Below the pieces are notes generated by a model that saw only the letters and a program-made list of their open reading frames with translations, ran no database searches and had not been told where the DNA came from. 64,000 nucleotides of DNA, taken from an uncultured Kordiimonas sp. (GTDB taxonomy: Bacteria > Pseudomonadota > Alphaproteobacteria > Sphingomonadales > Kordiimonadaceae). Positions 1 to 64,000 of this stretch are shown piece by piece. Position 1 is the stretch's first letter. Each line of letters starts with the position of its first letter. A program made the position numbers and the translations under genes. Where the stretch lies: positions 558,001 to 622,000 of the forward strand of contig CANNEK010000002.1 of the NCBI GenBank assembly GCA_947503625.1. Direction: 5' to 3'.

Positions 1-30
1 ATGATAGATGCTTGGCGCCCAGGTTGGTGA
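1..30 (+). CDS. C-terminal end of a YraN (UPF0102)-like endonuclease-family protein, partial
   Basis: The first ten codons read in frame 1 as IDAWRPGW after a Met codon, followed by TGA. YraN-family proteins of alphaproteobacteria commonly end with a short 'hi-xAWRP' type tail, and yraN often lies directly upstream of gshB. Both facts suggest that this is the last part of yraN running in from outside the window. Only about nine residues are visible, so the assignment rests mainly on context and could be wrong. Confidence 0.4.
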   Translation: MIDAWRPGW

Positions 31-117
31 AAACCCGGAAACCTGTGCGTGAAATACAATGAGATGTAGCTCTAGTCGCCGGCGGGTTTGATGTCGGCAA
101 AAGTCAGGAAAAATACT

Positions 118-1074
118 ATGGCCTCTTCAAACCTTCAGGTTGCTTTTCAGATGGACCCAATGGAGGGCATCAACATTGACGGTGACAGCACTTTTGTATT
201 GATGCTTGAAGCCCAGAAGCGCGGATACACACTCTGGCATTATTTGGCGGAGGACCTGTCTTATGAGGATGGCAGAGTGTACGCATCTGCCCGCAAGGTG
301 CGCGTACAACGGGAAAAAGGTAACCATTTCGAATTTCTGAGCGATACCGTCAGGCTTAATCTTCGTGAAGTGGATGTGGTTTGGATGCGGCAGGACCCAC
401 CTTTTGATATGTCCTACATCTCTGCGACCCATCTGCTGGATCTCATTGAAGGTGATACGCTGGTGATGAACAACCCGGCAGAGGTTCGCAACGCTCCCGA
501 AAAACTGTTTGTGACCAAGTTCAAGGAGTTAATGCCGCCAACCCTGATTACGCGGCGCGAAAATGAGGTAAAAGAATTTCGCGCGAAGCACGGGGAAATC
601 ATCGTAAAGCCCCTGTATGGCAACGGCGGTGCCGGGGTATTCCACCTGAAAACGGACGATTCGAACCTTGGAAGCCTTATGGAGATGTTTCTGGAGGGGT
701 CGCGAGAGCCCGTCATGGTTCAGAAGTTTCTGCCGGAAGTCCGAGAAGGTGACAAGCGTATTATCCTGATCGATGGAGAAGCAGTCGGTGCTATAAACCG
801 CGTGCCTGCTGCTGGCGAAATACGATCGAATATGGTGGCTGGCGGCGCTGCAGTCCGATCCAGCCTGACTGAACGAGAGCAGGAAATTTGCGACACCATC
901 GGCCCCGACCTTAAAGCAAAAGGCCTGACTTTTGTAGGCATAGATGTCATTGGCGACTGGCTTACCGAGATCAACGTAACATCACCAACAGGACTGCAGG
1001 CAGTGAACCAGTTTGATGGAACATTGCTGGAAGCACAGATTTGGGATGCCGTTGAGACAAAGCTCAACGGTTAA
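118..1074 (+). CDS. gshB: Glutathione synthetase
   Basis: ATP-dependent ligase joining gamma-glutamylcysteine and glycine in the last step of cytosolic glutathione synthesis. The protein (318 aa) has the N-terminal signature VAFQMDPMEGI followed by a D-x-D-S/T segment, an ATP-grasp glycine loop KPLYGNGGAGVF near residue 164, and the C-terminal INVTSPTGLQ segment. Length is normal for bacterial GshB. The ATG at 118 is preferred over upstream TTG 88 and ATG 91 because AGGAAA lies about 7 bases before it and the family starts close to the VAFQMDP motif. It converges on parB. Confidence 0.95.
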   Translation: MASSNLQVAFQMDPMEGINIDGDSTFVLMLEAQKRGYTLWHYLAEDLSYEDGRVYASARKVRVQREKGNHFEFLSDTVRLNLREVDVVWMRQDPPFDMSYISATHLLDLIEGDTLVMNNPAEVRNAPEKLFVTKFKELMPPTLITRRENEVKEFRAKHGEIIVKPLYGNGGAGVFHLKTDDSNLGSLMEMFLEGSREPVMVQKFLPEVREGDKRIILIDGEAVGAINRVPAAGEIRSNMVAGGAAVRSSLTEREQEICDTIGPDLKAKGLTFVGIDVIGDWLTEINVTSPTGLQAVNQFDGTLLEAQIWDAVETKLNG

Positions 1075-1086
1075 GGCTGAACGTCG

Positions 1087-2025
1087 CTAAAAACCGCACA
1101 CGCCAAGCTTGGAACACAGTTCATCCAGTTCTTCCAGGGACTTGTAACTGATGGTTACGGCACCACCTTCACCCGCGTGATCAATGCTGACTTTCATGGA
1201 CAAGGCTGCTGTCAGGTCTTTTTCAAGCGCAATGGTGTCTGCATCTTTTCCACCAGCTTTCGGCCTCCCACCCGGTGTTGGTTCGCGCCGCTTGGCGGAA
1301 CCAGCCTTCGCGGCGGCCTCTGTCTGGCGCACGCTCATGCCGTCTGCAATCACTTTGCCGGCCAGCCCCACAGGGTCGGTCGCTGTCAACAAAGCGCGCG
1401 CATGGCCCATGGAAAGACGGCCTTCATCAACCAGGTCCCGCACTTTTTGCGGCAGGTTTAAAAGTCTTAGCAGATTGGTGATATGGCTCCTGCTTTTGCC
1501 AACGATTTTTGCCAGGACTTCCTGAGTGTGGCCAAATTCTTCAAGAAGCCGGTTGTAGGCCGTCGCTTCCTCAATGGCGGAAAGGTCTTCTCGCTGAATA
1601 TTTTCAACAATGGCAACCTCGAGCACTTCGGTATCTGTCAGCTCTCTGACGACTACAGGAACTTCATGTACGCCTGCTTTTTGTGCGGCCCGCCACCTAC
1701 GCTCACCAGCAACAATCTGAAATTTTTCAGGCGCCAATTCTCGCACGAGTATCGGTTGTAAAAGACCTTTTTCTTTTATCGAGAGGGACAGTTCTTCGAG
1801 TGCGGCCTCGTCAAATCGATAGCGTGGCTGAGCATTGTTCCTTTCGATAAACTCAATCGGCAGGCGACGCCGGTTGCTTGAAGAGGGCGAAGATTGAGCA
1901 GAAACGCCTGACCCAAGCCCCTCCTCGGCACCTGTTTCTTCCACAGCGTCCTCAATAATCGGCCGGTCATCTCCCAACAGCGCAGAAAGACCCCGCCCCA
2001 ATCCTTTTCTAACCGTTTTTGCCAT
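1087..2025 (-). CDS. parB: Chromosome-partitioning protein ParB
   Basis: CTPase and DNA-binding clamp that loads at parS and spreads, working with ParA to segregate the origin region. The 312-aa protein opens with KKGLGRGLSALLG-type sequence (here RKGLGRGLSALLGDD), then the ParB/Srx CTP-binding domain with QPR-R-FD, QPILVRE and the GERRWRAA box (about 60-150). The central helix-turn-helix region includes EVLAKIVGKSRSHITNLLRLL (in two parts), and a C-terminal dimerisation segment follows. It lies 32 bases downstream of parA in the same direction, and three parS-type sites lie within 5 kb. Confidence 0.97.
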   Translation of the reverse strand: MAKTVRKGLGRGLSALLGDDRPIIEDAVEETGAEEGLGSGVSAQSSPSSSNRRRLPIEFIERNNAQPRYRFDEAALEELSLSIKEKGLLQPILVRELAPEKFQIVAGERRWRAAQKAGVHEVPVVVRELTDTEVLEVAIVENIQREDLSAIEEATAYNRLLEEFGHTQEVLAKIVGKSRSHITNLLRLLNLPQKVRDLVDEGRLSMGHARALLTATDPVGLAGKVIADGMSVRQTEAAAKAGSAKRREPTPGGRPKAGGKDADTIALEKDLTAALSMKVSIDHAGEGGAVTISYKSLEELDELCSKLGVCGF

Positions 2026-2057
2026 GATTAAACCTTAACTATTTGTTTTTATTGTGT

Positions 2058-2855
2058 TTATGCAGCTTTTTGAGCAGCGTCCCGTGTCAGAAGTTCTCTG
2101 GCCAGATCAATATAGGCCCTGCTGCCTGTACAGCGGTGATCGTATAAGAGCGCAGGCTTGCCAAAGCTTGGCGCTTCAGAAACGCGGACATTTCGGGGGA
2201 TTACTGTTTTGAAAACCTTTTCACCAAGATATCCTCGCACATCGCTGGCAACCTGAACCGCGAGGTTGTTGCGTTTGTCAAACATGGTCAGCACCACACC
2301 ATTGATTGTCAGATGAGGGTTCAATCCCGAGCGGACCTGTTCCACTGTTTTAAGCAACAGACTTAATCCCTCCAGCGCAAAAAACTCGCACTGAAGCGGT
2401 ACCAAAACAGAGTCGGCGGCGACAAGAGCATTGATGGTTAAAAGGCTTAAGGACGGTGGGCAATCTATTAGAATATAGTCATAATTTTCGCGGACCAAGG
2501 CTTTTTCGAGTGCATACCGAAGTCGGAAGTTACGCTGAGGCAACTCGGCAAGCTCCAGGTCTGCGCCTGACAAATCAATAGTTGACGGAATGATGGTCAA
2601 ACCGGGTATTTCAGTTTCAAGAATGGCGTCTTCAAGCGGCGCAGCACCCAAAACAATATCGTAGGAGGTTATTTCCCGGCTGGCACGGTCAACGCCAAAG
2701 CCCGTGCTGGCGTTTCCCTGCGGATCAAGGTCGAGAACAAGTACCTTTTTCTTCACCGCGGCAATTGCAGTTGCGAGGTTGATGGCGGTGGTTGTTTTGC
2801 CCACGCCGCCTTTTTGATTTGCTACCGCGATAATATTCGCACCCGGCCTACTCAT
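2058..2855 (-). CDS. parA: Chromosome-partitioning ATPase ParA (Soj)
   Basis: Deviant Walker-A ATPase that forms DNA-bound gradients and moves ParB-parS complexes. The 265-aa protein has the deviant P-loop KGGVGKTT near residue 13, Walker A' DLDPQGNAS, and the IDCPPSLS switch region. The ATG at 2855 is chosen because AGGGG lies 7 bases upstream and the protein then begins MSRPGANIIAVANQKGG, as is usual. A longer reading from 2876 adds seven unlikely residues. It is in an operon-like series rsmG-parA-parB, 34 bases after rsmG. Confidence 0.97.
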   Translation of the reverse strand: MSRPGANIIAVANQKGGVGKTTTAINLATAIAAVKKKVLVLDLDPQGNASTGFGVDRASREITSYDIVLGAAPLEDAILETEIPGLTIIPSTIDLSGADLELAELPQRNFRLRYALEKALVRENYDYILIDCPPSLSLLTINALVAADSVLVPLQCEFFALEGLSLLLKTVEQVRSGLNPHLTINGVVLTMFDKRNNLAVQVASDVRGYLGEKVFKTVIPRNVRVSEAPSFGKPALLYDHRCTGSRAYIDLARELLTRDAAQKAA

Positions 2856-2889
2856 ACCACAACCCCTAAAAACCATACAAAATAGCGAT

Positions 2890-3528
2890 TTAGCGTCTTT
2901 TGATATTGTAGAGCCTTAGGATTACACCATCTGGGCTGGATTTGCTCGCGAACCGCTGGATCGACATATTCCACGAAGCAGACGCTTGGGTCAATTCCTC
3001 TTCTGCTCCTTCCCCTTTCAGAAGCCACATTTCAGTATGAAGTGACATAAAAGGTTCCCCCCATTCGATCAATTGACCAACTTTGGCGCAAGCTCGCGAC
3101 GTAATAATATCGAATGGTTTTGGTTCATATGCTTCAATACGATCATTTACTGCAATTGCCGCAGCGCCGGTTTTTCGAATTATCTGGTTCATGAAAACAC
3201 ACTTTCGGCCGTTCGACTCGACAAGCTCCACATGGCCAAGACCCATAATTGACAGCACCAGGCCGGGAAACCCGGCACCAGAGCCAATATCCAAAACCCT
3301 GTTATGCCCCCCGGCTGCTGAGTTTTTAATCAGGGGAAAAAGCTGCGCTGAATCCAGAAAATGCCTGCGCCACCTGTCATCAAGGGTCGAATTGGCAACA
3401 AGGTTTTTCGCTTTCTGCCATTTCGCAAGGTCATTGGCATATGCCGAAAGCTTTTCGAGTGTTTCACGTGAAACATCCACCTCTTGGGCAAAGTCTGAAA
3501 CACCGTATCCAGTCACGTCACTTTGCAC
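2890..3528 (-). CDS. rsmG: 16S rRNA (guanine-527-N7) methyltransferase RsmG
   Basis: SAM-dependent methyltransferase that makes m7G527 in 16S rRNA (formerly GidB). The 212-aa protein has the Rossmann motif DIGSGAGFPGLVLS and the downstream ITSRACAKVGQL segment typical of GidB. The mnmG stop lies about 2 bases upstream of its start, so the two are likely co-translated. Codons for VSRET near the N terminus coincide with a perfect 16-bp parS palindrome (3460-3475), so this part of the gene is under dual selection. Confidence 0.96.
   Translation of the reverse strand: MQSDVTGYGVSDFAQEVDVSRETLEKLSAYANDLAKWQKAKNLVANSTLDDRWRRHFLDSAQLFPLIKNSAAGGHNRVLDIGSGAGFPGLVLSIMGLGHVELVESNGRKCVFMNQIIRKTGAAAIAVNDRIEAYEPKPFDIITSRACAKVGQLIEWGEPFMSLHTEMWLLKGEGAEEELTQASASWNMSIQRFASKSSPDGVILRLYNIKRR
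3460..3475. promoter_or_regulatory. parS centromere site 1 (inside rsmG)
   Basis: The sequence is a perfect match to the 16-bp parS palindrome TGTTTCACGTGAAACA. It lies inside the rsmG coding region, about 0.6-1.4 kb from parA and parB. ParB binds such sites near the origin in most bacteria. Confidence 0.93.
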
Positions 3529-3530
3529 CT

Positions 3531-5411
3531 TCAGGCAGCCCGGCGCTTTTTAATATGTCCCAGAAGAATCGTCAGCGCGGCTGGCGTTGCGCCGGCAATC
3601 CGGGCTGCAGCCCCCAATGTTGCCGGGCGCGCCGTTGTGAACTTTTCACGCAATTCGTTCGACAGGCCCTGAATGGTAGAGAAGTCGAGATCTTCCGGTA
3701 TACGCAAAGCCTCGTCTTTGCGAAAAGCCATAACATCCTGATGCTGCCTCTCAAGATAGCCTCGATACATAGCGTCGATTTCAACCTGACGTGCAATGGA
3801 TGGGTCGATCCGGCCCAACTCTTCCGGCCAGATGTTCTGAAGGGTTTCAAAAGTGATTTCGGTAAAACCCAACAGTGTGACGCCGTCACGTCGCACACCA
3901 TCCTGGTTGATCTTTAACTTGTGCTTTACTGCTTCGTTGGGCGTCAAAGTGACAGCCTTCAGTGCTCTCTCCGCCTCATCAAGCGCGTCTTTTTTTGTCG
4001 AAAACCTATCGAATCGCTCTGCCCCGACCAGACCAACACTTCTACCAACAGGCGTCAGACGCTGGTCCGCGTTGTCAGCCCTAAGTGTCAATCGATACTC
4101 GGCGCGACTTGTAAACATCCTGTATGGTTCTCGCGTTCCCTGTGTGATCAGGTCATCGATCATAACACCGATGTATCCATCGGCACGGTCGAGCACAAAC
4201 TCTGCCTCTGACCCTGTAGTTGCGAGCGCAGCATTCGCGCCTGCCATCAGCCCCTGTGCCGCCGCCTCCTCGTAACCTGTTGTCCCGTTGATCTGACCCG
4301 CAAGGTAAAGCCCGGGTGCTCTGCGTGTTTCAAGCGTTGGGCGCAGTTCGCGCGGGTCAACAAAGTCATATTCAATTGCATAGCCAGGCTGCAGGATTAC
4401 TGCGTTTTCCAGTCCCGGGATCGATTTGATCATTGCCTGCTGGACATCTTCAGGAAGGCTTGTGGATATCCCGTTCGGATAAACCGTGTAATCATCGAGC
4501 CCTTCAGGCTCCAGAAATATCTGATGGCTGGATTTATCGGCAAAACGCACCACCTTGTCTTCGATAGAAGGGCAATATCTGGGCCCATTGCTATCGATCT
4601 GTCCGGAATACATCGGCGCCCTGTGAAGGTTGTCCCGAATAATCTGGTGGGTTTCGTCCGTTGTCCGTGTCAGGTAGCAGCTGACCTGCGGCACCTGAAT
4701 TTCATCTGTCAGGAAGGAGAAAGGTGTTGGCGGGTTATCTCCAGGCTGTTCAATACAGCTTTCCCAATCAATAGTTCTGCCGTCCAAACGAGCAGGTGTA
4801 CCCGTCTTCAAACGGCCAAGTTCAAAGCCCAGTTTTTCGAGCGTTACTGAAAGACCATTGGCTGGTGCCTCGCCAACTCTTCCGGCGGGTATCTTCTTTT
4901 CACCCATATGAATCAGACCGCGCAGAAACGTGCCGGTTGTAAGGATAACGGCCGCCGCCCTCATCTCCTTGCCCGCATCAGTCACAATACCTACGCAAGA
5001 AGGTTTGGCGGAACCATTCAACTCACAATCAAAAAGCAGGTCCTCTACTGCCCCTGCCTCTATGGTCAGATTTGGATAGTTCGCTAATGCTGCCTGCATG
5101 CCTTCACGATACAGTTTTCTGTCCGACTGGCACCGCGGACCTTGAACGGCTGGTCCCTTGCGTTGGTTCAACAGGCGAAACTGAATGCCGGACACATCTG
5201 CAACACGCCCCATAAGTCCGTCGAGCGCGTCAATCTCCCGGACAAGGTGTCCCTTGCCAAGTCCGCCTATCGCAGGATTGCACGACATCTCGCCGATCGT
5301 ATCAGGCTTGTGCGTTATCAGTAACGTCCGGGCGCCAACACGCGCCGAAGCCGCTGCAGCTTCACAACCAGCATGCCCTCCACCAATAACAATGACATCA
5401 AAGTCAGTCAC
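3531..5411 (-). CDS. mnmG: tRNA U34 5-carboxymethylaminomethyl-modifying enzyme MnmG
   Basis: FAD-binding subunit of the MnmE-MnmG complex that modifies the wobble uridine of several tRNAs (formerly GidA). The 626-aa protein begins with the dinucleotide-binding motif [11 protein letters not shown], and contains the GidA signatures [11 protein letters not shown] and [18 protein letters not shown]-terminal GidA-associated helical domain follows. The length is standard. mnmE lies immediately upstream on the same strand, with a parS site in the gap, and rsmG follows directly. Confidence 0.97.
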
Positions 5412-5526
5412 AATACATCCACTAGATAGTTTGCGAACCGAAACCGGCTCTGGAACAAAGTGGACACGATATATCTAGGTTTGCTGCGGAAGTCAAAGCC
5501 AACAAAACCTTCTGGTTTTCCCGTTA

Positions 5527-5542
5527 TGTTTCACGTGAAACA
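5527..5542. promoter_or_regulatory. parS centromere site 2 (between mnmE and mnmG)
   Basis: A second perfect copy of the palindrome TGTTTCACGTGAAACA lies in the 141-base gap between mnmE and mnmG. It is noncoding and 2.07 kb from site 1. Conservation outside a coding frame supports a role as a true ParB site. Confidence 0.93.
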
Positions 5543-5552
5543 TCCTCGGCTG

Positions 5553-6914
5553 CTATTTTCCAATACAGAAGTCTGAAAAGACGATGTCCAGCATATCCTC
5601 AACGCCCACCTGCCCGGTAATACGCCCAATGGCACGCACTGCCATGCGGACATCCTCGGCGGCCAAAACGGCGTCAATACCGGCATTTTGCTGGAAACGA
5701 TCGAGGTGGTCGACAGCCTCTTCCAGTGCCGTTTGATGGCGCAGCCGGGTGAACGCCGGAGCTTCTCTCAACGCCATACGCTCGCCGACAACACACAATA
5801 TTGCCTCGAAAAGACTGTCGAGCCCGTCGCCTGTTTTTGCTGAAACCGGCGTCACCCGCATCGGCGTCACGCCCGACAAATGTTCCACGTGAAACACCGG
5901 AACGTCCGGCAACCGGTCAATCTGTGTGACAATAACCAGCGTTGTTTCATCTATCCACGGCCTGATTACCTCAGGGATTGCAGGCCACGTGTCAGCTCTT
6001 AACAGCACTAGCGTCAGGTCCGCATCACGCGCTTTATCCAGAGCTCTCTTCACACCCTCCTGCTCGATCACCCCTTCGCTATCCCTAACGCCTGCAGTAT
6101 CTACCAGTCGAACAGGATAACCGCTCAGGTCCAGCTGAACTTCTATCGCATCTCGTGTGGTGCCTGCTTCATCCGAGACAATCGCTACATCGGCTTGAGC
6201 AAGCGCGTTGAGCAGAGTCGACTTTCCTGCGTTCGGCTCGCCGAGCAACGTTATGCGAAAGCCGTCCCGAAGCATGCGCCCTCGTCGGCTGTTTTCTATA
6301 TGTTGTGTAATATTTAGCTTAAGCGACAATATATTGGGCTTCACTGACCCTGAAACACCTTCAGGAAGATCCTCGTCAGGGAAGTCTATATCCGCTTCAA
6401 GGTGGGCCAGATGACCAAGAAGGTCTCGTCGCCACCCCTGATATAGCGATCGCAATTCCCCGTCCATCTGTCGCAGCGCCTGCTCGCGCTGCGCAGCCGT
6501 TTGTGCGTGAATGAGATCATTAAGACCTTCTGCTTCCGTAAGGTCCAGCTTTTGATTATCGAACGCGCGCCTGGAAAATTCTCCTGCTTCCGCGGGCCGA
6601 AGATCCTGAATTGTTGACAACGCATGAAGAAGGCCTTCCACAACCGCCCTTCCGCCGTGTACGTGCAATTCAACAACGTCCTCGCCGGTAAAGCTGGCGG
6701 GGGAATTAAAAACGAGAACCAGTGCCCGGTCCAGTCGCTCGCCTGTGGAGGGCGCTTTCAGGGTCCGCAGAGCCGCAGTTCGCGGCGCTGGTACTTTTCC
6801 GCCTGCCAACTCAGACAGTGCAAAAATCGATCGTGGCCCCGATAGTCTGATAACCGCAACCCCTGCAGTGCCTGCGCCACTGGAAAGAGCAAAAATGGTG
6901 TCATTATCTGTCAT
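5553..6914 (-). CDS. mnmE: tRNA modification GTPase MnmE
   Basis: GTPase partner of MnmG in wobble-uridine modification (formerly TrmE). The 453-aa protein starts with the tetrahydrofolate-binding domain (DTIFALSSGAGTAGVAVIRLSG, in part), then a helical domain. An inserted Ras-like G domain follows, with P-loop GEPNAGKST, DTAGVRD and the TQIDR specificity motif. The C-terminal CIGK tetrapeptide, which carries the family's conserved cysteine, is intact. The FHVEH codons coincide with a third parS-like site. Confidence 0.97.
   Translation of the reverse strand: MTDNDTIFALSSGAGTAGVAVIRLSGPRSIFALSELAGGKVPAPRTAALRTLKAPSTGERLDRALVLVFNSPASFTGEDVVELHVHGGRAVVEGLLHALSTIQDLRPAEAGEFSRRAFDNQKLDLTEAEGLNDLIHAQTAAQREQALRQMDGELRSLYQGWRRDLLGHLAHLEADIDFPDEDLPEGVSGSVKPNILSLKLNITQHIENSRRGRMLRDGFRITLLGEPNAGKSTLLNALAQADVAIVSDEAGTTRDAIEVQLDLSGYPVRLVDTAGVRDSEGVIEQEGVKRALDKARDADLTLVLLRADTWPAIPEVIRPWIDETTLVIVTQIDRLPDVPVFHVEHLSGVTPMRVTPVSAKTGDGLDSLFEAILCVVGERMALREAPAFTRLRHQTALEEAVDHLDRFQQNAGIDAVLAAEDVRMAVRAIGRITGQVGVEDMLDIVFSDFCIGK
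5881..5896. promoter_or_regulatory. parS-like site 3 (inside mnmE)
   Basis: TGTTCCACGTGAAACA differs from the perfect palindrome at a single base, the position that is variable (N) in the B. subtilis parS consensus. It lies within the mnmE coding region, 354 bases from site 2. It is likely bound by ParB, though possibly more weakly. Confidence 0.75.
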
Positions 6915-7071
6915 CGGTATTGCTCATCTACTGCACGAACCAATAGGCCGAAAAGGCTGAAACAATGGAGGGTAACGCATTTCGCTTGCTTGCCGCCTTG
7001 TCGCACATTAGCAAGGGTTGAAGCAACCGGATTTACATGTCCATTCGTCAACAGCCAGACCAGAGACATCA

Positions 7072-7566
7072 ATGTTTCAACTTTCCATGCATACACCAAT
7101 TATCGATATTACAGTCTCTGAGCTTGAAGGGTCGATAATCGCGCTGGACTGGGGGTGGAGTCCTTTTCAGGAACCGTCAGCTCTTCTTCTCGAAGCAAAA
7201 CGGCAACTGGATGCCTACTTCGACGGCGAACTGCAATCCTTTGACCTCCCGATTAACCCGACGGGCACAAAACACCAGGAAAAAGTCTGGCAGGAGATGC
7301 TGTCAATTCCTTATGGTAAAACCAGAACCTATGGTGATATGGCCAAGTCCATCGGATCTGCCGCACAGGCTGTTGGCGGGGCCTGCGGCAGAAACCCTAT
7401 TCCAATCCTTGTTCCGTGCCACCGGGTCGTCGCAAGCGCTGGCAGGTTCGGTGGATATTCCGGCGATGGCGGCTTGTATACCAAGAGAGCGCTTCTGGTT
7501 CTTGAGGGCGCACTAACTGTAGAAGAAGGGTTTGCCCTCGAGCAATCAGGCGCGCTTGACAGCTAA
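7072..7566 (+). CDS. ogt: Methylated-DNA--[protein]-cysteine S-methyltransferase
   Basis: Suicide enzyme that transfers alkyl groups from O6-alkylguanine in DNA to its own cysteine. The protein (164 aa from this start) carries the active-site motif PCHRV with Cys at about residue 116, the IPYGKTRTYGD helix-turn-helix segment and the GG-C-GRNPIPI approach. It has no Ada transcription-factor domain, so it is an Ogt-type stand-alone enzyme. The ATG at 7072 is preferred over TTG 7018, but the ribosome-binding site is weak and ATG 7087 is also possible. It is divergent from mnmE. Confidence 0.92.
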   Translation: MFQLSMHTPIIDITVSELEGSIIALDWGWSPFQEPSALLLEAKRQLDAYFDGELQSFDLPINPTGTKHQEKVWQEMLSIPYGKTRTYGDMAKSIGSAAQAVGGACGRNPIPILVPCHRVVASAGRFGGYSGDGGLYTKRALLVLEGALTVEEGFALEQSGALDS

Positions 7567-7623
7567 CCTGTCATACAGGGAAGATAGAGACAGATAGAAG
7601 TTCCGAACAACGGGAGAGTAACG

Positions 7624-8328
7624 ATGGCCGAGACAATCACGATCAAGGCAACCGATGCCAGTGGCAGCTTCAACGCCTATATGGCAAAACCCAAAACCGG
7701 CACAGGCCCTGCGATTATTGCAATACAGGAGATTTTTGGCGTCAACGCCGGCATGCGGCAGATCTGCGATGACTTGGCGGACCGAGGCTATATTGCAATC
7801 TGTCCGGATTTGTTCTGGCGTCAGGAATCCGGCATCGACATTACTGACAAAAGTCAGGAAGAACTGGACAAAGCTTTCGAGCTGTACCAAGGCTTTAATG
7901 TAGACAAAGGCGTCGAAGACATAGCAGCAACTATTGCTGCCGCACGCAATTTAGACGGTTGCACTGGAAAAGTCGGTAGCGTCGGCTACTGTCTCGGTGG
8001 GCTGCTCGCATACTTGACAGCCGCCAGAACAGATGCAAACGCAAATGTCAGTTTCTACGGCGTTGGCATCGATGCAAAACTTGATGAAGCAGGCCGTATC
8101 TCAACGCCGCTCCTCATTCATATTGCTGAGGAAGACGGGTTTGTTGACAAGGAAGCGCAGGGCCGTATTCATGCGAAACTGGATGATCATGACCATATTA
8201 CATTGCATGACTATGCTGGCGTAGACCATGCTTTTGCCAGACCAAACGGTGTAAACTGGGATACAGGTGCCGCCAGTCTCGCAAACACCAGAACAGCCGC
8301 TTTCTTTGACGCCAACCTGAAAGACTAA
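7624..8328 (+). CDS. Dienelactone hydrolase family protein
   Basis: Alpha/beta-hydrolase of the dienelactone hydrolase type (234 aa). The nucleophile is cysteine, in the motif GYCLGG (Cys at about residue 123). The acid is probably in HIAEEDGFVD, and the histidine is in DHAFARPNGV. Family members open dienelactones in chloroaromatic degradation, but many act on other esters. No ring-cleavage genes are nearby, so the substrate is unknown. GGGAGA lies just before the ATG. The next gene begins 6 bases after the stop, suggesting an operon with the following oxidoreductase and hydrolase. Confidence 0.9.
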   Translation: MAETITIKATDASGSFNAYMAKPKTGTGPAIIAIQEIFGVNAGMRQICDDLADRGYIAICPDLFWRQESGIDITDKSQEELDKAFELYQGFNVDKGVEDIAATIAAARNLDGCTGKVGSVGYCLGGLLAYLTAARTDANANVSFYGVGIDAKLDEAGRISTPLLIHIAEEDGFVDKEAQGRIHAKLDDHDHITLHDYAGVDHAFARPNGVNWDTGAASLANTRTAAFFDANLKD

Positions 8329-8334
8329 ACCATA

Positions 8335-9309
8335 ATGACCCATGCCATTACATTTTCCGAAACAGGCGGACCTGACGTTCTGAAATGGAGCGAAATAGGC
8401 GTTCCTTCGCCCAACGCTGGCGAAGTACGTCTGCGACATACGGCAATAGGGTTGAACTTTATCGATACCTATCACCGCAGCGGCCTTTATCCCATGCCTT
8501 TACCTGCTATTCCCGGCATCGAGGGTGTTGGCGTTGTCGAAGAAGTTGGTGAAGGTGTTACTCATCTGAGTAAAGGTGACCGCGTTGGTTATCCGGCAGG
8601 GCCAGCTGGTGCGTATGCACAGGTAAGAAATATACCAGCCGACAAGCTTGTTGAAATACCGGACAGTGTGAGTGATCAGGATGCAGCCGCTCTGCTTTTG
8701 AAGGGTTGCACGGTGGAATTTTTGATCCGGCGGCTTTACCGGGTCAATTCCGGCGACACAGTTTTGTTTCATGCCGCTGCTGGTGGTGTCGGTCTTATCG
8801 CCTGCCAATGGCTTAGTTCAATAGGTGCAACTATTATAGGAACCGTCGGTTCCGAGGAAAAAGCAAAGGTTGCCCGCGAAAACGGCTGTACACATACGGT
8901 CCTCTACCGTGACGAGGACTTTCAGGAAGCGGTGATGGATATAACGGACGGCCAGGGCGTGCCCGTTGTCTATGACAGTGTCGGGGCTGCAACGTTTGAT
9001 AAATCTCTGGATTGCCTCAGTAGACGCGGCATGATGGTAACATTCGGCAATGCAACAGGGCCGGTCCCGCCTGTTGCACCCGGTTTACTGGCTCAAAAAG
9101 GTTCTTTAATCCTGACACGGCCAACACTAATGGATTATGTGGCAGAGCGTGATGATCTTGTTTCAGCTTCCGCGTCTGTTATGGCAAAAATAGCCACCGG
9201 AGCAATCAGATCAAACATTCGGCAGATATTTGCCCTGGAGCACGCAACGCAAGCACATATAGCCCTGGAAGCGCGCAAGACAAGCGGACAGTCCATCCTG
9301 ACACCCTAA
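8335..9309 (+). CDS. Quinone oxidoreductase (zinc-free MDR family, QorA-like)
   Basis: NADPH-dependent quinone or enone reductase of the medium-chain dehydrogenase/reductase superfamily (324 aa). The N-terminal GroES-like half contains HTAIGLNFIDTYHRSGLYP and IPGIEGVGVVEEVG. The Rossmann half contains the cofactor-binding segment HAAAGGVGLIACQ. Structural and catalytic zinc ligands of alcohol dehydrogenases are absent, as expected for the QOR branch. It lies in a three-gene cluster with two alpha/beta hydrolases, which suggests small-molecule detoxification, but this is inference. Confidence 0.9.
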   Translation: MTHAITFSETGGPDVLKWSEIGVPSPNAGEVRLRHTAIGLNFIDTYHRSGLYPMPLPAIPGIEGVGVVEEVGEGVTHLSKGDRVGYPAGPAGAYAQVRNIPADKLVEIPDSVSDQDAAALLLKGCTVEFLIRRLYRVNSGDTVLFHAAAGGVGLIACQWLSSIGATIIGTVGSEEKAKVARENGCTHTVLYRDEDFQEAVMDITDGQGVPVVYDSVGAATFDKSLDCLSRRGMMVTFGNATGPVPPVAPGLLAQKGSLILTRPTLMDYVAERDDLVSASASVMAKIATGAIRSNIRQIFALEHATQAHIALEARKTSGQSILTP

Positions 9310-9324
9310 TAAACAGGCCAATCG

Positions 9325-10035
9325 TTGAAACCGGCTCTATATCTTGTTCCCGGAACAATGTGTGATGACCGTTTGTGGCTTCCACTGAAAGCACAATGGC
9401 CAGACGTTTTTTACCATTTCTGTGATTATCGAGCATGTTCAACATTGACCGAAATGATCGATGAAGTATTGGCAAATGCACCATCAAATGCCCATATCGT
9501 TGGATTTTCCCTCGGCGCCTATCTGGCCGCGCGGGCAGCCAGCAAACAGCCTGAAAAATTTAAAAGCCTGTCTTTAATTTCACCATCTCTAAATGGGTTA
9601 TCTCCCGCGGAGAAAGAACTGCGTATTGGCAGCGCAGAAATTATCAGGTCGACCAGCTACAAAGGCATGTCAATACAGCGAGCCAAACAGTTTCTCCATC
9701 CGGGAAATATTGAAAACACTGAGCTTCTGCAGACAATCACTGCAATGGAACAAAGCCTCGGACAAAAAACACTTGTTACCCAGTTGCTGGCAACTCTTGA
9801 TCGTGAAAATCTGGCACCGGTTCTGACAGCACTGCCGCTACCTACATTAATGGTTGGCGCCACAAGTGATGCCATTGCGCCGTATGATGATATGCTGCAT
9901 TTCGCGAAAACCATTGAACACATACAACTGGAAACCGTTTCCGAAAAAACAGAAGCATCAGGGCACATGATCCCGTTGGAAGCACCCGGGGAACTATCCA
10001 GTATCCTTAAAAAATGGACCCGTCAGCATCCATAG
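9325..10035 (+). CDS. Alpha/beta-fold hydrolase
   Basis: Predicted serine hydrolase of 236 aa. The oxyanion-hole segment is LYLVPGTMCDDRLW, the nucleophile elbow is GFSLG (serine), and the likely catalytic histidine lies in SGHMIPLE near the C terminus. The start is a TTG at 9325 with a weak ribosome-binding site. The next ATG (9358) would remove the conserved LVPG strand. The gene follows the oxidoreductase by 15 bases, so they are probably co-transcribed, and it ends before a hairpin shared with rho. The substrate cannot be inferred. Confidence 0.85.
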   Translation: MKPALYLVPGTMCDDRLWLPLKAQWPDVFYHFCDYRACSTLTEMIDEVLANAPSNAHIVGFSLGAYLAARAASKQPEKFKSLSLISPSLNGLSPAEKELRIGSAEIIRSTSYKGMSIQRAKQFLHPGNIENTELLQTITAMEQSLGQKTLVTQLLATLDRENLAPVLTALPLPTLMVGATSDAIAPYDDMLHFAKTIEHIQLETVSEKTEASGHMIPLEAPGELSSILKKWTRQHP

Positions 10036-10040
10036 AAAAA

Positions 10041-10070
10041 GCCCGCCGAAAATCCCGGCGGGCTCTATAA
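10041..10070 (-). terminator. Intrinsic terminator of rho (probably bidirectional)
   Basis: An 8-bp GC-rich stem, GCCCGCCG pairing with CGGCGGGC, closes a 7-base loop. On the minus strand it is followed by a run of T, fitting a terminator just after rho. On the plus strand it is followed by an AT-rich stretch ending TTTT and could also end the hydrolase operon. Confidence 0.8.
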
Positions 10071-10088
10071 TTTTGATGACTTTCAGGA

Positions 10089-11345
10089 TCAGTTGTTCAT
10101 CTGATTGAAAAAGTCCTCGTTGTTCTTTGCATCCTTGAGCTTGGTCAACAGGAATTCCATGGCATCCACTGTGCCCATCGGCGTAAGAATCCGTCGCAAT
10201 ACCCACATTTTGGATAATGTGCCAGGCTCGACCAGAAGCTCTTCTTTACGGGTACCGGATTTGAGAATATCAATCGCCGGGAATACACGTTTGTCAGCAA
10301 CCTTGCGATCAAGAACAATTTCACTGTTACCTGTACCTTTGAATTCCTCAAAGATCACTTCATCCATACGGCTGCCAGTTTCAATAAGTGCCGTTGCAAT
10401 GATGGAGAGCGACCCGCCCTCCTCAATGTTCCGTGCTGCACCAAAGAAACGTTTCGGTCGCTGGAGCGCGTTGGCATCCACACCGCCTGTAAGAACTTTA
10501 CCAGAAGATGGCACGACGGTGTTGTACGCACGGGCAAGGCGCGTAATGCTGTCGAGCAGGATAACAACATCCTTGCCATGCTCAACGAGGCGTTTTGCTT
10601 TTTCGATAACCATTTCCGATACCTGCACGTGACGTGATGCGGGCTCGTCAAAGGTGGATGAAACGACCTCGCCTTTCACGCTACGCTGCATATCGGTGAC
10701 TTCTTCAGGTCTTTCGTCAATCAGCAGAACAATTACATAACATTCAGGATGATTTGCCGTAATCGACTTGGCAATATTCTGCAACAGTACCGTTTTACCG
10801 GTTCTTGGTGGTGCCACAATCAAGGCCCGCTGGCCCTTGCCGATTGGTGCAACCAGATCAATCACCCTCGGTGATTTGTCCTTAACCGTTGGATCATCTG
10901 GATCGAGTTTCAGCTTATCGTCTGGGTACAAAGGCGTCAGATTATCGAAATGAATTTTGTGTTTGGTCTTTTCCGGTTCGTCAAAATTGATTGACGAGAC
11001 CTTCAGCAAGGCAAAATAGCGCTCGCCGTCTTTGGGTGCCCTGATCTGGCCTTCAACCGTATCACCTGTACGAAGTGCAAATCGCCTGATCTGGCTGGGA
11101 CTGACATAAATGTCGTCCGGACCCGGAAGGTAATTCGCTTCAGGACTTCTAAGGAAACCAAAACCATCAGACAGGATCTCGATGACCCCTCCTCCGGAGA
11201 TTTCAATATCATCCTCGGCAAGTTGCTTGAGAATGGCGAACATCATGTCCTGCTTGCGCATGCTGCTCGCGTTTTCGACGCCGGATTCTTCTGCTAATGC
11301 CAGTAGATCGGCGGGTGACTTTTCTTTGAGATCCTGAAGATGCAT
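10089..11345 (-). CDS. rho: Transcription termination factor Rho
   Basis: Hexameric RNA-dependent ATPase and helicase that ends transcription. The 418-aa protein starts [15 protein letters not shown], typical of alphaproteobacterial Rho. An N-terminal Rho-N and cold-shock-like RNA-binding domain follows ([21 protein letters not shown], in part). Then come Walker A APPRTGKT, Walker [17 protein letters not shown] and the Q-loop/R-loop region. The ATG at 11345 is chosen because the reading from TTG 11357 only adds four residues not seen in the family. hemJ lies upstream on the same strand. Confidence 0.97.
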
Positions 11346-11667
11346 TGGATCGCCCAAACTCTATTGTTAATGTGACTAAGGTGTGACGGGTGGATTTTTT
11401 GAATCCTGGCTTGAAATAAGCAAAAGCTGATACAAAAATTCTGTGTCTGCGGCTTTTTTATGCGGCGATAACCCAGTTTTCGCTGCTTGAATGAAACTTT
11501 TCCTGTCTCTATTTCAATACTGAGGACTAAATACGGGAAAGTTGTGACGCACCGATAGAAAACACCGGTTCGAGTAAAGCCTATCACCATTCCAACAAGT
11601 GTCAAGCAATGGTTCCCTTGACAACTTATTTAAAGCAACACAACCATGCAGATCGATCAAAAATACC
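11346..11667 (-). other. Intergenic leader between hemJ and rho
   Basis: This 322-base gap has no credible gene. It should contain the rho promoter and 5' leader, since rho is often autoregulated through its leader in other bacteria. I see one promoter-like pair, listed separately. No clear hairpin terminator after hemJ was found, and no RNA family is recognised. Confidence 0.5.
11578..11605 (-). promoter_or_regulatory. Candidate sigma-70-type promoter for rho
   Basis: Read on the minus strand, a perfect TTGACA -35 element (11605-11600) is followed after 16 bases by TAGGCT (11583-11578), preceded by TG as in an extended -10. The -10 match is poor (three of six), so the call is tentative. The position about 230 bases upstream of rho would give a long leader. 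Confidence 0.35.
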
Positions 11668-12111
11668 TTAAAACGGTTTTACAACAGCGAGAATCACAAC
11701 AAGGATTATGACCAAAGCAGGCACTTCGTTAACAGCACGGTAGAATTTTTCGGTTTTTGGCCTTTCGCCGCGAACAAGGGCCTTGAGTTGAACACTGAGA
11801 AATACATGAAACCCCGTAAGTGCCACAACAAGCAACAATTTGGTATGTAACCAACCGCCGGCACCAAAACCAATATGCATGACAAGCATCAGCCCAAAAA
11901 TCCAGGCAATCATCATTGCAGGATTCAGGATGATTTTTTTCAGCCGTGTTTCACGGTCTATCCAGCGCGCATCTTCCTCTGAACCAGCATCATATCCCAT
12001 ATGATAGGCGAAAAAACGCGGCATCATAAACAGACCAGCCATCCAGAAAATGACAAAAATAATGTGCAGGGCTTTTACCCACAAATAGGTTGCCCCTAAA
12101 AAGCCTTCCAT
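11668..12111 (-). CDS. hemJ: Protoporphyrinogen IX oxidase HemJ
   Basis: Integral membrane enzyme oxidising protoporphyrinogen IX to protoporphyrin IX, the penultimate step of heme synthesis in most alphaproteobacteria. The 147-aa protein has four predicted membrane helices and the family's conserved histidine in the first helix (WVKALHIIFVIFWMAGLF), with MPRFF and LKKIILNPAM following. It sits 32 bases after hemE, another heme gene, on the same strand. That order is common near alphaproteobacterial origins. Confidence 0.93.
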   Translation of the reverse strand: MEGFLGATYLWVKALHIIFVIFWMAGLFMMPRFFAYHMGYDAGSEEDARWIDRETRLKKIILNPAMMIAWIFGLMLVMHIGFGAGGWLHTKLLLVVALTGFHVFLSVQLKALVRGERPKTEKFYRAVNEVPALVIILVVILAVVKPF

Positions 12112-12143
12112 GACTAAACTCCAAATTCTTTATTTACAGCAAG

Positions 12144-13175
12144 CTAGCGCCTGAATGCCTTTACCGTATTGGATAGAAGCTCAACATTCTCCGGTGGGGT
12201 TTCCGGCACAAACCCATGGCCCAAATTGAAGATATGGGGGCCATTTTTCAACGCGTCGAGAATTCGATGGGCTTCGTCGACCATCCGCTGTCCGCCTGCA
12301 ACAACCAGATGCGGATCAATACTGCCCTGTACGCAAACAGTTTTCTGCAAATTCTCCGCCGCCCAGGAAAGAGGTACTCCCGTATCAAGAGACACGGCGT
12401 CCACCCCGGTTTCGGCAACAAACTTTGTATACTGGGCTCCGGCAAGGCGGGGAAAACCTATTATTGGTGTTTCAGGGTGCTTTGATCTTACAGCGTCAAC
12501 GATAGCTTTCGTTGGCTTTATCACCCATTCATCAAAGGCACCTTCAGGAAGAGCTGCTGCCCAGCTATCGAAAATCTGCACCGCATCTGCACCGGCCTCG
12601 ATTTGTCGACACAGATATTCAGCTGTTGCATCAACGAGCAAACTCAGGATTTTACCAAACAATTCAGGGTTTCCATACCCCATTTGACGCGCGGCCGCAT
12701 GATCCTTGCTGCCAGCCCCCTGGATCATATAGGTGGCAACCGTCCAGGGTGCGCCGGCAAAACCAAGAAGTGTTGTTTCTGCCGGAAGCGCGTTTTTGAG
12801 CCGCGCAACAGTTTCGTATACCGCACCAACCTTGTCATGAAAAGAAGCAAGCGAGAGCTTGTCAAATTCATCTTGTCCTTTAACAGGCTTAAGCTGTGGA
12901 CCAATGCCAGCTTCAAACCAGACATCCTGACCCAACCCATCCGGTACGACCAGAATATCAGCAAACAGGATTGCGCCGTCCATTCCAAAACGTCTGATCG
13001 GTTGCAATGTCACTTCTGCAGCCTTGTCGGGACTGTAGCAAAAATCCATGAAGCTTTTGGTGGTAGAACGAACCTCACGATATTCTGGAAGATACCGTCC
13101 AGCCTGGCGCATAAACCAAAATGGTGCCCGATCACCAGGGTTTCCTTTTAGCGTTTCCAGAAGTAATTTACGCAT
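12144..13175 (-). CDS. hemE: Uroporphyrinogen decarboxylase
   Basis: Cytosolic enzyme decarboxylating uroporphyrinogen III to coproporphyrinogen III. The 343-aa protein has the N-terminal signature PFWFMRQAGRYLPEYR, the ILFADILVVPDGLG region with the catalytic aspartate, and the GFAGAPWT-A-YM segment. The C-terminal NLGHGFVPETPPENV is typical. It is the last gene before the putative origin and transcribes away from it. In Caulobacter the origin also adjoins hemE. Confidence 0.97.
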   Translation of the reverse strand: MRKLLLETLKGNPGDRAPFWFMRQAGRYLPEYREVRSTTKSFMDFCYSPDKAAEVTLQPIRRFGMDGAILFADILVVPDGLGQDVWFEAGIGPQLKPVKGQDEFDKLSLASFHDKVGAVYETVARLKNALPAETTLLGFAGAPWTVATYMIQGAGSKDHAAARQMGYGNPELFGKILSLLVDATAEYLCRQIEAGADAVQIFDSWAAALPEGAFDEWVIKPTKAIVDAVRSKHPETPIIGFPRLAGAQYTKFVAETGVDAVSLDTGVPLSWAAENLQKTVCVQGSIDPHLVVAGGQRMVDEAHRILDALKNGPHIFNLGHGFVPETPPENVELLSNTVKAFRR

Positions 13176-13313
13176 GGTCTTTTGATACCTCTTGCAGGGT
13201 TTATCAGATAAATTTCCAGGTCATCTTGGCAATAAAATCCTATATCGCACTGAACCTCTAATAATAATAGAATTAAAAATAGAATGGTTGTTATAGTGGA
13301 AGCCTGTGAATTC

Positions 13314-13335
13314 TGTGGATAACCACTTATCCCCA
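13314..13335. promoter_or_regulatory. Inverted pair of DnaA boxes in oriC
   Basis: TGTGGATAA (the exact complement of the DnaA box TTATCCACA) and TTATCCCCA (one mismatch) face each other across 4 bases. This back-to-back arrangement is a likely high-affinity DnaA binding point at the edge of the AT-rich stretch. Confidence 0.75.
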
Positions 13336-13400
13336 GAAATATCCCATAAATTTCCAAATTATCTGAAACATGGCGTTGGCATTTTCCGTGTTGGTAAACT

Positions 13401-13409
13401 TGGGGATAA
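13401..13409 (-). promoter_or_regulatory. DnaA box, one mismatch
   Basis: TGGGGATAA is the complement of TTATCCCCA, one base from the consensus DnaA box. It lies centrally in the putative oriC. Confidence 0.6.
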
Positions 13410-13624
13410 CTCAGGGAATTAACCGTAAGAAGCATAGTTTATCTGTGTAAACAGGAACTAAATACTGTGTGAGTTCCGGGGATAAATTGTTGCCTTGAGC
13501 ATAAATGAAATAACTTTCCCCATAACAATGACTTTGTGCACAACATTCACAAACTAGCTAAAAACCACTTCCCAAAATGAGGGTAAAAACCATACCCTGT
13601 TTGTTCATGCTGTTGTGAGGCTGG

Positions 13625-13633
13625 TTATCCACA
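13625..13633 (+). promoter_or_regulatory. DnaA box, perfect
   Basis: TTATCCACA matches the consensus exactly. It lies 66 bases before the start of the PPSR gene, so DnaA bound here could also affect that promoter. Confidence 0.75.
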
Positions 13634-13699
13634 GAGTTATCAAACTGCTTCGCTGCGACTCGACCCATTGTCCAAAGGCATTCTGTAGACAGGACCAAG

Positions 13700-14575
13700 A
13701 TGAATTTCAGCCTAAAAAATAGTGATGAAACCAACGAATATCATTTGCATCTGGTTTCCGATTCAACAGGTGAGACGCTTGAAGCAATTGTATCTGCTGC
13801 GCTGGTTCAGTTCGAAGGTGTTGCCGTGCACAAACATTATTGGCCACTTGTTCGGACAGCAATGCAAATGAGCCGCTTGATGCAGGATATAAAAGAACAG
13901 CCCGGACTTATAATGTATACGCTGGTGAACCCGGAAATTCGCGAAGTTCTGGAAAAAGAATGCCGCAATGCAAATTTACCGGTTTTGCCGATCCTTGATC
14001 CGGTAATTAACCTTCTGGGATCCTATTTTGGTGTTCAGGCATCTCATAAACCCGGCCGCCAGCACACCCTTGATGCCGATTATTTTGAGCGCATAGACGC
14101 GCTTCAATTTTCAATGGCGCACGATGACGGCCAATTGATTGAAGACCTGCCTCAGGCTGATATTGTTCTTATCGGGGTATCGCGTTCGTCGAAAACACCA
14201 ACAAGTATTTACCTTGCGAACAAGGGTTTCAAAACCATGAATGTGCCGTTTGTGCCAAATGTGCCCATGCCTCCTCTTTTGGACATACTGCGCGACAAGT
14301 TTGTCATTGGCCTGACCACCAGCCCTGAGAGGTTGGCGCAAATTCGAACCAACAGGCTCAGGTCGATAAATGAAGATGAAGAAGGCAGTTATACCGACCT
14401 TGAACAGATTCAGGACGAGATCAAACAGTGTCGCCGCTATTGTACAGACAGAGGCTGGCAAACCATTGATGTGACACGCCGGTCTATCGAAGAAAGCGCT
14501 GCCGCGATCCTTAACCGTTACAATCAATGGCTGGATGGGGGCGGAACCAGAAAAAAACAGTTGTCTGAGCCGTGA
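13700..14575 (+). CDS. Pyruvate, phosphate dikinase / PEP synthase regulatory protein (PPSR, DUF299)
   Basis: Bifunctional ADP-dependent kinase and Pi-dependent pyrophosphorylase that switches pyruvate phosphate dikinase or PEP synthase off and on. The 291-aa protein begins with the family signature HLHLVSDSTGETLEAI, and has the P-loop-like GVSRSSKTPTSIYLA segment and the conserved GLTTSPERLAQIR. The target enzyme is not in the window. It starts just right of the putative origin and overlaps maf by the GTGA junction. Location directly beside oriC is common in alphaproteobacteria. Confidence 0.95.
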   Translation: MNFSLKNSDETNEYHLHLVSDSTGETLEAIVSAALVQFEGVAVHKHYWPLVRTAMQMSRLMQDIKEQPGLIMYTLVNPEIREVLEKECRNANLPVLPILDPVINLLGSYFGVQASHKPGRQHTLDADYFERIDALQFSMAHDDGQLIEDLPQADIVLIGVSRSSKTPTSIYLANKGFKTMNVPFVPNVPMPPLLDILRDKFVIGLTTSPERLAQIRTNRLRSINEDEEGSYTDLEQIQDEIKQCRRYCTDRGWQTIDVTRRSIEESAAAILNRYNQWLDGGGTRKKQLSEP

Positions 14576-15183
14576 CAAAACCAGCCAGCCCTTTCATAAT
14601 TCTGGCTTCAGCCAGCAAGACACGCAAACAGCTTCTTGAGAATGCAGGTGTTGAGGTTTCTGTGCGGCCAGCTTTGGTCGATGAAGTTGAACTCAAACAA
14701 AGCCTTATCGAAAGCGCTGCCAATGCCCGGGATATTGCAGACGCACTCGCAGATGCCAAAGCAAGGTCGGTGGCTATGGTTCGGCCAAATGATATGGTGC
14801 TCGGTGCAGACCAGCTTCTGGTTCAGGGTGGCAGGCTGTTTTCAAAAGCCAAATCTCCCGATGAGGCAAGAGAAACCCTGGCAGCATTATCCGATAAGAA
14901 ACACCAGCTGGTGTCAGCTGTGGTTATATATGATCATGGCCGTCCTGTTTGGCGGCATGTTGAAACAGCAACTTTATCGGTAAGGCCTCTGTCCGCGGCC
15001 TTTATTGATACCTATCTGGAAAAACTTGGAGACGATGCCTTCTGGAGTGTCGGGTGCTACCAACTCGAAGGGCTGGGGATACAGCTCTTTGACAGGATAG
15101 AGGGCGATCATTTCACCATTCTTGGTTTGCCGCTTATTCCGGTGCTCGACTTCCTTCGCCGTCAAGGCATATTGCCGGAGTGA
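14572..15183 (+). CDS. maf: Maf family nucleotide pyrophosphatase
   Basis: Nucleoside triphosphate pyrophosphatase of the Maf/HAM1 fold (203 aa), thought to remove modified nucleotides and linked to septum control. The N-terminal ILASASKTRKQLLENAGV segment corresponds to the family's S-x-S-x-R-R/K box. VLGADQLLVQGG and the later CYQLEGLGIQLF motif place it in the Maf superfamily. The first arginine motif is less standard than in E. coli YceF, so substrate preference is open. The start is GTG at 14572, overlapping the previous stop. Confidence 0.9.
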   Translation: MTKPASPFIILASASKTRKQLLENAGVEVSVRPALVDEVELKQSLIESAANARDIADALADAKARSVAMVRPNDMVLGADQLLVQGGRLFSKAKSPDEARETLAALSDKKHQLVSAVVIYDHGRPVWRHVETATLSVRPLSAAFIDTYLEKLGDDAFWSVGCYQLEGLGIQLFDRIEGDHFTILGLPLIPVLDFLRRQGILPE

Positions 15184-15188
15184 ACACA

Positions 15189-16085
15189 GTGAGCAAAACC
15201 ATGCAGAACCCAACCAACGATAACCAGACAAAAAACCAGTTCCGAGCTGCGGTTATTGGTTCACCCATTGCACAGTCATTGTCGCCGTTGATGCACAACT
15301 ATTGGTTCCGGGCGTGCGGGCTTCCGGGTCAGTATCAGGCACTTGAAGTGGCCCCTGGCGACTTGCAGGCCCAGTTAAATACTTTCCGCTCAGACGGCTA
15401 TGCGGGCTTCAACATCACCGCGCCCCATAAAACTTCGATTGTTCCCATGCTGGATAAAATTACTCCGCTGGCTCGCCAGATGGGAGCTGTCAATACGGTC
15501 AAAATCGCTGCGGACGGTACAACAACAGGCATCAACACCGATGGCATCGGCTTCATCAAGCATTTGTCAGCAACCGCATCTGGCTGGCCGAAGGACAGAC
15601 CTGCGTTGCTGTTGGGCGCGGGCGGTGCAGCGCGGGCGGCGGCGCTTGCACTGATCAATGCCGGTGTGCCGATGGTTATGATTTGCAACCGGACAAGAGC
15701 GAAAGCAGAAACAATCGCGCAGGAACTGGGCCGAGGCCGTATGACAGTGGTCGACTGGGAAGACAGGGCTGATGCGGTTGCTGGTGCCGGTCTTGTTGTC
15801 AATACAACGGTGCTGGGCATGGAGGGAAGCGCTTCTCTCGAGATTGATCTGTCATGTGCGCAAACCGATACCGTCGTTTATGACATTGTTTACAAACCGA
15901 TTGAGACAGCGCTGTTAAAAGACGCTCGTCAACTAGGCCTCAGAACGGTCGACGGGTTGGGTATGCTGGTTTATCAGGGGGCGGTCGCTTTCAAGGTCTG
16001 GTTTGACCAGGATGTTGGCTATGACGACACATTGCATGCGTTGCTGCTTGATGCTTTGGGGGAAACCGAAGGGTGGGCGAAATGA
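15189..16085 (+). CDS. aroE: Shikimate dehydrogenase
   Basis: NADP-dependent reduction of 3-dehydroshikimate to shikimate in aromatic amino-acid synthesis. The 298-aa protein has [16 protein letters not shown], the catalytic-lysine region [13 protein letters not shown] (normally NVTxPxK), [13 protein letters not shown] for NADP and [12 protein letters not shown] 15189 is preferred because GGAG ends 8 bases upstream. GTG 15180 (overlapping maf) has no spaced ribosome site, and ATG 15201 is a third option. Overlap with coaE suggests translational coupling. Confidence 0.94.
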
Positions 16086-16678
16086 TGATTGTTGGCCTTA
16101 CGGGCTCGATTGGTATGGGCAAGTCTGAAACGGCGAAAATGTTTCGGGAAAAGGGCGTGCCTGTTTTTGATGCTGATGCCACTGTGCATGCGCTACAGGC
16201 TGAAGGCGGAAGAGCAATACTCGCAATAGAGGAGGCCTTTCCGGGTGTGGTTGAAAGTGGCCGTCTTAACAGGGGAAAACTGGGTGATATTGTTTTTGCG
16301 GATCCTGATGCAAAAAAGCGGCTTGAGGCAATAATCCACCCCATGGTGGCAGAAGAGCGTATTCGATTTTTTGATCTTGCTGCATCTCGGAACGTTCCTT
16401 TTGTCGTTCTTGATGTTCCCCTGCTGTTTGAAACGGGGGGCAACACAGCATGTGATAAGGTTGTTGTTGTCTCTGCACCTGCTGATGTTCAGAAAAAACG
16501 GGTTCTTGCCCGGTCCGGTATGACAGCAGAAAAATTTGACCATATAGTTGCTCGTCAAACACCGGACGCTGACAAACGTGCCGGTGCTGACTATATTATC
16601 GAGACGGACAGGGGGCTCGATCATGCACGGGTTGCCGTCAGCCGGATTGTGAACGAGTTAACAGAGCAGGCATCATGA
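16082..16678 (+). CDS. coaE: Dephospho-CoA kinase
   Basis: Phosphorylates dephospho-CoA in the last step of coenzyme A synthesis. The 198-aa protein begins [21 protein letters not shown] (P-loop in GSIGMGKS), then DADATVHAL and the [17 protein letters not shown] lid region. The ATG at 16082 overlaps the aroE stop as ATGA and is preferred over GTG 16073. Its own stop overlaps the dnaQ start in the same way, so PPSR-maf-aroE-coaE-dnaQ is probably one transcript. Confidence 0.95.
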
Positions 16679-17343
16679 CAAGAGAATTGATTTTCGATAC
16701 AGAAACAACGGGGTTTGACCCCATGACCGGCGACCGCCTGATAGAAATTGGTCTTGTGGAAATGGTCGACAGGTCTTTGACCGGCTCCAATTATCATGCC
16801 TATGTAAACCCCGAGCGCGATGTCCCGGAAAGCGCCTTCAAAATTCATGGCCTTTCAACGGAGTTTCTCAAAGACAAACCGGTTTTCTCGGAAGTGATGG
16901 ACGAATTCGCCGAGTATGTTGGCGACGACAGCGTGCTGGTGGCGCACAACGCCGAATTTGATATGCGCTTCATTAACTGGGAGCTTGAAAACGCGGGCCG
17001 TCCGATCATCCACGCTAAAAGATTTATAGATACGCTGGCAATCGCGCGCACCAAATTCCCGGGAGCAGCAAACAGTCTGGATGCACTTTGCAAACGCTTT
17101 GGTGTTAACAACACGCACCGAACCCTGCACGGCGCGTTATTGGATGCTGAAATTCTTGCTGATGTATATATCGAGCTTCTGGGTGGCCGTCAGGCCGGGC
17201 TTGATCTGGCGGTTCAGAAAACAGTGATTGCAACCGGACCCAGGAAAGAGCGACCTCACCGCACCTTCGCGGTAAACGACGAAGACCTGACGGCTCACGA
17301 AGAGTTTGTCAAAACCCTGAGCAATGCAGTGTGGTTGAACTAG
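16675..17343 (+). CDS. dnaQ: DNA polymerase III epsilon subunit (3'-5' proofreading exonuclease)
   Basis: Proofreading exonuclease of the replicative polymerase. The 222-aa protein shows the DEDDh exonuclease set: Exo [10 protein letters not shown], Exo [15 protein letters not shown], and Exo III with H-x-x-x-x-D in [14 protein letters not shown]. The length and C terminus fit DnaQ of alphaproteobacteria. It overlaps coaE by 4 bases and converges on lepB with a 2-base gap. In many relatives secB would follow here; see findings. Confidence 0.95.
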
Positions 17344-17345
17344 TT

Positions 17346-18143
17346 CTAGTCAATTGAATTAAAGAAACGCCCGAGTGGAACACCGAGGGGGCAGAAAATA
17401 TCCTTGCCCTGATCGCAGTCGTAAAGGCTGAAGGTGGTCACATCGGCGCGGCCAACCAGATAGGCTTCCGGTACATAACCAATATCACCCAGGTTCCGGC
17501 TATCACTTGAACCATCGCGGTTGTCGCCCATCATGAAATAATGGCCCGGTGGCACTACAAACGGCCCGGCATTATCATACAGGCCACTATCTGTGCTTTC
17601 ATAAATCCGGTGAACTATACCGTTTGGCAAGGTTTCGTCATATTCTTTGACACGGCGCTGAGCACCATTGTAGCTGGTGTAGGTTACCTCGCGCACCAGT
17701 GAGCGCTCCACAACATCACCGTTGATGTAAAGTCTGCCGCCGCGCATCTGAATGCGGTCGCCAGGCAGGCCAACCACACGTTTGATGAAGTCTTCATAAT
17801 TGCGTTTGGGCAGGGTGAAAACAGCAACGTCACCCCGTTCGGGCGCGTCTTCGAAGACGCGGCTTTCCGGGATAAAACCCGGGTCAAAATAAAAGCTGAA
17901 TCGGTTGTAACCATACGACAGTTTTGAGACGAAAATACGGTCACCAACTTCCAGTGTTGGTTCCATACTGCCGGACGGAATATGAAAACTTGTCCAGCCG
18001 AAGGTGCTGAACACAACATAGAAAAAGAAAATAACGACAATGTCTTTTGCGAAGGCTACAGCTTCGTTTTTTTGTTTGCCTTTTGAGGAATCAGCGCTTT
18101 TTTTTGCGCTTTCTGCGTTTTCTATGGGATTGCCTGCTGTCAC
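17346..18143 (-). CDS. lepB: Signal peptidase I
   Basis: Inner-membrane serine-lysine protease that removes signal peptides after Sec or Tat export. The 265-aa protein has a hydrophilic N terminus, one strong membrane helix (about 32-50), box B HIPSGSMEPTL with the nucleophile serine at about 59, the catalytic lysine region FIKRVVGLPGDRI, and box E GDNRDGSSDSR. The start is GTG with AAGG about 7 bases upstream. It may serve the many secreted proteins in this window. It is divergent from dnaK across a 374-base gap. Confidence 0.95.
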   Translation of the reverse strand: MTAGNPIENAESAKKSADSSKGKQKNEAVAFAKDIVVIFFFYVVFSTFGWTSFHIPSGSMEPTLEVGDRIFVSKLSYGYNRFSFYFDPGFIPESRVFEDAPERGDVAVFTLPKRNYEDFIKRVVGLPGDRIQMRGGRLYINGDVVERSLVREVTYTSYNGAQRRVKEYDETLPNGIVHRIYESTDSGLYDNAGPFVVPPGHYFMMGDNRDGSSDSRNLGDIGYVPEAYLVGRADVTTFSLYDCDQGKDIFCPLGVPLGRFFNSID

Positions 18144-18517
18144 GTCAGTGCCTTTTATTGTTGTGCCTTGCTTTATCGTTGCCTGTAACGTCGGGCAGTG
18201 CGAAGCAAGTTTACCGGTGCTTTATCGCTTTGCAATCATTGAATCAACTCAACTTTCGCATACCCTCAGCATGATTGGATAGGCTTCAACGGTAAAGATT
18301 GGGTGAAAGCTACTGAATTTCCAGTGGATTGGAGTCAAATTTTATTAGGCCAAACCCTTGCGAAGCAGGATGGCCGACCTTATATAGGCGCTGAAACCGG
18401 TGGGCTTCGGGTTGTGTTCGGGTCTGCCACCTTACGGAAAAATCAAAGCCCAAGAGGTTGCACATGGGTGCCATAATGGGCCCGGGCAATCGGCTGCTAA
18501 AGGGATGAGGTAATAAA
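18144..18517. other. Divergent control region lepB / dnaK
   Basis: This gap of 374 bases has no credible gene. It holds a heat-shock-type promoter for dnaK (listed separately) and must hold the lepB promoter, which I could not place. No CIRCE-type inverted repeat was seen. Confidence 0.5.
18357..18388 (+). promoter_or_regulatory. RpoH (sigma-32) type heat-shock promoter of dnaK
   Basis: CTTG is followed after 18 bases by CTTATATAGG. This fits the alphaproteobacterial heat-shock consensus CTTG-N17/18-CYTATnTnnG at every fixed position. It lies 130 bases upstream of the dnaK start. Confidence 0.75.
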
Positions 18518-20452
18518 ATGGGTAAAGTAATCGGTATCGATTTGGGTACGACAAATTCTTGCGTATCCATCATGGACGGATCCAAACCAAAAGTAATTGA
18601 AAACACTGAAGGCGCGCGCACAACGCCGTCCGTCGTTGGTTTTACCGACGAAGGCGAGCGGCTTGTTGGTATGCCGGCAAAGCGACAGGCTGTCACTAAC
18701 CCGACAGACACGCTGTTTGCCATCAAGCGCCTGATTGGCCGGACATTCGATGATCCGACCACACAAAAAGACAAGGACATGGTTCCCTACGACATCGTCA
18801 AATCTGATGGTGGCGATGCGTGGGTTGAAGCCAAGGGTGAAAAATACTCACCAAGCCAGGTCTCTGCAATGATCCTTCAGAAAATGAAAGAAACGGCAGA
18901 GAGTTATCTGGGCGAAGATGTCGACCAGGCAGTGATTACTGTTCCGGCCTACTTTAACGATGCACAGCGCCAGGCAACAAAAGATGCCGGTAAAATCGCT
19001 GGTCTCGAAGTTCTGCGTATCATCAACGAGCCAACGGCTGCAGCACTTGCTTACGGCCTTGAAAAAGAAGACGGCCATACCATTGCTGTCTTTGACCTTG
19101 GTGGTGGTACTTTTGACGTTTCCGTTCTTGAAATCGGCGACGGTGTCTTTGAAGTGAAGTCAACGAACGGCGATACCTTCCTTGGCGGTGAAGACTTTGA
19201 CATGCGCCTTGTTGACTATCTGGCTGACGAATTCAAAAAAGAGAACACTGTTGACCTACGTCAGGACAAGATGGCGTTGCAGCGCTTGAAAGAAGCCGCA
19301 GAGAAAGCAAAAATCGAACTTTCATCTTCTCAGCAAACCGAAGTGAACCTGCCATTTATCACAGCAGACGCCTCTGGTCCCAAGCACCTGCAGATCAAAC
19401 TGACGCGTTCCAAGCTGGAAAGCCTGGTTGAAGACCTGGTCAAGCGCACCCTTGAGCCTTGTAAGAAAGCCTTGAAAGATGCAGGCCTTGCTGCTGGCGA
19501 AATCGACGATGTTATCCTCGTTGGTGGCCAGACGCGCATGCCGAAGATTCAGGAAATCGTAAAAGAATTCTTTGGTCGTGAGCCACATAAGGGTGTGAAC
19601 CCTGATGAAGTGGTAGCGATGGGTGCTGCCATTCAGGCCGGTGTTCTTCAGGGCGACGTAAAAGATGTTCTGCTTCTTGATGTGACGCCGTTGTCTCTGG
19701 GCATTGAAACACTTGGCGGTGTATTCACCCGCCTTATCGAGCGCAATACGACGATCCCGACCAAAAAGTCTCAGGTTTTCTCAACAGCCGAAGACAATCA
19801 GGGTGCGGTGACGATCCGGGTTTTCCAGGGCGAGCGCGAGATGGCTGCGGACAATAAACTGCTGGGCCAGTTTGATCTCGTCGGTATCCCGTCTGCACCA
19901 CGCGGCGTTCCTCAGATTGAAGTTACCTTCGATATTGACGCCAACGGTATCGTGAATGTGTCTGCCAAAGACAAGGGCACGGGTAAAGAACAGCAGATCC
20001 GCATTCAGGCATCTGGTGGCCTGTCCGATGATGATATTGAACAAATGGTGAAGGACGCTGAAGCGAATGCTGAGGCGGACAAGCAGCGCAAGGAACTTGT
20101 TGAAGCCAAGAACCAGGCAGAAGCACTCGTTCACTCTGCCGAGAAAAACCTCGAAGAGCACAAGGATAAAGTCTCTGATGAGGACAAAACAGCGATCGAA
20201 ACTGCGGTTGCTGAACTGAAGGCGTCTCTTGAGGGCGAAGATGTAGAAGCAATCAAACAGAAAACCGAGGCTCTTGCACAAGCGTCGATGAAGCTTGGTG
20301 AGCAGATCTACAAAGAGTCTCAGGAAGCTGGTGGCGCGGACCCTGATGAAGCGGCTGCTGATGCTGCTGCAAAAGCCGCCGAAGCCGGTGATGAAGCTGA
20401 CGATGTTGTTGATGTTGACTTTGAAGAAGTCGACGAAGACGACAAGAAGTAA
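18518..20452 (+). CDS. dnaK: Chaperone DnaK (Hsp70)
   Basis: ATP-driven chaperone that binds exposed hydrophobic segments with DnaJ and GrpE. The 644-aa protein has the three Hsp70 signatures: [27 protein letters not shown] and [15 protein letters not shown] substrate-binding domain and a helical lid follow. The C-terminal tail is rich in Ala, Asp and Glu and ends [10 protein letters not shown] heat-shock promoter lies upstream and dnaJ 120 bases downstream, with a hairpin between them. Confidence 0.98.
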
Positions 20453-20482
20453 CCGGGTGGCTTGATCGCACCTGATAGAAAT

Positions 20483-20516
20483 CGCCGCCTCAGCAGTGTT
20501 GGGGCGGCGTCTTTGT
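20483..20516 (+). terminator. Hairpin between dnaK and dnaJ (terminator or attenuator)
   Basis: CGCCGCC pairs with GGCGGCG across a 13-base loop and is followed by TCTTTGTT. The T run is imperfect, so it may reduce rather than stop read-through into dnaJ, giving less DnaJ than DnaK. Confidence 0.6.
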
Positions 20517-20572
20517 TAAAAGCCAGCGATCAGACCGCATTCGCTTTTCGTTAAAGCTTCAGGAAAAAGCCA

Positions 20573-21709
20573 ATGTCAAAAACAGACTATTACGAGCTTT
20601 TGGGTGTCGGAAAAGACGCTGACGAGAGCACGCTTAAAAAAGCGTTTCGCAAAAAAGCGATGGAGTTTCATCCGGACCGTAATCCGGACAACCCGGAAGC
20701 CGAAAAGAAATTCAAGGAATTCGGTGAAGCCTATGATGTTCTGAAAGACCCTGACAAGCGCGCAGCTTATGATCGATATGGCCATGCGGCTTTTGAAAAC
20801 GGTATGGGTGGCCCGGGCGGTGGCGCGGGCGCGGGTGGTTTTGACTTCTCTGATGTTTTCGAAGAATTCTTTGGCGACTTCATGGGCGGTGGTCGCCGCG
20901 GTGGTCGCGGTCGCGGACCAGCACGCGGGTCCGATCTGCGCTTTAACATGGAAATCTCGCTTGAGGATGCGTTCAACGGCAAGACCGACCAGATAACCAT
21001 TCCAACATCGGTTTCCTGCGAACCTTGCGGTGGCTCTGGTGCAGAACCTGGATCAAGTCCTGAAGTGTGTGACACGTGCGGCGGTGCCGGCAAGGTGCGT
21101 GCAAATCAGGGCTTTTTCATGGTCGAGCGCACGTGTCCCAAGTGTCAGGGCAGTGGCCAGATTATCACCAATCCTTGTAAAATCTGTCGTGGCGCCGGCA
21201 AAGTACAGAAAGAAAAGACCCTTCAGGTTAAAATCCCCAAAGGGGTTGAGGAAGGCACGCGTATTCGCCTGTCCGGTGAGGGAGAAGCCGGTGCTCGTGG
21301 TGCCCCGGCTGGAGACCTCTATATTTTTCTTTCGATCAAGCCGCATGCTTTATTCAAGCGTGACGCCGACATGTTGTTCTGCCGGGTGCCCATCCCGATG
21401 ACAACTGCAACCCTCGGCGGCAACATCGAAGTACCAACCATTGAAGGTAAGCGTGCCCGGATCAAGATTCCTGCTGGGACACAGAGCGGGCGCCAGTTCC
21501 GCTTGAAGGGCAAGGGCATGCCAGAGCTCAATGGTGGCTTCGTTGGCGATATGATTATCGAGACGATGGTTGAAACGCCTGTAAACCTTACGAAACGCCA
21601 GCGTGAGCTGATGGGCGAGTTTGCCGCTGAAGGCGGTGACAGTGTTTCGCCGCAGTCTGACGGGTTTTTTACCAAGGTTAAGGAGCTTTGGGACGACCTG
21701 ACCGACTAA
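20573..21709 (+). CDS. dnaJ: Chaperone DnaJ (Hsp40)
   Basis: Co-chaperone that delivers substrates to DnaK and stimulates its ATPase. The 378-aa protein has a J domain with HPD (in [17 protein letters not shown]), a glycine-rich G/F region (about 76-120), and four zinc-binding repeats ([32 protein letters not shown]). The C-terminal substrate-binding domain is complete. AGGAAA precedes the ATG. In many alphaproteobacteria dapB follows dnaJ closely; here about 9 kb separates them. Confidence 0.97.
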
Positions 21710-21735
21710 TTGCTATTGTGTCTCGTCAAAAATGC

Positions 21736-21763
21736 AAAAGCCGCCTCAAAAAGGCGGCTTTTT
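21736..21763. terminator. Bidirectional intrinsic terminator between dnaJ and the CadC-like gene
   Basis: AAAAGCCGCCT pairs with AGGCGGCTTTT around a 4-6 base loop, with A and T runs on both sides. It can end dnaJ on the plus strand and the convergent regulator gene on the minus strand. Confidence 0.88.
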
Positions 21764-21764
21764 G

Positions 21765-23762
21765 CTAGTTGGTCCTCATAACATCACTGCTGCTGCTGCG
21801 CTCTACAGTATGGGCGCGGCGACCACCTGATATACTGTATTGCTTCAGGCTCGATACGGTGTTCGGCAGTATCTCGATATCGTCTGGCGGCATGAATTTT
21901 AAAATGTCACTTTGACCTTGATCACTGATACAGAAAACTGATCCGCTCCGAATTGAAAATGTCAGGTGTCTCCCGTTGAGAAGGGGGTGGCATCTAATTT
22001 CAAGTGCCAAGTCTGTGTTGTAAAACAACCTGTCAGCCTGGTCTATCAGCAGCGTTCGGTTGTGATCACTTAGCGCAAAAGCCCAGTCATCCCTCACACG
22101 CTCCAGCGTGTTGGTGCTGAACCGGAATATGTATCTTTGCCAACGACCGTTTTCCCGCTGGCTAAACCCAATATCTCCATTTTTCATCCAGGTTGCAGCG
22201 TAGGCTGGCAGGCTGGTTTGCACGACGTTTGTTGTCTCAAGCTTTTCCACCTCAATTATATTCAACCCCTGACTGGTGTTTGCCAAAAGGAACCGATCAT
22301 CAAAAGACCAGTCAAGTCCAACAATCGACAACCAGGGTCGACCTAAGGAAATCGTTTGTAGAAATTCGACCCCAAATGTTCTGATGAATATCTCACTTTT
22401 GCCATTTCTCTTGGATACGAAAGCAAGCTGGTCACCACGCCGGGACAAAGAAGGGGCATAGTCCATGACAGAAGAGTTTATCGCGGGGTCATTCGCACCA
22501 TCAATCCATATGTCGCGGTCATGCAAGTAGGAAACGAAGATATAGTCTCTTTCGTTTCCCATTCGCTTTGGACTCTTGATGCGCCTGGAGTCGGAAACCA
22601 GCACATTTGTTTTTCCGGATGAATAGTCAGTTTCCATAAGCTGATAGGATGGGTGCCCGTCTGGATGCACGATTGTTGTACCGTCATGACCCCAGATCGC
22701 CTGGTCCACGCGGAAGGGCCAGGCACTAAGACTTTCGAATGTGCCGTCACCAGGGGTTAGCGTGTAGGCGGTTGTTTGACCTGGTTCTCTGTCGCTTAGT
22801 GTTAGTAAAGCGCCAGTCTGCGGGTGACGATCAATGTAATGGTTTCCCCGCCCCAGCGCGACAGGCTGCAATAACCGCCGCTTCGAACCTGTTTCCAAAT
22901 CCAGTTCAAACACCTGGCTTGGGTCGTATGAACTGATTTGTTCTGTAAAAAACAGCTTTGTACCATCGATGTCAAACGCGAGAACAGACGATGTTCCCGC
23001 AATGCAGTCATATAATTTTTGTGTCTCTGATGCGTTTCCACCCTTGATGGTGATCAGATAGAAGGCGCAAGTATCCCCCTGAGTATACCGGTATGCCAGT
23101 GCCGCCCCGTCCTGTGACCATGTGGCTGATGTTGCGCTACCGCCCGACTTCCCCAAAAGGGCTGGCTGGCTACCTGCTTCCCTGACCCAATACAGATCTG
23201 AACCAATGGCTGTCTTTTGGGAAAAGACCAGCTGACCATTTCTGCTGTTGATGGCGGGGTCGAATTGTTCCTCTGCCAGGCGCACCATAGGTGAAATTGA
23301 CCGGATTGTTTCGTTTCTGACGCGCTCGTTGTTTCCTCCATGAAGTAGAAACGCGGTTGCGACCAAAACAAACACCGCGGCTATAGCCCACATGAACAAG
23401 GGCATTTTTCGATTTGACCGCTCTTCAATTGTCGGCGAAGCAGCGATATTTGCGGTTGCAATGAACCGGTATCCGACAGTTGGCACGGTGACGATATATT
23501 TTCTTATCTTGTTGCCATCACCAAGCGCTTTCCTTAGCTGGACGACGACTCGGTTGATGGCCCCGTCTGACACAAGTTGCCCGGACCAGACATGCTCAAT
23601 CAACTCGTCCCGGCTGATGTTCCTTCCGGGGTTTTTGACAAAGTAGAAAAGCAATGCTGACGGCTTTGGCTCCAGCAGCACCGGACCCTGTTTGCCGATA
23701 ATAACGTTGGTTGCCGGGTTAAACGACAAGTCCTCTATGTCCCAAATGGCGGATTTACCCAA
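21765..23762 (-). CDS. CadC-like membrane regulator: winged helix + TM + beta-propeller-type sensor
   Basis: A 665-aa protein with a cytoplasmic OmpR/PhoB-type winged helix (about 8-105), ending in the typical TVPTVGYRFIA strand. One transmembrane helix follows (about 124-142, MPLFMWAIAAVFVLVATAF). About 520 residues then contain repeated WD40/TolB-like (PD40) blades, for example LYWVREAG and WSQDGAALAYR. No receiver domain is present. CadC and ToxR control genes directly from the membrane in response to periplasmic signals, and this protein probably works likewise. The signal and targets are unknown. The start is TTG with AAAGG about 7 bases upstream. Confidence 0.85.
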   Translation of the reverse strand: MGKSAIWDIEDLSFNPATNVIIGKQGPVLLEPKPSALLFYFVKNPGRNISRDELIEHVWSGQLVSDGAINRVVVQLRKALGDGNKIRKYIVTVPTVGYRFIATANIAASPTIEERSNRKMPLFMWAIAAVFVLVATAFLLHGGNNERVRNETIRSISPMVRLAEEQFDPAINSRNGQLVFSQKTAIGSDLYWVREAGSQPALLGKSGGSATSATWSQDGAALAYRYTQGDTCAFYLITIKGGNASETQKLYDCIAGTSSVLAFDIDGTKLFFTEQISSYDPSQVFELDLETGSKRRLLQPVALGRGNHYIDRHPQTGALLTLSDREPGQTTAYTLTPGDGTFESLSAWPFRVDQAIWGHDGTTIVHPDGHPSYQLMETDYSSGKTNVLVSDSRRIKSPKRMGNERDYIFVSYLHDRDIWIDGANDPAINSSVMDYAPSLSRRGDQLAFVSKRNGKSEIFIRTFGVEFLQTISLGRPWLSIVGLDWSFDDRFLLANTSQGLNIIEVEKLETTNVVQTSLPAYAATWMKNGDIGFSQRENGRWQRYIFRFSTNTLERVRDDWAFALSDHNRTLLIDQADRLFYNTDLALEIRCHPLLNGRHLTFSIRSGSVFCISDQGQSDILKFMPPDDIEILPNTVSSLKQYSISGGRRAHTVERSSSSDVMRTN

Positions 23763-23991
23763 ACCTAAGCCTTTGCTTTAAAATAATAATCGCAAATCAT
23801 CATAAAATATCCTGCCAGAGCCACGACAGCCAAGACCTGTGGTGGTTTCGTTTAGCGGACTTCGCTTATTCGATATCTTCCGCGCCTCTGTTTCAGAACC
23901 TATGAGGTGTTGCAGCGAATGAGCGTTCCGGTTTTACCCGCTTTTTCAGCGGGCGAAGCATACCCAGATCATGATAAAAAGGAAAAGATAG

Positions 23992-24420
23992 ATGAAAAAA
24001 CTAAATCTTGCGACAGCTGCGCTCTTTGCCGTTTTCACAATGCCATCCACAGTTTTGGCCGACGATTTCACAGACATCAGGTCGGTTGTGCAGAAATACT
24101 TCGACGGCACCGAACAAGGAAAACTAGAGCTTTTGCCGGAGGCATTTATGCCAACTGCTGAAATTCAATATGTATTGGAGGATGGTTCGCTGGGCCGCTT
24201 GCCATTTGCCGAGTATGTCAGCCGGTTTACCCAGGGGCGCATAACACAGAGAAAGGGGCGGTTGGTCAGTATGGATGTCACAGGAAGTGCTGCTGTGGCT
24301 AAAGTAGAGATTTTCATGGCGTCGAGGGATCGGGTGTATACGGATTATATATTGCTTTTAAAGCTGACTGAGGGTTGGAAAATCAGCAATAAAATCGCCA
24401 CTTTCCGGCAAAAATTCTGA
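23992..24420 (+). CDS. Secreted lumazine-binding-like (NTF2-fold) protein
   Basis: A 142-aa protein with a Sec signal peptide (residues 1-23, cleavage after VLA). The mature part resembles the putative lumazine-binding / SnoaL-like NTF2 fold: an initial helix DIRSVVQKYFDGTEQGKLELL, then strands ending LLKLTEGWKISNKIATF. Proteins of this group are mostly of unknown function. It is divergent from the CadC-like regulator with a 229-base gap, so it could be a target of that regulator. AAAGGA lies upstream of the ATG. Confidence 0.75.
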   Translation: MKKLNLATAALFAVFTMPSTVLADDFTDIRSVVQKYFDGTEQGKLELLPEAFMPTAEIQYVLEDGSLGRLPFAEYVSRFTQGRITQRKGRLVSMDVTGSAAVAKVEIFMASRDRVYTDYILLLKLTEGWKISNKIATFRQKF

Positions 24421-24432
24421 TTGGCACACTTG

Positions 24433-24457
24433 GCGGGCTATTCATCGGGAGGCCCGC
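24433..24457. terminator. Possible hairpin terminator between convergent genes
   Basis: GCGGGC pairs with GCCCGC across a 13-base loop between two convergent stops. No good T run follows on either strand, so the call is weak. Confidence 0.3.
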
Positions 24458-24459
24458 TT

Positions 24460-25308
24460 CTAACGCTGCAAAACCATTTGTGCACGGAATTGACCGGGTG
24501 TCATTCCAAACACTCTGGCAAAGTGCCGGTTCAGGTGGCTTTGATCGTAAAACCCGCTGGATGCTGCCGCTTCAGCGGGTTTTTGGCCCTCTTTAAGGGC
24601 TTTTTTTGCCGCATTAAGCCTGATGGAAAGCAGGTATGCATGAGGCGTTGTTTCTTTGCTTTTCGCAAAGTAATCAACAAAATACCCCGGGTGAAAACCT
24701 GCGATTCCGGCAATATCCTTCAGTTTGATTGGCGCCGCGAAGTTTGCATGCATGAATTCTATTGACCGGTTAATCGCCGGCATGTCTGTTTTGGTGCTGG
24801 TTTCGATGTTTGCGCCGCCCATGTTGTTTTGGGTCAAATACTGCACGGTCATTATCAATGCGGACTGGCGCTCAACATTACAGCTTGAAACATCCAGCAA
24901 TCTGACAAATTCTGCATACATGTGCGACGAACCCGGGTTTTCCTGAACCGCTTTGTTGAAGTCTGGCCTTTGTCCGGCAAAGCAGGATTGGTAGAATGCC
25001 GGGCTGAGGTAAAGAGAGGCGAACCGCCAGCTGCTCTGGCCTATTGATTGACCGGTATGAATTTCGTCCGGGCGGGCAAAATACAAGCTACCACTTCCGG
25101 CGGACTGGTTGCCACCGCGGCAATATATGCTTTCGCTGCCACTGAGCACGATACCAACTGTATATTCTGCGTGGGTGTGTCTTGGAAAAAAATAATTTTG
25201 GCACTGGCCTAAAACCAACTCTGCGCCAGCACACAGTTTGTGCGCGGTTGCTGAAAAGCCCTCGCGTCGAAGCTGTCTGGATGCACCGTCATTATAAGTG
25301 GCAGGCAA
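24460..25308 (-). CDS. AraC-family transcriptional regulator
   Basis: A 282-aa regulator with an N-terminal cupin-type sensing domain (FFPRHTHAEYTVGIVLSG, and FARPDEIHTG) and a C-terminal double helix-turn-helix (IKLKDIAGIAGFHPGYFVDYF and QSHLNRHFARVFGMTPGQFR, each in part). TTG 25308 is chosen because GAGGAG lies 7 bases upstream; GTG 25323 would place that site inside the gene. It is divergent from a secreted hydrolase with about 100 bases between the starts, so it probably controls that gene and the serine hydrolase after it. Confidence 0.88.
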   Translation of the reverse strand: MPATYNDGASRQLRREGFSATAHKLCAGAELVLGQCQNYFFPRHTHAEYTVGIVLSGSESIYCRGGNQSAGSGSLYFARPDEIHTGQSIGQSSWRFASLYLSPAFYQSCFAGQRPDFNKAVQENPGSSHMYAEFVRLLDVSSCNVERQSALIMTVQYLTQNNMGGANIETSTKTDMPAINRSIEFMHANFAAPIKLKDIAGIAGFHPGYFVDYFAKSKETTPHAYLLSIRLNAAKKALKEGQKPAEAAASSGFYDQSHLNRHFARVFGMTPGQFRAQMVLQR

Positions 25309-25406
25309 TATTGGTCTCCTCACCTGAATTTTATCCTATATGTGTCTCTTTTCAGAAGCTAAGCGTTTTCTTCTATGTCACAGCAACCTGTTCAGTGAGG
25401 TACACC

Positions 25407-26324
25407 TTGCAACACTTTCTGTTTTCCCGAGCGTTTTTGCTTTTTCTCCCGCCTCTTTTATTGACCGTCGTAACAGCAGCAAACCCAATTGACGAAGCGA
25501 CCCGGCAGGATGTTCATATTGAGGCGGACGACGTGATACTTGGTGCTACACTGTACCGGCCTGCAGGTATTGCAGGCACCATTCCGGGTATTGTTACAGC
25601 GCACGGCTCGGCACCTTCAACGCGGGAAGGTTTGGGTTTTTATACAAATCATGCCCTTAAACTCGGGTTTGCCGTGCTGTCTTTTGACAAGCGAGGCACA
25701 GGCGTTTCAACCGGTGCGTATGTACCGTTTTCTGTATCAACCAGTGATCGGGAGTTCAGGGCACTTGCGCGTGATGTGGTTCATGCCGTGAGGTGGCTAT
25801 CCCGCCAACCCGGGATTGATGGCAGCCGAATAGGCTTGTTTGGTGGCAGTCAGGCTGGATGGATAATGCCGCTAGCGGCCCTTGAGGAACCTCTGGTGTC
25901 TTTTATTATTATTGGTGAGGGCGTGCCACTCACTGCTTATGAAGAAAGCTTGCACGGCAGTATTTCCGGCGAGACCGAATGGCATGCGGGCACGATTGCG
26001 GCGGCGGATGCTGCTTTGGCTCAGATTCCTGTCACCAGAGACCACGGGTTTGATCCGGCACCCGTTCTTAAAGAGCTGGATGTGCCAATACTCTGGCTTT
26101 TCGGTCTGCGAGATCCGGTTATTCCGGTATTGCCCTCAATTGCGCGGCTTGAGGCGCTGACCAAGTCTGGAAAAACCAACAACGATCTTTTCATTTTCCC
26201 TTTCGGCGACCACAACTTCCGCAACGTTTCGACAGGTGAGCGCTATGATATAGGCGCCGTCGCACATGATTGGTTGCAAAAGCGTGGTATTCTCTTGCGG
26301 ACAGGCAGTGTAGCGCTTCCTTGA
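25407..26324 (+). CDS. Secreted alpha/beta hydrolase
   Basis: A 305-aa predicted hydrolase with a signal peptide (hydrophobic core FLLFLPPLLLTVVTAA). The catalytic serine is in the elbow LFGGSQAGW, the acid is likely in GLRDPVIPV, and the histidine is in FGDHNFRN. It resembles the family of secreted dipeptidyl-peptidase/BAAT-like esterases, but the substrate is unknown. The start is TTG at 25407, with GAGG 6 bases upstream; a longer reading would run into the AraC gene and lacks a signal-peptide start. A serine hydrolase follows after 56 bases. Confidence 0.82.
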   Translation: MQHFLFSRAFLLFLPPLLLTVVTAANPIDEATRQDVHIEADDVILGATLYRPAGIAGTIPGIVTAHGSAPSTREGLGFYTNHALKLGFAVLSFDKRGTGVSTGAYVPFSVSTSDREFRALARDVVHAVRWLSRQPGIDGSRIGLFGGSQAGWIMPLAALEEPLVSFIIIGEGVPLTAYEESLHGSISGETEWHAGTIAAADAALAQIPVTRDHGFDPAPVLKELDVPILWLFGLRDPVIPVLPSIARLEALTKSGKTNNDLFIFPFGDHNFRNVSTGERYDIGAVAHDWLQKRGILLRTGSVALP

Positions 26325-26380
26325 CTGGCGGCCCCGTCCAGTGAATGCTTTGGCAACAAGTAAGTGGTGGAGGGGCTGCA

Positions 26381-27607
26381 ATGAATATGAAGATGCTAAC
26401 TGGTGTACTTTTGGTAACCGGATCAATCACCGTTGCCGCGCAGGACAGCAGGCCCGAAGGGTTGACGGGCGCTACCTGGCAGTTTGGGCCCCTCAATCGT
26501 TGGGCCTACACCCATATTCGTGAAATACTGCCTACCAAAGATATTCCGAACGACTATCGAACCGTAAGGCCCCTACCGGGTCTGGAATCTGCCGTGACCG
26601 ATTTGAACATCAGCCTTGATGGTACTGCAATGAGGTTGTCGGAGGCGATGAAGCACCATTATATGGATGGTGTCATGGTCATGAAAGATGGTCATGTGGT
26701 TGCGGAGATCTATGACGGCACCCTGACGGCAGAGCGCCCGCACCTCCTGTGGTCGGTTACCAAAACAATTACGGGACTTACGGCTGCTTCAGTAGCGGCT
26801 GATGGTCTGATTGATCTGGAGAGGTCGGTCAGCAGCTATGTGCCCGAGCTTTCTGATACAGGGTGGGGCACTAACAGTCTTCGCACCCTTCTTGACATGC
26901 GAGATACCTCTGACTGGAACGAAGATTATGCCGCACCCGACAGCACGGTTCGCAGGCAGGATTGCGCAGACGGTCTTTTGACCGGAGAGATGTGCCTGGA
27001 TACCAGAGTTGTTGGCAATTACCGGTTTTTGCCGGGTGTTGGCCGCGACGACAGCAGAGAAGATACTTTTGTCTATAAATCCGGAACCACAGATGTAATT
27101 GCGTGGGTGCTTGAAGCAGCGACGGGCAAACGATTTGCTGATTTGGTTGCAGAACGGATATGGAAACCAATGGGGTCGGAAAGAAGCGCCGCTATTACAG
27201 TTGATGTCTCTGGTTTCACGCTTGCAAGTGGTGGCATGACAGCAACGCTGAGGGACATGGCGCGTGTCGGGCAATTAATGCTTGATAGGGGCCGCGTTGG
27301 TGAGCAACAGGTGATACCGGAGAAATGGCTCGACGATATTTTCAATCGGCCGGGTGATCCGACCTGGAGTTTCCCCAAGCCAGACAACAGGTCGCCATAC
27401 TATCGGTCTTTTGTTTGGGGCGTTGGCGATGGCAACGGCACAGTGCAGGCGCGTGGTGTCCATGGCCAGGTTATTGATGTATCGCCTTCAAGCAATACAG
27501 TTGTTGTCGTGTTCTCAAGCTGGCCCGATGCAGATGGAGGCGCATCTGGCGTTGGTTCCAGTGAAACCCAGTCTGTCATTCAGGCGATCAAAGACGCGCT
27601 TAAATAG
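26381..27607 (+). CDS. Secreted serine hydrolase of the beta-lactamase (class C / esterase) family
   Basis: A 408-aa protein with a signal peptide (MNMKMLTGVLLVTGSITVAA) and a beta-lactamase fold. The S-x-x-K nucleophile motif is in WSVTKTITG, and a Y-x-S-type second motif is in VYKSGTTDVIAW. A possible third H-x-G-type motif is HGQVIDVS. Such proteins include esterases, D-aminopeptidases and nylon-oligomer hydrolases (6-aminohexanoate-dimer type), and true resistance is unlikely. GGAGGGG lies just before the ATG. It is likely in one operon with the upstream hydrolase. Confidence 0.85.
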   Translation: MNMKMLTGVLLVTGSITVAAQDSRPEGLTGATWQFGPLNRWAYTHIREILPTKDIPNDYRTVRPLPGLESAVTDLNISLDGTAMRLSEAMKHHYMDGVMVMKDGHVVAEIYDGTLTAERPHLLWSVTKTITGLTAASVAADGLIDLERSVSSYVPELSDTGWGTNSLRTLLDMRDTSDWNEDYAAPDSTVRRQDCADGLLTGEMCLDTRVVGNYRFLPGVGRDDSREDTFVYKSGTTDVIAWVLEAATGKRFADLVAERIWKPMGSERSAAITVDVSGFTLASGGMTATLRDMARVGQLMLDRGRVGEQQVIPEKWLDDIFNRPGDPTWSFPKPDNRSPYYRSFVWGVGDGNGTVQARGVHGQVIDVSPSSNTVVVVFSSWPDADGGASGVGSSETQSVIQAIKDALK

Positions 27608-27612
27608 AATGT

Positions 27613-28227
27613 TCAGACAAGGTAAGCTTCCAATAGCACCGCCAGTTCTTCGATAATGTCCCGGGCTTTTTGTTCTTCTTCTTCTTCCAGAGACAAATCA
27701 ATAAGAACCGATGTTACAGTTACAGCGGTTTTGGCAGCGGCCAGCTTTCGGTCTGGTTTGAAGCTGATGCCAGCGTTGGACATGGTGGCTTGAATGAGTC
27801 CCGACAGGTTACTGTTGATCCCCGGGGTAACCTCCCAGAGGGAATAGTGTTTGTTTGCCCATCTGGTAAGTGCCCGAAAACTTGGGTGCGCGCGTGCAAG
27901 CCTTGTAAACTCGTTCAACAGTAACCGGATGGCACCCGGTAGCGGCGTGTGCTTGGGAATTGTCGCATGTACTGCGTTCAATTCGCTTTCTACCTCGTTG
28001 TATGCCGTGCGGTATAGCTCGTTTAGAATATCGGTGCGGTCTTTGAAGTATCTGTAGACGGACCCGACAGGAATGTTCGCGCGTGCAGCAACAGATGTCG
28101 TAGTGACGGCGTCAATCTGGTTTGCTACCACAAAACTGTGGGCCACCTCCAGAATAAGAGCGCGCCGAGCCAGAGCACGTGCCTGGGTCGGTTCTGGTTT
28201 GGTACCGGGTTGATTGGCTGCAGTCAT
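27613..28227 (-). CDS. TetR-family transcriptional regulator (controls beta-helix/cytochrome pair)
   Basis: A 204-aa regulator with an N-terminal helix-turn-helix (VTTTSVAARANIPVGSVYRYFKD, in two parts) and a helical ligand-binding domain. The C terminus has an acidic run, LEEEEEQKARD. It is divergent from the beta-helix gene. A perfect 21-bp palindrome starts 27 bases upstream of its ATG, the expected place for an autoregulatory operator that also faces the beta-helix/diheme-cytochrome pair. The effector is unknown. Confidence 0.9.
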   Translation of the reverse strand: MTAANQPGTKPEPTQARALARRALILEVAHSFVVANQIDAVTTTSVAARANIPVGSVYRYFKDRTDILNELYRTAYNEVESELNAVHATIPKHTPLPGAIRLLLNEFTRLARAHPSFRALTRWANKHYSLWEVTPGINSNLSGLIQATMSNAGISFKPDRKLAAAKTAVTVTSVLIDLSLEEEEEQKARDIIEELAVLLEAYLV

Positions 28228-28253
28228 TTGGCAAGCCTAGTGGTCTTCAAAAG

Positions 28254-28274
28254 AAAATGAAACAGTTTCATTTT
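28254..28274. promoter_or_regulatory. Palindromic operator of the TetR regulator
   Basis: Two perfect 10-base arms, AAAATGAAAC and GTTTCATTTT, flank a single central A. The site is between the divergent TetR gene and the beta-helix gene. Its size and symmetry are typical of TetR-family operators. Confidence 0.82.
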
Positions 28275-28346
28275 AATTGACTTTTGGGCGACAGCCATTG
28301 CACTCTTTCCATTCTTTTAGCCATGGAATGACAATAGGGGAGTCTG

Positions 28347-29588
28347 ATGCGCACATACAGAGTAACTTTATCATGGTTTGTGGCTTCATGTCTTTTGTCA
28401 CTGACAGCATGGGCACAAGCAGTTGTTGACGTATCCGCTGAAGGTGACTTTCAGGAGAATTTGCAGGAAGCCCTCATACTGGCGGAGCCCGGCAGCACTA
28501 TCAGGTTGCCTGCAGGCAGGTTTGAGCTTCAAACTGCCCTGTCACTTGATGTACCCCGCGTGAAACTCGTTGGTGCGGGCATGAACGAAACAGTTTTGTC
28601 GTTTGCTGGTCAGGTCGCCGGGTCTGAAGGCTTGTTGGTCACATCAGACGGCGTTTGGCTGGAAGGTTTCGCTGTTGAAGATACCCCGGGGGACGGTATC
28701 AAGGCAAAAGGTGTTGATCAGATATCTTTTAAAGATATCCGTGTTGAGTGGATGCGCGGCCCCAATGCAGAAAATGGTGCCTATGGTCTGTACCCGGTGG
28801 AAAGCACGAATGTTCTGATTGATGGCGCTTTGGTAAAAGGAGCATCAGATGCGGGCATATACGTTGGTCAGAGCCAACATATCATTGTCCGCAACAGCCG
28901 TGCAGAATACAATGTGGCGGGTATCGAGATTGAAAACAGTTACTATGCTGATGTCTTTGACAATGTCGCCACACACAATACTGGCGGTATCCTGGTTTTC
29001 GACCTCCCAAACCTGCCTCAAATGGGGGGGCACAGTGTTCGGGTGTTTAACAATCGTTCCATCAACAATGACGTCGCAAATTTTGCACCGGAAGGCAACA
29101 TTGTTGCGACGGTTCCAAAGGGTACGGGCCTCTTGATCATGGCCAACCACGATATCGAAGTATTTGGAAACGAGTTTGCGGACAACGAGTCTGTCAATGT
29201 GTTGTTGGCGGCGTACCCCAGGGAATATAATGATGCGAATTATAATCCCTTGCCGCGGGGTATTTTCGTGCATGGCAATACATATGGCCGAGCAGGATGG
29301 CAGCCGGACAAGGCCGTTGCCGAACTGATTGCACCGGCAACAGACCTGCCCATTCCCGATATTGTCTGGGATGGTGCTGTAGACGGCATCTGGGCGGCAT
29401 TTTTTGGCCCGGACGAGCAAGACCGCATCGTGATCAACGAGGCTGATGACACGACGTTTGCCAACCTGCAGTTTGTAAAAGACATGATTTTGCCTTGGGG
29501 CGCCTCGGTATTGACGGACATCAGCGATCACGCCGGATCCCGCGAACCTCTCAAAGCAGTATCTTTGCCGCAAGAGGGTGCGAATTAG
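28347..29588 (+). CDS. Secreted parallel beta-helix repeat protein (TIGR03805-type)
   Basis: A 413-aa protein with a signal peptide (cleavage near WAQA at about 25), followed by right-handed parallel beta-helix turns rich in Asn, Gly, Val and Ile. Examples are VKLVGAGMNETVLSF, NVLIDGALVKGASDAGIYV and IIVRNSRAEYNVAGIEIEN. Asparagine-ladder features are visible in the later turns. The family is a pectate-lyase-like fold without an assigned function, and members regularly pair with a TIGR03806 protein, as here. GGGGAG lies before the ATG. The cytochrome gene starts immediately after the stop. Confidence 0.88.
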   Translation: MRTYRVTLSWFVASCLLSLTAWAQAVVDVSAEGDFQENLQEALILAEPGSTIRLPAGRFELQTALSLDVPRVKLVGAGMNETVLSFAGQVAGSEGLLVTSDGVWLEGFAVEDTPGDGIKAKGVDQISFKDIRVEWMRGPNAENGAYGLYPVESTNVLIDGALVKGASDAGIYVGQSQHIIVRNSRAEYNVAGIEIENSYYADVFDNVATHNTGGILVFDLPNLPQMGGHSVRVFNNRSINNDVANFAPEGNIVATVPKGTGLLIMANHDIEVFGNEFADNESVNVLLAAYPREYNDANYNPLPRGIFVHGNTYGRAGWQPDKAVAELIAPATDLPIPDIVWDGAVDGIWAAFFGPDEQDRIVINEADDTTFANLQFVKDMILPWGASVLTDISDHAGSREPLKAVSLPQEGAN

Positions 29589-30653
29589 GTGTGGGCTTTT
29601 CTGTTAAACTGTATCCGCTATACTACGGTTATACTTCTGGGGACTGCTACTATCGCCAGCGCACAGCCGGTCAATGATGCGGCGTTAATGGGTAGCCGGC
29701 CTGCGAAAATGCTCTCCGAATACGGGCTGTTTGCGGACGCGCCAAACCAGTTGCCAAATGACCGCGTCATTGCCTACGATCTTCAGGTACCTCTCTTTAC
29801 CGATTATGCGGAAAAGTATCGTTTTGCCTACGTACCGGATGGGCAGCCGGCCACTTACGATGTTACAGAGGTTTTCACTTTTCCTGTGGGGTCGGTTCTG
29901 GTGAAAACCTTTGCGTATCCCGCTGACTTTCAACTTCCGGATGAAAACATCCGTTTGATAGAAACTCGTCTTCTTATTCATCAGGAAGCCGGCTGGAACG
30001 CCTGGACTTATATCTGGAATGATGAGCAAACCGATGCGGTTCTCAAGGTTGCAGGGAAGGTGTTGCCGGTTGATTTTGTTGATGCCTCCGGACAGGCGCA
30101 ATCAATCACCTATGTGGTTCCCAACAAAAACCAGTGCAAGGGTTGCCACACGTTTGACAAGGCGGTCACGCCAATTGGTCCCAAAGCACGAAACCTTAAC
30201 AAAACAATCAGGTATCAAGGCGAAGAAAAAGAACAGATGGTTCACTGGTCTGATACCGGGCTTCTGGTGGGTGCACCTGACCTCAATGAAGTTCCTCGTG
30301 TTCCCGCAAGCGATGATATGACCGCCCCGCTGGAAGACAGAGCGAGAGCTTATCTGGATATTAACTGCGCGCATTGCCATCGTAGGGAAGGGCCGGGTTC
30401 CACGTCAGGTCTTTTTCTGACCTACCATGAACCCAACCCAACAGCCTGGGGGTATGAAAAACGCCCTGTGGCCGCTGGCAGGGGGTCTGGTGGTCTTGAT
30501 TATGATATTCAGCCGGGTGATGCCGCCGCCTCAATCATTCATTTCCGGATGGCGTCAACCGACCCCGGTATAATGATGCCTGAAGTTGGCCGGTCCAGTG
30601 TGCATACCGAAGGCCTTGCCTTGATCAGGGACTGGATTAACCAGATGAAATAA
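29589..30653 (+). CDS. Secreted diheme c-type cytochrome (SO2930 / HNE_0200, TIGR03806 family)
   Basis: A 354-aa exported protein (signal peptide ending IASA at about 25) with two heme-binding CXXCH motifs: CKGCH at 183-187 and CAHCH at 260-264. PGIMMPEVGRS near the C terminus could supply an axial methionine. The N-terminal 170 residues form a separate beta-rich domain. The family is recognised as the partner of the beta-helix protein family, with unknown function. Two covalent hemes suggest periplasmic electron transfer or peroxidase-like chemistry. The start is GTG, directly abutting the upstream stop, which implies coupled translation. Confidence 0.88.
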   Translation: MWAFLLNCIRYTTVILLGTATIASAQPVNDAALMGSRPAKMLSEYGLFADAPNQLPNDRVIAYDLQVPLFTDYAEKYRFAYVPDGQPATYDVTEVFTFPVGSVLVKTFAYPADFQLPDENIRLIETRLLIHQEAGWNAWTYIWNDEQTDAVLKVAGKVLPVDFVDASGQAQSITYVVPNKNQCKGCHTFDKAVTPIGPKARNLNKTIRYQGEEKEQMVHWSDTGLLVGAPDLNEVPRVPASDDMTAPLEDRARAYLDINCAHCHRREGPGSTSGLFLTYHEPNPTAWGYEKRPVAAGRGSGGLDYDIQPGDAAASIIHFRMASTDPGIMMPEVGRSSVHTEGLALIRDWINQMK

Positions 30654-30728
30654 CACATCTTCCCATGCACGAGGGCACTATGGTAGGAAGTGATCGCGTT
30701 AGCTCTGAGGAACGGCAAGGGAAGCAAA

Positions 30729-31511
30729 ATGGTGAATGTTGGCATTCTGGGGTGCATGGGGCGTATGGGGCAGGCCTTGTCGTCTTCCGTTTTGAATGCT
30801 TCTGACCTGACATTTGTCATTGGTTCCGAGCGACCGGGCCACCCCCTGATTGGCAAAACCACGCCTGAGGCAGGAATTCCTGTCACCGACAGCAGCGAGG
30901 TCGTTTTTGACGTTGCTGACCTGGTGATTGATTTTACACCGCCTGGTAACACCGCGCTTCATGCAGCAATGGCGGCGGAAAAAAAAACCAAACTGCTTGT
31001 TGGTACAACAGGCCTCTCCGAAACAGATGAACCTGCGCTGGACAATGCGGCAAAAACTGTCGCTGTTATGCAGGCTGGCAACTACTCCCTGGGCGTCAAT
31101 TTGTTGGTTTCACTGGTGCAGGAAGCGGCGGCGCGGTTGGGGCGGGACTGGGATGCCGAGATTCTGGAAATGCATCACAAACACAAAGTCGACGCCCCTT
31201 CAGGCACTGCGCTGATGCTCGGCGAGGCTGTCGCGAGCGGACGTGGCAGTGACTTGTTGGCTCTGCGCACACCAGCTCGAGAAGGCATAAGCGGCGAGCG
31301 GAAAGAGGGGACTATCGGGTTTGCCGCTCTAAGAGGTGGCAGTGTTATCGGTGAGCATTCGGTTATTCTTGCCAGTGAAAGCGAGCGCATCACCCTGTCT
31401 CACAGGGCTGAGAACCGCAACCTGTTTGCCGACGGCGCAGTGCATGCTGCTCGTTGGCTTTCCGGACAAAAAGCAGGCCGTTATTCAATGCAGGATGTGC
31501 TTGGTCTTTAG
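30729..31511 (+). CDS. dapB: 4-Hydroxy-tetrahydrodipicolinate reductase
   Basis: NAD(P)H-dependent enzyme of the diaminopimelate/lysine pathway. The 260-aa protein begins VNVGILGCMGRMGQAL (the nucleotide-binding loop). It has the DapB signature EMHHKHKVDAPSGTALMLGE with catalytic His and Lys, and the HSVILASESERITLSHRAENR segment. ATG 30729 is preferred because AAGGGAAGC precedes it; the frame runs further upstream without family similarity. It follows the accessory block that separates it from dnaJ. Confidence 0.96.
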   Translation: MVNVGILGCMGRMGQALSSSVLNASDLTFVIGSERPGHPLIGKTTPEAGIPVTDSSEVVFDVADLVIDFTPPGNTALHAAMAAEKKTKLLVGTTGLSETDEPALDNAAKTVAVMQAGNYSLGVNLLVSLVQEAAARLGRDWDAEILEMHHKHKVDAPSGTALMLGEAVASGRGSDLLALRTPAREGISGERKEGTIGFAALRGGSVIGEHSVILASESERITLSHRAENRNLFADGAVHAARWLSGQKAGRYSMQDVLGL

Positions 31512-31554
31512 GCCGGGACATTTTCTATTTTTTTAAGACAAGACGGAGTTGGTC

Positions 31555-31968
31555 ATGGATGAGGCACTGCTGGCATTGTGGAATGGTTTACCCGTTTTTC
31601 TGGTCCATTCTGCGATTAGTCTTGCGATACTTTTTGTCGGTGTGGGTATCTATATGTGGTCCACACGGCATGACGAGTTCGCATTAATCCGGGCAGGTAA
31701 TACGGCCGCGTCCCTGTCTTTGGGGGGAGCTATCATCGGATTGGCGTTGCCACTGGCTTTCTCTCTGGCAGCATCTGTATCCCTTTGGGACCTTTTGTTC
31801 TGGGGGGTGGTTGCCCTGTTACTCCAGCTGGTTGCCTTTCGTCTCGCAGACTTGTTTCTTAAAGATATCTCTTCGCGGATTGAAGCTGGTGACATGGCCG
31901 CTGCAACCTTTCTCGTTAGCGTCAAAATTGCTACTGCACTTATCAATGCAGCCGCAATCTCGGGGTGA
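31555..31968 (+). CDS. DUF350 family membrane protein
   Basis: A 137-aa protein with four predicted membrane helices (about 8-32, 48-70, 76-98 and 112-135) arranged as in the DUF350/YjfL family: two similar halves, each with a hydrophobic pair. The conserved pattern AGNTAASLSLGGAIIGLALPLA, here in part, is visible. The biochemical function is unknown. Relatives are linked to envelope-stress gene sets. GGAG lies 6 bases before the ATG. The last codons overlap the region upstream of the following secreted protease, suggesting an operon. Confidence 0.85.
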   Translation: MDEALLALWNGLPVFLVHSAISLAILFVGVGIYMWSTRHDEFALIRAGNTAASLSLGGAIIGLALPLAFSLAASVSLWDLLFWGVVALLLQLVAFRLADLFLKDISSRIEAGDMAAATFLVSVKIATALINAAAISG

Positions 31969-31979
31969 GGAACCAGGCC

Positions 31980-32810
31980 ATGCGCCGGCGTTTTGAATTT
32001 TTGGTTTATGCCGTTTTTATCCTGTTTTTCGTGTTCAGGTACGCAGACGGAGAGCAAACTAACCCCCGCAGGCCAGTTCCGGATAGGGAGACTGGCGCGC
32101 CAATGGTCATTTTGCCGGAAGGAGCGTTGTTGCCGCAGGACATCAGTTCAACCGTTGTGGTTTCCGTAGACCCTAAAAACCAGGCGAGTGTTGGTACAGC
32201 CTTTTCCGTTGATGACAAAGGTACCTTTGTAAGCGCGCGGCATGTTATTGAGGATTGCACGTCAATTGCGATCCTTCAAAACCAGCGAGCATACCCTGCG
32301 CAACTGGTTGCCAAGGCTTCCAATAGGGATTTTGCGGTATTGAAGGTGCGCGGGACGGCTGTTGAACCTTTTGAGCTGACACTTGACGCACCAACGCGCG
32401 GCGTCGACGGGTTTATGATGGGTTATCCGCAGGGTGTTCCTGCCGATGTCCATGCAACGGTCATTGGTCAAACGGTAATGCGCTCGCAAGGCAGGTACAA
32501 CACGCGCGAAAGAGTGGTCGCCTGGGTGGAGCGTGAGCGCAGACCAGGTTTCTCGGGGTCACTTGGCGGTATTTCTGGGGGGCCGGTTCTTGATGCGCAG
32601 GGCCGGATTATTGGCACTGTGGTAGCGGGCGCGCCGCGCCGCGGGCGTGTCTACACAACAAACCCCCAGGTGTTCGAAGAGGCCGGGCTGGTTCCGCAGC
32701 CTTACAAGCGCAAAACAGGTGTTTCGCTCAGCCGGGATAACTTTGACAAGGAAGCCGGGAGTTACCGAAAAGCCATGCGGATCGCACAGGTGTACTGTGC
32801 AATAGACTGA
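31980..32810 (+). CDS. Exported trypsin-like serine protease (S1C-like)
   Basis: A 276-aa protein with a membrane-targeting N terminus (FEFLVYAVFILFFVFRYA) and a chymotrypsin-fold domain. The likely triad is His in SARHVIED, Asp in NRDFAVLKV and Ser in GGISGGPVLD. No PDZ domain is present, so it is not a full DegP/HtrA. ATG 31980 is favoured by GAGG 9 bases upstream; GTG 31965 would overlap the previous stop. It is co-directional with the DUF350 gene. Confidence 0.83.
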   Translation: MRRRFEFLVYAVFILFFVFRYADGEQTNPRRPVPDRETGAPMVILPEGALLPQDISSTVVVSVDPKNQASVGTAFSVDDKGTFVSARHVIEDCTSIAILQNQRAYPAQLVAKASNRDFAVLKVRGTAVEPFELTLDAPTRGVDGFMMGYPQGVPADVHATVIGQTVMRSQGRYNTRERVVAWVERERRPGFSGSLGGISGGPVLDAQGRIIGTVVAGAPRRGRVYTTNPQVFEEAGLVPQPYKRKTGVSLSRDNFDKEAGSYRKAMRIAQVYCAID

Positions 32811-32935
32811 AATTTCCGGGGACCGATGACCCTATGTCTTTGGTTTATTTATAGAAAACAGAGCAAGCCCTGCTTGTTTGCCAACTGAAACTTTGATACC
32901 CAGACATGGGCAAATAGTTTGGGAAGGGGTTTCTA

Positions 32936-33394
32936 ATGAGAAAGTTCATAGCATCTACAGCAGTTGTTCTTGGTATCAGTTCGGCGTCTTTCGCCGAAAC
33001 ACCGGAAGATGTCGTTAATCGGCTTTTTGAAGGCATGCGCGCGGGAGATGGCAGCATTATTCGCGAGTTGGTTGTTCCGGATGCCCGTCTCGATCGACTG
33101 CAACCAGACGGAACCTTGCGGCAAGGAACATTTGATCGCTGGATTAACTGGGTTGATCAGCAGGAAAACGGTGATGCCAACGAACAGATTTTTGGCGTTG
33201 AGACCATGTCGCAATCGGAAGAGCTTGCCACCGTTTGGGCGCCCTTTGACCTCCACTATAAAGGAGAGCTGGTTGGGTGTGGTGTGAACCAGTTTACCCT
33301 CGCAAAAACGGGCGAGGGCTGGCGCGTGCTTTATGGGATCGACATGCATTCACAAGGTGACTGTTCAACGTTTCGTGACCAGTTCGAGGACTAG
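32936..33394 (+). CDS. Secreted NTF2-like (SnoaL/DUF4440-type) protein
   Basis: A 152-aa protein with a signal peptide (MRKFIASTAVVLGISSASFA) and a mature NTF2-like fold: initial helix PEDVVNRLFEGMRAGDGSIIREL, then antiparallel strands ending FTLAKTGEGWRVLYGIDMHS. Two cysteines in the mature part could form a disulfide. It resembles in plan the secreted protein at 23992-24420, but the sequences are not close. AAGGGG precedes the ATG. Function unknown. Confidence 0.72.
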   Translation: MRKFIASTAVVLGISSASFAETPEDVVNRLFEGMRAGDGSIIRELVVPDARLDRLQPDGTLRQGTFDRWINWVDQQENGDANEQIFGVETMSQSEELATVWAPFDLHYKGELVGCGVNQFTLAKTGEGWRVLYGIDMHSQGDCSTFRDQFED

Positions 33395-33400
33395 GTTGCC

Positions 33401-33934
33401 CTAACGATTTTTCCAGCGATCGATTGCGCTTCTAATGGCTACGGCAACTTCTTTTCGTTCGTGCGGAACGAGAAACGCGCCCAGCTCTATTGATTGGCCG
33501 TGGTTGCTGATTGTCAGGATGTTTTTATCGGCCCCGACGGTTTCTATTGCGACTTTTGTCCAATAGGGCTCAAACCGGTCTGTCGTCAGTTTGCCGGATG
33601 GGTCCCCTTTGCTGACGATCAGGTCTTTATCCGATAGCTGGATGGTTTCGAAGATACGGCCTCTCCGATAACTCAAAAAGAAAGCAAACCAGAGAGCGAC
33701 AATATCCAGCCCAAGGAACAGCACAACAGGCCAGGCACCAACGATCCAGAATCTGACACTTGCCAGTGTGCAGATAAAAATCAGTACCAGAAGCAGTCTG
33801 GAAAAATGCTCAGGTTTCAGGGAACGTTGCGGATAAAGCGTCAAATCGAGATGATAGTCTTGCTCGTCAAGGCTGTCGCGGGCAGGTGTCTGCGTGTCTA
33901 CACCCTGCTCTGCGTCACCCCGAACGATGGCCAT
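33401..33934 (-). CDS. DUF2244 family membrane protein
   Basis: A 177-aa protein with two adjacent membrane helices (about 47-88 from this start) and a soluble C-terminal domain: GRIFETIQLSDKDLIVSKGD, then EPYWTKVAIE. It matches the DUF2244 pattern of alphaproteobacteria, whose role is not known. ATG 33934 is 1 base after the upstream monooxygenase stop, so the two are likely co-translated. A longer reading from 34000 would overlap that gene. Confidence 0.82.
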   Translation of the reverse strand: MAIVRGDAEQGVDTQTPARDSLDEQDYHLDLTLYPQRSLKPEHFSRLLLVLIFICTLASVRFWIVGAWPVVLFLGLDIVALWFAFFLSYRRGRIFETIQLSDKDLIVSKGDPSGKLTTDRFEPYWTKVAIETVGADKNILTISNHGQSIELGAFLVPHERKEVAVAIRSAIDRWKNR

Positions 33935-33935
33935 T

Positions 33936-35180
33936 TCAGGCGCCGCTTGCGAGCTCGCCCTGTAGAAGCTTGGGCAGTTCGCCAATTGTGCCCCGTGCAT
34001 GAGACATAAAGAAATTCTTCAGTGGGGGAATTTGTTCTACCACAGCAAGGCCTGCGTCGCGTATTGCCCTTACAGGTTTCACGTCGTTCGAAAACAGGCG
34101 ATTTAGGAGGTCGGTTACACTTATCAATGCAGCGTTATCCGCGTGACGCCATTGGCTATAGAGCGCGAGCGTTTGCTCGGAACCAATATCAAGCCCCACA
34201 TTTTGGGCGTCTGACAACACTTCAACCAATGCGGCGACGTCTCGCAAACCAAGGTTCAGGCCCTGTCCTGCTATAGGGTGAATGCCGTGTGCGGCATCTC
34301 CCAGAATTGCCATGCGTGTATCGGTGTAGGTGTCAGCATATTGTAGTGAAAGCGGGTAGGCCCACCTGCCGCCGATCGGCGTAACGGTACCTAGAAAATC
34401 TCCGGTCCGGCGCCGAATTTCCGATGCAAAAGCCCGGTCAGAGAGACCCATGATAGTTTCAACAAGGTGGCTTTTTTCTGTCCAGACCAGTGAAGAGCGA
34501 TTGCCGGTAAGGGGCAGTATTGCAAACGGTCCAGCAGGTAAAAACCGCTCATGGGCAATACCCTGGTGGCTCATTTCATGTTCGATGGAGCATACAATGC
34601 CATGTTGTTGGTATTCGAAGGTCGACACCGGAATTTGTGCATGACGCCGTACCATGCTGGTGCGGCCATCTGTTCCCAGCAGCAGTCTGGAAGTAATTTT
34701 TTTGCCGCTTGCAAGCGTTACTGATGCTGCCAGGCTATCCCGCTCGATTGTTTCGATGCTCTCTTCCATCAGAAGGGTGACATTGTCGAGTTCCGCCGCC
34801 CGGGAAAAGAGAGCGAGCCGTGTGTGGCGGTTCTCAACCATATTACCGAGAGGTCCGTCCCCCAGTGCCTTGTGGTCAAAATGCAGATGTAGAAGCGATG
34901 GTCCGTCTGAAACCCTGATTTCATTAATCGGTTGCGCATAGGGTTCCATGTGTTTCCAGATGCCCAGTGCTTCAAGCATGCGACAGGTTGCAAAAGCAAG
35001 TGCGCTTGCCCGTCCGTCGTAGCCAACAGCTGTCAGGTCGCCAACCGGTGCCTTGTCTATAACCGCGACGTGGAATCCATGTCGGGCCAAACCAATAGCA
35101 GCTGTCAGGCCAACCATGCCGCCGCCAACGATGGAAACGTCGCATTCAACGGTTTCCGATGAGTTTTCAACCTTGTTCAT
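33936..35180 (-). CDS. FAD-dependent UbiH/UbiF/Coq6-type hydroxylase
   Basis: A 414-aa flavoprotein monooxygenase of the ubiquinone-synthesis family. It has the N-terminal dinucleotide motif VSIVGGGMVGLTAAIGLARHG (in part), the mid-protein LLGTDGRTSMVRRHA, and the conserved ILGDAAHGIHPIAGQGLNLGLRD. Such enzymes hydroxylate the ubiquinone ring; which carbon is attacked (UbiH, UbiF, UbiI or UbiL role) cannot be told from sequence alone. ATG 35180 (MNKVENSS) is preferred over the longer reading from 35246. Confidence 0.92.
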   Translation of the reverse strand: MNKVENSSETVECDVSIVGGGMVGLTAAIGLARHGFHVAVIDKAPVGDLTAVGYDGRASALAFATCRMLEALGIWKHMEPYAQPINEIRVSDGPSLLHLHFDHKALGDGPLGNMVENRHTRLALFSRAAELDNVTLLMEESIETIERDSLAASVTLASGKKITSRLLLGTDGRTSMVRRHAQIPVSTFEYQQHGIVCSIEHEMSHQGIAHERFLPAGPFAILPLTGNRSSLVWTEKSHLVETIMGLSDRAFASEIRRRTGDFLGTVTPIGGRWAYPLSLQYADTYTDTRMAILGDAAHGIHPIAGQGLNLGLRDVAALVEVLSDAQNVGLDIGSEQTLALYSQWRHADNAALISVTDLLNRLFSNDVKPVRAIRDAGLAVVEQIPPLKNFFMSHARGTIGELPKLLQGELASGA

Positions 35181-35426
35181 GGTTTTATCTCTATGCTTCA
35201 AACTGGCCCCTGTCCAGCGCCAAGCTGTCGCATGCGCGGCACACACGGCAGGCTTGAGCAGTCAAAAAATAGCGCCATAGAAATGCCGCTCTTGTCCTTG
35301 AGCCTTCACAGGCATTAGAGTGCCAATGAACTGAACGCTATCAGGTTCGTAGCAGGCCATTGTGCTGCTATTGCGCCCGGGCGGCAGATACAATTGGCGG
35401 ATAAAGCGGAACAAAGGGCAAACACT

Positions 35427-37847
35427 GTGGCAACTGCGAAGCAAAGTAGAAGCAGCGCAAAAAAGAAAACTACCACAAGCGCCAAGGCACCTTTGCTGCC
35501 CCCGGCGCTAACGGTTTTCCTGAAAAATAGCGGCTGGCGGTTTTTAGGACTGTTGCTGGTTGCGCTTGCGGTTTCCATGTCTGTGGCGCTGTGGAGCTAT
35601 AATCCGGCTGATCCGGCGTTTAATATGCAGACGCGTTCCGAGGCGACCAATTGGCTGGGTGCATACGGAGCAATTGTCGCCGATGTTTTGATGCAAACGC
35701 TGGCGCTTGCAGCCTATCTCCTGGTGATCCCTCTCTTTTTGTGGGGCATTAAAGTTGCGCGCCTGAAATGGCTGCCGTTTTTCTGGCTCAATTTGGCTGC
35801 GCTGCCTGTAGGCACCATACTTCTTGCGGTGGCGCTCAGCATCGAAGCGCCGTATCCTGAGTTTCCGGTTCAGAGCGGTTACGGCGGTGTTCTGGGGCAA
35901 CGGCTTTATTCAATGGTTGTTTCCCTGATGGCTGGTGTTGTCATGCCGGGCTGGGTTTATGGTGCAGTGTTTGTTTTCCTGGGGCTGCCAGCGTACTTGT
36001 TTTCTTTTGCTCTCAACAAGGATGAATGGCGCGCTATTGGCAACACAGTTGCCGGCGTTGCTGCATGGTGCTGGCACCGGCTTGCTGGCTTCATGTCTCT
36101 GGTGTGGGGTGGCCTTGCCGCGATTTTTTCGGCTATCTTTCGTCGTGCTGATGATGAAGAAAGCCTTGAAGAGCGTATTGAACCGACGGCCAAACCTCGC
36201 AAACCGGGAAAACCCGCGGCCAAACCTTCCCCCAAACAGGCCGCCAAGCGTGTTCGCACGCCCCCCAAAACCAAGCGCGGCCAGCGCGAGGTAAAGGAAG
36301 CACAGACCGCGTTCGATCTGGGCGAGGGTTCTGACTATAAATTACCGCCGCTTGAACTTTTGGCACCTCCACCACCGCCGGAGAAAATCGGCCGTATTAG
36401 TGCCGAAGCACTGGAGCAAAACGCTCGCATGCTTGAAGGTGTGCTGGACGATTTTGGCGTGCAGGGCGAGGTAAACGATGTGCGACCCGGCCCCGTTGTT
36501 ACCTTGTATGAACTGGAGCCAGCGCGCGGCGTTAAATCAGCCCGGGTTATTGGCCTTGCTGATGATATCGCGCGGTCAATGAGTGCAATATCCGCGCGGG
36601 TTGCCGTTGTGCCGGGCCGCAATGCCATCGGTATCGAACTGCCAAACAACGACAGGCAAACGGTTTTTCTGCGCGAACTTCTGGCATCCCGTGATTTTGA
36701 AACAACCAAAGCACGACTTCCCGTTATTCTTGGTAAAGACATTGGCGGCGAGCCGGTGGTGGCTGATCTTGCTTCCATGCCGCACCTGCTGGTGGCCGGC
36801 ACGACCGGGTCCGGCAAGTCGGTCGGTGTGAACACCATGATCATGTCGCTGTTGTATCGCCACAGCCCGGAAACACTGCGCTTCATCATGGTTGACCCGA
36901 AAATGCTGGAGCTCTCGGTTTACGATGATATCCCGCATTTGCTGACGCCGGTGGTGACTGAACCCAAAAAAGCGGTGGTTGCGCTGAAGTGGGCTGTAAG
37001 GGAAATGGAAGACCGGTACCGCAATATGTCGAAGCTGGGGGTTCGTAATCTCGCAGCCTTCAACAAGCGCGTTCAGGAGGCAAACGCGAGCGGGGAGCGA
37101 CTGGTCCGGCAGGTTCAGACAGGGTTCGACAAGGAAACCGGCCAGCCGGTTATTGAAGAACAGGAATTTGATTTCACGCCCCTACCTTTCATTGTGATCG
37201 TGATTGATGAAATGGCGGATCTGATGCTGGTTGCCGGCAAAGATGTTGAAGCTACCGTCCAGCGCCTTGCACAGATGGCGCGCGCTGCAGGCATTCATGT
37301 TATCATGGCGACCCAGCGACCCAGCGTTGATGTCATTACAGGTACGATCAAAGCCAATTTCCCAACCCGGATTAGCTTTCAGGTCACCAGTAAAATCGAT
37401 AGCCGCACCATTTTGGGTGAACAGGGGGCGGAACAATTGCTGGGTATGGGCGACATGCTCTTTATGGCAGGTGGTGGCCGCATCACCCGGGTACACGGTG
37501 CTTTTGTTGCCGATGATGAGGTTGAAGATGTGGTGACGCATCTCAAGCAACAGGGACCGCCAGATTATCTGTCGACCGTTACAGAAGAACCTGAAGAGGG
37601 CTTCGACAGCCCGTTCATCCCAGGTCCATCTGATGATGATAAAGAAAAGAGCCTCTATGATAAGGCGGTGGATATTGTTCTTCGGGACCGTCGAGCTTCC
37701 ACGAGCTATATCCAGCGACGACTGAAGATAGGTTACAACAAGGCCGCCACCCTGATTGAAGACATGGAAGACCAGGGCGTGATCAGTGCCCCAAACCACA
37801 AGGGCCAGCGCGAAGTTCTGGTCCCGGAGCGCGAAGAAGAATTCTAA
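35427..37847 (+). CDS. ftsK: DNA translocase FtsK
   Basis: Membrane-anchored motor that clears chromosome termini through the septum and activates XerCD recombination. From this start it is 806 aa: a basic N terminus, four membrane helices (about 30-180), and a Lys/Pro-rich linker. The RecA-like motor follows, with Walker A AGTTGSGKSVGVNT, Walker B IVIVIDEMADLMLVAG and MATQRPSVDVITGTIKANF (in part). A C-terminal gamma winged helix (STSYIQRRLKIGYNKAA) completes it. The start is uncertain: GTG 35427 has AAGGG 8 bases upstream, while TTG 35394 gives 11 more residues. Confidence 0.95.
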   Translation: MATAKQSRSSAKKKTTTSAKAPLLPPALTVFLKNSGWRFLGLLLVALAVSMSVALWSYNPADPAFNMQTRSEATNWLGAYGAIVADVLMQTLALAAYLLVIPLFLWGIKVARLKWLPFFWLNLAALPVGTILLAVALSIEAPYPEFPVQSGYGGVLGQRLYSMVVSLMAGVVMPGWVYGAVFVFLGLPAYLFSFALNKDEWRAIGNTVAGVAAWCWHRLAGFMSLVWGGLAAIFSAIFRRADDEESLEERIEPTAKPRKPGKPAAKPSPKQAAKRVRTPPKTKRGQREVKEAQTAFDLGEGSDYKLPPLELLAPPPPPEKIGRISAEALEQNARMLEGVLDDFGVQGEVNDVRPGPVVTLYELEPARGVKSARVIGLADDIARSMSAISARVAVVPGRNAIGIELPNNDRQTVFLRELLASRDFETTKARLPVILGKDIGGEPVVADLASMPHLLVAGTTGSGKSVGVNTMIMSLLYRHSPETLRFIMVDPKMLELSVYDDIPHLLTPVVTEPKKAVVALKWAVREMEDRYRNMSKLGVRNLAAFNKRVQEANASGERLVRQVQTGFDKETGQPVIEEQEFDFTPLPFIVIVIDEMADLMLVAGKDVEATVQRLAQMARAAGIHVIMATQRPSVDVITGTIKANFPTRISFQVTSKIDSRTILGEQGAEQLLGMGDMLFMAGGGRITRVHGAFVADDEVEDVVTHLKQQGPPDYLSTVTEEPEEGFDSPFIPGPSDDDKEKSLYDKAVDIVLRDRRASTSYIQRRLKIGYNKAATLIEDMEDQGVISAPNHKGQREVLVPEREEEF

Positions 37848-37880
37848 AAACGCCCGTAAAATGACAGCCAAGAGAGAAAA

Positions 37881-38573
37881 ATGCAGTTTTTGAGTAAGTT
37901 TTTAACACTGTCCGGCGCCCTGTTGTGGGGTGCCTTGGGCCTTCACGCCCAGGATACACCCGCCTCCCTGCCCCCGCTGGAGGAGCAAACCATCAGCGAA
38001 GATATGTCGCTAAAGGCGCTTCGGCTGGTTCAAACCTATATGGATACTGTCCAGAGCCTGGAGGCAACCTTCTATCAACGTGCGCCTGATGGTGGTGTAG
38101 TGTCCGGTAAACTATCAATGGCCCGGCCCGGCCGCGTGCGATTCGATTATGAGGACGATGTGCCGTTTCTGGTGGTCGCTGACGGGAAGACACTTAATTT
38201 CGTTGACTATGAAATCGGTCAGGTTACGCGCTGGCCGGTGAAAGATACACCGCTTCGCGCGCTTTTGGGTGCATCAACCGACCTTGCCAGTATTGGTGCC
38301 AACATCGAGATGGCGCCGTTTGGCAATGAAGGGCTTGTCGCACTTCATGCAACAGATGTTGACCGCCCGGAAATGGGCCAGATCACCGTCTACTTTGAAG
38401 AAGTTCCGGAAGAAGCAGAAAAGCTTCGCCTTGTCAGCTGGGTCGTAACCGATGCACAGGGTCAAATCACTACGGTTGAACTCGCGGACGCGCAGGTAAA
38501 TGCTGACCTGAATGCTGACCTGTGGGACTTCGAAGACCCCCGAGGTCTTGCAAAGCGTCGCCGCACACGCTGA
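37881..38573 (+). CDS. lolA: Outer-membrane lipoprotein carrier protein LolA
   Basis: Periplasmic chaperone that carries lipoproteins from LolCDE to the outer membrane. The 230-aa protein has a signal peptide (cleavage near LHAQ at about 24) and the LolA half-barrel. Visible parts include VQTYMDTVQSLEATFYQ, GKLSMARPGRVRFDYE, VVADGKTLNFVDYE and DTPLRALLG. It follows ftsK by 34 bases, a common alphaproteobacterial pairing. A 12-base tandem duplication near the 3' end gives NADLNADL. Confidence 0.92.
   Translation: MQFLSKFLTLSGALLWGALGLHAQDTPASLPPLEEQTISEDMSLKALRLVQTYMDTVQSLEATFYQRAPDGGVVSGKLSMARPGRVRFDYEDDVPFLVVADGKTLNFVDYEIGQVTRWPVKDTPLRALLGASTDLASIGANIEMAPFGNEGLVALHATDVDRPEMGQITVYFEEVPEEAEKLRLVSWVVTDAQGQITTVELADAQVNADLNADLWDFEDPRGLAKRRRTR
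38499..38522 (+). repeat. 12-bp tandem duplication in lolA
   Basis: AATGCTGACCTG is repeated twice in direct contact, in frame, giving the peptide NADLNADL near the LolA C terminus. A small in-frame slippage event is the simplest explanation. Confidence 0.9.
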
Positions 38574-38675
38574 GTATTGCAGCCGAAACCAGCGATTTGC
38601 AGACTGGTATTCACTGACAACTTGATTTACATCTTTCGGCATCCTCAGGTTTCATACGAAGGACTTGGTTGCCCA

Positions 38676-39260
38676 ATGGAAATCGACAGCGAAATTAACG
38701 ACTTGATGGAGGACTTCCCGAGCCTCAAAAGCGTTGCACCCTTCGTGGCACTTGCCAGCGATGTGCGCTGGTTCCGTTCCCTCGGTGAAGACCCTGACAT
38801 GGAAACAGTTCGCCTCGCTAGGGACTATGCAGGCGCGCTTGGCTTCCCGGACGCGGAGCCGGCTTTCATGCCGGATTGGGAAGATGCTGCCGCGGCCGCC
38901 GAAAACACGGAATTTAACAGCCCGGCATGGGAGGCCGAAGAGCAGCTTCGCGCCGCGCTGACAGACGAAGTGCTGCTTGCGCTGGATGCCAGTACGCTGG
39001 AAATGGTGATGACACATCTGGCTCAGGCGGTGACAGAATCGATTGATGATGCTGCAAAGGAAGCGGCCGAATTTCTGCGTATTGATGATGAAGCTTTTGT
39101 TCTCGCCACATCAGGTGCCGCAGCTCAAGCCTGCTATCAGGCGGCGCTTGTTGGCATGGCGGGCGAAGAGGAAGATCATCCACTAAGCCTGCGTTTTCAA
39201 TTGTTTGAAAAAGGTCGCTGGCCTATCGGCATCATTGGCAACAGCTTCCTTATATTCTAG
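38676..39260 (+). CDS. Uncharacterised acidic protein between lolA and xthA
   Basis: A 194-aa acidic, alanine-rich protein without signal peptide or membrane segment. It begins MEIDSEINDLMEDFPSL and contains a mostly helical middle (EQLRAALTDEVLLALDAST, EMVMTHLAQAVTES) and a beta-like C terminus LRFQLFEKGRWPIGIIGN. I do not recognise a family. ATG 38676 is chosen because AAGGA lies 12 bases upstream; the frame extends to 38577 through less likely sequence. Codon use is like that of its neighbours. Confidence 0.75.
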   Translation: MEIDSEINDLMEDFPSLKSVAPFVALASDVRWFRSLGEDPDMETVRLARDYAGALGFPDAEPAFMPDWEDAAAAAENTEFNSPAWEAEEQLRAALTDEVLLALDASTLEMVMTHLAQAVTESIDDAAKEAAEFLRIDDEAFVLATSGAAAQACYQAALVGMAGEEEDHPLSLRFQLFEKGRWPIGIIGNSFLIF

Positions 39261-39300
39261 CTTTGGGCTGGTCTTCGATACCAAACAATCAGGGGGATTT

Positions 39301-40083
39301 ATGCGCATTATCACATGGAACATCAATTCGGTGCGCGCGCGCGTCGATATTGTCAGGCAACTGGTTGAAACTTATGACCCTGATGTGCTCTGCCTTCAGG
39401 AGACCAAGGTGCAGGATCATATGTTCCCCACTGGTTTCTTTGAGGAGATCGGTTTGCCGCACCTGGCGATCCATGGCCAGAAAAGCCATCATGGTGTTGC
39501 TACAGCCGCGAAAGCACCCTTTGATGACAGTTTTAAAATAGACTGGTGTAAAAAGGGGGACGCCCGCCATATTGCGATCAAATTGAAAAACGGCGTTACG
39601 CTTCACAATTTTTATGTGCCGGCAGGTGGTGATGTCGCTGATCCTGAGGTTAACGACAAATTTGCCCATAAGTTGAAATTCGTTGATGAAATGACCGAGT
39701 GGTCAAATGGCCTGAGCGAACCCAGTATCCTTGTGGGTGACCTTAACATCGCTCCTCACCCTGATGATGTTTGGGATCATAAGAAGCTTCTAAAGGTCGT
39801 ATCGCACACACCCGTTGAAACAAATGGTATGCTTAAGCTTATCGAAGCGCACGGCTGGGTGGATGTAATGCGTGAAATTACACCGCTGCCGGAAAAACTT
39901 TACAGTTGGTGGTCATACCGGGCGCGGGACTGGTCTGCCGCAGATAAGGGCCGCAGGCTGGATCATGTATGGGTGAGCCCGTCGCTTAAAAGTGCACCAA
40001 GGCATATGGAAGTAGCCCGGGTGGCCAGAGGGTGGGAAAAACCCTCGGACCATGCACCGGTCATTGTTGATTTCGACTTTTAG
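39301..40083 (+). CDS. xthA: Exodeoxyribonuclease III
   Basis: AP endonuclease and 3'-5' exonuclease of base-excision repair. The 260-aa protein has the family segments ITWNINSVRAR, DVLCLQETKVQD (metal-binding glutamate), LVGDLNIAPHPDDVWD and the C-terminal RLDHVWVS and SDHAPVIVDF with catalytic Asp and His. GGGGG lies about 6 bases before the ATG. The order ftsK-lolA-unknown-xthA-regulator is similar to that of other alphaproteobacteria. Confidence 0.94.
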   Translation: MRIITWNINSVRARVDIVRQLVETYDPDVLCLQETKVQDHMFPTGFFEEIGLPHLAIHGQKSHHGVATAAKAPFDDSFKIDWCKKGDARHIAIKLKNGVTLHNFYVPAGGDVADPEVNDKFAHKLKFVDEMTEWSNGLSEPSILVGDLNIAPHPDDVWDHKKLLKVVSHTPVETNGMLKLIEAHGWVDVMREITPLPEKLYSWWSYRARDWSAADKGRRLDHVWVSPSLKSAPRHMEVARVARGWEKPSDHAPVIVDFDF

Positions 40084-40091
40084 GTAAGCTG

Positions 40092-40787
40092 CTAACCACC
40101 AAGGCCCTGCAGACTGTAGCCACCCGGTTCCGTCACCAGAATGCGTGTCGCGCCGGTTTCAACCTCGATTTTCTGACGCAGACGGTAAACGTGTGTTTCA
40201 AGAGTGTGTGTGGTGACGCCGGAATTGTAGCCCCAGACCTCGGTCAATAGTTCTTCCCTGCCCACAGCCTTGCCACCAGCGCGGTAGAGGTATTTCAGGA
40301 TGTTGGTTTCTTTTTCGGTCAGGCGAATCTTCTGGCCGGACGCCCGCTCCTCCAGAATTTTAGCTGAAGGCTGGAATGTATAGGGGCCGATGTCAAACGT
40401 AGCATCTTCGCTTTGCTCATACTGGCGGAAATGCGCCCTGATGCGCGCCAGGAGAACATTGAAGCTGAAAGGTTTGGTGACATAGTCATTGGCTCCGGCG
40501 TCAAGACCCAGAACAGTGTCTGCTTCTGTGACGTTGCCTGTTAGCATCAGAATGGGAACTGTAACGCCGTTTTTGCGTATGCGCTTGCAAAGCTCTCGCC
40601 CGTCCATATCCGGCAGGCCCACATCAAGGATGATCATATCAACCTGATTATCTGTTAAAAACTCAAGTGCGTCGCCCGCAGTGCCACGTTCTTCAGTGGA
40701 AAATTCCTCATAAAGCGCCAACTGGTCCGCAAGGCTTTCCCGCAGATCCACATCGTCGTCCACAAGCAATAATTTTCTTCCTGACAT
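40092..40787 (-). CDS. OmpR/PhoB-type response regulator
   Basis: A 231-aa two-component regulator: receiver domain (1-120) with the acidic pocket LLVDDDVDLRES, phosphorylation aspartate in MIILDVGLPDMDG, and Lys in YVTKPFSF. A winged-helix DNA-binding domain follows (KIRLTEKETNILKYL, HVYRLRQKIE). No cognate kinase is adjacent. The N-terminal LRESLADQL text resembles CenR-like envelope regulators of alphaproteobacteria, but I cannot confirm that. It converges on xthA and is divergent from ribA. Confidence 0.93.
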   Translation of the reverse strand: MSGRKLLLVDDDVDLRESLADQLALYEEFSTEERGTAGDALEFLTDNQVDMIILDVGLPDMDGRELCKRIRKNGVTVPILMLTGNVTEADTVLGLDAGANDYVTKPFSFNVLLARIRAHFRQYEQSEDATFDIGPYTFQPSAKILEERASGQKIRLTEKETNILKYLYRAGGKAVGREELLTEVWGYNSGVTTHTLETHVYRLRQKIEVETGATRILVTEPGGYSLQGLGG

Positions 40788-40984
40788 CCTATGATCCCCG
40801 TTCTTAATATTGATCAGTTTACTCGACACATCCAAAAAAAAGCACCGCATGTTTCAGTTTGCGGCTCTGCGGCCTATATAGTGATGATTGACACTATAAC
40901 TTATCACGGTCTGTCACAAATGTTTGATCGAACGTGGTGCTTGTGACACAAGGCATCAAGAGAACACAGGAGCCTGACGCTTTT

Positions 40985-42109
40985 ATGAGTGGCATTAGCG
41001 ATACGGAATTTAACCTGATCCAGATCGAACGCGCAGCCGATGACTTGCGGCGCGGCCTCCCTGTATTGATACAGGGGTTGAGCGATGACGGTGAAGACCC
41101 GACGCCTCTGCTGGTTATGGCGGCAGAACACGCCAACAGTGAAACGCTCGCGCTTTTTGATGAAATCGCAAGCGATAGCTTTCTGATGCTCACCAATAAT
41201 CGGGCGGCGGCGCTCAAGGTTGCAGGTGAAGACTGGCCCGTTGTTAGAATAGAACGACCGGACTGGATGGATGGGGGTGATATTGTTGCCCTGGCCGACC
41301 CTACCCTTGATCTCGCGACACCGTTGAAAGGGCCGTTCCGGCGGATCAACCATGTTGCTGACGACAGGGATGTTGCAGCGGTCAAGCTGGCCAAACTGGC
41401 GCGTTTGCTGCCTGCTGTGGTTGCCGCCGAGATCACCGCGAATGTTGACGGCCTGTTTGAAGACTACGGTCTGTCGGTTGCTGTCGCGGATGACGTTTTA
41501 TCTGCTGATATGTCACAGGCAACTATGCTCAGGCAGGTAGTGTCTGCCCGCGTACCGCTTGCAGGTGCCGAAGACACGCGACTTATTGCCTTCCGGCCCT
41601 TAGGGGGCGGTGTGGAACATATCGCAATCATGATCGGCGACCCGCCCCGCAGCGAACCTGTACTGGTGCGTGTACACAGCGAGTGTTTTACCGGCGACCT
41701 TTTGGGCTCACTGAAGTGCGACTGCGGCGAGCAGCTTCGTGGCGCTATAAAAGCAATCAGTGAAGCGGGGGGTGGCATCGTTCTTTACCTTGCTCAGGAA
41801 GGCCGGGGCATTGGCCTGATCTCCAAGTTGAAAGCCTATGCCTTGCAGGACCAGGGCTATGATACCGTGGATTCCAATACGCGCCTCGGGTTTGAGGTGG
41901 ACGAGCGCATCTTCGCGCCTGCGGCAGAAATGCTCGGGCAGCTGGGTATAGGAACCGTGAGGTTAATGACCAATAACCCTGACAAAGTAGAGGGCCTGAA
42001 GTCTTTTGGCGTGCAGGTCAGTGAGCGCGTAGCACATAGTTTTCCAACTAACCCTCATAATGAACAGTATTTGGCAACGAAGAAGTCCAGAACCGGACAT
42101 GTTCTCTAG
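40985..42109 (+). CDS. ribA: GTP cyclohydrolase II with an N-terminal degenerate RibB-like domain
   Basis: First enzyme of riboflavin synthesis (GTP to a formamido-pyrimidine). The C-terminal half of this 374-aa protein has all GTP cyclohydrolase II marks: VRVHSECFTGDLLGSLKCDC with three zinc cysteines, LYLAQEGRGIGL, and VRLMTNNPDKV. The first 170 residues resemble DHBP synthase (RibB) in plan (RGLPVLIQGL, VMAAEHANSETLALF), but the acidic catalytic cluster is replaced by DDGEDPTPLL. It is therefore probably a RibB-derived, inactive domain. ATG 40985 is likely but a start further upstream is possible. Confidence 0.9.
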   Translation: MSGISDTEFNLIQIERAADDLRRGLPVLIQGLSDDGEDPTPLLVMAAEHANSETLALFDEIASDSFLMLTNNRAAALKVAGEDWPVVRIERPDWMDGGDIVALADPTLDLATPLKGPFRRINHVADDRDVAAVKLAKLARLLPAVVAAEITANVDGLFEDYGLSVAVADDVLSADMSQATMLRQVVSARVPLAGAEDTRLIAFRPLGGGVEHIAIMIGDPPRSEPVLVRVHSECFTGDLLGSLKCDCGEQLRGAIKAISEAGGGIVLYLAQEGRGIGLISKLKAYALQDQGYDTVDSNTRLGFEVDERIFAPAAEMLGQLGIGTVRLMTNNPDKVEGLKSFGVQVSERVAHSFPTNPHNEQYLATKKSRTGHVL

Positions 42110-42111
42110 TC

Positions 42112-42639
42112 ATGCAGATTTGGCGTGTAACACCAAATTCTGACAATGAGCAACGAGGCACTTTTGCCGGCCCCCTAACGGATGTGCCCTGTGCCATGGG
42201 CAGGTCCGGTACGATACCTGAGGCCGAAAAGCGCGAAGGGGACGGTAAAACTCCCCTTGGCACCTACATGTTTCGCCAGGTGTTTTATCGCCCCGACAAA
42301 ATGGAAAAGCCGACAACTCACTTGCCGACAACGCCGTTGTCTACAGGTCTTGGTTGGTGTGACGATCCCAAGCGCGGCGAATACAATCGCCTTGTTCACC
42401 TGCCGTTTAGCGGCAGCCACGAAAAACTTTGGCGGGATGACGCTCTTTACGACCTGATTTTGGTGATTAGCCATAATGATCACCCGCCTATGGCTGGCAT
42501 GGGCAGTGCCATTTTTATTCATGTAGCTGCAGAACAGTTTCAGCCGACTGAAGGTTGTATTGCCATGGCGCAACCCGCTTTGCTGTCCGTATTGAGGATG
42601 ATCAGGCCTGATGATCGGCTTCATGTTGGCTGGTTGTAG
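42112..42639 (+). CDS. L,D-transpeptidase (YkuD) family protein
   Basis: A 175-aa protein with the YkuD catalytic signature: a histidine segment in MGSAIFIHVA and the nucleophile cysteine in EGCIAM. YkuD enzymes cross-link peptidoglycan or attach proteins to it. No signal peptide is visible, so export is unclear and a different cytosolic role is possible. It begins 2 bases after ribA and its 3' end overlaps the convergent YggS gene by 19 bases. Confidence 0.85.
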   Translation: MQIWRVTPNSDNEQRGTFAGPLTDVPCAMGRSGTIPEAEKREGDGKTPLGTYMFRQVFYRPDKMEKPTTHLPTTPLSTGLGWCDDPKRGEYNRLVHLPFSGSHEKLWRDDALYDLILVISHNDHPPMAGMGSAIFIHVAAEQFQPTEGCIAMAQPALLSVLRMIRPDDRLHVGWL

Positions 42640-43301
42640 TCGCGCTCACCAAAAACTGCAGTACCGACACGAATATCTGTAGCGCCCATGGCGGCTGCCA
42701 GCGCATAGTCACTGCTCATACCCATGGAAAGTCCCTGAAGTCCCTCTCGTTTTGCAAGCTTCTTCAAAAGTGCGAAGTGAAGGGATGGGTCATCGTCCGC
42801 AGGCGGAATACACATCAGGCCGACAACCATAAGCCCCAGGTCCTTGCATGCCTGATGCAATTCCGGAAGGTCCACCGTCATAACCCCACCTTTTTGCGGT
42901 TCGGCCCCCGTGTTCACCTGCAAGTAAAGTGGAATGTTTTTTCCCTGTTTTTGCATCTCGCCCGCCAGCGCCCTGGCAAGTTTAATGCGATCAACAGATT
43001 GAATTTCGTCAAACAGATCAATAGCTTGTGACACCTTGTTTGTTTGCAGGCTGCCAATAAGCGAAAGCTGTACGTCAGGGTACTCTGATTTCAGCCCTGT
43101 CCATCTGCCCTGCGCTTCCTGTACACGGTTTTCACCGAAACTTCGATGCCCCGCTTCCAGCGCTGTGCGCACGCGCTCTTCCGGCTGCACCTTTGAAACC
43201 GCAATCAGACGTGGTGCCACCTTTGGCACGCCTGCATGTGAACACATACGGGCGATTTCCTGATCTATCTGCTCGATATTCTTGCCAATGTCAGCGGTCA
43301 C
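42621..43301 (-). CDS. YggS/PLPBP family pyridoxal-phosphate-binding protein
   Basis: A 226-aa non-enzymatic PLP carrier that helps balance vitamin B6 and amino/keto acids. The PLP lysine is in LIAVSKVQPEE (about 36), followed by FGENRVQEAQ, the LIGSLQTNKV histidine-to-leucine variant site, LYLQVNTGAEPQKGG and SMGMSSDYALA. The usual signature G-H-x-Q appears here as GSLQTNK, a minor difference. The length is normal. It is divergent from the ThiE-like gene. Confidence 0.92.
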   Translation of the reverse strand: MTADIGKNIEQIDQEIARMCSHAGVPKVAPRLIAVSKVQPEERVRTALEAGHRSFGENRVQEAQGRWTGLKSEYPDVQLSLIGSLQTNKVSQAIDLFDEIQSVDRIKLARALAGEMQKQGKNIPLYLQVNTGAEPQKGGVMTVDLPELHQACKDLGLMVVGLMCIPPADDDPSLHFALLKKLAKREGLQGLSMGMSSDYALAAAMGATDIRVGTAVFGERDYNQPT

Positions 43302-43365
43302 GATTTTAGTCTCCGGATTTCCAAAGTCGTTTGGGTGCGCCTTTGCTATGTGCTAGGAAACGCTG

Positions 43366-43980
43366 ATGGTCAAGCCTGTGATACTAAAAGTTCCAACCGC
43401 AATACCCAGAGCGCATGGTTATAGACTTCGTGCCCACGCAGGCGCCGACCGTCTGGTACTCATCACTGATATGGATCGTATACCCGATCCTTTTTCCGCC
43501 GTTTCCGCGCTACCGCCAGGGTCTGTTGTGATTTTACGAGACTACCACCACCCGCGCAGGGCTGCGCTTGCGCATGCCCTGAGGCGTGTCTGTCGTCAGG
43601 CGGGCTGTTGGTTTCTGGTGGCCGGGGACATCAGGTTTGCTCGTAAGGTCAGAGCTGACGGTCTTCATGTGCCAGAGTATCAATTGTTCAGTAAGGGTTT
43701 TAACAGGGCTGGTTTTCGGTTTGTCAGTGCGGCGTGCCATTCCAGAAAAGCACTGGCCGCAGCGGTGTCGCGGGGCATTGATCTGGCTCTTGTTTCGCCC
43801 CTGTTCGAAACTGCAAGCCATCCGGGACAGAAGCCGCTTGGCGTCCACAGGTTTTCGCGCATGACTGCGAATTTGCCAATAGCTATCGCTGCCCTCGGGG
43901 GCATCAATTTCGAAACTGCCGGGGCACTTCGTGGATTGAAACTAAGCGGTGTTGCCGGGATAAGTGGAATTGCGTTTTAG
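43366..43980 (+). CDS. Thiamine-phosphate-synthase-like (ThiE/TenI fold) protein
   Basis: A 204-aa TIM-barrel protein of the ThiE/TenI family, with the phosphate-binding end ALGGINFETAGALRGLKLSGVAGISGIAF (in part) and the segment ADGLHVPEYQL. Key ThiE active-site positions are changed: the R-x-K of strand 2 is RDY, and the NDR segment reads AGD. It may therefore not make thiamine phosphate, as is known for TenI. No TPP riboswitch or thiamine gene is near. AGGAAA lies 7 bases before the ATG. The 3' end overlaps the convergent barrel gene by 4 bases. Confidence 0.75.
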   Translation: MVKPVILKVPTAIPRAHGYRLRAHAGADRLVLITDMDRIPDPFSAVSALPPGSVVILRDYHHPRRAALAHALRRVCRQAGCWFLVAGDIRFARKVRADGLHVPEYQLFSKGFNRAGFRFVSAACHSRKALAAAVSRGIDLALVSPLFETASHPGQKPLGVHRFSRMTANLPIAIAALGGINFETAGALRGLKLSGVAGISGIAF

Positions 43981-44858
43981 AAACGCAGGCGACCGCCAAG
44001 GAAAATCATCTGCGACCTGTCGCCGTCTTCAGATGTCGAGAAATAGTTGCTGCCATAATCATAGTAACGGACACCGCCGGTAAACCCGACTTTGTCGGTC
44101 AGGCGGTAGCTTGCGCCAAGCTCATAGGAGATGATGTTGCGGGCGTCATTTTCAATGCCATACAAATCTGAGCCTTCTGTGTATTCACTCATTGCAATCC
44201 GTGCGGACCATGTTGTTGCCTGATAGGACAGGCCAGCTTCAAATCCTTCAAGCTGTCTGGCAAACAAGCCGCTTTGGCGCATCAGGGACGCATCCACACC
44301 AAAGCCTGAATACCCAAGAGAAACGCCAGCTCTATATAGTGTTTCTGCCTGTCCTGCATCTGCAAAACCCGTGGTCGCAGAAAGTCCGTCAATGGACAGT
44401 CGATATTGGCTTTCCAGTGCAATTTCGAAGCCGCGGTCACTGCCCTCGCCCGGCTTGTCGCCACCAAAGCTCAAGCCGATTCGGGAGGTTGCTCCAAACA
44501 AGTCATGTGTATAGGTTCCGCGAACAGTGCCTGTTGGCGCCAAAAGCGAGGAAAAATCAGGCCTGTCGGTCAGGTCATCTGGTGAATTGTTAAGTCTGGG
44601 CCGCGAATCATTAAGCGAAAGAAAACCGGTTTCTTTTTTAAGACCTTCTTCACCAAGGCTCAAATCCAGGCCTCTAAGCTTGTCTGCCTTGGTTGGTTCA
44701 GCACTGGCCCGTTGTTTTGCAATTTGCTGCGCAATAAAGGCATCAAGGCTTTGCAGGAACCCGCTTGACTCAAAACGGGTTTTATCATCGGCAGCCGAAG
44801 CAACCGATACACATGCAATCGCAAGTGCTGATAAACCGTATTTCGTCAACTTATTCAT
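43977..44858 (-). CDS. Putative outer-membrane beta-barrel protein
   Basis: A 293-aa protein with a signal peptide (MNKLTKYGLSALAIACVSVASA), a helical, charged stretch to about residue 60, and then alternating strands with aromatic girdles. Examples are YRLSIDGLSATTGFADAG, SLGYSGFGVDAS and ISYELGASYRLTDKVGF. It ends in LRF, matching the C-terminal Phe signal used by the BAM complex. The overall pattern is like porin_4/MtrB-less barrels, with about 8-10 strands. No specific substrate can be given. Confidence 0.72.
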   Translation of the reverse strand: MNKLTKYGLSALAIACVSVASAADDKTRFESSGFLQSLDAFIAQQIAKQRASAEPTKADKLRGLDLSLGEEGLKKETGFLSLNDSRPRLNNSPDDLTDRPDFSSLLAPTGTVRGTYTHDLFGATSRIGLSFGGDKPGEGSDRGFEIALESQYRLSIDGLSATTGFADAGQAETLYRAGVSLGYSGFGVDASLMRQSGLFARQLEGFEAGLSYQATTWSARIAMSEYTEGSDLYGIENDARNIISYELGASYRLTDKVGFTGGVRYYDYGSNYFSTSEDGDRSQMIFLGGRLRF

Positions 44859-45105
44859 CGTCTGCTGCCACCGTGTCCCATTACTCTGGTCGCAAAAACC
44901 CTACCCCTAAGGTATGGATACTTTATTAAAGTGTGCAAGTCCTTCCGACAATTTTGCGGCAGGATGTGGCCTTGCCGCCACTATTCGACCACTTTTCGGG
45001 CTGGTCAGCGCCACTTCTGGTCGCTATAAGGCGCAATTGAATAAAAGCTGACAGGTTTTTTTCGATTAAACCACAGCAGTTAAGTTTTAGAGAGCGGGAC
45101 CCAGC

Positions 45106-45537
45106 ATGATTCGATTTGCGCGAGCGGCAGCAACAATAACCCTCGGCATGATGCTTACAGCATGCAGTATATTTGGTGGAGGCAATGACCAAAAAAGCCT
45201 AGGGCCGATTACAACCGCGATTGGTGTTAATGGCTATCTCTGGTCCGCGACACTCGATACACTGGCCTTCATGCCAATCGATAACGCCTACCCCAGTTCT
45301 GCTGCAATCATTACCGACTGGTATTCAACGGCAGATGCGCCGGACGAACGCGTTAAGGTGGCGGTGTATTTTCGCTCGGAACAACTTCGGTCTGACGGTG
45401 TAAAAGTTAACGTAATCCGGCAGGAACGCAGTAACAACAATTGGGTTACAGTACCCGTTCAGGCGTCTACTGCGCTTCAGATTGAGGAAGCAATTCTGTC
45501 TCGTGCCCGTGTTCTAAAAATTGAAGCCGATAACTAG
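45106..45537 (+). CDS. DUF3576 lipoprotein
   Basis: A 143-aa lipoprotein with the lipobox LTAC (acylated Cys at about 20), followed by GPITTAIGVNGYLWSATLDTL, typical of the alphaproteobacterial DUF3576 family. Its function is unknown. It is usually found directly before leuS-lptE-holA, as here (107 bases upstream), suggesting a link with outer-membrane assembly or just a conserved operon. Confidence 0.88.
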   Translation: MIRFARAAATITLGMMLTACSIFGGGNDQKSLGPITTAIGVNGYLWSATLDTLAFMPIDNAYPSSAAIITDWYSTADAPDERVKVAVYFRSEQLRSDGVKVNVIRQERSNNNWVTVPVQASTALQIEEAILSRARVLKIEADN

Positions 45538-45644
45538 ACCTTCAGTAAACCGCCCCTTTAAAAGAGGGAATCTAATAAAATGCGCGCGCAGGGAACACCT
45601 CCCTTAGGTCGCTCGCCGTTGTTCAAGTGATTCGAGAGACGATC

Positions 45645-48221
45645 ATGTCACGTTACAATGCAAAAGCTACCGAAGCGAAATGGCAGAAAACCTGGGCCGA
45701 AAACAAGACCTTCAAAACCGAAACGGTTTCTGACAAACCCAAATATTATGTGCTGGAGATGTTCCCCTATCCATCAGGGCGGGTGCATGTTGGCCATGTA
45801 AGAAACTATACGATGGGCGATGTGGTTGCCCGCTATCGCCGTGCTCAGGGTTTTGAGGTGATGCATCCCATGGGCTGGGATGCGTTTGGTATGCCGGCGG
45901 AAAATGCTGCGATGGAACGCAAAGTCCATCCCGCAGACTGGACCTACGACAATATCGCCAACATGCGGGAGCAGTTGAAACACGTTGGTCTTGCCATCGA
46001 CTGGGACCGTGAGTTTGCAACCTGCGACCCGGAATATTACGGCCAGGAACAGCAGATTTTTATCGACTTCTACAATGCTGGCCTCGTGTACCGGAAAGAG
46101 AGCTGGGTCAACTGGGACCCGGTTGACAATACGGTTCTTGCCAACGAGCAGGTAATCGACGGCAAGGGTTGGCGGTCTGGCGCTGAGGTGGAGCGCCGCC
46201 AGCTTTCCCAGTGGTTCCTGAAAATCACAGATTTTGCTGACGAATTGCTGGAAGGGCTTAGCACCCTTGAGCGCTGGCCAGACAAGGTTCGCCTGATGCA
46301 GGAGAACTGGATTGGCAGGTCTGAAGGCCTGAAATTCGACTTTGATGTTGTTGATGCGCCTGAAGGCATAGTGCCAAAAATACCTGTTTATACGACCCGG
46401 CCTGATACAATCTTCGGCGCAAGTTTTTGTGCAATTTCAGCCGATCATCCGCTCGCGGCGCAGCTCGCACAAGACAACCCCGAGGTTGCAGCCTTCGTCG
46501 AGGAGTGCCGGCAAACAGGTACCACCGAGGAAGCGATCGAAAAGGCGGAAAAAAAGGGTTTCGATACCGGTTTGAAAGTTTATCACCCTTTTGACCGAAG
46601 CTGGACCATGCCGGTTTACATCGCAAACTTTGTATTGATGGATTATGGCACGGGCGCCATTTTTGCCTGTCCTGCCGGTGACCAGCGCGATCTTGATTTT
46701 GCGCGCAAATATGATCTGCCCGTGTTGCCGATTGTTTTGCCCGCGGACAGCGATCCCGAGACATTCGAGATTGGCGACGAGGCCTATGTTGGGCCGGGCA
46801 CCATGTATAACTCCCGCTTCCTTGATGGCATGGATATTGACGCAGCCAAAGCGGCAGTGATTGACCGCGCAGAAGAGGAAGGCTGGGGTGAGCGCACAGT
46901 TAACTTCCGATTGCGCGATTGGGGGGTATCCCGCCAACGTTATTGGGGCACGCCTATCCCGTTTGTTCATTGTGACGATTGTGGTGTTGTGCCGGTTAAA
47001 CCTGAAAACCTTCCCGTCAAGTTGCCAGATGACGTTTCATTTGAAACACCGGGCAACCCGCTGGAGCATCACCCCACGTGGAAAAATACCGAGTGTCCTT
47101 CCTGTGGAAAGCCCGCTCGCCGCGAAACCGACACCATGGACACCTTTGTTGACAGCAGCTGGTATTTTCTCCGGTTCTGCTCTCCGGATGCTGATGAGCC
47201 ATTTGACACCAAGACGGTTAATGAGTGGATGCCGGTGAACCAGTATATCGGCGGCGTGGAACACGCGATTCTTCACCTTTTGTACGCACGCTTCTTCACC
47301 CGTGCGCTGAAAAAGGTTGGGCGCACATCGATTGAGGAACCATTTGAGGGCCTGTTTACACAGGGCATGGTTAATCATGTCACTTACAAGGACAGCGGCG
47401 GTGAGTGGGTCTTCCCGGAAGATGTTCGAAAGAAGGAAGACGGTACCCTTGTTCGCAGTGATAATGGTCTGACAGTCAGTGAAGGCCGAATTGAGAAAAT
47501 GTCCAAGTCCAAGCGTAACGTGGTAGACCCGGACGATATTATTGATCAGTACGGCGCTGATACAGCTCGCTGGTTTGTGCTTTCTGATAGCCCGCCAGAG
47601 CGCGATCTCTTGTGGACCGAAGCGGGCATTGAAGGTGCCTGGCGATTTGTGCAGCGTATCTACCGAATGGTGGAAAACCCCGTTGTTGCTCTTGCGCCGG
47701 TGGGTGCGGAGATGCCTGACATGCTTTCTGACAATGCGACAAGCCTCAGAAAAGCGACACACAAAACAATCAAGGGCGTAACCGCAGATATTGAAAACCT
47801 CCATTTCAACAAAGCCGTTGCTCGACTGTATGAATTCGCCAATGCAATCAGTGCTGCAACAGAAGGTGTAGGCATCGCCGAAGCCATGCGCGAAGCGACA
47901 GAAGTTCTGGTGTTGATGGTTGGTCCGGCAATGCCGCACCTGGCGGAAGAGATGTGGGCGCGCCTTGGACATTCGTCTCTGGTGGCAGACACGGCCTGGC
48001 CACAAGCGATTGAAGCGCTCACTGTCGATGCGACGGTTAAGATGGCCGTGCAGGTCAATGGTAAGGTGCGTGACACCATCGAAGTTGCTAAAGAGCTCGA
48101 TAAAAAAGCTGTGGAAGATATTGCATTGGCACGGCCTGCTGTGCAGAAGTTCACAGACGGTAATACGATCCGTAAAGTGATTGTTGTTCCTGGTCGTATC
48201 GTTAACATCGTGGCGAACTGA
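45645..48221 (+). CDS. leuS: Leucyl-tRNA synthetase
   Basis: Class I aminoacyl-tRNA synthetase charging tRNA-Leu. The 858-aa protein has the HIGH-type motif [16 protein letters not shown], an editing (CP1) domain with [10 protein letters not shown], the KMSKS motif [13 protein letters not shown] and a C-terminal anticodon-binding domain. The length is standard. ATG 45645 has GAGAG upstream; the frame also allows GTG 45627. The stop overlaps the lptE start by one base (TGATG). Confidence 0.97.
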
Positions 48222-48733
48222 TGAAATTTCTTGCTGTCATTCCCCTTCTGTTTTTATCCGCATGCGGTTTTCAGCCGCTCTATGAGGCAGGAGGGTCTTC
48301 GACTGCAATGCAGGCGCACCTTGCAAGTGTAGAAGTTGGCCCCATTGCCGACCGGCTTGGTCAGGTTATGCGCAACCGCCTGGTGTCGCGGTTGAACGCT
48401 GGCGCGCGCGCGGAATACCGGCTGGATGTTGTTTTGGAACAAACAAGCGAAACATACGGCATTCGCCCTGACACCGCGGCAACACAGGAACAGTTGACGC
48501 TGGTTGCCAACATGCGGTTGGTTTCATTGTCTGACGGTGAGCCGGTGTTGGAACAGTCTTTCCGCGCCCGCACATCTTTCGATCTCGTTCTTTCGGATTT
48601 TGCTACCGTTTCGCAGCGGGAAGACTCGGCCCAGAGGCTGGCCCTGGATCTGGCCGAGCGTATTCATCGCCGTGTCGCCCTGCACTTTGCGCAGGACGCG
48701 GCTGATGAAGGTGTTGAGGTCGATGAAGGTTAG
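48221..48733 (+). CDS. lptE: LPS-assembly lipoprotein LptE
   Basis: Outer-membrane lipoprotein that plugs LptD during lipopolysaccharide insertion. The 170-aa protein has a lipoprotein signal peptide [21 protein letters not shown] with lipobox SAC, the CGFQPLY start typical of alphaproteobacterial LptE, and a conserved end region EDSAQRLALDLAERIHRRVALHF (in part). It is coupled to leuS by TGATG and overlaps holA by 11 bases. Confidence 0.92.
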   Translation: MKFLAVIPLLFLSACGFQPLYEAGGSSTAMQAHLASVEVGPIADRLGQVMRNRLVSRLNAGARAEYRLDVVLEQTSETYGIRPDTAATQEQLTLVANMRLVSLSDGEPVLEQSFRARTSFDLVLSDFATVSQREDSAQRLALDLAERIHRRVALHFAQDAADEGVEVDEG

Positions 48734-49742
48734 TCCGCGCGACATTGCCTCCTTTCTGAAAAGCGTTCCGGTAAATGCGCGTGCCGTTCTGGTTTATGGC
48801 CGTGACGACGGGCTTGTGCGGGAACGGGCACAAACCGTTGGCAAACAGATTGCTGAAGACTTGTCTGACCCGTTTCAGGTGGTCCGTCTGGGTCCTGAGG
48901 CGGTCAAGGGAAACCCCTCCATTTTACTCGACGAAATCGCTGCAATCTCGATGATGGGCGGCAGGCGGCTTGTTCGTCTTGAGGGTGCAGGCCCAGAGTC
49001 GGCTGACGCTGTTAAGCTGGTTCTTGATAGCGATCAGGGTGACGGGCTTCTGGTAATTACCGGCGGTGACCTGAAACCGACGTCTGCGCTGAGGAAGGCC
49101 TGTGAGGCCGCGAAAAATGCCTATGCTATTGCCTGTTATGAAGACAGCGCGCAGGATTTGTTCGGGCTGGTGCAATCGACATTGTCGAGTGCGGGCCTTG
49201 GTGCCAGCCAGGATGCCGTGAGCTATCTGGTTGATAATCTGGGTGGTGACCGCATGGTCTCTCGCTCGGAGCTGGACAAACTGGTTCTTTATATGGGGGA
49301 CGAGGGTGGCCAGGTTACACTTGAAGACGCAAAAGCGTGCGTTGGTGATACGGCGGCCCTTGGGCTTAACCAGATTGCCGAGGCCGTTACCGCCGGCAAC
49401 ATGAAAAATCTGGAAAAGTTTCTGGAGCGCGCGTGGACTTCAGGCGAAAACGCAATCGCAATCCTGCGGACGCTGCAAAACCGGCTCATGCGACTGCACC
49501 TTGCCCGCGGATATGTAGAATCCGGCATGAATCCGATGGAAGCGGTGAACAAGCTCCGTCCGCCAGTTTTTTTTGCAGAGAAAGACAAGTTTGCTCGTGA
49601 AGTAAACGGGTGGTCATCTTCGAAACTGGAGCAAGCACTCAACATTCTCATAGAGGCCGAGCTTGATTGCAAAACCACGGGCAACCCGGCGGATGTGATT
49701 TGCGCTCGTGCGCTTCTCAGGCTCGCCAAAGCCGTTCGGTAG
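48723..49742 (+). CDS. holA: DNA polymerase III delta subunit
   Basis: Clamp-loader subunit that opens the beta clamp. The 339-aa protein has the N-terminal FLKSVPVNARAVLVYGRDDGLVRERA (in part), the LDEIAAISMMGGRRLVRLEG clamp-binding region, and the helical C-terminal domain (GENAIAILRTLQNRLMRLHLA). ATG 48723 has GAGG upstream and overlaps lptE; a frame extending further upstream is an overlap artefact. It converges on the DUF4199 gene with an 8-base gap. Confidence 0.93.
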   Translation: MKVSPRDIASFLKSVPVNARAVLVYGRDDGLVRERAQTVGKQIAEDLSDPFQVVRLGPEAVKGNPSILLDEIAAISMMGGRRLVRLEGAGPESADAVKLVLDSDQGDGLLVITGGDLKPTSALRKACEAAKNAYAIACYEDSAQDLFGLVQSTLSSAGLGASQDAVSYLVDNLGGDRMVSRSELDKLVLYMGDEGGQVTLEDAKACVGDTAALGLNQIAEAVTAGNMKNLEKFLERAWTSGENAIAILRTLQNRLMRLHLARGYVESGMNPMEAVNKLRPPVFFAEKDKFAREVNGWSSSKLEQALNILIEAELDCKTTGNPADVICARALLRLAKAVR

Positions 49743-49750
49743 AATGTGGA

Positions 49751-50266
49751 CTAGCTTCGTAGCTTGTGAACAAATGCCAGCAAGACGCTGATCGGGATAC
49801 CCAGCATTACAACCGTTGATCCCATCACGGTGAACTGGGTGAAGGGGTGCATGAACATTGCCTTGTCGGCCTCCAGCTCTGCGACCATGCGCTCATATTC
49901 CGGGCCTGATTGCACGGGTAGTTGCGAAATATAATAATTATAATAGGTATCCAGGAATTCCGGGTTAATCACGGTGGAATAGGCCACATTGTAAAGGCCG
50001 AAAATTACGCCTGCGACCAGTGACGCCATTGTACCAACCAAAACCCTCTGCCACAGGGTGGTGGCTATATCACCGTTGGTTTTTTCCAGCTCCTGCATCG
50101 CCAGATACAGCACAGCCAGGCTGACCACCATGGCCGCATAACCAAAGACCTCTGCAATATCAAAATGAGAAGGATCCGTAGTCGGGTAAAGGATATGAGA
50201 TGCCAGAAGAAAAGCCATCATTATGGCTCCGCTAATACCACCCCATTTTAATGCTAGTTTTCCCAT
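49751..50266 (-). CDS. DUF4199-type membrane protein
   Basis: A 171-aa protein with four predicted membrane helices (about 7-28, 37-58, 70-95 and 140-168) and a long loop containing INPEFLDTYYNYYISQL before the last helix. This plan, with a Tyr-rich loop, matches DUF4199 proteins. AGGAG lies 7 bases before ATG 50266. It follows a membrane-anchored LuxR-type regulator by 83 bases on the same strand. Such pairs occur in several bacteria; the function is unknown. Confidence 0.75.
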   Translation of the reverse strand: MGKLALKWGGISGAIMMAFLLASHILYPTTDPSHFDIAEVFGYAAMVVSLAVLYLAMQELEKTNGDIATTLWQRVLVGTMASLVAGVIFGLYNVAYSTVINPEFLDTYYNYYISQLPVQSGPEYERMVAELEADKAMFMHPFTQFTVMGSTVVMLGIPISVLLAFVHKLRS

Positions 50267-50349
50267 GTCGAAGCTCCTGTTGCCTGCGGTGCGTCCTTTT
50301 TGCGACTGTTTGAGCCCGATGTCTTCACCCATTCGGGTGATTGCAGGCG

Positions 50350-50766
50350 CTAAGCCACTATTTTCAGCAGTTTGGCTTCTGCCGCTGCCTGGGTTCGATT
50401 GCTGACACCCAACTTGGCATTGATGTTTTTCAGGTGGGTTTTCACCGTATTCTGCGTGATATTCAGCTGGTCCGCGATTTCAGCGTTGGTGTAGCCGTGG
50501 CACATGAACAAGAGCACATCAAGCTCGCGGTCACTGAAGTCACCGCGATTGACGATCTGCAGTTCCGGCTGCGATTCCACTGTATTTTTTGTCTGTTGTT
50601 GGAAGCGGTAGGCGATAAAAATACCAAGTCCCAGGGACAGAAGAGCAACCAGGCCAATATAGGCATCGAGGTCTGTCAGGCGCGTGACATATGACCGCTT
50701 GGCAGTTTCAACCATCACCAGAAATAGTGCTAACAAACCGCCATATCGCAGTATTGTCGATCTCAT
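50350..50766 (-). CDS. Membrane-anchored LuxR-type regulator
   Basis: A 138-aa protein with two N-terminal membrane helices (about 6-24 and 35-54) and a C-terminal GerE/LuxR helix-turn-helix (FSDRELDVLLFMCHGYTNAEI, in part, and NTVKTHLKNINAKLGVSNR). It has no receiver or autoinducer domain. The regulator would bind DNA from the membrane, as CadC does, possibly in response to its DUF4199 neighbour. It is divergent from nothing nearby; the gap upstream is 114 bases. Confidence 0.83.
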   Translation of the reverse strand: MRSTILRYGGLLALFLVMVETAKRSYVTRLTDLDAYIGLVALLSLGLGIFIAYRFQQQTKNTVESQPELQIVNRGDFSDRELDVLLFMCHGYTNAEIADQLNITQNTVKTHLKNINAKLGVSNRTQAAAEAKLLKIVA

Positions 50767-50880
50767 ACCTGATCACCTGTTGTCCGCGAGGCTTCAGCAA
50801 CTGGTAAGTCCAATGCCACCGGATAATGATCGAAAAAAGCCTCGATGCCCAACGAAATGTTACTGACATGTAGTTGGGTG

Positions 50881-51861
50881 TTAACGAGGGACTGAAAAAG
50901 TGCCGTGCAGTTTTCTATAGTCAGTTGGGCTGAGGCCAAGGCGCTTCTCGAATACCTGAATTAGGTGCTGGGCGTTTGAAAAACCGCTCAGCACCGCGAC
51001 CTGTTTGAGGGGGGCGCTCCTTCGCTCCAATATCGTGCGTGCGATATCGAGCCGCAGGGATTCGATGTATCGAGCCGGTGTTTTGCCGGTTACAGATACA
51101 AATTTTCTGTGAAAAGTGCGGGCGCTCATGCATGCGTGGCGCGCACAGTCTGCAACAGCAATCGGGTCAGACAGGTTGTCGGATATCCATTGAAGGGTCG
51201 CAGCCAGAGGGCCGTCCGCCTTTGCTTGCCCTTCGAGAAGCGGACTGAACTGAGACTGGTTGCCGGGGCGGTGCGCATAAACCACGAGCCGTCGTGCGAT
51301 TGCGATTGCGACATGGGGCCCGCAATCTTCTGCGACCAGCGCAAGGCACATGTCGATGCCTGTTGTAACCCCGGCAGAGGTCCAGACGTTGCCGTCCCGA
51401 ACATAGATCGAATCGCCGTCAACCTCCACATGCGGGTACAGCTGCGCAAGCGGTTCTGTGCCTTGCCAGTGTGTGGCCACGCGCTTCCCGTCAACAAGCC
51501 CCGCAGCAGCAAGCGCAAAAACACCGGTACATACCGAAGTAATTCTTCTGGCTGTTTGCGCACATTCACGGAGCCACAGCCTGAAACCGGTGTCTGATGA
51601 GATGCGGTTCAAGGCGGCTGACTGGCCTCCAACGACGATCAGCGTGTCAATCCCGGCAGGGTTTATGTCCTGAAACGGTTTTGTTTCAAGGGCCAGGCCG
51701 CTTGATGTTTGCGTGCGGGTCCCGTCGAGACTGGCAACGGTTATTTGATAACGAACATCGCTCTTCTCATCGTTTGCCGAGGCAAAAACCTGAAACGGCC
51801 CTGCAATATCAAGAAGCTGTGCATCATTATACGCAACAATCACGATGTTTTTCGGGGCCAT
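50881..51861 (-). CDS. GlxA-family regulator (DJ-1/PfpI domain + AraC helix-turn-helix)
   Basis: A 326-aa regulator with an N-terminal DJ-1/PfpI-like domain (VIVAYNDAQLLDIAGPFQVF, SVCTGVFALAAAGLVDGK with a conserved cysteine) and a C-terminal AraC-type double helix-turn-helix (CARHACMSARTFHRKF and QHLIQVFEKRLGLSPTDYR). This is the GlxA/FtrA architecture, where the DJ-1 domain binds a small molecule. ATG 51861 is favoured by GGAG 6 bases upstream. It is divergent from a second DJ-1 gene, 95 bases away, the likely target. Confidence 0.9.
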   Translation of the reverse strand: MAPKNIVIVAYNDAQLLDIAGPFQVFASANDEKSDVRYQITVASLDGTRTQTSSGLALETKPFQDINPAGIDTLIVVGGQSAALNRISSDTGFRLWLRECAQTARRITSVCTGVFALAAAGLVDGKRVATHWQGTEPLAQLYPHVEVDGDSIYVRDGNVWTSAGVTTGIDMCLALVAEDCGPHVAIAIARRLVVYAHRPGNQSQFSPLLEGQAKADGPLAATLQWISDNLSDPIAVADCARHACMSARTFHRKFVSVTGKTPARYIESLRLDIARTILERRSAPLKQVAVLSGFSNAQHLIQVFEKRLGLSPTDYRKLHGTFSVPR

Positions 51862-51956
51862 CTGCATCTCCGTAAATGGCAGTAAAACAAACTAATATGA
51901 CATTTACGCCATCACTTCAAGATCGTAGCCTTGCGCCAGCATCAAAGGAGGAAATG

Positions 51957-52649
51957 ATGGCAGTGCATATTGGCTTGGTTTTATATCCCGATCTTACGCA
52001 GCTGGATCTCAGCGGGCCCTTCGAGGTGTTTTCCCGTATGCCGGGAGCCGAGGTCCATCTTGTTTGGAAGTCTCTTGAACCGGTTCGGGCAGATACTGGC
52101 CTTCAGCTCCTGCCGACAACGAGGATGGCGGACTGTCCGCAGTTTGATGTCATTTGCGTGCCCGGTGGCCCCGGCCAGATTGACCTGATGGAAGATGCAA
52201 CGTTACTGGATTTCCTGCTTAGTCAGGCTCGGGAGGCCAAGTTTGTTACATCGGTTTGCACGGGCTCTCTCATTCTCGGTGCAGCAGGTCTTCTCGAAGG
52301 TTACAAGGCGTCCACATATTGGGCCTGTACGGACCTGCTGCAAAAATATGGTGCCATTTACGAACCGGGCCGCGTGGTCAAGGACCGAAATCGTATCACC
52401 GGTGGCGGTGTCACCGCGGGTATTGATTTCGCGCTGACTGTCGTTGCAGAACTCGCGGGTGAGCAGGTAGCAAAAATGATCCAACTCTCGATCGAATACA
52501 ACCCCGCGCCGCCGTTCAGTTGTGGCCATCCAGATGTGGCTGACCCGCACATTGTCGAGGCAATGCGCGCGCTGATGAGCGACCGACTGGAAGCACGGCA
52601 GTTGCAAGCCGCCACGAAAAGCCAAAACAAGGCCGAAGCTGCTGATTAA
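51957..52649 (+). CDS. DJ-1/PfpI family protein, isonitrile hydratase-like
   Basis: A 230-aa DJ-1-fold protein: LYPDLTQLDLSGPFEVFSRM, ICVPGGPGQIDLM and the cysteine elbow TSVCTGSLILGAAGLLEGYK. GGGVTAGIDFALTVVAELAG is also typical of isonitrile (isocyanide) hydratase InhA and its relatives. That enzyme converts isonitriles to N-formamides; the assignment here is by family resemblance only. AGGAGG ends 5 bases before ATG 51957. It is divergent from a GlxA-type regulator and its stop overlaps the convergent TetR gene. Confidence 0.85.
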   Translation: MAVHIGLVLYPDLTQLDLSGPFEVFSRMPGAEVHLVWKSLEPVRADTGLQLLPTTRMADCPQFDVICVPGGPGQIDLMEDATLLDFLLSQAREAKFVTSVCTGSLILGAAGLLEGYKASTYWACTDLLQKYGAIYEPGRVVKDRNRITGGGVTAGIDFALTVVAELAGEQVAKMIQLSIEYNPAPPFSCGHPDVADPHIVEAMRALMSDRLEARQLQAATKSQNKAEAAD

Positions 52650-53305
52650 GTTCGAGGGCTCATTGTGAGATAGCCGTATGCAAAATCCGCAACTTCCTCG
52701 ACAAAGTCCTGATCTGACAGGTTTTCGGTCCAGGCACCGGTTTGTTTTTTAAACAGCCCGCGCTCGATAAAGATATTGTTAAAATAGTATGCCAGCATTG
52801 CCGCAGCCTTATCCTTGTCGTTGTGGGTTATTTCCGCTGCATAAAGAGCGATGATGGCTTGCATCGCGACCAGCAGGGCGGATTCAAATTGATCGCCTTC
52901 CGTGCCCAGCAGGTCAAGGTGGCTGCGGCCATGCAGATAGATGGCACGCATTAAATGGTTTTGTTGTTGCAACTGCCGCCAGCCAGCGCCAGCAATCCTG
53001 TGCAGGGCCTGCCTAAGTGTACATTTTTCTATATCTGCCCGGGCACCCGGCGACGCGGACCACTCCCGAAGGCGCTCCAGATAAAGGTCAATCAACACAG
53101 GGATAAAGCCCTGTTTTTTATCGAATCGACGGTAAACTGACGCCGGGGACACGCCCGCCGTTGCAGCAATTTCAGCGACACTGATGTCTGCAAAATCTTT
53201 GGTTTCGAGCAATTTCTCCAGTGCTTTCAATAAACTGTCCCGGGTTTGTTTTGACCGGCTCTGATGGGTTTTTTTTGCGCCTTGACTCACAGTATCGGGT
53301 TCCAT
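52646..53305 (-). CDS. TetR-family regulator next to CPBP protease
   Basis: A 219-aa TetR regulator with an N-terminal helix-turn-helix (FADISVAEIAATAGVSPASV, YRRFDKKQGF). The C-terminal ligand domain is helical. A palindrome lies 8 bases upstream of its ATG, and a CPBP membrane protease gene is divergent beyond it. Its 3' end overlaps the DJ-1 gene by 4 bases, so the two are convergent. Effector unknown. Confidence 0.88.
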   Translation of the reverse strand: MEPDTVSQGAKKTHQSRSKQTRDSLLKALEKLLETKDFADISVAEIAATAGVSPASVYRRFDKKQGFIPVLIDLYLERLREWSASPGARADIEKCTLRQALHRIAGAGWRQLQQQNHLMRAIYLHGRSHLDLLGTEGDQFESALLVAMQAIIALYAAEITHNDKDKAAAMLAYYFNNIFIERGLFKKQTGAWTENLSDQDFVEEVADFAYGYLTMSPRT

Positions 53306-53312
53306 ATGTAAA

Positions 53313-53329
53313 TGTAAATTACGTTTACA
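53313..53329. promoter_or_regulatory. Palindromic operator between TetR and CPBP genes
   Basis: Perfect 6-base arms TGTAAA and TTTACA are separated by TTACG. The site is 8 bases from the TetR start and 54 bases from the CPBP start, well placed to control both. Confidence 0.7.
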
Positions 53330-53382
53330 AAATAATGATAATGATCAATAAAATCAACAAAAAACAACTCAAAGGACAATTA

Positions 53383-54120
53383 ATGGAACCGTTAAATCTG
53401 CATTTTTTCGATTATCTTATGCTGTTGGTTGTAAGTGTCCTGTTGCCGGTTCGCGGGTATTTCGAGACAGGAAAATTGAAGGACAGTCTGGTAGCTGGCA
53501 ACAGAACAGCACTTAGTGCCAGCTATAGGGAAACCATTGCCACGCTGTGGATTGTTACCGCCGGTGTTTTTCTGATCTGGTACTGGCAGGGACGCTCACT
53601 CGAAAGCCTCGGCTTGGTGGCAGAGATGACGTTTGAGTTTATCGCTGGGTGCGCAGGTGTCGCCCTTCTCAGTCTCTTGCTGTTTTTTCAGGTTTATCAG
53701 GCAAAAACAAACCCGAAAGCCGCCTGGTCGCTGTTGCAGCAATTGGACAGCGAACCGGCTGTACTCGGCATTATGCCCGCAACCGCTGGCGAGTATTGCC
53801 TGTACAAGATTGTTTCGGTTACAGCCGGGATAACAGAAGAGATCATCTATCGTGGCTATTTTATCTGGCTGTTTGGTCTATGGTTTTCGCCGTGGCTGGC
53901 CGCTGGTCTGTCGCTGCTGGTTTTTGTCGCGGGGCACCTCTATCAGCGCTCCATCAGATCGTTGCTCCGTGTGGCGGGCGTGGGTGCGGTTTTAACGCTG
54001 GCTTATGTGTTATCCGGCTCGCTTTTGCCGGCGATTGTCCTTCACATTGCTGTAGACATTACCAGTGGTGCAACGATCTGGCATGCGCGGCGGGCGACGG
54101 GCCTGGCTCAAAACTCTTGA
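53383..54120 (+). CDS. CPBP-family intramembrane metalloprotease (Abi/Rce1-like)
   Basis: A 245-aa membrane protein with about 6-7 helices and the CPBP motifs: EEIIYRGYF (motif 1, EExxxR), FVAGHLYQRS (motif 2, FxxxH) and HIAVDITSG (motif 3). Family members are intramembrane proteases, sometimes giving self-immunity to bacteriocins or helping maturation. AAGGA lies 7 bases before ATG 53383. It is controlled by or divergent from a TetR regulator. The substrate is unknown. Confidence 0.85.
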   Translation: MEPLNLHFFDYLMLLVVSVLLPVRGYFETGKLKDSLVAGNRTALSASYRETIATLWIVTAGVFLIWYWQGRSLESLGLVAEMTFEFIAGCAGVALLSLLLFFQVYQAKTNPKAAWSLLQQLDSEPAVLGIMPATAGEYCLYKIVSVTAGITEEIIYRGYFIWLFGLWFSPWLAAGLSLLVFVAGHLYQRSIRSLLRVAGVGAVLTLAYVLSGSLLPAIVLHIAVDITSGATIWHARRATGLAQNS

Positions 54121-54139
54121 AGCACATGCCCCGACAAAA

Positions 54140-54166
54140 AAACCCGGCCTTTTAGGGGCCGGGTTT
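54140..54166. terminator. Bidirectional intrinsic terminator
   Basis: AAACCCGGCC pairs with GGCCGGGTTT across a 7-base loop, with A-rich sequence upstream and T-rich downstream. It ends the CPBP gene on the plus strand and may also serve secB on the minus strand. Confidence 0.85.
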
Positions 54167-54218
54167 AAACTTTTACCAGCATGGCTGGAAACGTCTCGAA
54201 AAATATATTGGTGGCGTT

Positions 54219-54779
54219 TTAGTTCAGGTTAATCGGTGCCGGCTCGTCACCGTTTCCGCCTGCAGGTGCTGCGCCGGCTGCTTCCTGAGCCTGCTGTTGC
54301 TGGAACAGCGCATCAAAATTGATTGGCTCCAGCAGCAGAGGCGGAAAACCGCCATCCCTTGTTGCGTCAGCAATAATGCGACGGGCAAACGGGAACATCA
54401 TTGTTGGAGCCTGAACAAGCAAGAACGGCTTCATGGTCTCTTCCTGAACATTGCGAATGCCAAAAAGCGTGCCATAGGAAAGCTCGGCAACAAATGCGAC
54501 CTGACGCTCGCCATTTTCCCCGACATTTTCCGCCTTTGCAGAAATCTTCAGGTCAACTTCATACATTTCCTCGTTCATCTTGCGAACACCAACGTTGACG
54601 TTGACATCAATAGCCGGTTTAGCGTTTGCAGAATTCTGCATGCTTGCAGGAGCGTTCGGGTTTTCGAACGAGAGATCCTTAACATATTGCGCCAGAACGC
54701 CGGCTTGCGGTGCATTGCCGTCGCCAGTTGTTGGCCCACCTACAGGCGTTTGCGCGTTATCAAATTCGTTATCAGCCAT
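54219..54779 (-). CDS. secB: Protein-export chaperone SecB
   Basis: Tetrameric chaperone that keeps preproteins unfolded and passes them to SecA. The 186-aa protein has VLAQYVKDLSFENPNAP, the NEEMYEVDLKISA strand and the APTMMFPFARRIIADATRDGG signature. The C-terminal tail is extended with Gln and Ala runs (QQQQAQEAAG), longer than in E. coli. ATG 54779 is preferred over GTG 54785. fxsA lies upstream on the same strand, though 157 bases away. Confidence 0.95.
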   Translation of the reverse strand: MADNEFDNAQTPVGGPTTGDGNAPQAGVLAQYVKDLSFENPNAPASMQNSANAKPAIDVNVNVGVRKMNEEMYEVDLKISAKAENVGENGERQVAFVAELSYGTLFGIRNVQEETMKPFLLVQAPTMMFPFARRIIADATRDGGFPPLLLEPINFDALFQQQQAQEAAGAAPAGGNGDEPAPINLN

Positions 54780-54936
54780 TTTCACACTCTCAAATAGATC
54801 AACTGGTAATATGTGCCTTCGAAGCCGTTACCTGAATTCGGAAACTGTCGTCCGGCAAATTTGGAGCGAGGGCTAGCATGCTTTCGGTCTCGGAACAACC
54901 GTCAAATAGGCAGACAGGCGGGTATTGGGGCGTGTG

Positions 54937-55494
54937 TCAGCCTTTTTCAGGGTCCTTTGGTTCTGTTTCGTTTTTTTCGTCAACCTCGCTGACTTCGATC
55001 GCGTCTGCGACACTCTTTATATCAGTATCCATGCTGGTTGTTGGCTCATCATCATTCATTTCAGCGAAGTCACCATCAATAATAATGCTGGCCTTACCGC
55101 TTTCACTGTAGCGGCTGTATCTGAAATTGCGTGTGCTTTTTGCTGCTGCACCTGCAATACCGGCTCGCCCCAGAGCCAGACGGATTGGTGGCACCAGCAG
55201 CAGGGCGCCGATAAAGTCGGTCAGAAAGCCTGGAAAAAACAGGCATATCCCGGCGACGAGCAAAAAGAAGCCGTGAACAATAGGTTCAACTATGGTTTCT
55301 CCTTTCGCAGCGGCTGTTTGCAGGTCAGCCACGACTTTCAGGCCTTGCATTCGTATGAGCGACAGGCCCACACCCGCGGTGAGCAGGCAAAGCGCAATGG
55401 TGGCAAGTGCACCAATATCACTGCCAATTTCAATGAGGACACTGAGTTCCAGAAGAGGAACGCCAACAAAAATTATCAAGAAAAGCCAACCCAT
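54937..55494 (-). CDS. fxsA: FxsA family membrane protein
   Basis: A 185-aa membrane protein with about four helices in the first 125 residues: LFLIIFVGVPLLELSVLIEIG, IALCLLTAGVGLSLI and the G-F-L-T-D motif LFFPGFLTDFIGALLLVPP. The acidic tail (about 135-185) is cytosolic. E. coli FxsA affects exclusion of phage T7 by F plasmid; the general role is unknown. Its place next to secB and divergent from tim44 matches many alphaproteobacteria. Confidence 0.9.
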   Translation of the reverse strand: MGWLFLIIFVGVPLLELSVLIEIGSDIGALATIALCLLTAGVGLSLIRMQGLKVVADLQTAAAKGETIVEPIVHGFFLLVAGICLFFPGFLTDFIGALLLVPPIRLALGRAGIAGAAAKSTRNFRYSRYSESGKASIIIDGDFAEMNDDEPTTSMDTDIKSVADAIEVSEVDEKNETEPKDPEKG

Positions 55495-55797
55495 ACTTAA
55501 CGTGCCTCGTCAAAAAGAGCGCTGTCTATGGCTGTGTTTGCCAGGCAACCAGCTTGAAACAGTGCATAAATCTAGTCCACTACAAACCTTGTTCTTTGTG
55601 TGGAAACCTCTTATCTATAAGGGAAGGAAAGCGCACGAATTCAAGGTTGAATGCTTGAGGTCAATAAACTGAACTTCAGGTAAATGGTGGTCGTCTTGGG
55701 GCAAATCCAGATAATCTTCAGATTGGATCGCGCTGTACAGGATTGAATTTGGGGCAAACCCCATAAAACGACAGCGTTGTTAACGAGCGAAAAAGTA
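55495..55797. other. Divergent control region fxsA / tim44
   Basis: This gap of 303 bases has no credible gene or RNA that I can see. It should contain promoters in both directions. No clear -35/-10 pair, operator or terminator was recognised. Confidence 0.4.
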
Positions 55798-56451
55798 ATG
55801 TTAGATATTTTTTTACTGGCCATGGTTGCCGCATTTATTGCCCTCAGACTCAGGTCCGAATTGGGCAAGAAAACAGGCAATGAACCGCCACCACCAGCGG
55901 CGGGCCGCACACCCTATGCTGACGATAGTGCACAAACAATCGACGCGGACGCCGTCGAAATTCAGCAAACTGCCGAGGTTATTGATCTGGTGCAGGACCC
56001 CGAAGTTCGTGCGGGGTTGAACGAAATCCGCCGCGCGGACAGTTATTTCGATGCCAGCCAGTTCCTTGAAGGTGCCGGAAGCGCGTATCAGATGGTGCTG
56101 GAGGCTTTCTGGGCTGGTGACAAGGACGCGTTGAAGAATTTTCTCGATGAAACGGTACTCAGTCAGTTTAGCGCGGCAATCGATCAGCGCCTGGAAGATG
56201 GGCTGACCCTGGAAAACCGAATTCTTGACGTCACAAATGCAGAAATTATCGGCGCAGACCTGGTCAGGAAGCAGGCAGAAATCACGGTTTCTTTCACCGC
56301 AGAAATTATTGCTGTAACGCGTGATGCGGACGGTGTTGTTGTGGACGGTGATGTTTCAGATGCGGTTGAGCTGGAAGACAAATGGACATTTGCTCGCGAT
56401 ACCAAATCGCGTGATCCAAGCTGGACCCTGATCGCGACACGCGCGGGCTAG
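55798..56451 (+). CDS. Tim44-like domain protein (TimA)
   Basis: A 217-aa inner-membrane-anchored protein: one N-terminal membrane helix (LDIFLLAMVAAFIALRL), a Pro-rich linker, and a Tim44/MRP-L45-like domain (about 85-217) with FLEGAGSAYQMVLEAFWAGDKDALKNFL (in part) and KWTFARDTKSRDPSW. Mitochondrial Tim44 anchors Hsp70 at the import channel. In alphaproteobacteria, TimA is thought to interact with the membrane. ATG 55798 is used rather than a longer frame from 55777. It starts a plus-strand run with mltA, smr and XRE. Confidence 0.9.
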   Translation: MLDIFLLAMVAAFIALRLRSELGKKTGNEPPPPAAGRTPYADDSAQTIDADAVEIQQTAEVIDLVQDPEVRAGLNEIRRADSYFDASQFLEGAGSAYQMVLEAFWAGDKDALKNFLDETVLSQFSAAIDQRLEDGLTLENRILDVTNAEIIGADLVRKQAEITVSFTAEIIAVTRDADGVVVDGDVSDAVELEDKWTFARDTKSRDPSWTLIATRAG

Positions 56452-56458
56452 AGTTTTC

Positions 56459-57667
56459 ATGCAGGTCAAGACCATCATAGGGTTGGCGCTGCTACTACTC
56501 GTGTTGCCCGCCTTGCTGATTGCGTTTGTTTTTGTAAAGCCACCAAGAATTGGTCTGGACTTTGAGAGTGTGGCATTTTCAGATTTGCCAGGGTGGCAAT
56601 CTGCCGACGTTTGGAACGCGCGCCCTGCTCTTCTCAAATCTTGTGAAAAACTTGTCACACTGCCGAACAACCGACGCCTTCCGGGTGCCGAGATCGGCGG
56701 CGTTGTGGCGGACTGGCGTGAGGGGTGCTCGGCAATTCAGGATGCGCAAACAGCTGACAGTTTGCGAGAGGCGCTTACTCTTTTTTTTCAGCCTCTTGAA
56801 GTTTCCATAGAGGGCGAAACCGAAGGATTGTTCACGGGCTATTATGAAGCTCTGTTGCGCGGTAGCCTGACAAGGTCAGAGCGCTTCAACACTCCTTTGT
56901 ATGCGCGACCACCGGAGCTTGTGATGGTGGATCTGGGTCAGTTCCGGGATGACCTGAAAGGCCGCCGTGTTGCTGGTGTTGTCGACAATGGGCGTTTGTT
57001 GCCTTATCCAAACCGGGCTGCCATCGAAAACGGGGTGCTGAAAGGCCGGTCGCTTGAGGTTTTGTGGGTCGATAGTCCGGTGGATGCTTATTTTCTGCAT
57101 GTCCAGGGGTCCGGTCGGGCTCAGATGCCTGATGGCAGCTTTCTTGGTATCGGATATGCGGCTCAAAACGGCCATGCCAATCAATTGATCGGTCGTTATC
57201 TGATAGAAACAGGCGAGATACCGCGGGAAAAAATGTCGGGCCAGGCCATTCGGAAATGGCTCGCGGCAAACCCCGACAAGGTTCAGGATGTTTTGAACAC
57301 TGACCCATCCTTTGTATTTTTCCGCGAGCTGCAAAATGGTGATGGGCCGTATGGTTCGGCGAATGTGTCATTAACGCCCGGTCACTCGCTTGCAGTGGAT
57401 CGTTCTCATTTACCGTTGCACGCACCGGTCTGGCTTAGTGCAAGCCACCCTGATCCCGCTGCTTCGGACGCTGCAGACCTTCCGTTCAATCGGTTAATGG
57501 TCGCACAGGACACGGGGGGCGCGATCTCCGGTGAAATTCGAGGTGATGTCTTCTGGGGCTTTGGTAAGGACGCCGAAGAAATTGCAGGGCGCATGGCGAA
57601 CCGGGGCCGGTATTGGCTGATCTTACCGAAGGCGCTGGCGGCCCGTGCTGTCGGAGAGGGGTTGTGA
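56459..57667 (+). CDS. mltA: Membrane-bound lytic murein transglycosylase A
   Basis: Lytic transglycosylase that cleaves peptidoglycan strands with anhydro product. The 402-aa protein has an N-terminal membrane or signal segment (IIGLALLLLVLPALLIAFVFV, in part) without a lipobox cysteine. The MltA domain has GLFTGYYEALLRGS and GIGYAAQNGHAN, and the 3D domain has LMVAQDTGGAISGEIRGDVFWGFG (in part). The stop overlaps the smr start (GTGA). Three genes downstream follow without gaps. Confidence 0.94.
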   Translation: MQVKTIIGLALLLLVLPALLIAFVFVKPPRIGLDFESVAFSDLPGWQSADVWNARPALLKSCEKLVTLPNNRRLPGAEIGGVVADWREGCSAIQDAQTADSLREALTLFFQPLEVSIEGETEGLFTGYYEALLRGSLTRSERFNTPLYARPPELVMVDLGQFRDDLKGRRVAGVVDNGRLLPYPNRAAIENGVLKGRSLEVLWVDSPVDAYFLHVQGSGRAQMPDGSFLGIGYAAQNGHANQLIGRYLIETGEIPREKMSGQAIRKWLAANPDKVQDVLNTDPSFVFFRELQNGDGPYGSANVSLTPGHSLAVDRSHLPLHAPVWLSASHPDPAASDAADLPFNRLMVAQDTGGAISGEIRGDVFWGFGKDAEEIAGRMANRGRYWLILPKALAARAVGEGL

Positions 57668-58281
57668 GCAGGAAGCGTCCCTCTTTAAAACAGACCGCTT
57701 CAACCCCTTCCCTTAACGCCCGTGATCGTGCTGTTTGGGACGCTGTGACAAAAAGCGTTACCCCCCTGGGAGAGCGGCCGGAAGTACCGCCCCCGCCCAA
57801 GGCGCCTCGGGCACGCATAATCAGGGATGACGGACTTCCAAGCGACTGGTACGCCGGTTCATCACCCGCGCCGACCACACGTGTCGACCGCAAAACCCGC
57901 AGAAACCTTGCTAAAGGCCGACAGGAGTTTGATCGCTCAATCGATCTGCACGGCATGACGCAGGACCATGCTTTCAATGCTCTTAAAAGCGTCATTGAAG
58001 GATGTGTCCGTCGCGGCGACAAGGCACTCCTGGTCGTCACGGGAAAAGGAGGCGCCCGTTTCTCACAACTGACGGCACCGCCGGTTGCTTATCGCACCCG
58101 GGATGCTTTTGACCAGCATGGCGGGGTGTTAAAGCGCATGGTGCCTCTGTGGCTTTCAGGTCCTGATTTAAAATCGTTTGTTCATTCATATGGTCCGGCC
58201 GCGCAGGAGCATGGCGGTGAAGGTGCCTTGTATGTGATTTTGCGACGAAGGCCCTCGGGCAGTAAAGGGTCTCGAAAATGA
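57664..58281 (+). CDS. Smr domain protein
   Basis: A 205-aa protein with an unstructured, basic Pro-rich N terminus and a C-terminal Smr (small MutS-related) domain. The domain has the signature SIDLHGMTQDHAFNAL and LLVVTGKGG, and it ends with the YVILRRR strand. Smr domains are endonucleases or RNA-binding modules linked with MutS2 or ribosome rescue. The start is GTG, with GGAG 6 bases upstream, overlapping mltA. The stop overlaps the XRE gene as ATGA. Confidence 0.9.
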   Translation: MSRKRPSLKQTASTPSLNARDRAVWDAVTKSVTPLGERPEVPPPPKAPRARIIRDDGLPSDWYAGSSPAPTTRVDRKTRRNLAKGRQEFDRSIDLHGMTQDHAFNALKSVIEGCVRRGDKALLVVTGKGGARFSQLTAPPVAYRTRDAFDQHGGVLKRMVPLWLSGPDLKSFVHSYGPAAQEHGGEGALYVILRRRPSGSKGSRK

Positions 58282-58646
58282 TGACCTTTGGCGAAAAAGT
58301 AAGACGTCTGCGGGCAAAAAAAGGAGTTAATCAGGCGCAAATGGCGGCTGAACTTGGTGTTTCTGCAGCGTATCTGTCCGCTCTCGAGCATGGGAAAAAG
58401 GGTGCGCCGTCGTGGGCCATGGCTCAAAAAATCGTCCAGTACTTTGGTTTGATATGGGATGAAGCTGAGGACCTGCTTTTACTGGCGCATCTTTCGCGGC
58501 GACGTGTAACACTTGACACGCAGGGCCTCAAACCAAAAGCAATAAGAACAGCGAACCTTCTCGCTCGGCGGATAGGTCATTTGTCCGAGGAAGAACTGGA
58601 TGGTTTACTCGCCGTTCTTGATATAGACGCTGCGAAAGATACCTGA
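58278..58646 (+). CDS. XRE-family helix-turn-helix protein
   Basis: A 122-aa protein with an N-terminal Cro/CI-type helix-turn-helix (FGEKVRRLRAKKGVNQAQMA, ELGVSAAYLSALEHGKK). The C-terminal helical tail is FGLIWDEAEDLLLLAHLSRR and beyond. It is coupled to smr (ATGA). A similar small XRE gene after smr is known in other alphaproteobacteria. The regulated genes are not known, and autoregulation of the mltA-smr-XRE run is possible. Confidence 0.88.
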   Translation: MMTFGEKVRRLRAKKGVNQAQMAAELGVSAAYLSALEHGKKGAPSWAMAQKIVQYFGLIWDEAEDLLLLAHLSRRRVTLDTQGLKPKAIRTANLLARRIGHLSEEELDGLLAVLDIDAAKDT

Positions 58647-58653
58647 GCATTGA

Positions 58654-59658
58654 TCAGCCCAGAACTTTCTTTCTCAGCGCCTCACCGGACCAGGCTTTGG
58701 CCCCGCCGGCCTCAGCCTGTTTCACCAGCTCCACAATGGCCTTGTTGATTGGCGCGGCTTTACCGTTTGCTTCAGCAAGACGAACAACCTCACCATTCAG
58801 ATAGTCAATTTCGGTTGGTCTTCCAGCGGAAAAATCGTCCGCCATCGAAGAGCGTGCGTGCTTGTCTACCTTCTGTAGCCGGAGACCGATGGTGTTGAAA
58901 ATAAAGTTGGGCGCACCAACAAATGTTGGTAACCACTTTGGCGGAAAAGCAGAAACCTTTGCAGGTTTGATACCGGTTGTTTCAAGAGTGATCAGTGCTT
59001 CTTTGATGCAGGCTGAAAGTACGCGCCGGAAGTTTCTATCAGACAATTCTTCATAAAGTGTGATCCCTGAGAGTGCGTTCAGCGCATTATTGAGGTTCAG
59101 CAGCAACTTCCCCCAGGCAACGGCCACCATATCGTCCATCAGCATCAGATCGGCGGGGCTGTCTTTTGTCGCCGAGACAATAGCCTGAAGCGCCGGATGG
59201 TTTTCTGCCATCAATACGCCGAGTGTTCCTTTGTGCCAGCGCGCTGCATCCATCGCGACCACATTGAAGGGTACCATTCCGGCCAAAACTGCCTGGTCCG
59301 GTAACAAGGTGCGCAAGGTCTCAACATTGCTGATGCCGTTTTGCAGGCTTAGTACAATGGTTCCCTTTTTCGCATGGTCTCTTATTTCGGTGGCGGCGCG
59401 TTCGGTTCCGGTACTTTTGACCGTCAGCGCGATGATATCAGCGTCCGCCAAAGCAGCAGGGCTGCTTGCAAAAGCAACACCACCGGGTTCGATGATTTCC
59501 GAGAACCCCTCATAGTCGGTGACCTTCAAACCATGGGTATTGATCCTGTCACCAATATAGTCCCGACCAACAAGCGTGACATCCAGTCCTCGGGAAGCCC
59601 ACACACCGCCAACAAAACAGCCAATAGACCCGGCGCCGTGAATTGCAATTTTTGTCAT
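58654..59658 (-). CDS. 2-Dehydropantoate 2-reductase (PanE/ApbA family)
   Basis: A 334-aa NADPH-dependent reductase of the ketopantoate reductase family. It has the N-terminal Rossmann motif IAIHGAGSIGCFVGGVWAS, ALTVKSTGT, SLQNGISNVETL, and the catalytic lysine region AVAWGKLLLNLNNALNAL. A later conserved segment is EIDYLNGEVVRLAEANGKAAPIN (in part). It may be true PanE of pantothenate synthesis or a related reductase; no other pan genes are nearby. It converges on the XRE gene with a 7-base gap. Confidence 0.88.
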   Translation of the reverse strand: MTKIAIHGAGSIGCFVGGVWASRGLDVTLVGRDYIGDRINTHGLKVTDYEGFSEIIEPGGVAFASSPAALADADIIALTVKSTGTERAATEIRDHAKKGTIVLSLQNGISNVETLRTLLPDQAVLAGMVPFNVVAMDAARWHKGTLGVLMAENHPALQAIVSATKDSPADLMLMDDMVAVAWGKLLLNLNNALNALSGITLYEELSDRNFRRVLSACIKEALITLETTGIKPAKVSAFPPKWLPTFVGAPNFIFNTIGLRLQKVDKHARSSMADDFSAGRPTEIDYLNGEVVRLAEANGKAAPINKAIVELVKQAEAGGAKAWSGEALRKKVLG

Positions 59659-59864
59659 ATCTATTGTTCCCTGACTGCGTGCCTGACGCCCGCTCGGAGC
59701 GTGCGCGGCGCCTGATGATTGTCATTAAACCCAAATATGGCCGACTGCAACGGCGGCAGACTTGCCGACCCCTGTGCCGGTTGACCCTTATTTGCAGTCA
59801 CCGTATCTTTCCATCACTGTTTGAAAACGGATGAACGGGCTCAAAGTCCCACTGAAGAGGTATC

Positions 59865-60470
59865 ATGAAGTACAAGGTAAACGTAGATTTGATTATCGCT
59901 CTTGCCGCAATGTTAACAGCGGTGGTTGCGGTGGTTGTTGCCGTTGTGCAAACAAATATCATGCGAGAAGAAGCCGAAGTTGAACGGCAGCACGTCAGGT
60001 TGTCTGTGATGCCGTCAATCGGGCTTTATTTTAGCAATGGCCAAGGCGACAACGGCAGGCCGTTCATTCAGATCAACATTGTCAACGAAGGCCTGGGGCC
60101 TGCGATTATCGAAGATTTTTCAATCACATATAATGGCGATGCGATGCAGCATCAGCGTCACTGGATCGAGTCGGTCGCTGGCGGAGCCGAACAATTGGGG
60201 CAGTTAACCCCAGCGCCCGAAATCAACAACAGCTATTCTGGCCGGGGCCGCATTGTGCCCGCAGGCGGTACGCTTAACCCGATTTATGTTTCACACGAAA
60301 CTCTGGCCGAATCGATTGGTGAGGCGCTCAGAGACACCAAATTCGAGATCTGTGTTTGCTCTTTCTACGGTGACTGCCAGAGGTTGCTCGATCTTGGTCC
60401 AATGCCCGAGCCGGTTGCAACATGCGAAAATTACCAGACAGCTGACGTTCTTAAAGACAGGTTTGAGTAG
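59865..60470 (+). CDS. Membrane-anchored protein of unknown function
   Basis: A 201-aa protein with one N-terminal membrane helix (about 8-28, LIIALAAMLTAVVAVVVAVVQ in part) and an Ig-like or beta-rich soluble domain. Readable parts are FIQINIVNEGLGPAIIEDFSITYNG, GGTLNPIYVS and a Cys-containing end (EICVCSFYGDCQRLLDLG). I do not recognise the family. The three cysteines within about ten residues are notable. It has its own upstream gap of 206 bases. Confidence 0.7.
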   Translation: MKYKVNVDLIIALAAMLTAVVAVVVAVVQTNIMREEAEVERQHVRLSVMPSIGLYFSNGQGDNGRPFIQINIVNEGLGPAIIEDFSITYNGDAMQHQRHWIESVAGGAEQLGQLTPAPEINNSYSGRGRIVPAGGTLNPIYVSHETLAESIGEALRDTKFEICVCSFYGDCQRLLDLGPMPEPVATCENYQTADVLKDRFE

Positions 60471-60609
60471 CAGGACCAGTTTCAATTTTCCTGTTTGACC
60501 AATTGATACGACTGCGACAGGAAATATGTTCTTGTTTTGTTCGTATCGTGTGATAGAGTCTTCATCACACCAATAAAAAGATTTGTGGCAGGTCGAGGAT
60601 GCTTTTCAC

Positions 60610-62148
60610 ATGGTTGCAACCATCGAGACAGTTGCTTTTGAAGGCATAGAGGCCCGGCGAGTGGAAGTGCAGGTCCTGATCGCAAATGGCCTGCCAAGCT
60701 TCACTATTGTTGGCTTGCCTGACAAGGCTGTTACCGAAGCCCGCGAACGCGTTCGTGCCGCCCTGTCGGCTCTGGGACTGTCCCTTCCCCCGAAACGCAT
60801 TACGGTTAATCTTTCGCCGGCGGACCGCCCCAAGGAAGGCAGCCACTATGATCTGCCGATTGCCGTGGCCATTCTTGTGGCAATGGATGTTATCCCCGCA
60901 GATAGCGTTTCAGACACTGTGATAATGGGTGAATTGGGGCTTGATGGCACGATCCGCGCTGTGTCGGGTGTTTTGCCTGCCGCCATTTATGCCAGCGCCG
61001 CTGAAATGGCTTTTGTATGTCCGGCGGAGACCGGCCCGGAGGCCGCCTGGGCGGGCGGTACAACTGTCATGGCGCCTGCCAGCCTTCTTGCGTTGATGAA
61101 CCATTTGAAGGGAACACAGGTTCTTGGCAACCCGGAGCCTGTTCTGGCACAAGAGCATGTATCCTGCATTGATCTTGCTGATGTTAAAGGCCAGGAAACG
61201 GCGAAACGCGCCCTCGAGATTGCGGCTGCTGGCGGGCACACGCTGATGATGATCGGACCGCCGGGGTCGGGCAAATCCATGCTGGCAGCGCGCATGCCCT
61301 CTATTTTGCCACCACTGTTGCCAGAGGAAGCGCTGGAAGTCAGTATGATCGCATCGGTTGCCGGGCAATTGCCCGGCGGCGCCATTAGCAGGACACGGCC
61401 GATGCGCACACCGCATCATTCTGCCAGCCAGCCAGCACTTATTGGCGGTGGTGCGCGTGCTAACCCGGGTGAAGTGTCGCTTGCGCATAATGGTGTATTG
61501 TTTCTTGACGAATTGCCCGAGTTTTCCCGTGGCTGCCTCGAGGCACTGCGCCAGCCACTTGAAACCGGGGAAGCCGTTATCGCCCGGGCGCAAGTTCATG
61601 TCACTTATCCTGCCGGTTTTCAGCTAGTTGCTGCGATGAACCCATGCCGTTGTGGCTATCTTGCCGACGAAGCCCGGTCCTGCAACCGTGCACCCCTTTG
61701 TGGTGCAGATTATCAGGCAAAGATATCCGGCCCTTTGTATGACCGGATGGATCTTTTTGTCGAAGTGCCAGCACTTTCCGCTCACGACATGACCAAACCG
61801 CCGGCCGCGGAAACTTCTGCAGTCGTTGCCGGGCGTGTTGATCGGGCGCGAGTGCGCCAGAAAAACCGGTTTGATGCGATAGCCGGCGGCGAAACCCTGC
61901 GGGTCAATGCCCAGGCCAATGGTAAGCTGCTGGAGAAAATTGCACCTTTGGACGCAGATGCGCAGGCGTTGCTGACGCGTGCAGCTGATGGATACAGGCT
62001 TTCGGCGCGTGCCTATCACCGCGTGTTGAAAGTTGCCCGTACCATCGCTGACTTGGCGGGTGACGATATAATCGCCGCAGCCCATATTGCCGAAGCTCTG
62101 AGTTACCGGCGCATCGATGTACGCCAAGCGTTGAAAAGAACCGGTTGA
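60610..62148 (+). CDS. YifB / ComM-type Mg-chelatase-like AAA+ ATPase
   Basis: A 512-aa protein with an N-terminal Lon-protease-like (ChlI) domain (VRAALSALGLSLPPKRITVNL, in part) and a Mg-chelatase-type AAA+ module. The P-loop is MIGPPGSGKSMLAARMP and the Walker B region is VLFLDELPEFSRG. The C-terminal region has RAYHRVLKVARTIADL. ComM acts as a helicase promoting branch migration in natural transformation; this role in the present organism is unknown. ATG 60610 is preferred to TTG/ATG upstream at 60583. In many relatives yifB lies near gshB. Confidence 0.93.
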   Translation: MVATIETVAFEGIEARRVEVQVLIANGLPSFTIVGLPDKAVTEARERVRAALSALGLSLPPKRITVNLSPADRPKEGSHYDLPIAVAILVAMDVIPADSVSDTVIMGELGLDGTIRAVSGVLPAAIYASAAEMAFVCPAETGPEAAWAGGTTVMAPASLLALMNHLKGTQVLGNPEPVLAQEHVSCIDLADVKGQETAKRALEIAAAGGHTLMMIGPPGSGKSMLAARMPSILPPLLPEEALEVSMIASVAGQLPGGAISRTRPMRTPHHSASQPALIGGGARANPGEVSLAHNGVLFLDELPEFSRGCLEALRQPLETGEAVIARAQVHVTYPAGFQLVAAMNPCRCGYLADEARSCNRAPLCGADYQAKISGPLYDRMDLFVEVPALSAHDMTKPPAAETSAVVAGRVDRARVRQKNRFDAIAGGETLRVNAQANGKLLEKIAPLDADAQALLTRAADGYRLSARAYHRVLKVARTIADLAGDDIIAAAHIAEALSYRRIDVRQALKRTG

Positions 62149-62235
62149 AGATACGGTTACCGCCCTGAACAGTTTTGTGTTTGCAAGAAATGAGTTATAG
62201 GGTCTGTCCAGCTTCACAACGGCGAAAGGACGGCT

Positions 62236-62994
62236 ATGGCACTGGTACCCGAATCCCTGACGCTATTCATTTTCTGGCTTCTGGTTGGTACAAGTTTTTT
62301 TGGTTCGTTTATTTCAACGGCAGCAGGCATAGGCGGTGGTGTTACCATGCTCGCTGTGATGGCGCAGGTTATGCCGCCATTGGCTCTTATCCCCGTTCAT
62401 GGCCTTGTGCAGCTCGGTTCCAATGTCAGTCGTATGTCCATTATGTTCCGGAACATTGACTGGCGGTTTCTGGCATGGTTTTTCCTCGGTGGTTTGGTGG
62501 GGGCTGCGGTTGGTGTCAAGGTGGTTACCGCCCTGCCAACAACCGTTCTGCAGGCTGTACTCGCGCTGTTCATCCTCTATTCTATCTGGGGGCCGATGCC
62601 GGCAAGAGCCCGTGCTTCCCGCGCAGGTCTGATCATTGGAGGCGGTGTAACCACGCTGGCCAGCATGTTCATTGGTGCCAGCGGCCCGCTGGCGATGGTT
62701 ATCGTGAAAGGCTACAACTATGACCGTTTCACCAAGGTTGGTACCTTCTCTGGCGTAATGGTGGTTCAGCATGGGTTGAAGGGTATCGTGTTTGGTATTG
62801 CCGGCTTTGCGTTCGCGCCGTACCTGCCGCTTGTTGCCTTCATGGTGGGCGCGGGATTTCTTGGTACCATTGTAGGCAAGCAGGTCCTGTTAAAGCAGAA
62901 TGAAAATCATTTTGGTAAAATGCTTGATTTTGTGCTGACGCTGTTGGCGCTCCGGCTCTTGTGGCAGGCTGGTCAGAATTTCTATACAGGCTAG
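62236..62994 (+). CDS. TauE/SafE family transport protein
   Basis: A 252-aa permease with about eight membrane helices in two similar halves. Each half begins with a loop-rich helix: FFGSFISTAAGIGGGVTML and GVTTLASMFIGASGPLA. This family (TSUP) exports or imports sulfite, sulfoacetate or organosulfur anions; the substrate cannot be decided here. AAAGGA lies 5 bases upstream of the ATG. It is followed immediately by a membrane AraC regulator. Confidence 0.88.
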   Translation: MALVPESLTLFIFWLLVGTSFFGSFISTAAGIGGGVTMLAVMAQVMPPLALIPVHGLVQLGSNVSRMSIMFRNIDWRFLAWFFLGGLVGAAVGVKVVTALPTTVLQAVLALFILYSIWGPMPARARASRAGLIIGGGVTTLASMFIGASGPLAMVIVKGYNYDRFTKVGTFSGVMVVQHGLKGIVFGIAGFAFAPYLPLVAFMVGAGFLGTIVGKQVLLKQNENHFGKMLDFVLTLLALRLLWQAGQNFYTG

Positions 62995-62998
62995 CGAC

Positions 62999-64000
62999 AT
63001 GATGTTTCAGTTCACCTTAGCCGATGTTCTTGCGTTGGTCGCCGGTGTTTGTGGGTGTTTCCTAACAGCGCTTCTGGCGACATCCGGAAAAGCCAAGATC
63101 AATTGGCTGGCCGGGTTTACCGGCATATTTGCTGCAGCGATGTTGATGACGGCGATCAAGAGCCAGACCGACAATCCTTTACTTTTTAGGGCTATAAGCT
63201 GGTTCTCATTTTTGAACTACGCGGCTGGGCCATGCCTGTTTCTTTACACGCAATTTGCGATAGGAAAAAAACCCGGAGCGCTCAGCCAGCATTTTTTATT
63301 GGCACTTGCAGTTGCCATATCCTCTCCTTTTGTGCCAGCTTTCATGCTCGGTATGCTTCACTATTTGCTGGTCACTCAGATGTCGGCCTATCTGATTATG
63401 ATCCTGTTGGCATTGCGCGGTCGGCACTTCAGTCTGAAGCAACGCTACTCGAACCTTCAAGGCGTTGATCTTGGCTGGCTGCAAATGATCAGTTGGTGGC
63501 TTTTGGTACTTGTGATTGCAGATGTGGCGTTGTTTCCGCTGTTGACCATCGTTGGTGCAGAAACCGGGCAAGTGCAGACCGTTTTCAATTTTTGCGTTAC
63601 GTTTTACATTATTTGGCTGAGCAAAAGTGCTCTTGGTCAATTGTTTCCGTCATCGCAGGAAAAGAGGCGACCCGCCTATGAAAGGTCCGGGCTGGATGAC
63701 GAGAGCATGGAGGTGTTGGGCGCGGCGCTAGTTGAGGCAGTGGATCATGGCAAGCTATACACGAACCCAACCTTGACACTACGGGAACTTGCCAACGAGG
63801 CGGGAATGGCACCCCACACTGTTTCCGAGGTGTTGAACAGGTCGGTCGGTCAAAGTTTTTACGAATTTATCAATCGTCGACGGGTCGAGGAAGCCAAGGC
63901 GCTTTTGACAGGCACCGGTGGCACCATTCTGGACATTGCTTTTGCCGCAGGATTCAATAACAAGGTTTCCTTCAACAAAGCTTTCAAGGAATATGAAGGC
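62999..64000 (+). CDS. AraC-family regulator with N-terminal membrane domain, partial (cut by window end)
   Basis: Reading from ATG 62999, an open frame of 334 codons runs off the window. The first 215 residues contain about seven membrane helices (LADVLALVAGVCGCFLTALL, LLFRAISWFSFLNYAAGPCLF in part, and others). The C-terminal part has AraC helix-turn-helix 1 (LTLRELANEAGMAPHTVSEVL) and helix 2 (TILDIAFAAGFNNKVSFNKAF), each given in part. The 7TM-plus-AraC plan means a membrane regulator sensing an unknown signal. ATG 63002 is an equally possible start. Confidence 0.85.
   Translation, partial: MMFQFTLADVLALVAGVCGCFLTALLATSGKAKINWLAGFTGIFAAAMLMTAIKSQTDNPLLFRAISWFSFLNYAAGPCLFLYTQFAIGKKPGALSQHFLLALAVAISSPFVPAFMLGMLHYLLVTQMSAYLIMILLALRGRHFSLKQRYSNLQGVDLGWLQMISWWLLVLVIADVALFPLLTIVGAETGQVQTVFNFCVTFYIIWLSKSALGQLFPSSQEKRRPAYERSGLDDESMEVLGAALVEAVDHGKLYTNPTLTLRELANEAGMAPHTVSEVLNRSVGQSFYEFINRRRVEEAKALLTGTGGTILDIAFAAGFNNKVSFNKAFKEYEG

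Follow-up and report, generated by a model that had tools for sequence, protein, structure and literature searches.

The chemistry of the cytochrome P460 cofactor is best known from nitrifiers and methanotrophs. P460 hemes turn hydroxylamine into NO and N2O, and three features are regarded as key to them, namely a cross-link lysine, a distal carboxylate (Glu96 in the P460 of Nitrosomonas europaea, and present in the P460s that oxidise NH2OH) and a capping residue (PMC11928373); the words "diheme" and "fusion" are absent from the main text of the same review. The diheme cytochromes of TIGR03806 and the beta-helix proteins of TIGR03805 are families already known to NCBIfam; a search of the open-licence PMC literature by family name and locus tag returned no function for the pair, in keeping with a preliminary description of the locus studied here, which had called both families functionally unassigned. 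A transcript change is mentioned for SO_2930 and/or SO_2931 of Shewanella oneidensis, and a surface protein of Streptococcus salivarius is noted to contain a TIGR03805 domain (PMC5847202). What is new here, as our alignments suggest, is a P460-like first heme domain in the cytochrome, with an invariant lysine at the position of the cross-link.

The pair lies in a stretch of 64,000 nucleotides (herein referred to as the window) from a Kordiimonas-type alphaproteobacterium whose genome assembly totals 4.07 Mb and comprises 11 contigs. Relative to the two NCBIfam families the core of the locus shows no difference, both proteins being members by score: the beta-helix protein reaches 395.6 bits for TIGR03805 (cut-off 141.5) and the cytochrome 418 bits for TIGR03806 (cut-off 313.3), and the C-terminal part of the latter also exceeds the Pfam cut-off for PF00034 (25.3 bits against 21.3). 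The features of the locus are as follows.

27613 to 28227, minus strand: divergent TetR-family regulator gene (TetR_N and TetR_C_15 domains)
28254 to 28274, no strand: probable operator, a perfect 21-bp palindrome AAAATGAAACAGTTTCATTTT with the core TGAAA-N3-TTTCA (from its conservation)
28347 to 29588, plus strand: beta-helix ORF of 413 aa, right-handed parallel, TIGR03805 (NCBIfam), exported as judged by eye, with an AlgE4-like fold in Foldseek
29589 to 30653, plus strand: diheme c-type cytochrome ORF of 354 aa, TIGR03806 (SO2930 family; NCBIfam), exported as judged by eye, with an AlphaFold2 model
29757 to 30188, plus strand: P460/c'-beta-like heme-1 domain, cytochrome residues 57-200 (from hhalign)
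29904 to 29906, plus strand: codon of Lys106 of the cytochrome, aligned with the P460 cross-link lysine (from alignments)
30135 to 30149, plus strand: CXXCH at cytochrome residue 183, heme 1 (from the sequence)
30321 to 30650, plus strand: class I cytochrome c-like domain with heme 2 and Met330 (from PF00034; start of the domain set by eye)
30366 to 30380, plus strand: CXXCH at cytochrome residue 260, heme 2 (from the sequence)

The TAG stop codon of the beta-helix gene is followed at the very next base by the GTG start codon of the cytochrome gene, and signal peptides were assigned to both proteins by eye only. The window TetR scores above cut-off for PF00440 (TetR_N, 32.0 bits) and PF17918 (TetR_C_15, 34.8 bits). 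A scan of positions 28150-28420 for sigma-70 promoters found no site, and a scan 3' of the pair found no terminator. The preliminary description had reported a beta-helix ORF with a cytochrome ORF joined to it without a gap, CXXCH motifs at residues 183 and 260, a TetR gene on the opposite strand and a perfect palindrome of 21 bp in the promoter region; all of these are present, with both ORFs above their family cut-offs and export judged by eye. A second helix-cytochrome pair resides on a different contig of the same genome, where it is flanked by a TonB-dependent receptor gene, a TetR gene with the same domains as the window TetR, an MMPL plus LolA-like gene and a DUF1302 gene. Both proteins of this second pair carry a lipobox-like cysteine; the idea that the two partners are lipidated together was dropped, as it came from a crude lipobox test (Fisher p 0.03) with evident false positives.

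Pairing of the two families is near obligate. In an evenly drawn sample of 289 alphaproteobacterial genomes that includes the source genome, TIGR03806 exceeds its cut-off in 12 genomes (13 loci) and TIGR03805 in 14 (15 loci), and at all 13 of the cytochrome loci a helix gene lies immediately upstream on the same strand; the preliminary description had stated that the two families occur together in many bacteria. The two helix-only genomes of this sample have far lower TIGR03805 scores (196 and 198 bits), and matches below cut-off occur in two further genomes for the cytochrome and in seven further genomes for the helix. Among 59 relatives, again counting the source genome, 29 encode a cytochrome above cut-off. 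A scan of named genomes returned at least 592 candidate loci, and among the best 80 of these, which were kept, a helix is found in the locus at 72. In 64 of these the two genes overlap or are no more than 20 bp apart, and in 22 the overlap is exactly 4 bp (gaps were taken from longest-ORF starts, such that some overlaps are overstated); a single pair in this set (L061) is separated by 1220 bp. The eight helix-less loci among the best 80 are L066, L072, L077, L081, L093, L102, L112 and L115, and of three plasmid matches examined one (L034) has a helix and two (L035 and L036) have none.

The 80 loci kept come from Alphaproteobacteria, Bacteroidota and a SAR86 bacterium, with one record each from a planctomycete, Neomarinimicrobiota and Hydrogenedentota. 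Three alphaproteobacterial genomes as small as about 1.4 Mb (G106, G230 and G325; 95-97 percent completeness) retain the pair.

The cytochrome of the second pair matches the Pfam family Cytochrome_P460 (PF16694) with an E-value of 2.6e-4, below the gathering score, and this match prompted a profile test of the heme-1 domain. Membership of PF16694 is not reached: the best member of the cytochrome family scores 21.8 bits against a gathering cut-off of 27, and among 12 members a match at E <=1 is listed for three (the window protein is not one of these) and none for the other nine. The comparison profile comprised 21 P460 sequences, derived from 30 loci found in PF16694 searches of the source genome and its class, after exclusion of four loci in which CXXCH was not in a clean frame and of five proteins that carry additional hemes. 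Against this profile, residues 57-200 of the window cytochrome give an hhalign probability of 93.1 (E 3.2e-7, score 47.2) and the whole cytochrome gives 89.7. In the controls, 60 column shuffles in which CXXCH was kept reach a probability of at most 68.1 and a score of at most 34.7, and the probabilities against P460 are 5.9 for the C-terminal domain, at most 0.3 for four pieces of the beta-helix protein and 0.3 for the reversed profile.

The AlphaFold2 model of the cytochrome, built from an alignment of 82 sequences, has a pLDDT of 94.5 and a pTM of 0.89. Among the 50 Foldseek matches to the PDB that were listed (of 382 at E <=10), Methylococcus P460 occupies ranks 1 and 2, Nitrosomonas P460 rank 6 and c'-beta proteins ranks 11, 15, 22, 27 and 37, with unrelated proteins at ranks 3 to 5. 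No PDB match in this search has an E-value of 0.001 or below (the best is 0.035), and P460 is matched with low TM-scores of 0.16 (by query) and 0.35 (by target). P460 was not among the matches when PDB sequences were searched with two cytochrome profiles, A1 and A4; the top match of these searches is the diheme cytochrome NapB (E 0.007 with A1 and 2.7 with A4). The heme-1 domain is likely a remote relative of P460/c'-beta and is not a member of the Pfam family. As in the P460/c'-beta superfamily, CXXCH stands at the end of the putative beta domain, the structural elements follow in the same order and a lysine occupies the cross-link position; unlike in that superfamily, a second, class I heme domain follows, the Pfam cut-off is missed and the joint alignments give no match at the position of the carboxylate. 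A protein composed of P460 plus cytochrome c (L128) has the same domain order as the window cytochrome and a length of 348 aa against 354 aa, whereas its lysine column is occupied by Met (by eye). A whole-protein match to L128 (with L129 as the second row) was tried and rejected, as it has no alignable common profile with the family.

Lys106 of the cytochrome is invariant, being present in 82 of 82 sequences. It pairs with the P460 cross-link lysine in the hhalign alignment and also in each of three MAFFT alignments that joined 41 of the 82 cytochromes to the 21 P460 sequences. When all 82 were aligned one by one with five lysine-bearing P460s, the two lysines were paired in 236 of 410 cases; in the other 174 Lys106 is not so paired, and in 100 of those it is left unaligned. 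Arg78, Glu125 and Arg127 share the invariance of Lys106 across the 82 sequences. Glu125 was considered as the counterpart of the P460 distal carboxylate, a reading that the three joint alignments did not bear out: each of them places Leu128 in the carboxylate column, with the invariant Glu125 three residues earlier. Met330 is likewise present in 82 of 82 sequences; no other Met reaches 90 percent conservation, and the only His residues that do (187, 262 and 264) all lie within the CXXCH motifs. Since Met330 is the sole conserved Met and fits the second heme, an open and reactive heme 1 is probable. The likely remote relation of the domain to P460 also suggests a reactive heme and not a simple electron wire, and the cytochrome is probably more than an electron carrier.

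The main rival explanation, which we consider somewhat unlikely, is precisely a plain electron carrier, in which both hemes would be six-coordinate and the cytochrome would do no more than pass on electrons that it receives from dehydrogenases of the periplasm, either to the respiratory chain or to cytochromes of the outer membrane, with the helix protein as a docking partner. The top PDB profile match, NapB, is a diheme electron carrier; SO_2930 and SO_2931 are listed among the outer-membrane or extracellular c-type cytochromes of Shewanella oneidensis (PMC4837345), and SO2931 is described as a diheme outer-membrane lipoprotein (PMC5357785). Moreover, two of the helix-less relatives (L077 and L093) adjoin a gene of one cluster, assigned by Pfam to the GSDH family for L077. 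A carrier of this kind is, however, at odds with the resemblance of heme domain 1 to P460/c'-beta and with the conservation pattern described above, in which Met330 stands alone among methionines and every His at the 90-percent level belongs to a CXXCH motif.

We hypothesize, with roughly even confidence, that the cytochrome and its partner form an open-heme enzyme module with a built-in electron outlet, exported and self-contained in two proteins. Heme 1 would sit in the P460/c'-beta-type domain, bound by Cys183, Cys186 and His187 and with no evident sixth ligand, with Lys106 located where the cross-link is in P460. It may bind a small molecule and oxidise or reduce it, our best guess being a nitrogen or oxygen species because of the superfamily. 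Electrons would then pass from heme 1 to heme 2, held in the class I cytochrome c domain by the putative ligands His264 and Met330, and from there to the respiratory chain, and the beta-helix protein would either dock the cytochrome or present the substrate. In a bolder form of the hypothesis, which strikes us as unlikely, TIGR03806 proteins of many bacteria other than nitrifiers and methanotrophs would contain a P460 heme genuinely cross-linked to lysine and wired to the cytochrome c domain of the same protein, usually with a beta-helix partner. If it were true, the family would be a widespread unrecognised P460 enzyme, possibly a hidden place where hydroxylamine or NO is turned over in marine and soil habitats, and P460 cofactor chemistry would extend to common heterotrophs. 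The P460-like domain and its invariant lysine turn a family of unknown function into a spectroscopically testable case.

Genes around the pair were predicted from codon usage with a simple script; a minority were scanned against families, and the names of most were given by eye. Among the best 80 of the at least 592 loci, 35 of the 72 pairs stand alone, in that no further gene on their strand lies within 120 bp. The same-strand chains of the remaining pairs hold dissimilar genes in which no common pathway was seen; the pair therefore looks self-contained and its neighbours give no substrate. Gene clusters found within five genes on either side are mostly housekeeping genes that depend on the lineage (dapB by NCBIfam; dnaK-, dnaJ-, glmM-, enolase- and CTP synthase-like genes by eye), and a shared pathway deduced from such neighbours was rejected. 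TonB-dependent receptor-like neighbours are scattered over eight of 85 loci and SDR-like neighbours over 12 of 85, and no nitrogen-cycle genes were noticed beside the pair among neighbours mostly named by eye.

These neighbourhoods bear directly on the reading of the preliminary description, which had proposed a periplasmic two-protein redox module, perhaps acting on a polymer, and had suggested a survey of linked genes. The survey brought up no conserved neighbour indicative of a polysaccharide pathway. Of the proposal itself, a paired heme module, exported as judged by eye and with a conserved TetR-linked operator, stands; with no shared pathway seen among the neighbours, neither polysaccharides nor alkanes, both of which had been named, are supported as substrates so far. 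A carbohydrate-active module, in which the helix would be an epimerase- or lyase-like enzyme or a binder of uronate polymers and the cytochrome would oxidise the polymer or its products, is in our view quite improbable. Its case includes Bcam1339, a hypothetical protein of Burkholderia cenocepacia that is annotated with TIGR03805 and encoded within a cluster for exopolysaccharide (PMC3584217), and some Bacteroidota neighbours of the pair (a 3-keto-disaccharide hydrolase at L106 and, by eye, Gfo/Idh-like and sulfatase-like genes). Across the loci, however, no carbohydrate gene was seen to be conserved beside the pair, and nearly half of the pairs have no close same-strand neighbour of any kind, as counted above.

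The fold of the helix protein is open to the same carbohydrate-active interpretation. In Foldseek the helix part of a read-through model resembles AlgE4, with a TM by target of up to 0.60, as well as the polysaccharide lyase RbmB and further polysaccharide enzymes, and it shares with RbmB and with the mannuronan C5-epimerase AlgE4 the overall right-handed beta-helix; right-handed beta-helices look alike, however, regardless of function. AlgE-type epimerases and polysaccharide lyases use a catalytic set of Tyr, His, Asp and Lys. The positions that we take to be the Asp and His of AlgE4 would be Tyr149 and Val151 in the helix protein, which would count against an enzyme of that type. The best matches of the helix profile to PDB sequences are phage appendage proteins and a PL6 alginate lyase (E 5e-4 to 1.4e-3), and at E <=1 neither AlgE4 nor RbmB is matched. 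The read-through chain itself, a pseudo-complex of both proteins, gave a pLDDT of 81.9 (below 50 in the heme-2 region) and a pTM of 0.73; compared with about 0.5, a rough and uncomputed estimate for unplaced domains, this pTM is a weak hint that helix and cytochrome may dock. Within an alignment of 74 helix sequences, Lys119, Trp135, Tyr146, Tyr149, Asp168, Gln175, Glu194, Glu196 and several Asn are invariant (74 of 74), and this invariance points to a specific, if still putative, function.

NosD delivers copper to nitrous oxide reductase. The helix protein matches two NosD profiles, TIGR04247 and PF05048, and a metal-related module, in which a NosD-like helix would act with a cytochrome that matures or protects a metalloenzyme, was considered on these grounds; we regard it as highly improbable. 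The TIGR04247 score of 34.8 bits is far under the cut-off of 300, and the PF05048 score of 38.1 bits passes its cut-off yet is exceeded by that of PF13229 (Beta_helix) on the same stretch; nos genes were not noticed near the pair, in neighbourhoods viewed without a systematic scan. The similarity being weak and that of a generic beta-helix, the NosD or metal role was set aside.

The regulator and its site set the alphaproteobacterial loci apart, insofar as a divergent TetR with the operator was seen in these loci only, in a search that used the window TetR alone as query. Within the window the palindrome at 28254-28274 is the sole match at three or fewer mismatches, with 0.01 expected in shuffles, and it is more than chance because it is conserved at other pair promoters. 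Of 100 pair promoters inspected, 33 have a homologous divergent TetR, or 29 of 94 if only distinct promoters are counted. The core TGAAA-N3-TTTCA occurs at 28 of these 33 promoters against one of the 67 without such a TetR (in three of which, L062, L103 and L114, the upstream sequence is shorter than 250 bp), and in four of 3803 control windows; once identical upstream sequences are removed, it is present at 25 of 29 promoters with TetR and at one of 65 without. The four distinct TetR-bearing exceptions have best sites that match 17 or 18 of 21 positions. At the level of the genus, the exact longer motif is present at the pair promoter in 16 of 17 pair-bearing genomes, and in the seventeenth (G004) the pair promoter has neither the motif nor a TetR match.

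With a TetR_N domain in the regulator and a conserved palindrome at its own promoter, the palindrome is a predicted cognate operator and looks like a dedicated operator of the divergent TetR. By analogy with the TetR family, we infer that the regulator would repress the pair, and also the second copy in the source genome, via TGAAA-N3-TTTCA until a ligand arrives. At most one mismatch is tolerated by three sites in the source genome, namely that of the window pair, that of the second pair, which departs from the longer pattern at one position, and a further site that is perfect and ends 11 bp before an Acyl_transf_3 (acyltransferase-3) gene, a point in favour of the carbohydrate-active module discussed above; at two mismatches there are five more sites, against one for the control. 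Elsewhere in the 31 genomes searched, the motif has ten sites besides that of the second pair, against three for a reversed control pattern. An extra site in a relative (G005) is positioned at the start of a GNAT gene.

The TetR gene beside the TIGR03805/TIGR03806 pair in the window is directly preceded by the following feature:

26345-27607, Pfam Beta-lactamase-family (serine hydrolase) gene

Relatives of this hydrolase gene lie no more than five genes from the pair at 4 of the 85 loci compared, the window counted. The genome from which the window derives encodes another TIGR03805/TIGR03806 pair (contig C3:834000-853000; locus L003), both proteins of which contain lipobox-like cysteines. Genes for a TonB-dependent receptor and a TetR protein adjoin this second pair, as does an MMPL plus LolA-like fusion accompanied by a DUF1302 gene. 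The third perfect operator-like site of this genome (L174:1501-1519) ends 11 bp upstream of an Acyl_transf_3 gene, a possible further member of the regulon. The pair is also kept in three Alphaproteobacterial genomes of ~1.4 Mb (G106, G230, and G325).

An ordinary, single-domain cytochrome P460 is encoded on contig C1 of the window's own genome (L117:1468-2028, minus strand), with lysine in the cross-link column and glutamate in the carboxylate column. In two other proteins (L128 and L129), a second CXXCH lies C-terminal to a P460 domain, with a Pfam cytochrome c domain confirmed in L128 only; this order is the same as in TIGR03806, yet the whole proteins are not alignable. Open frames of ~1020-1070 aa at L141, L145, and L146 match part of the P460 profile and have six CXXCH motifs in their visible part.

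On a Pseudoalteromonas plasmid, a TIGR03806-like cytochrome region lies inside a 2157-codon gene annotated as a starch-binding protein (L035:9601-16074), and the next gene is a DUF1552 gene.
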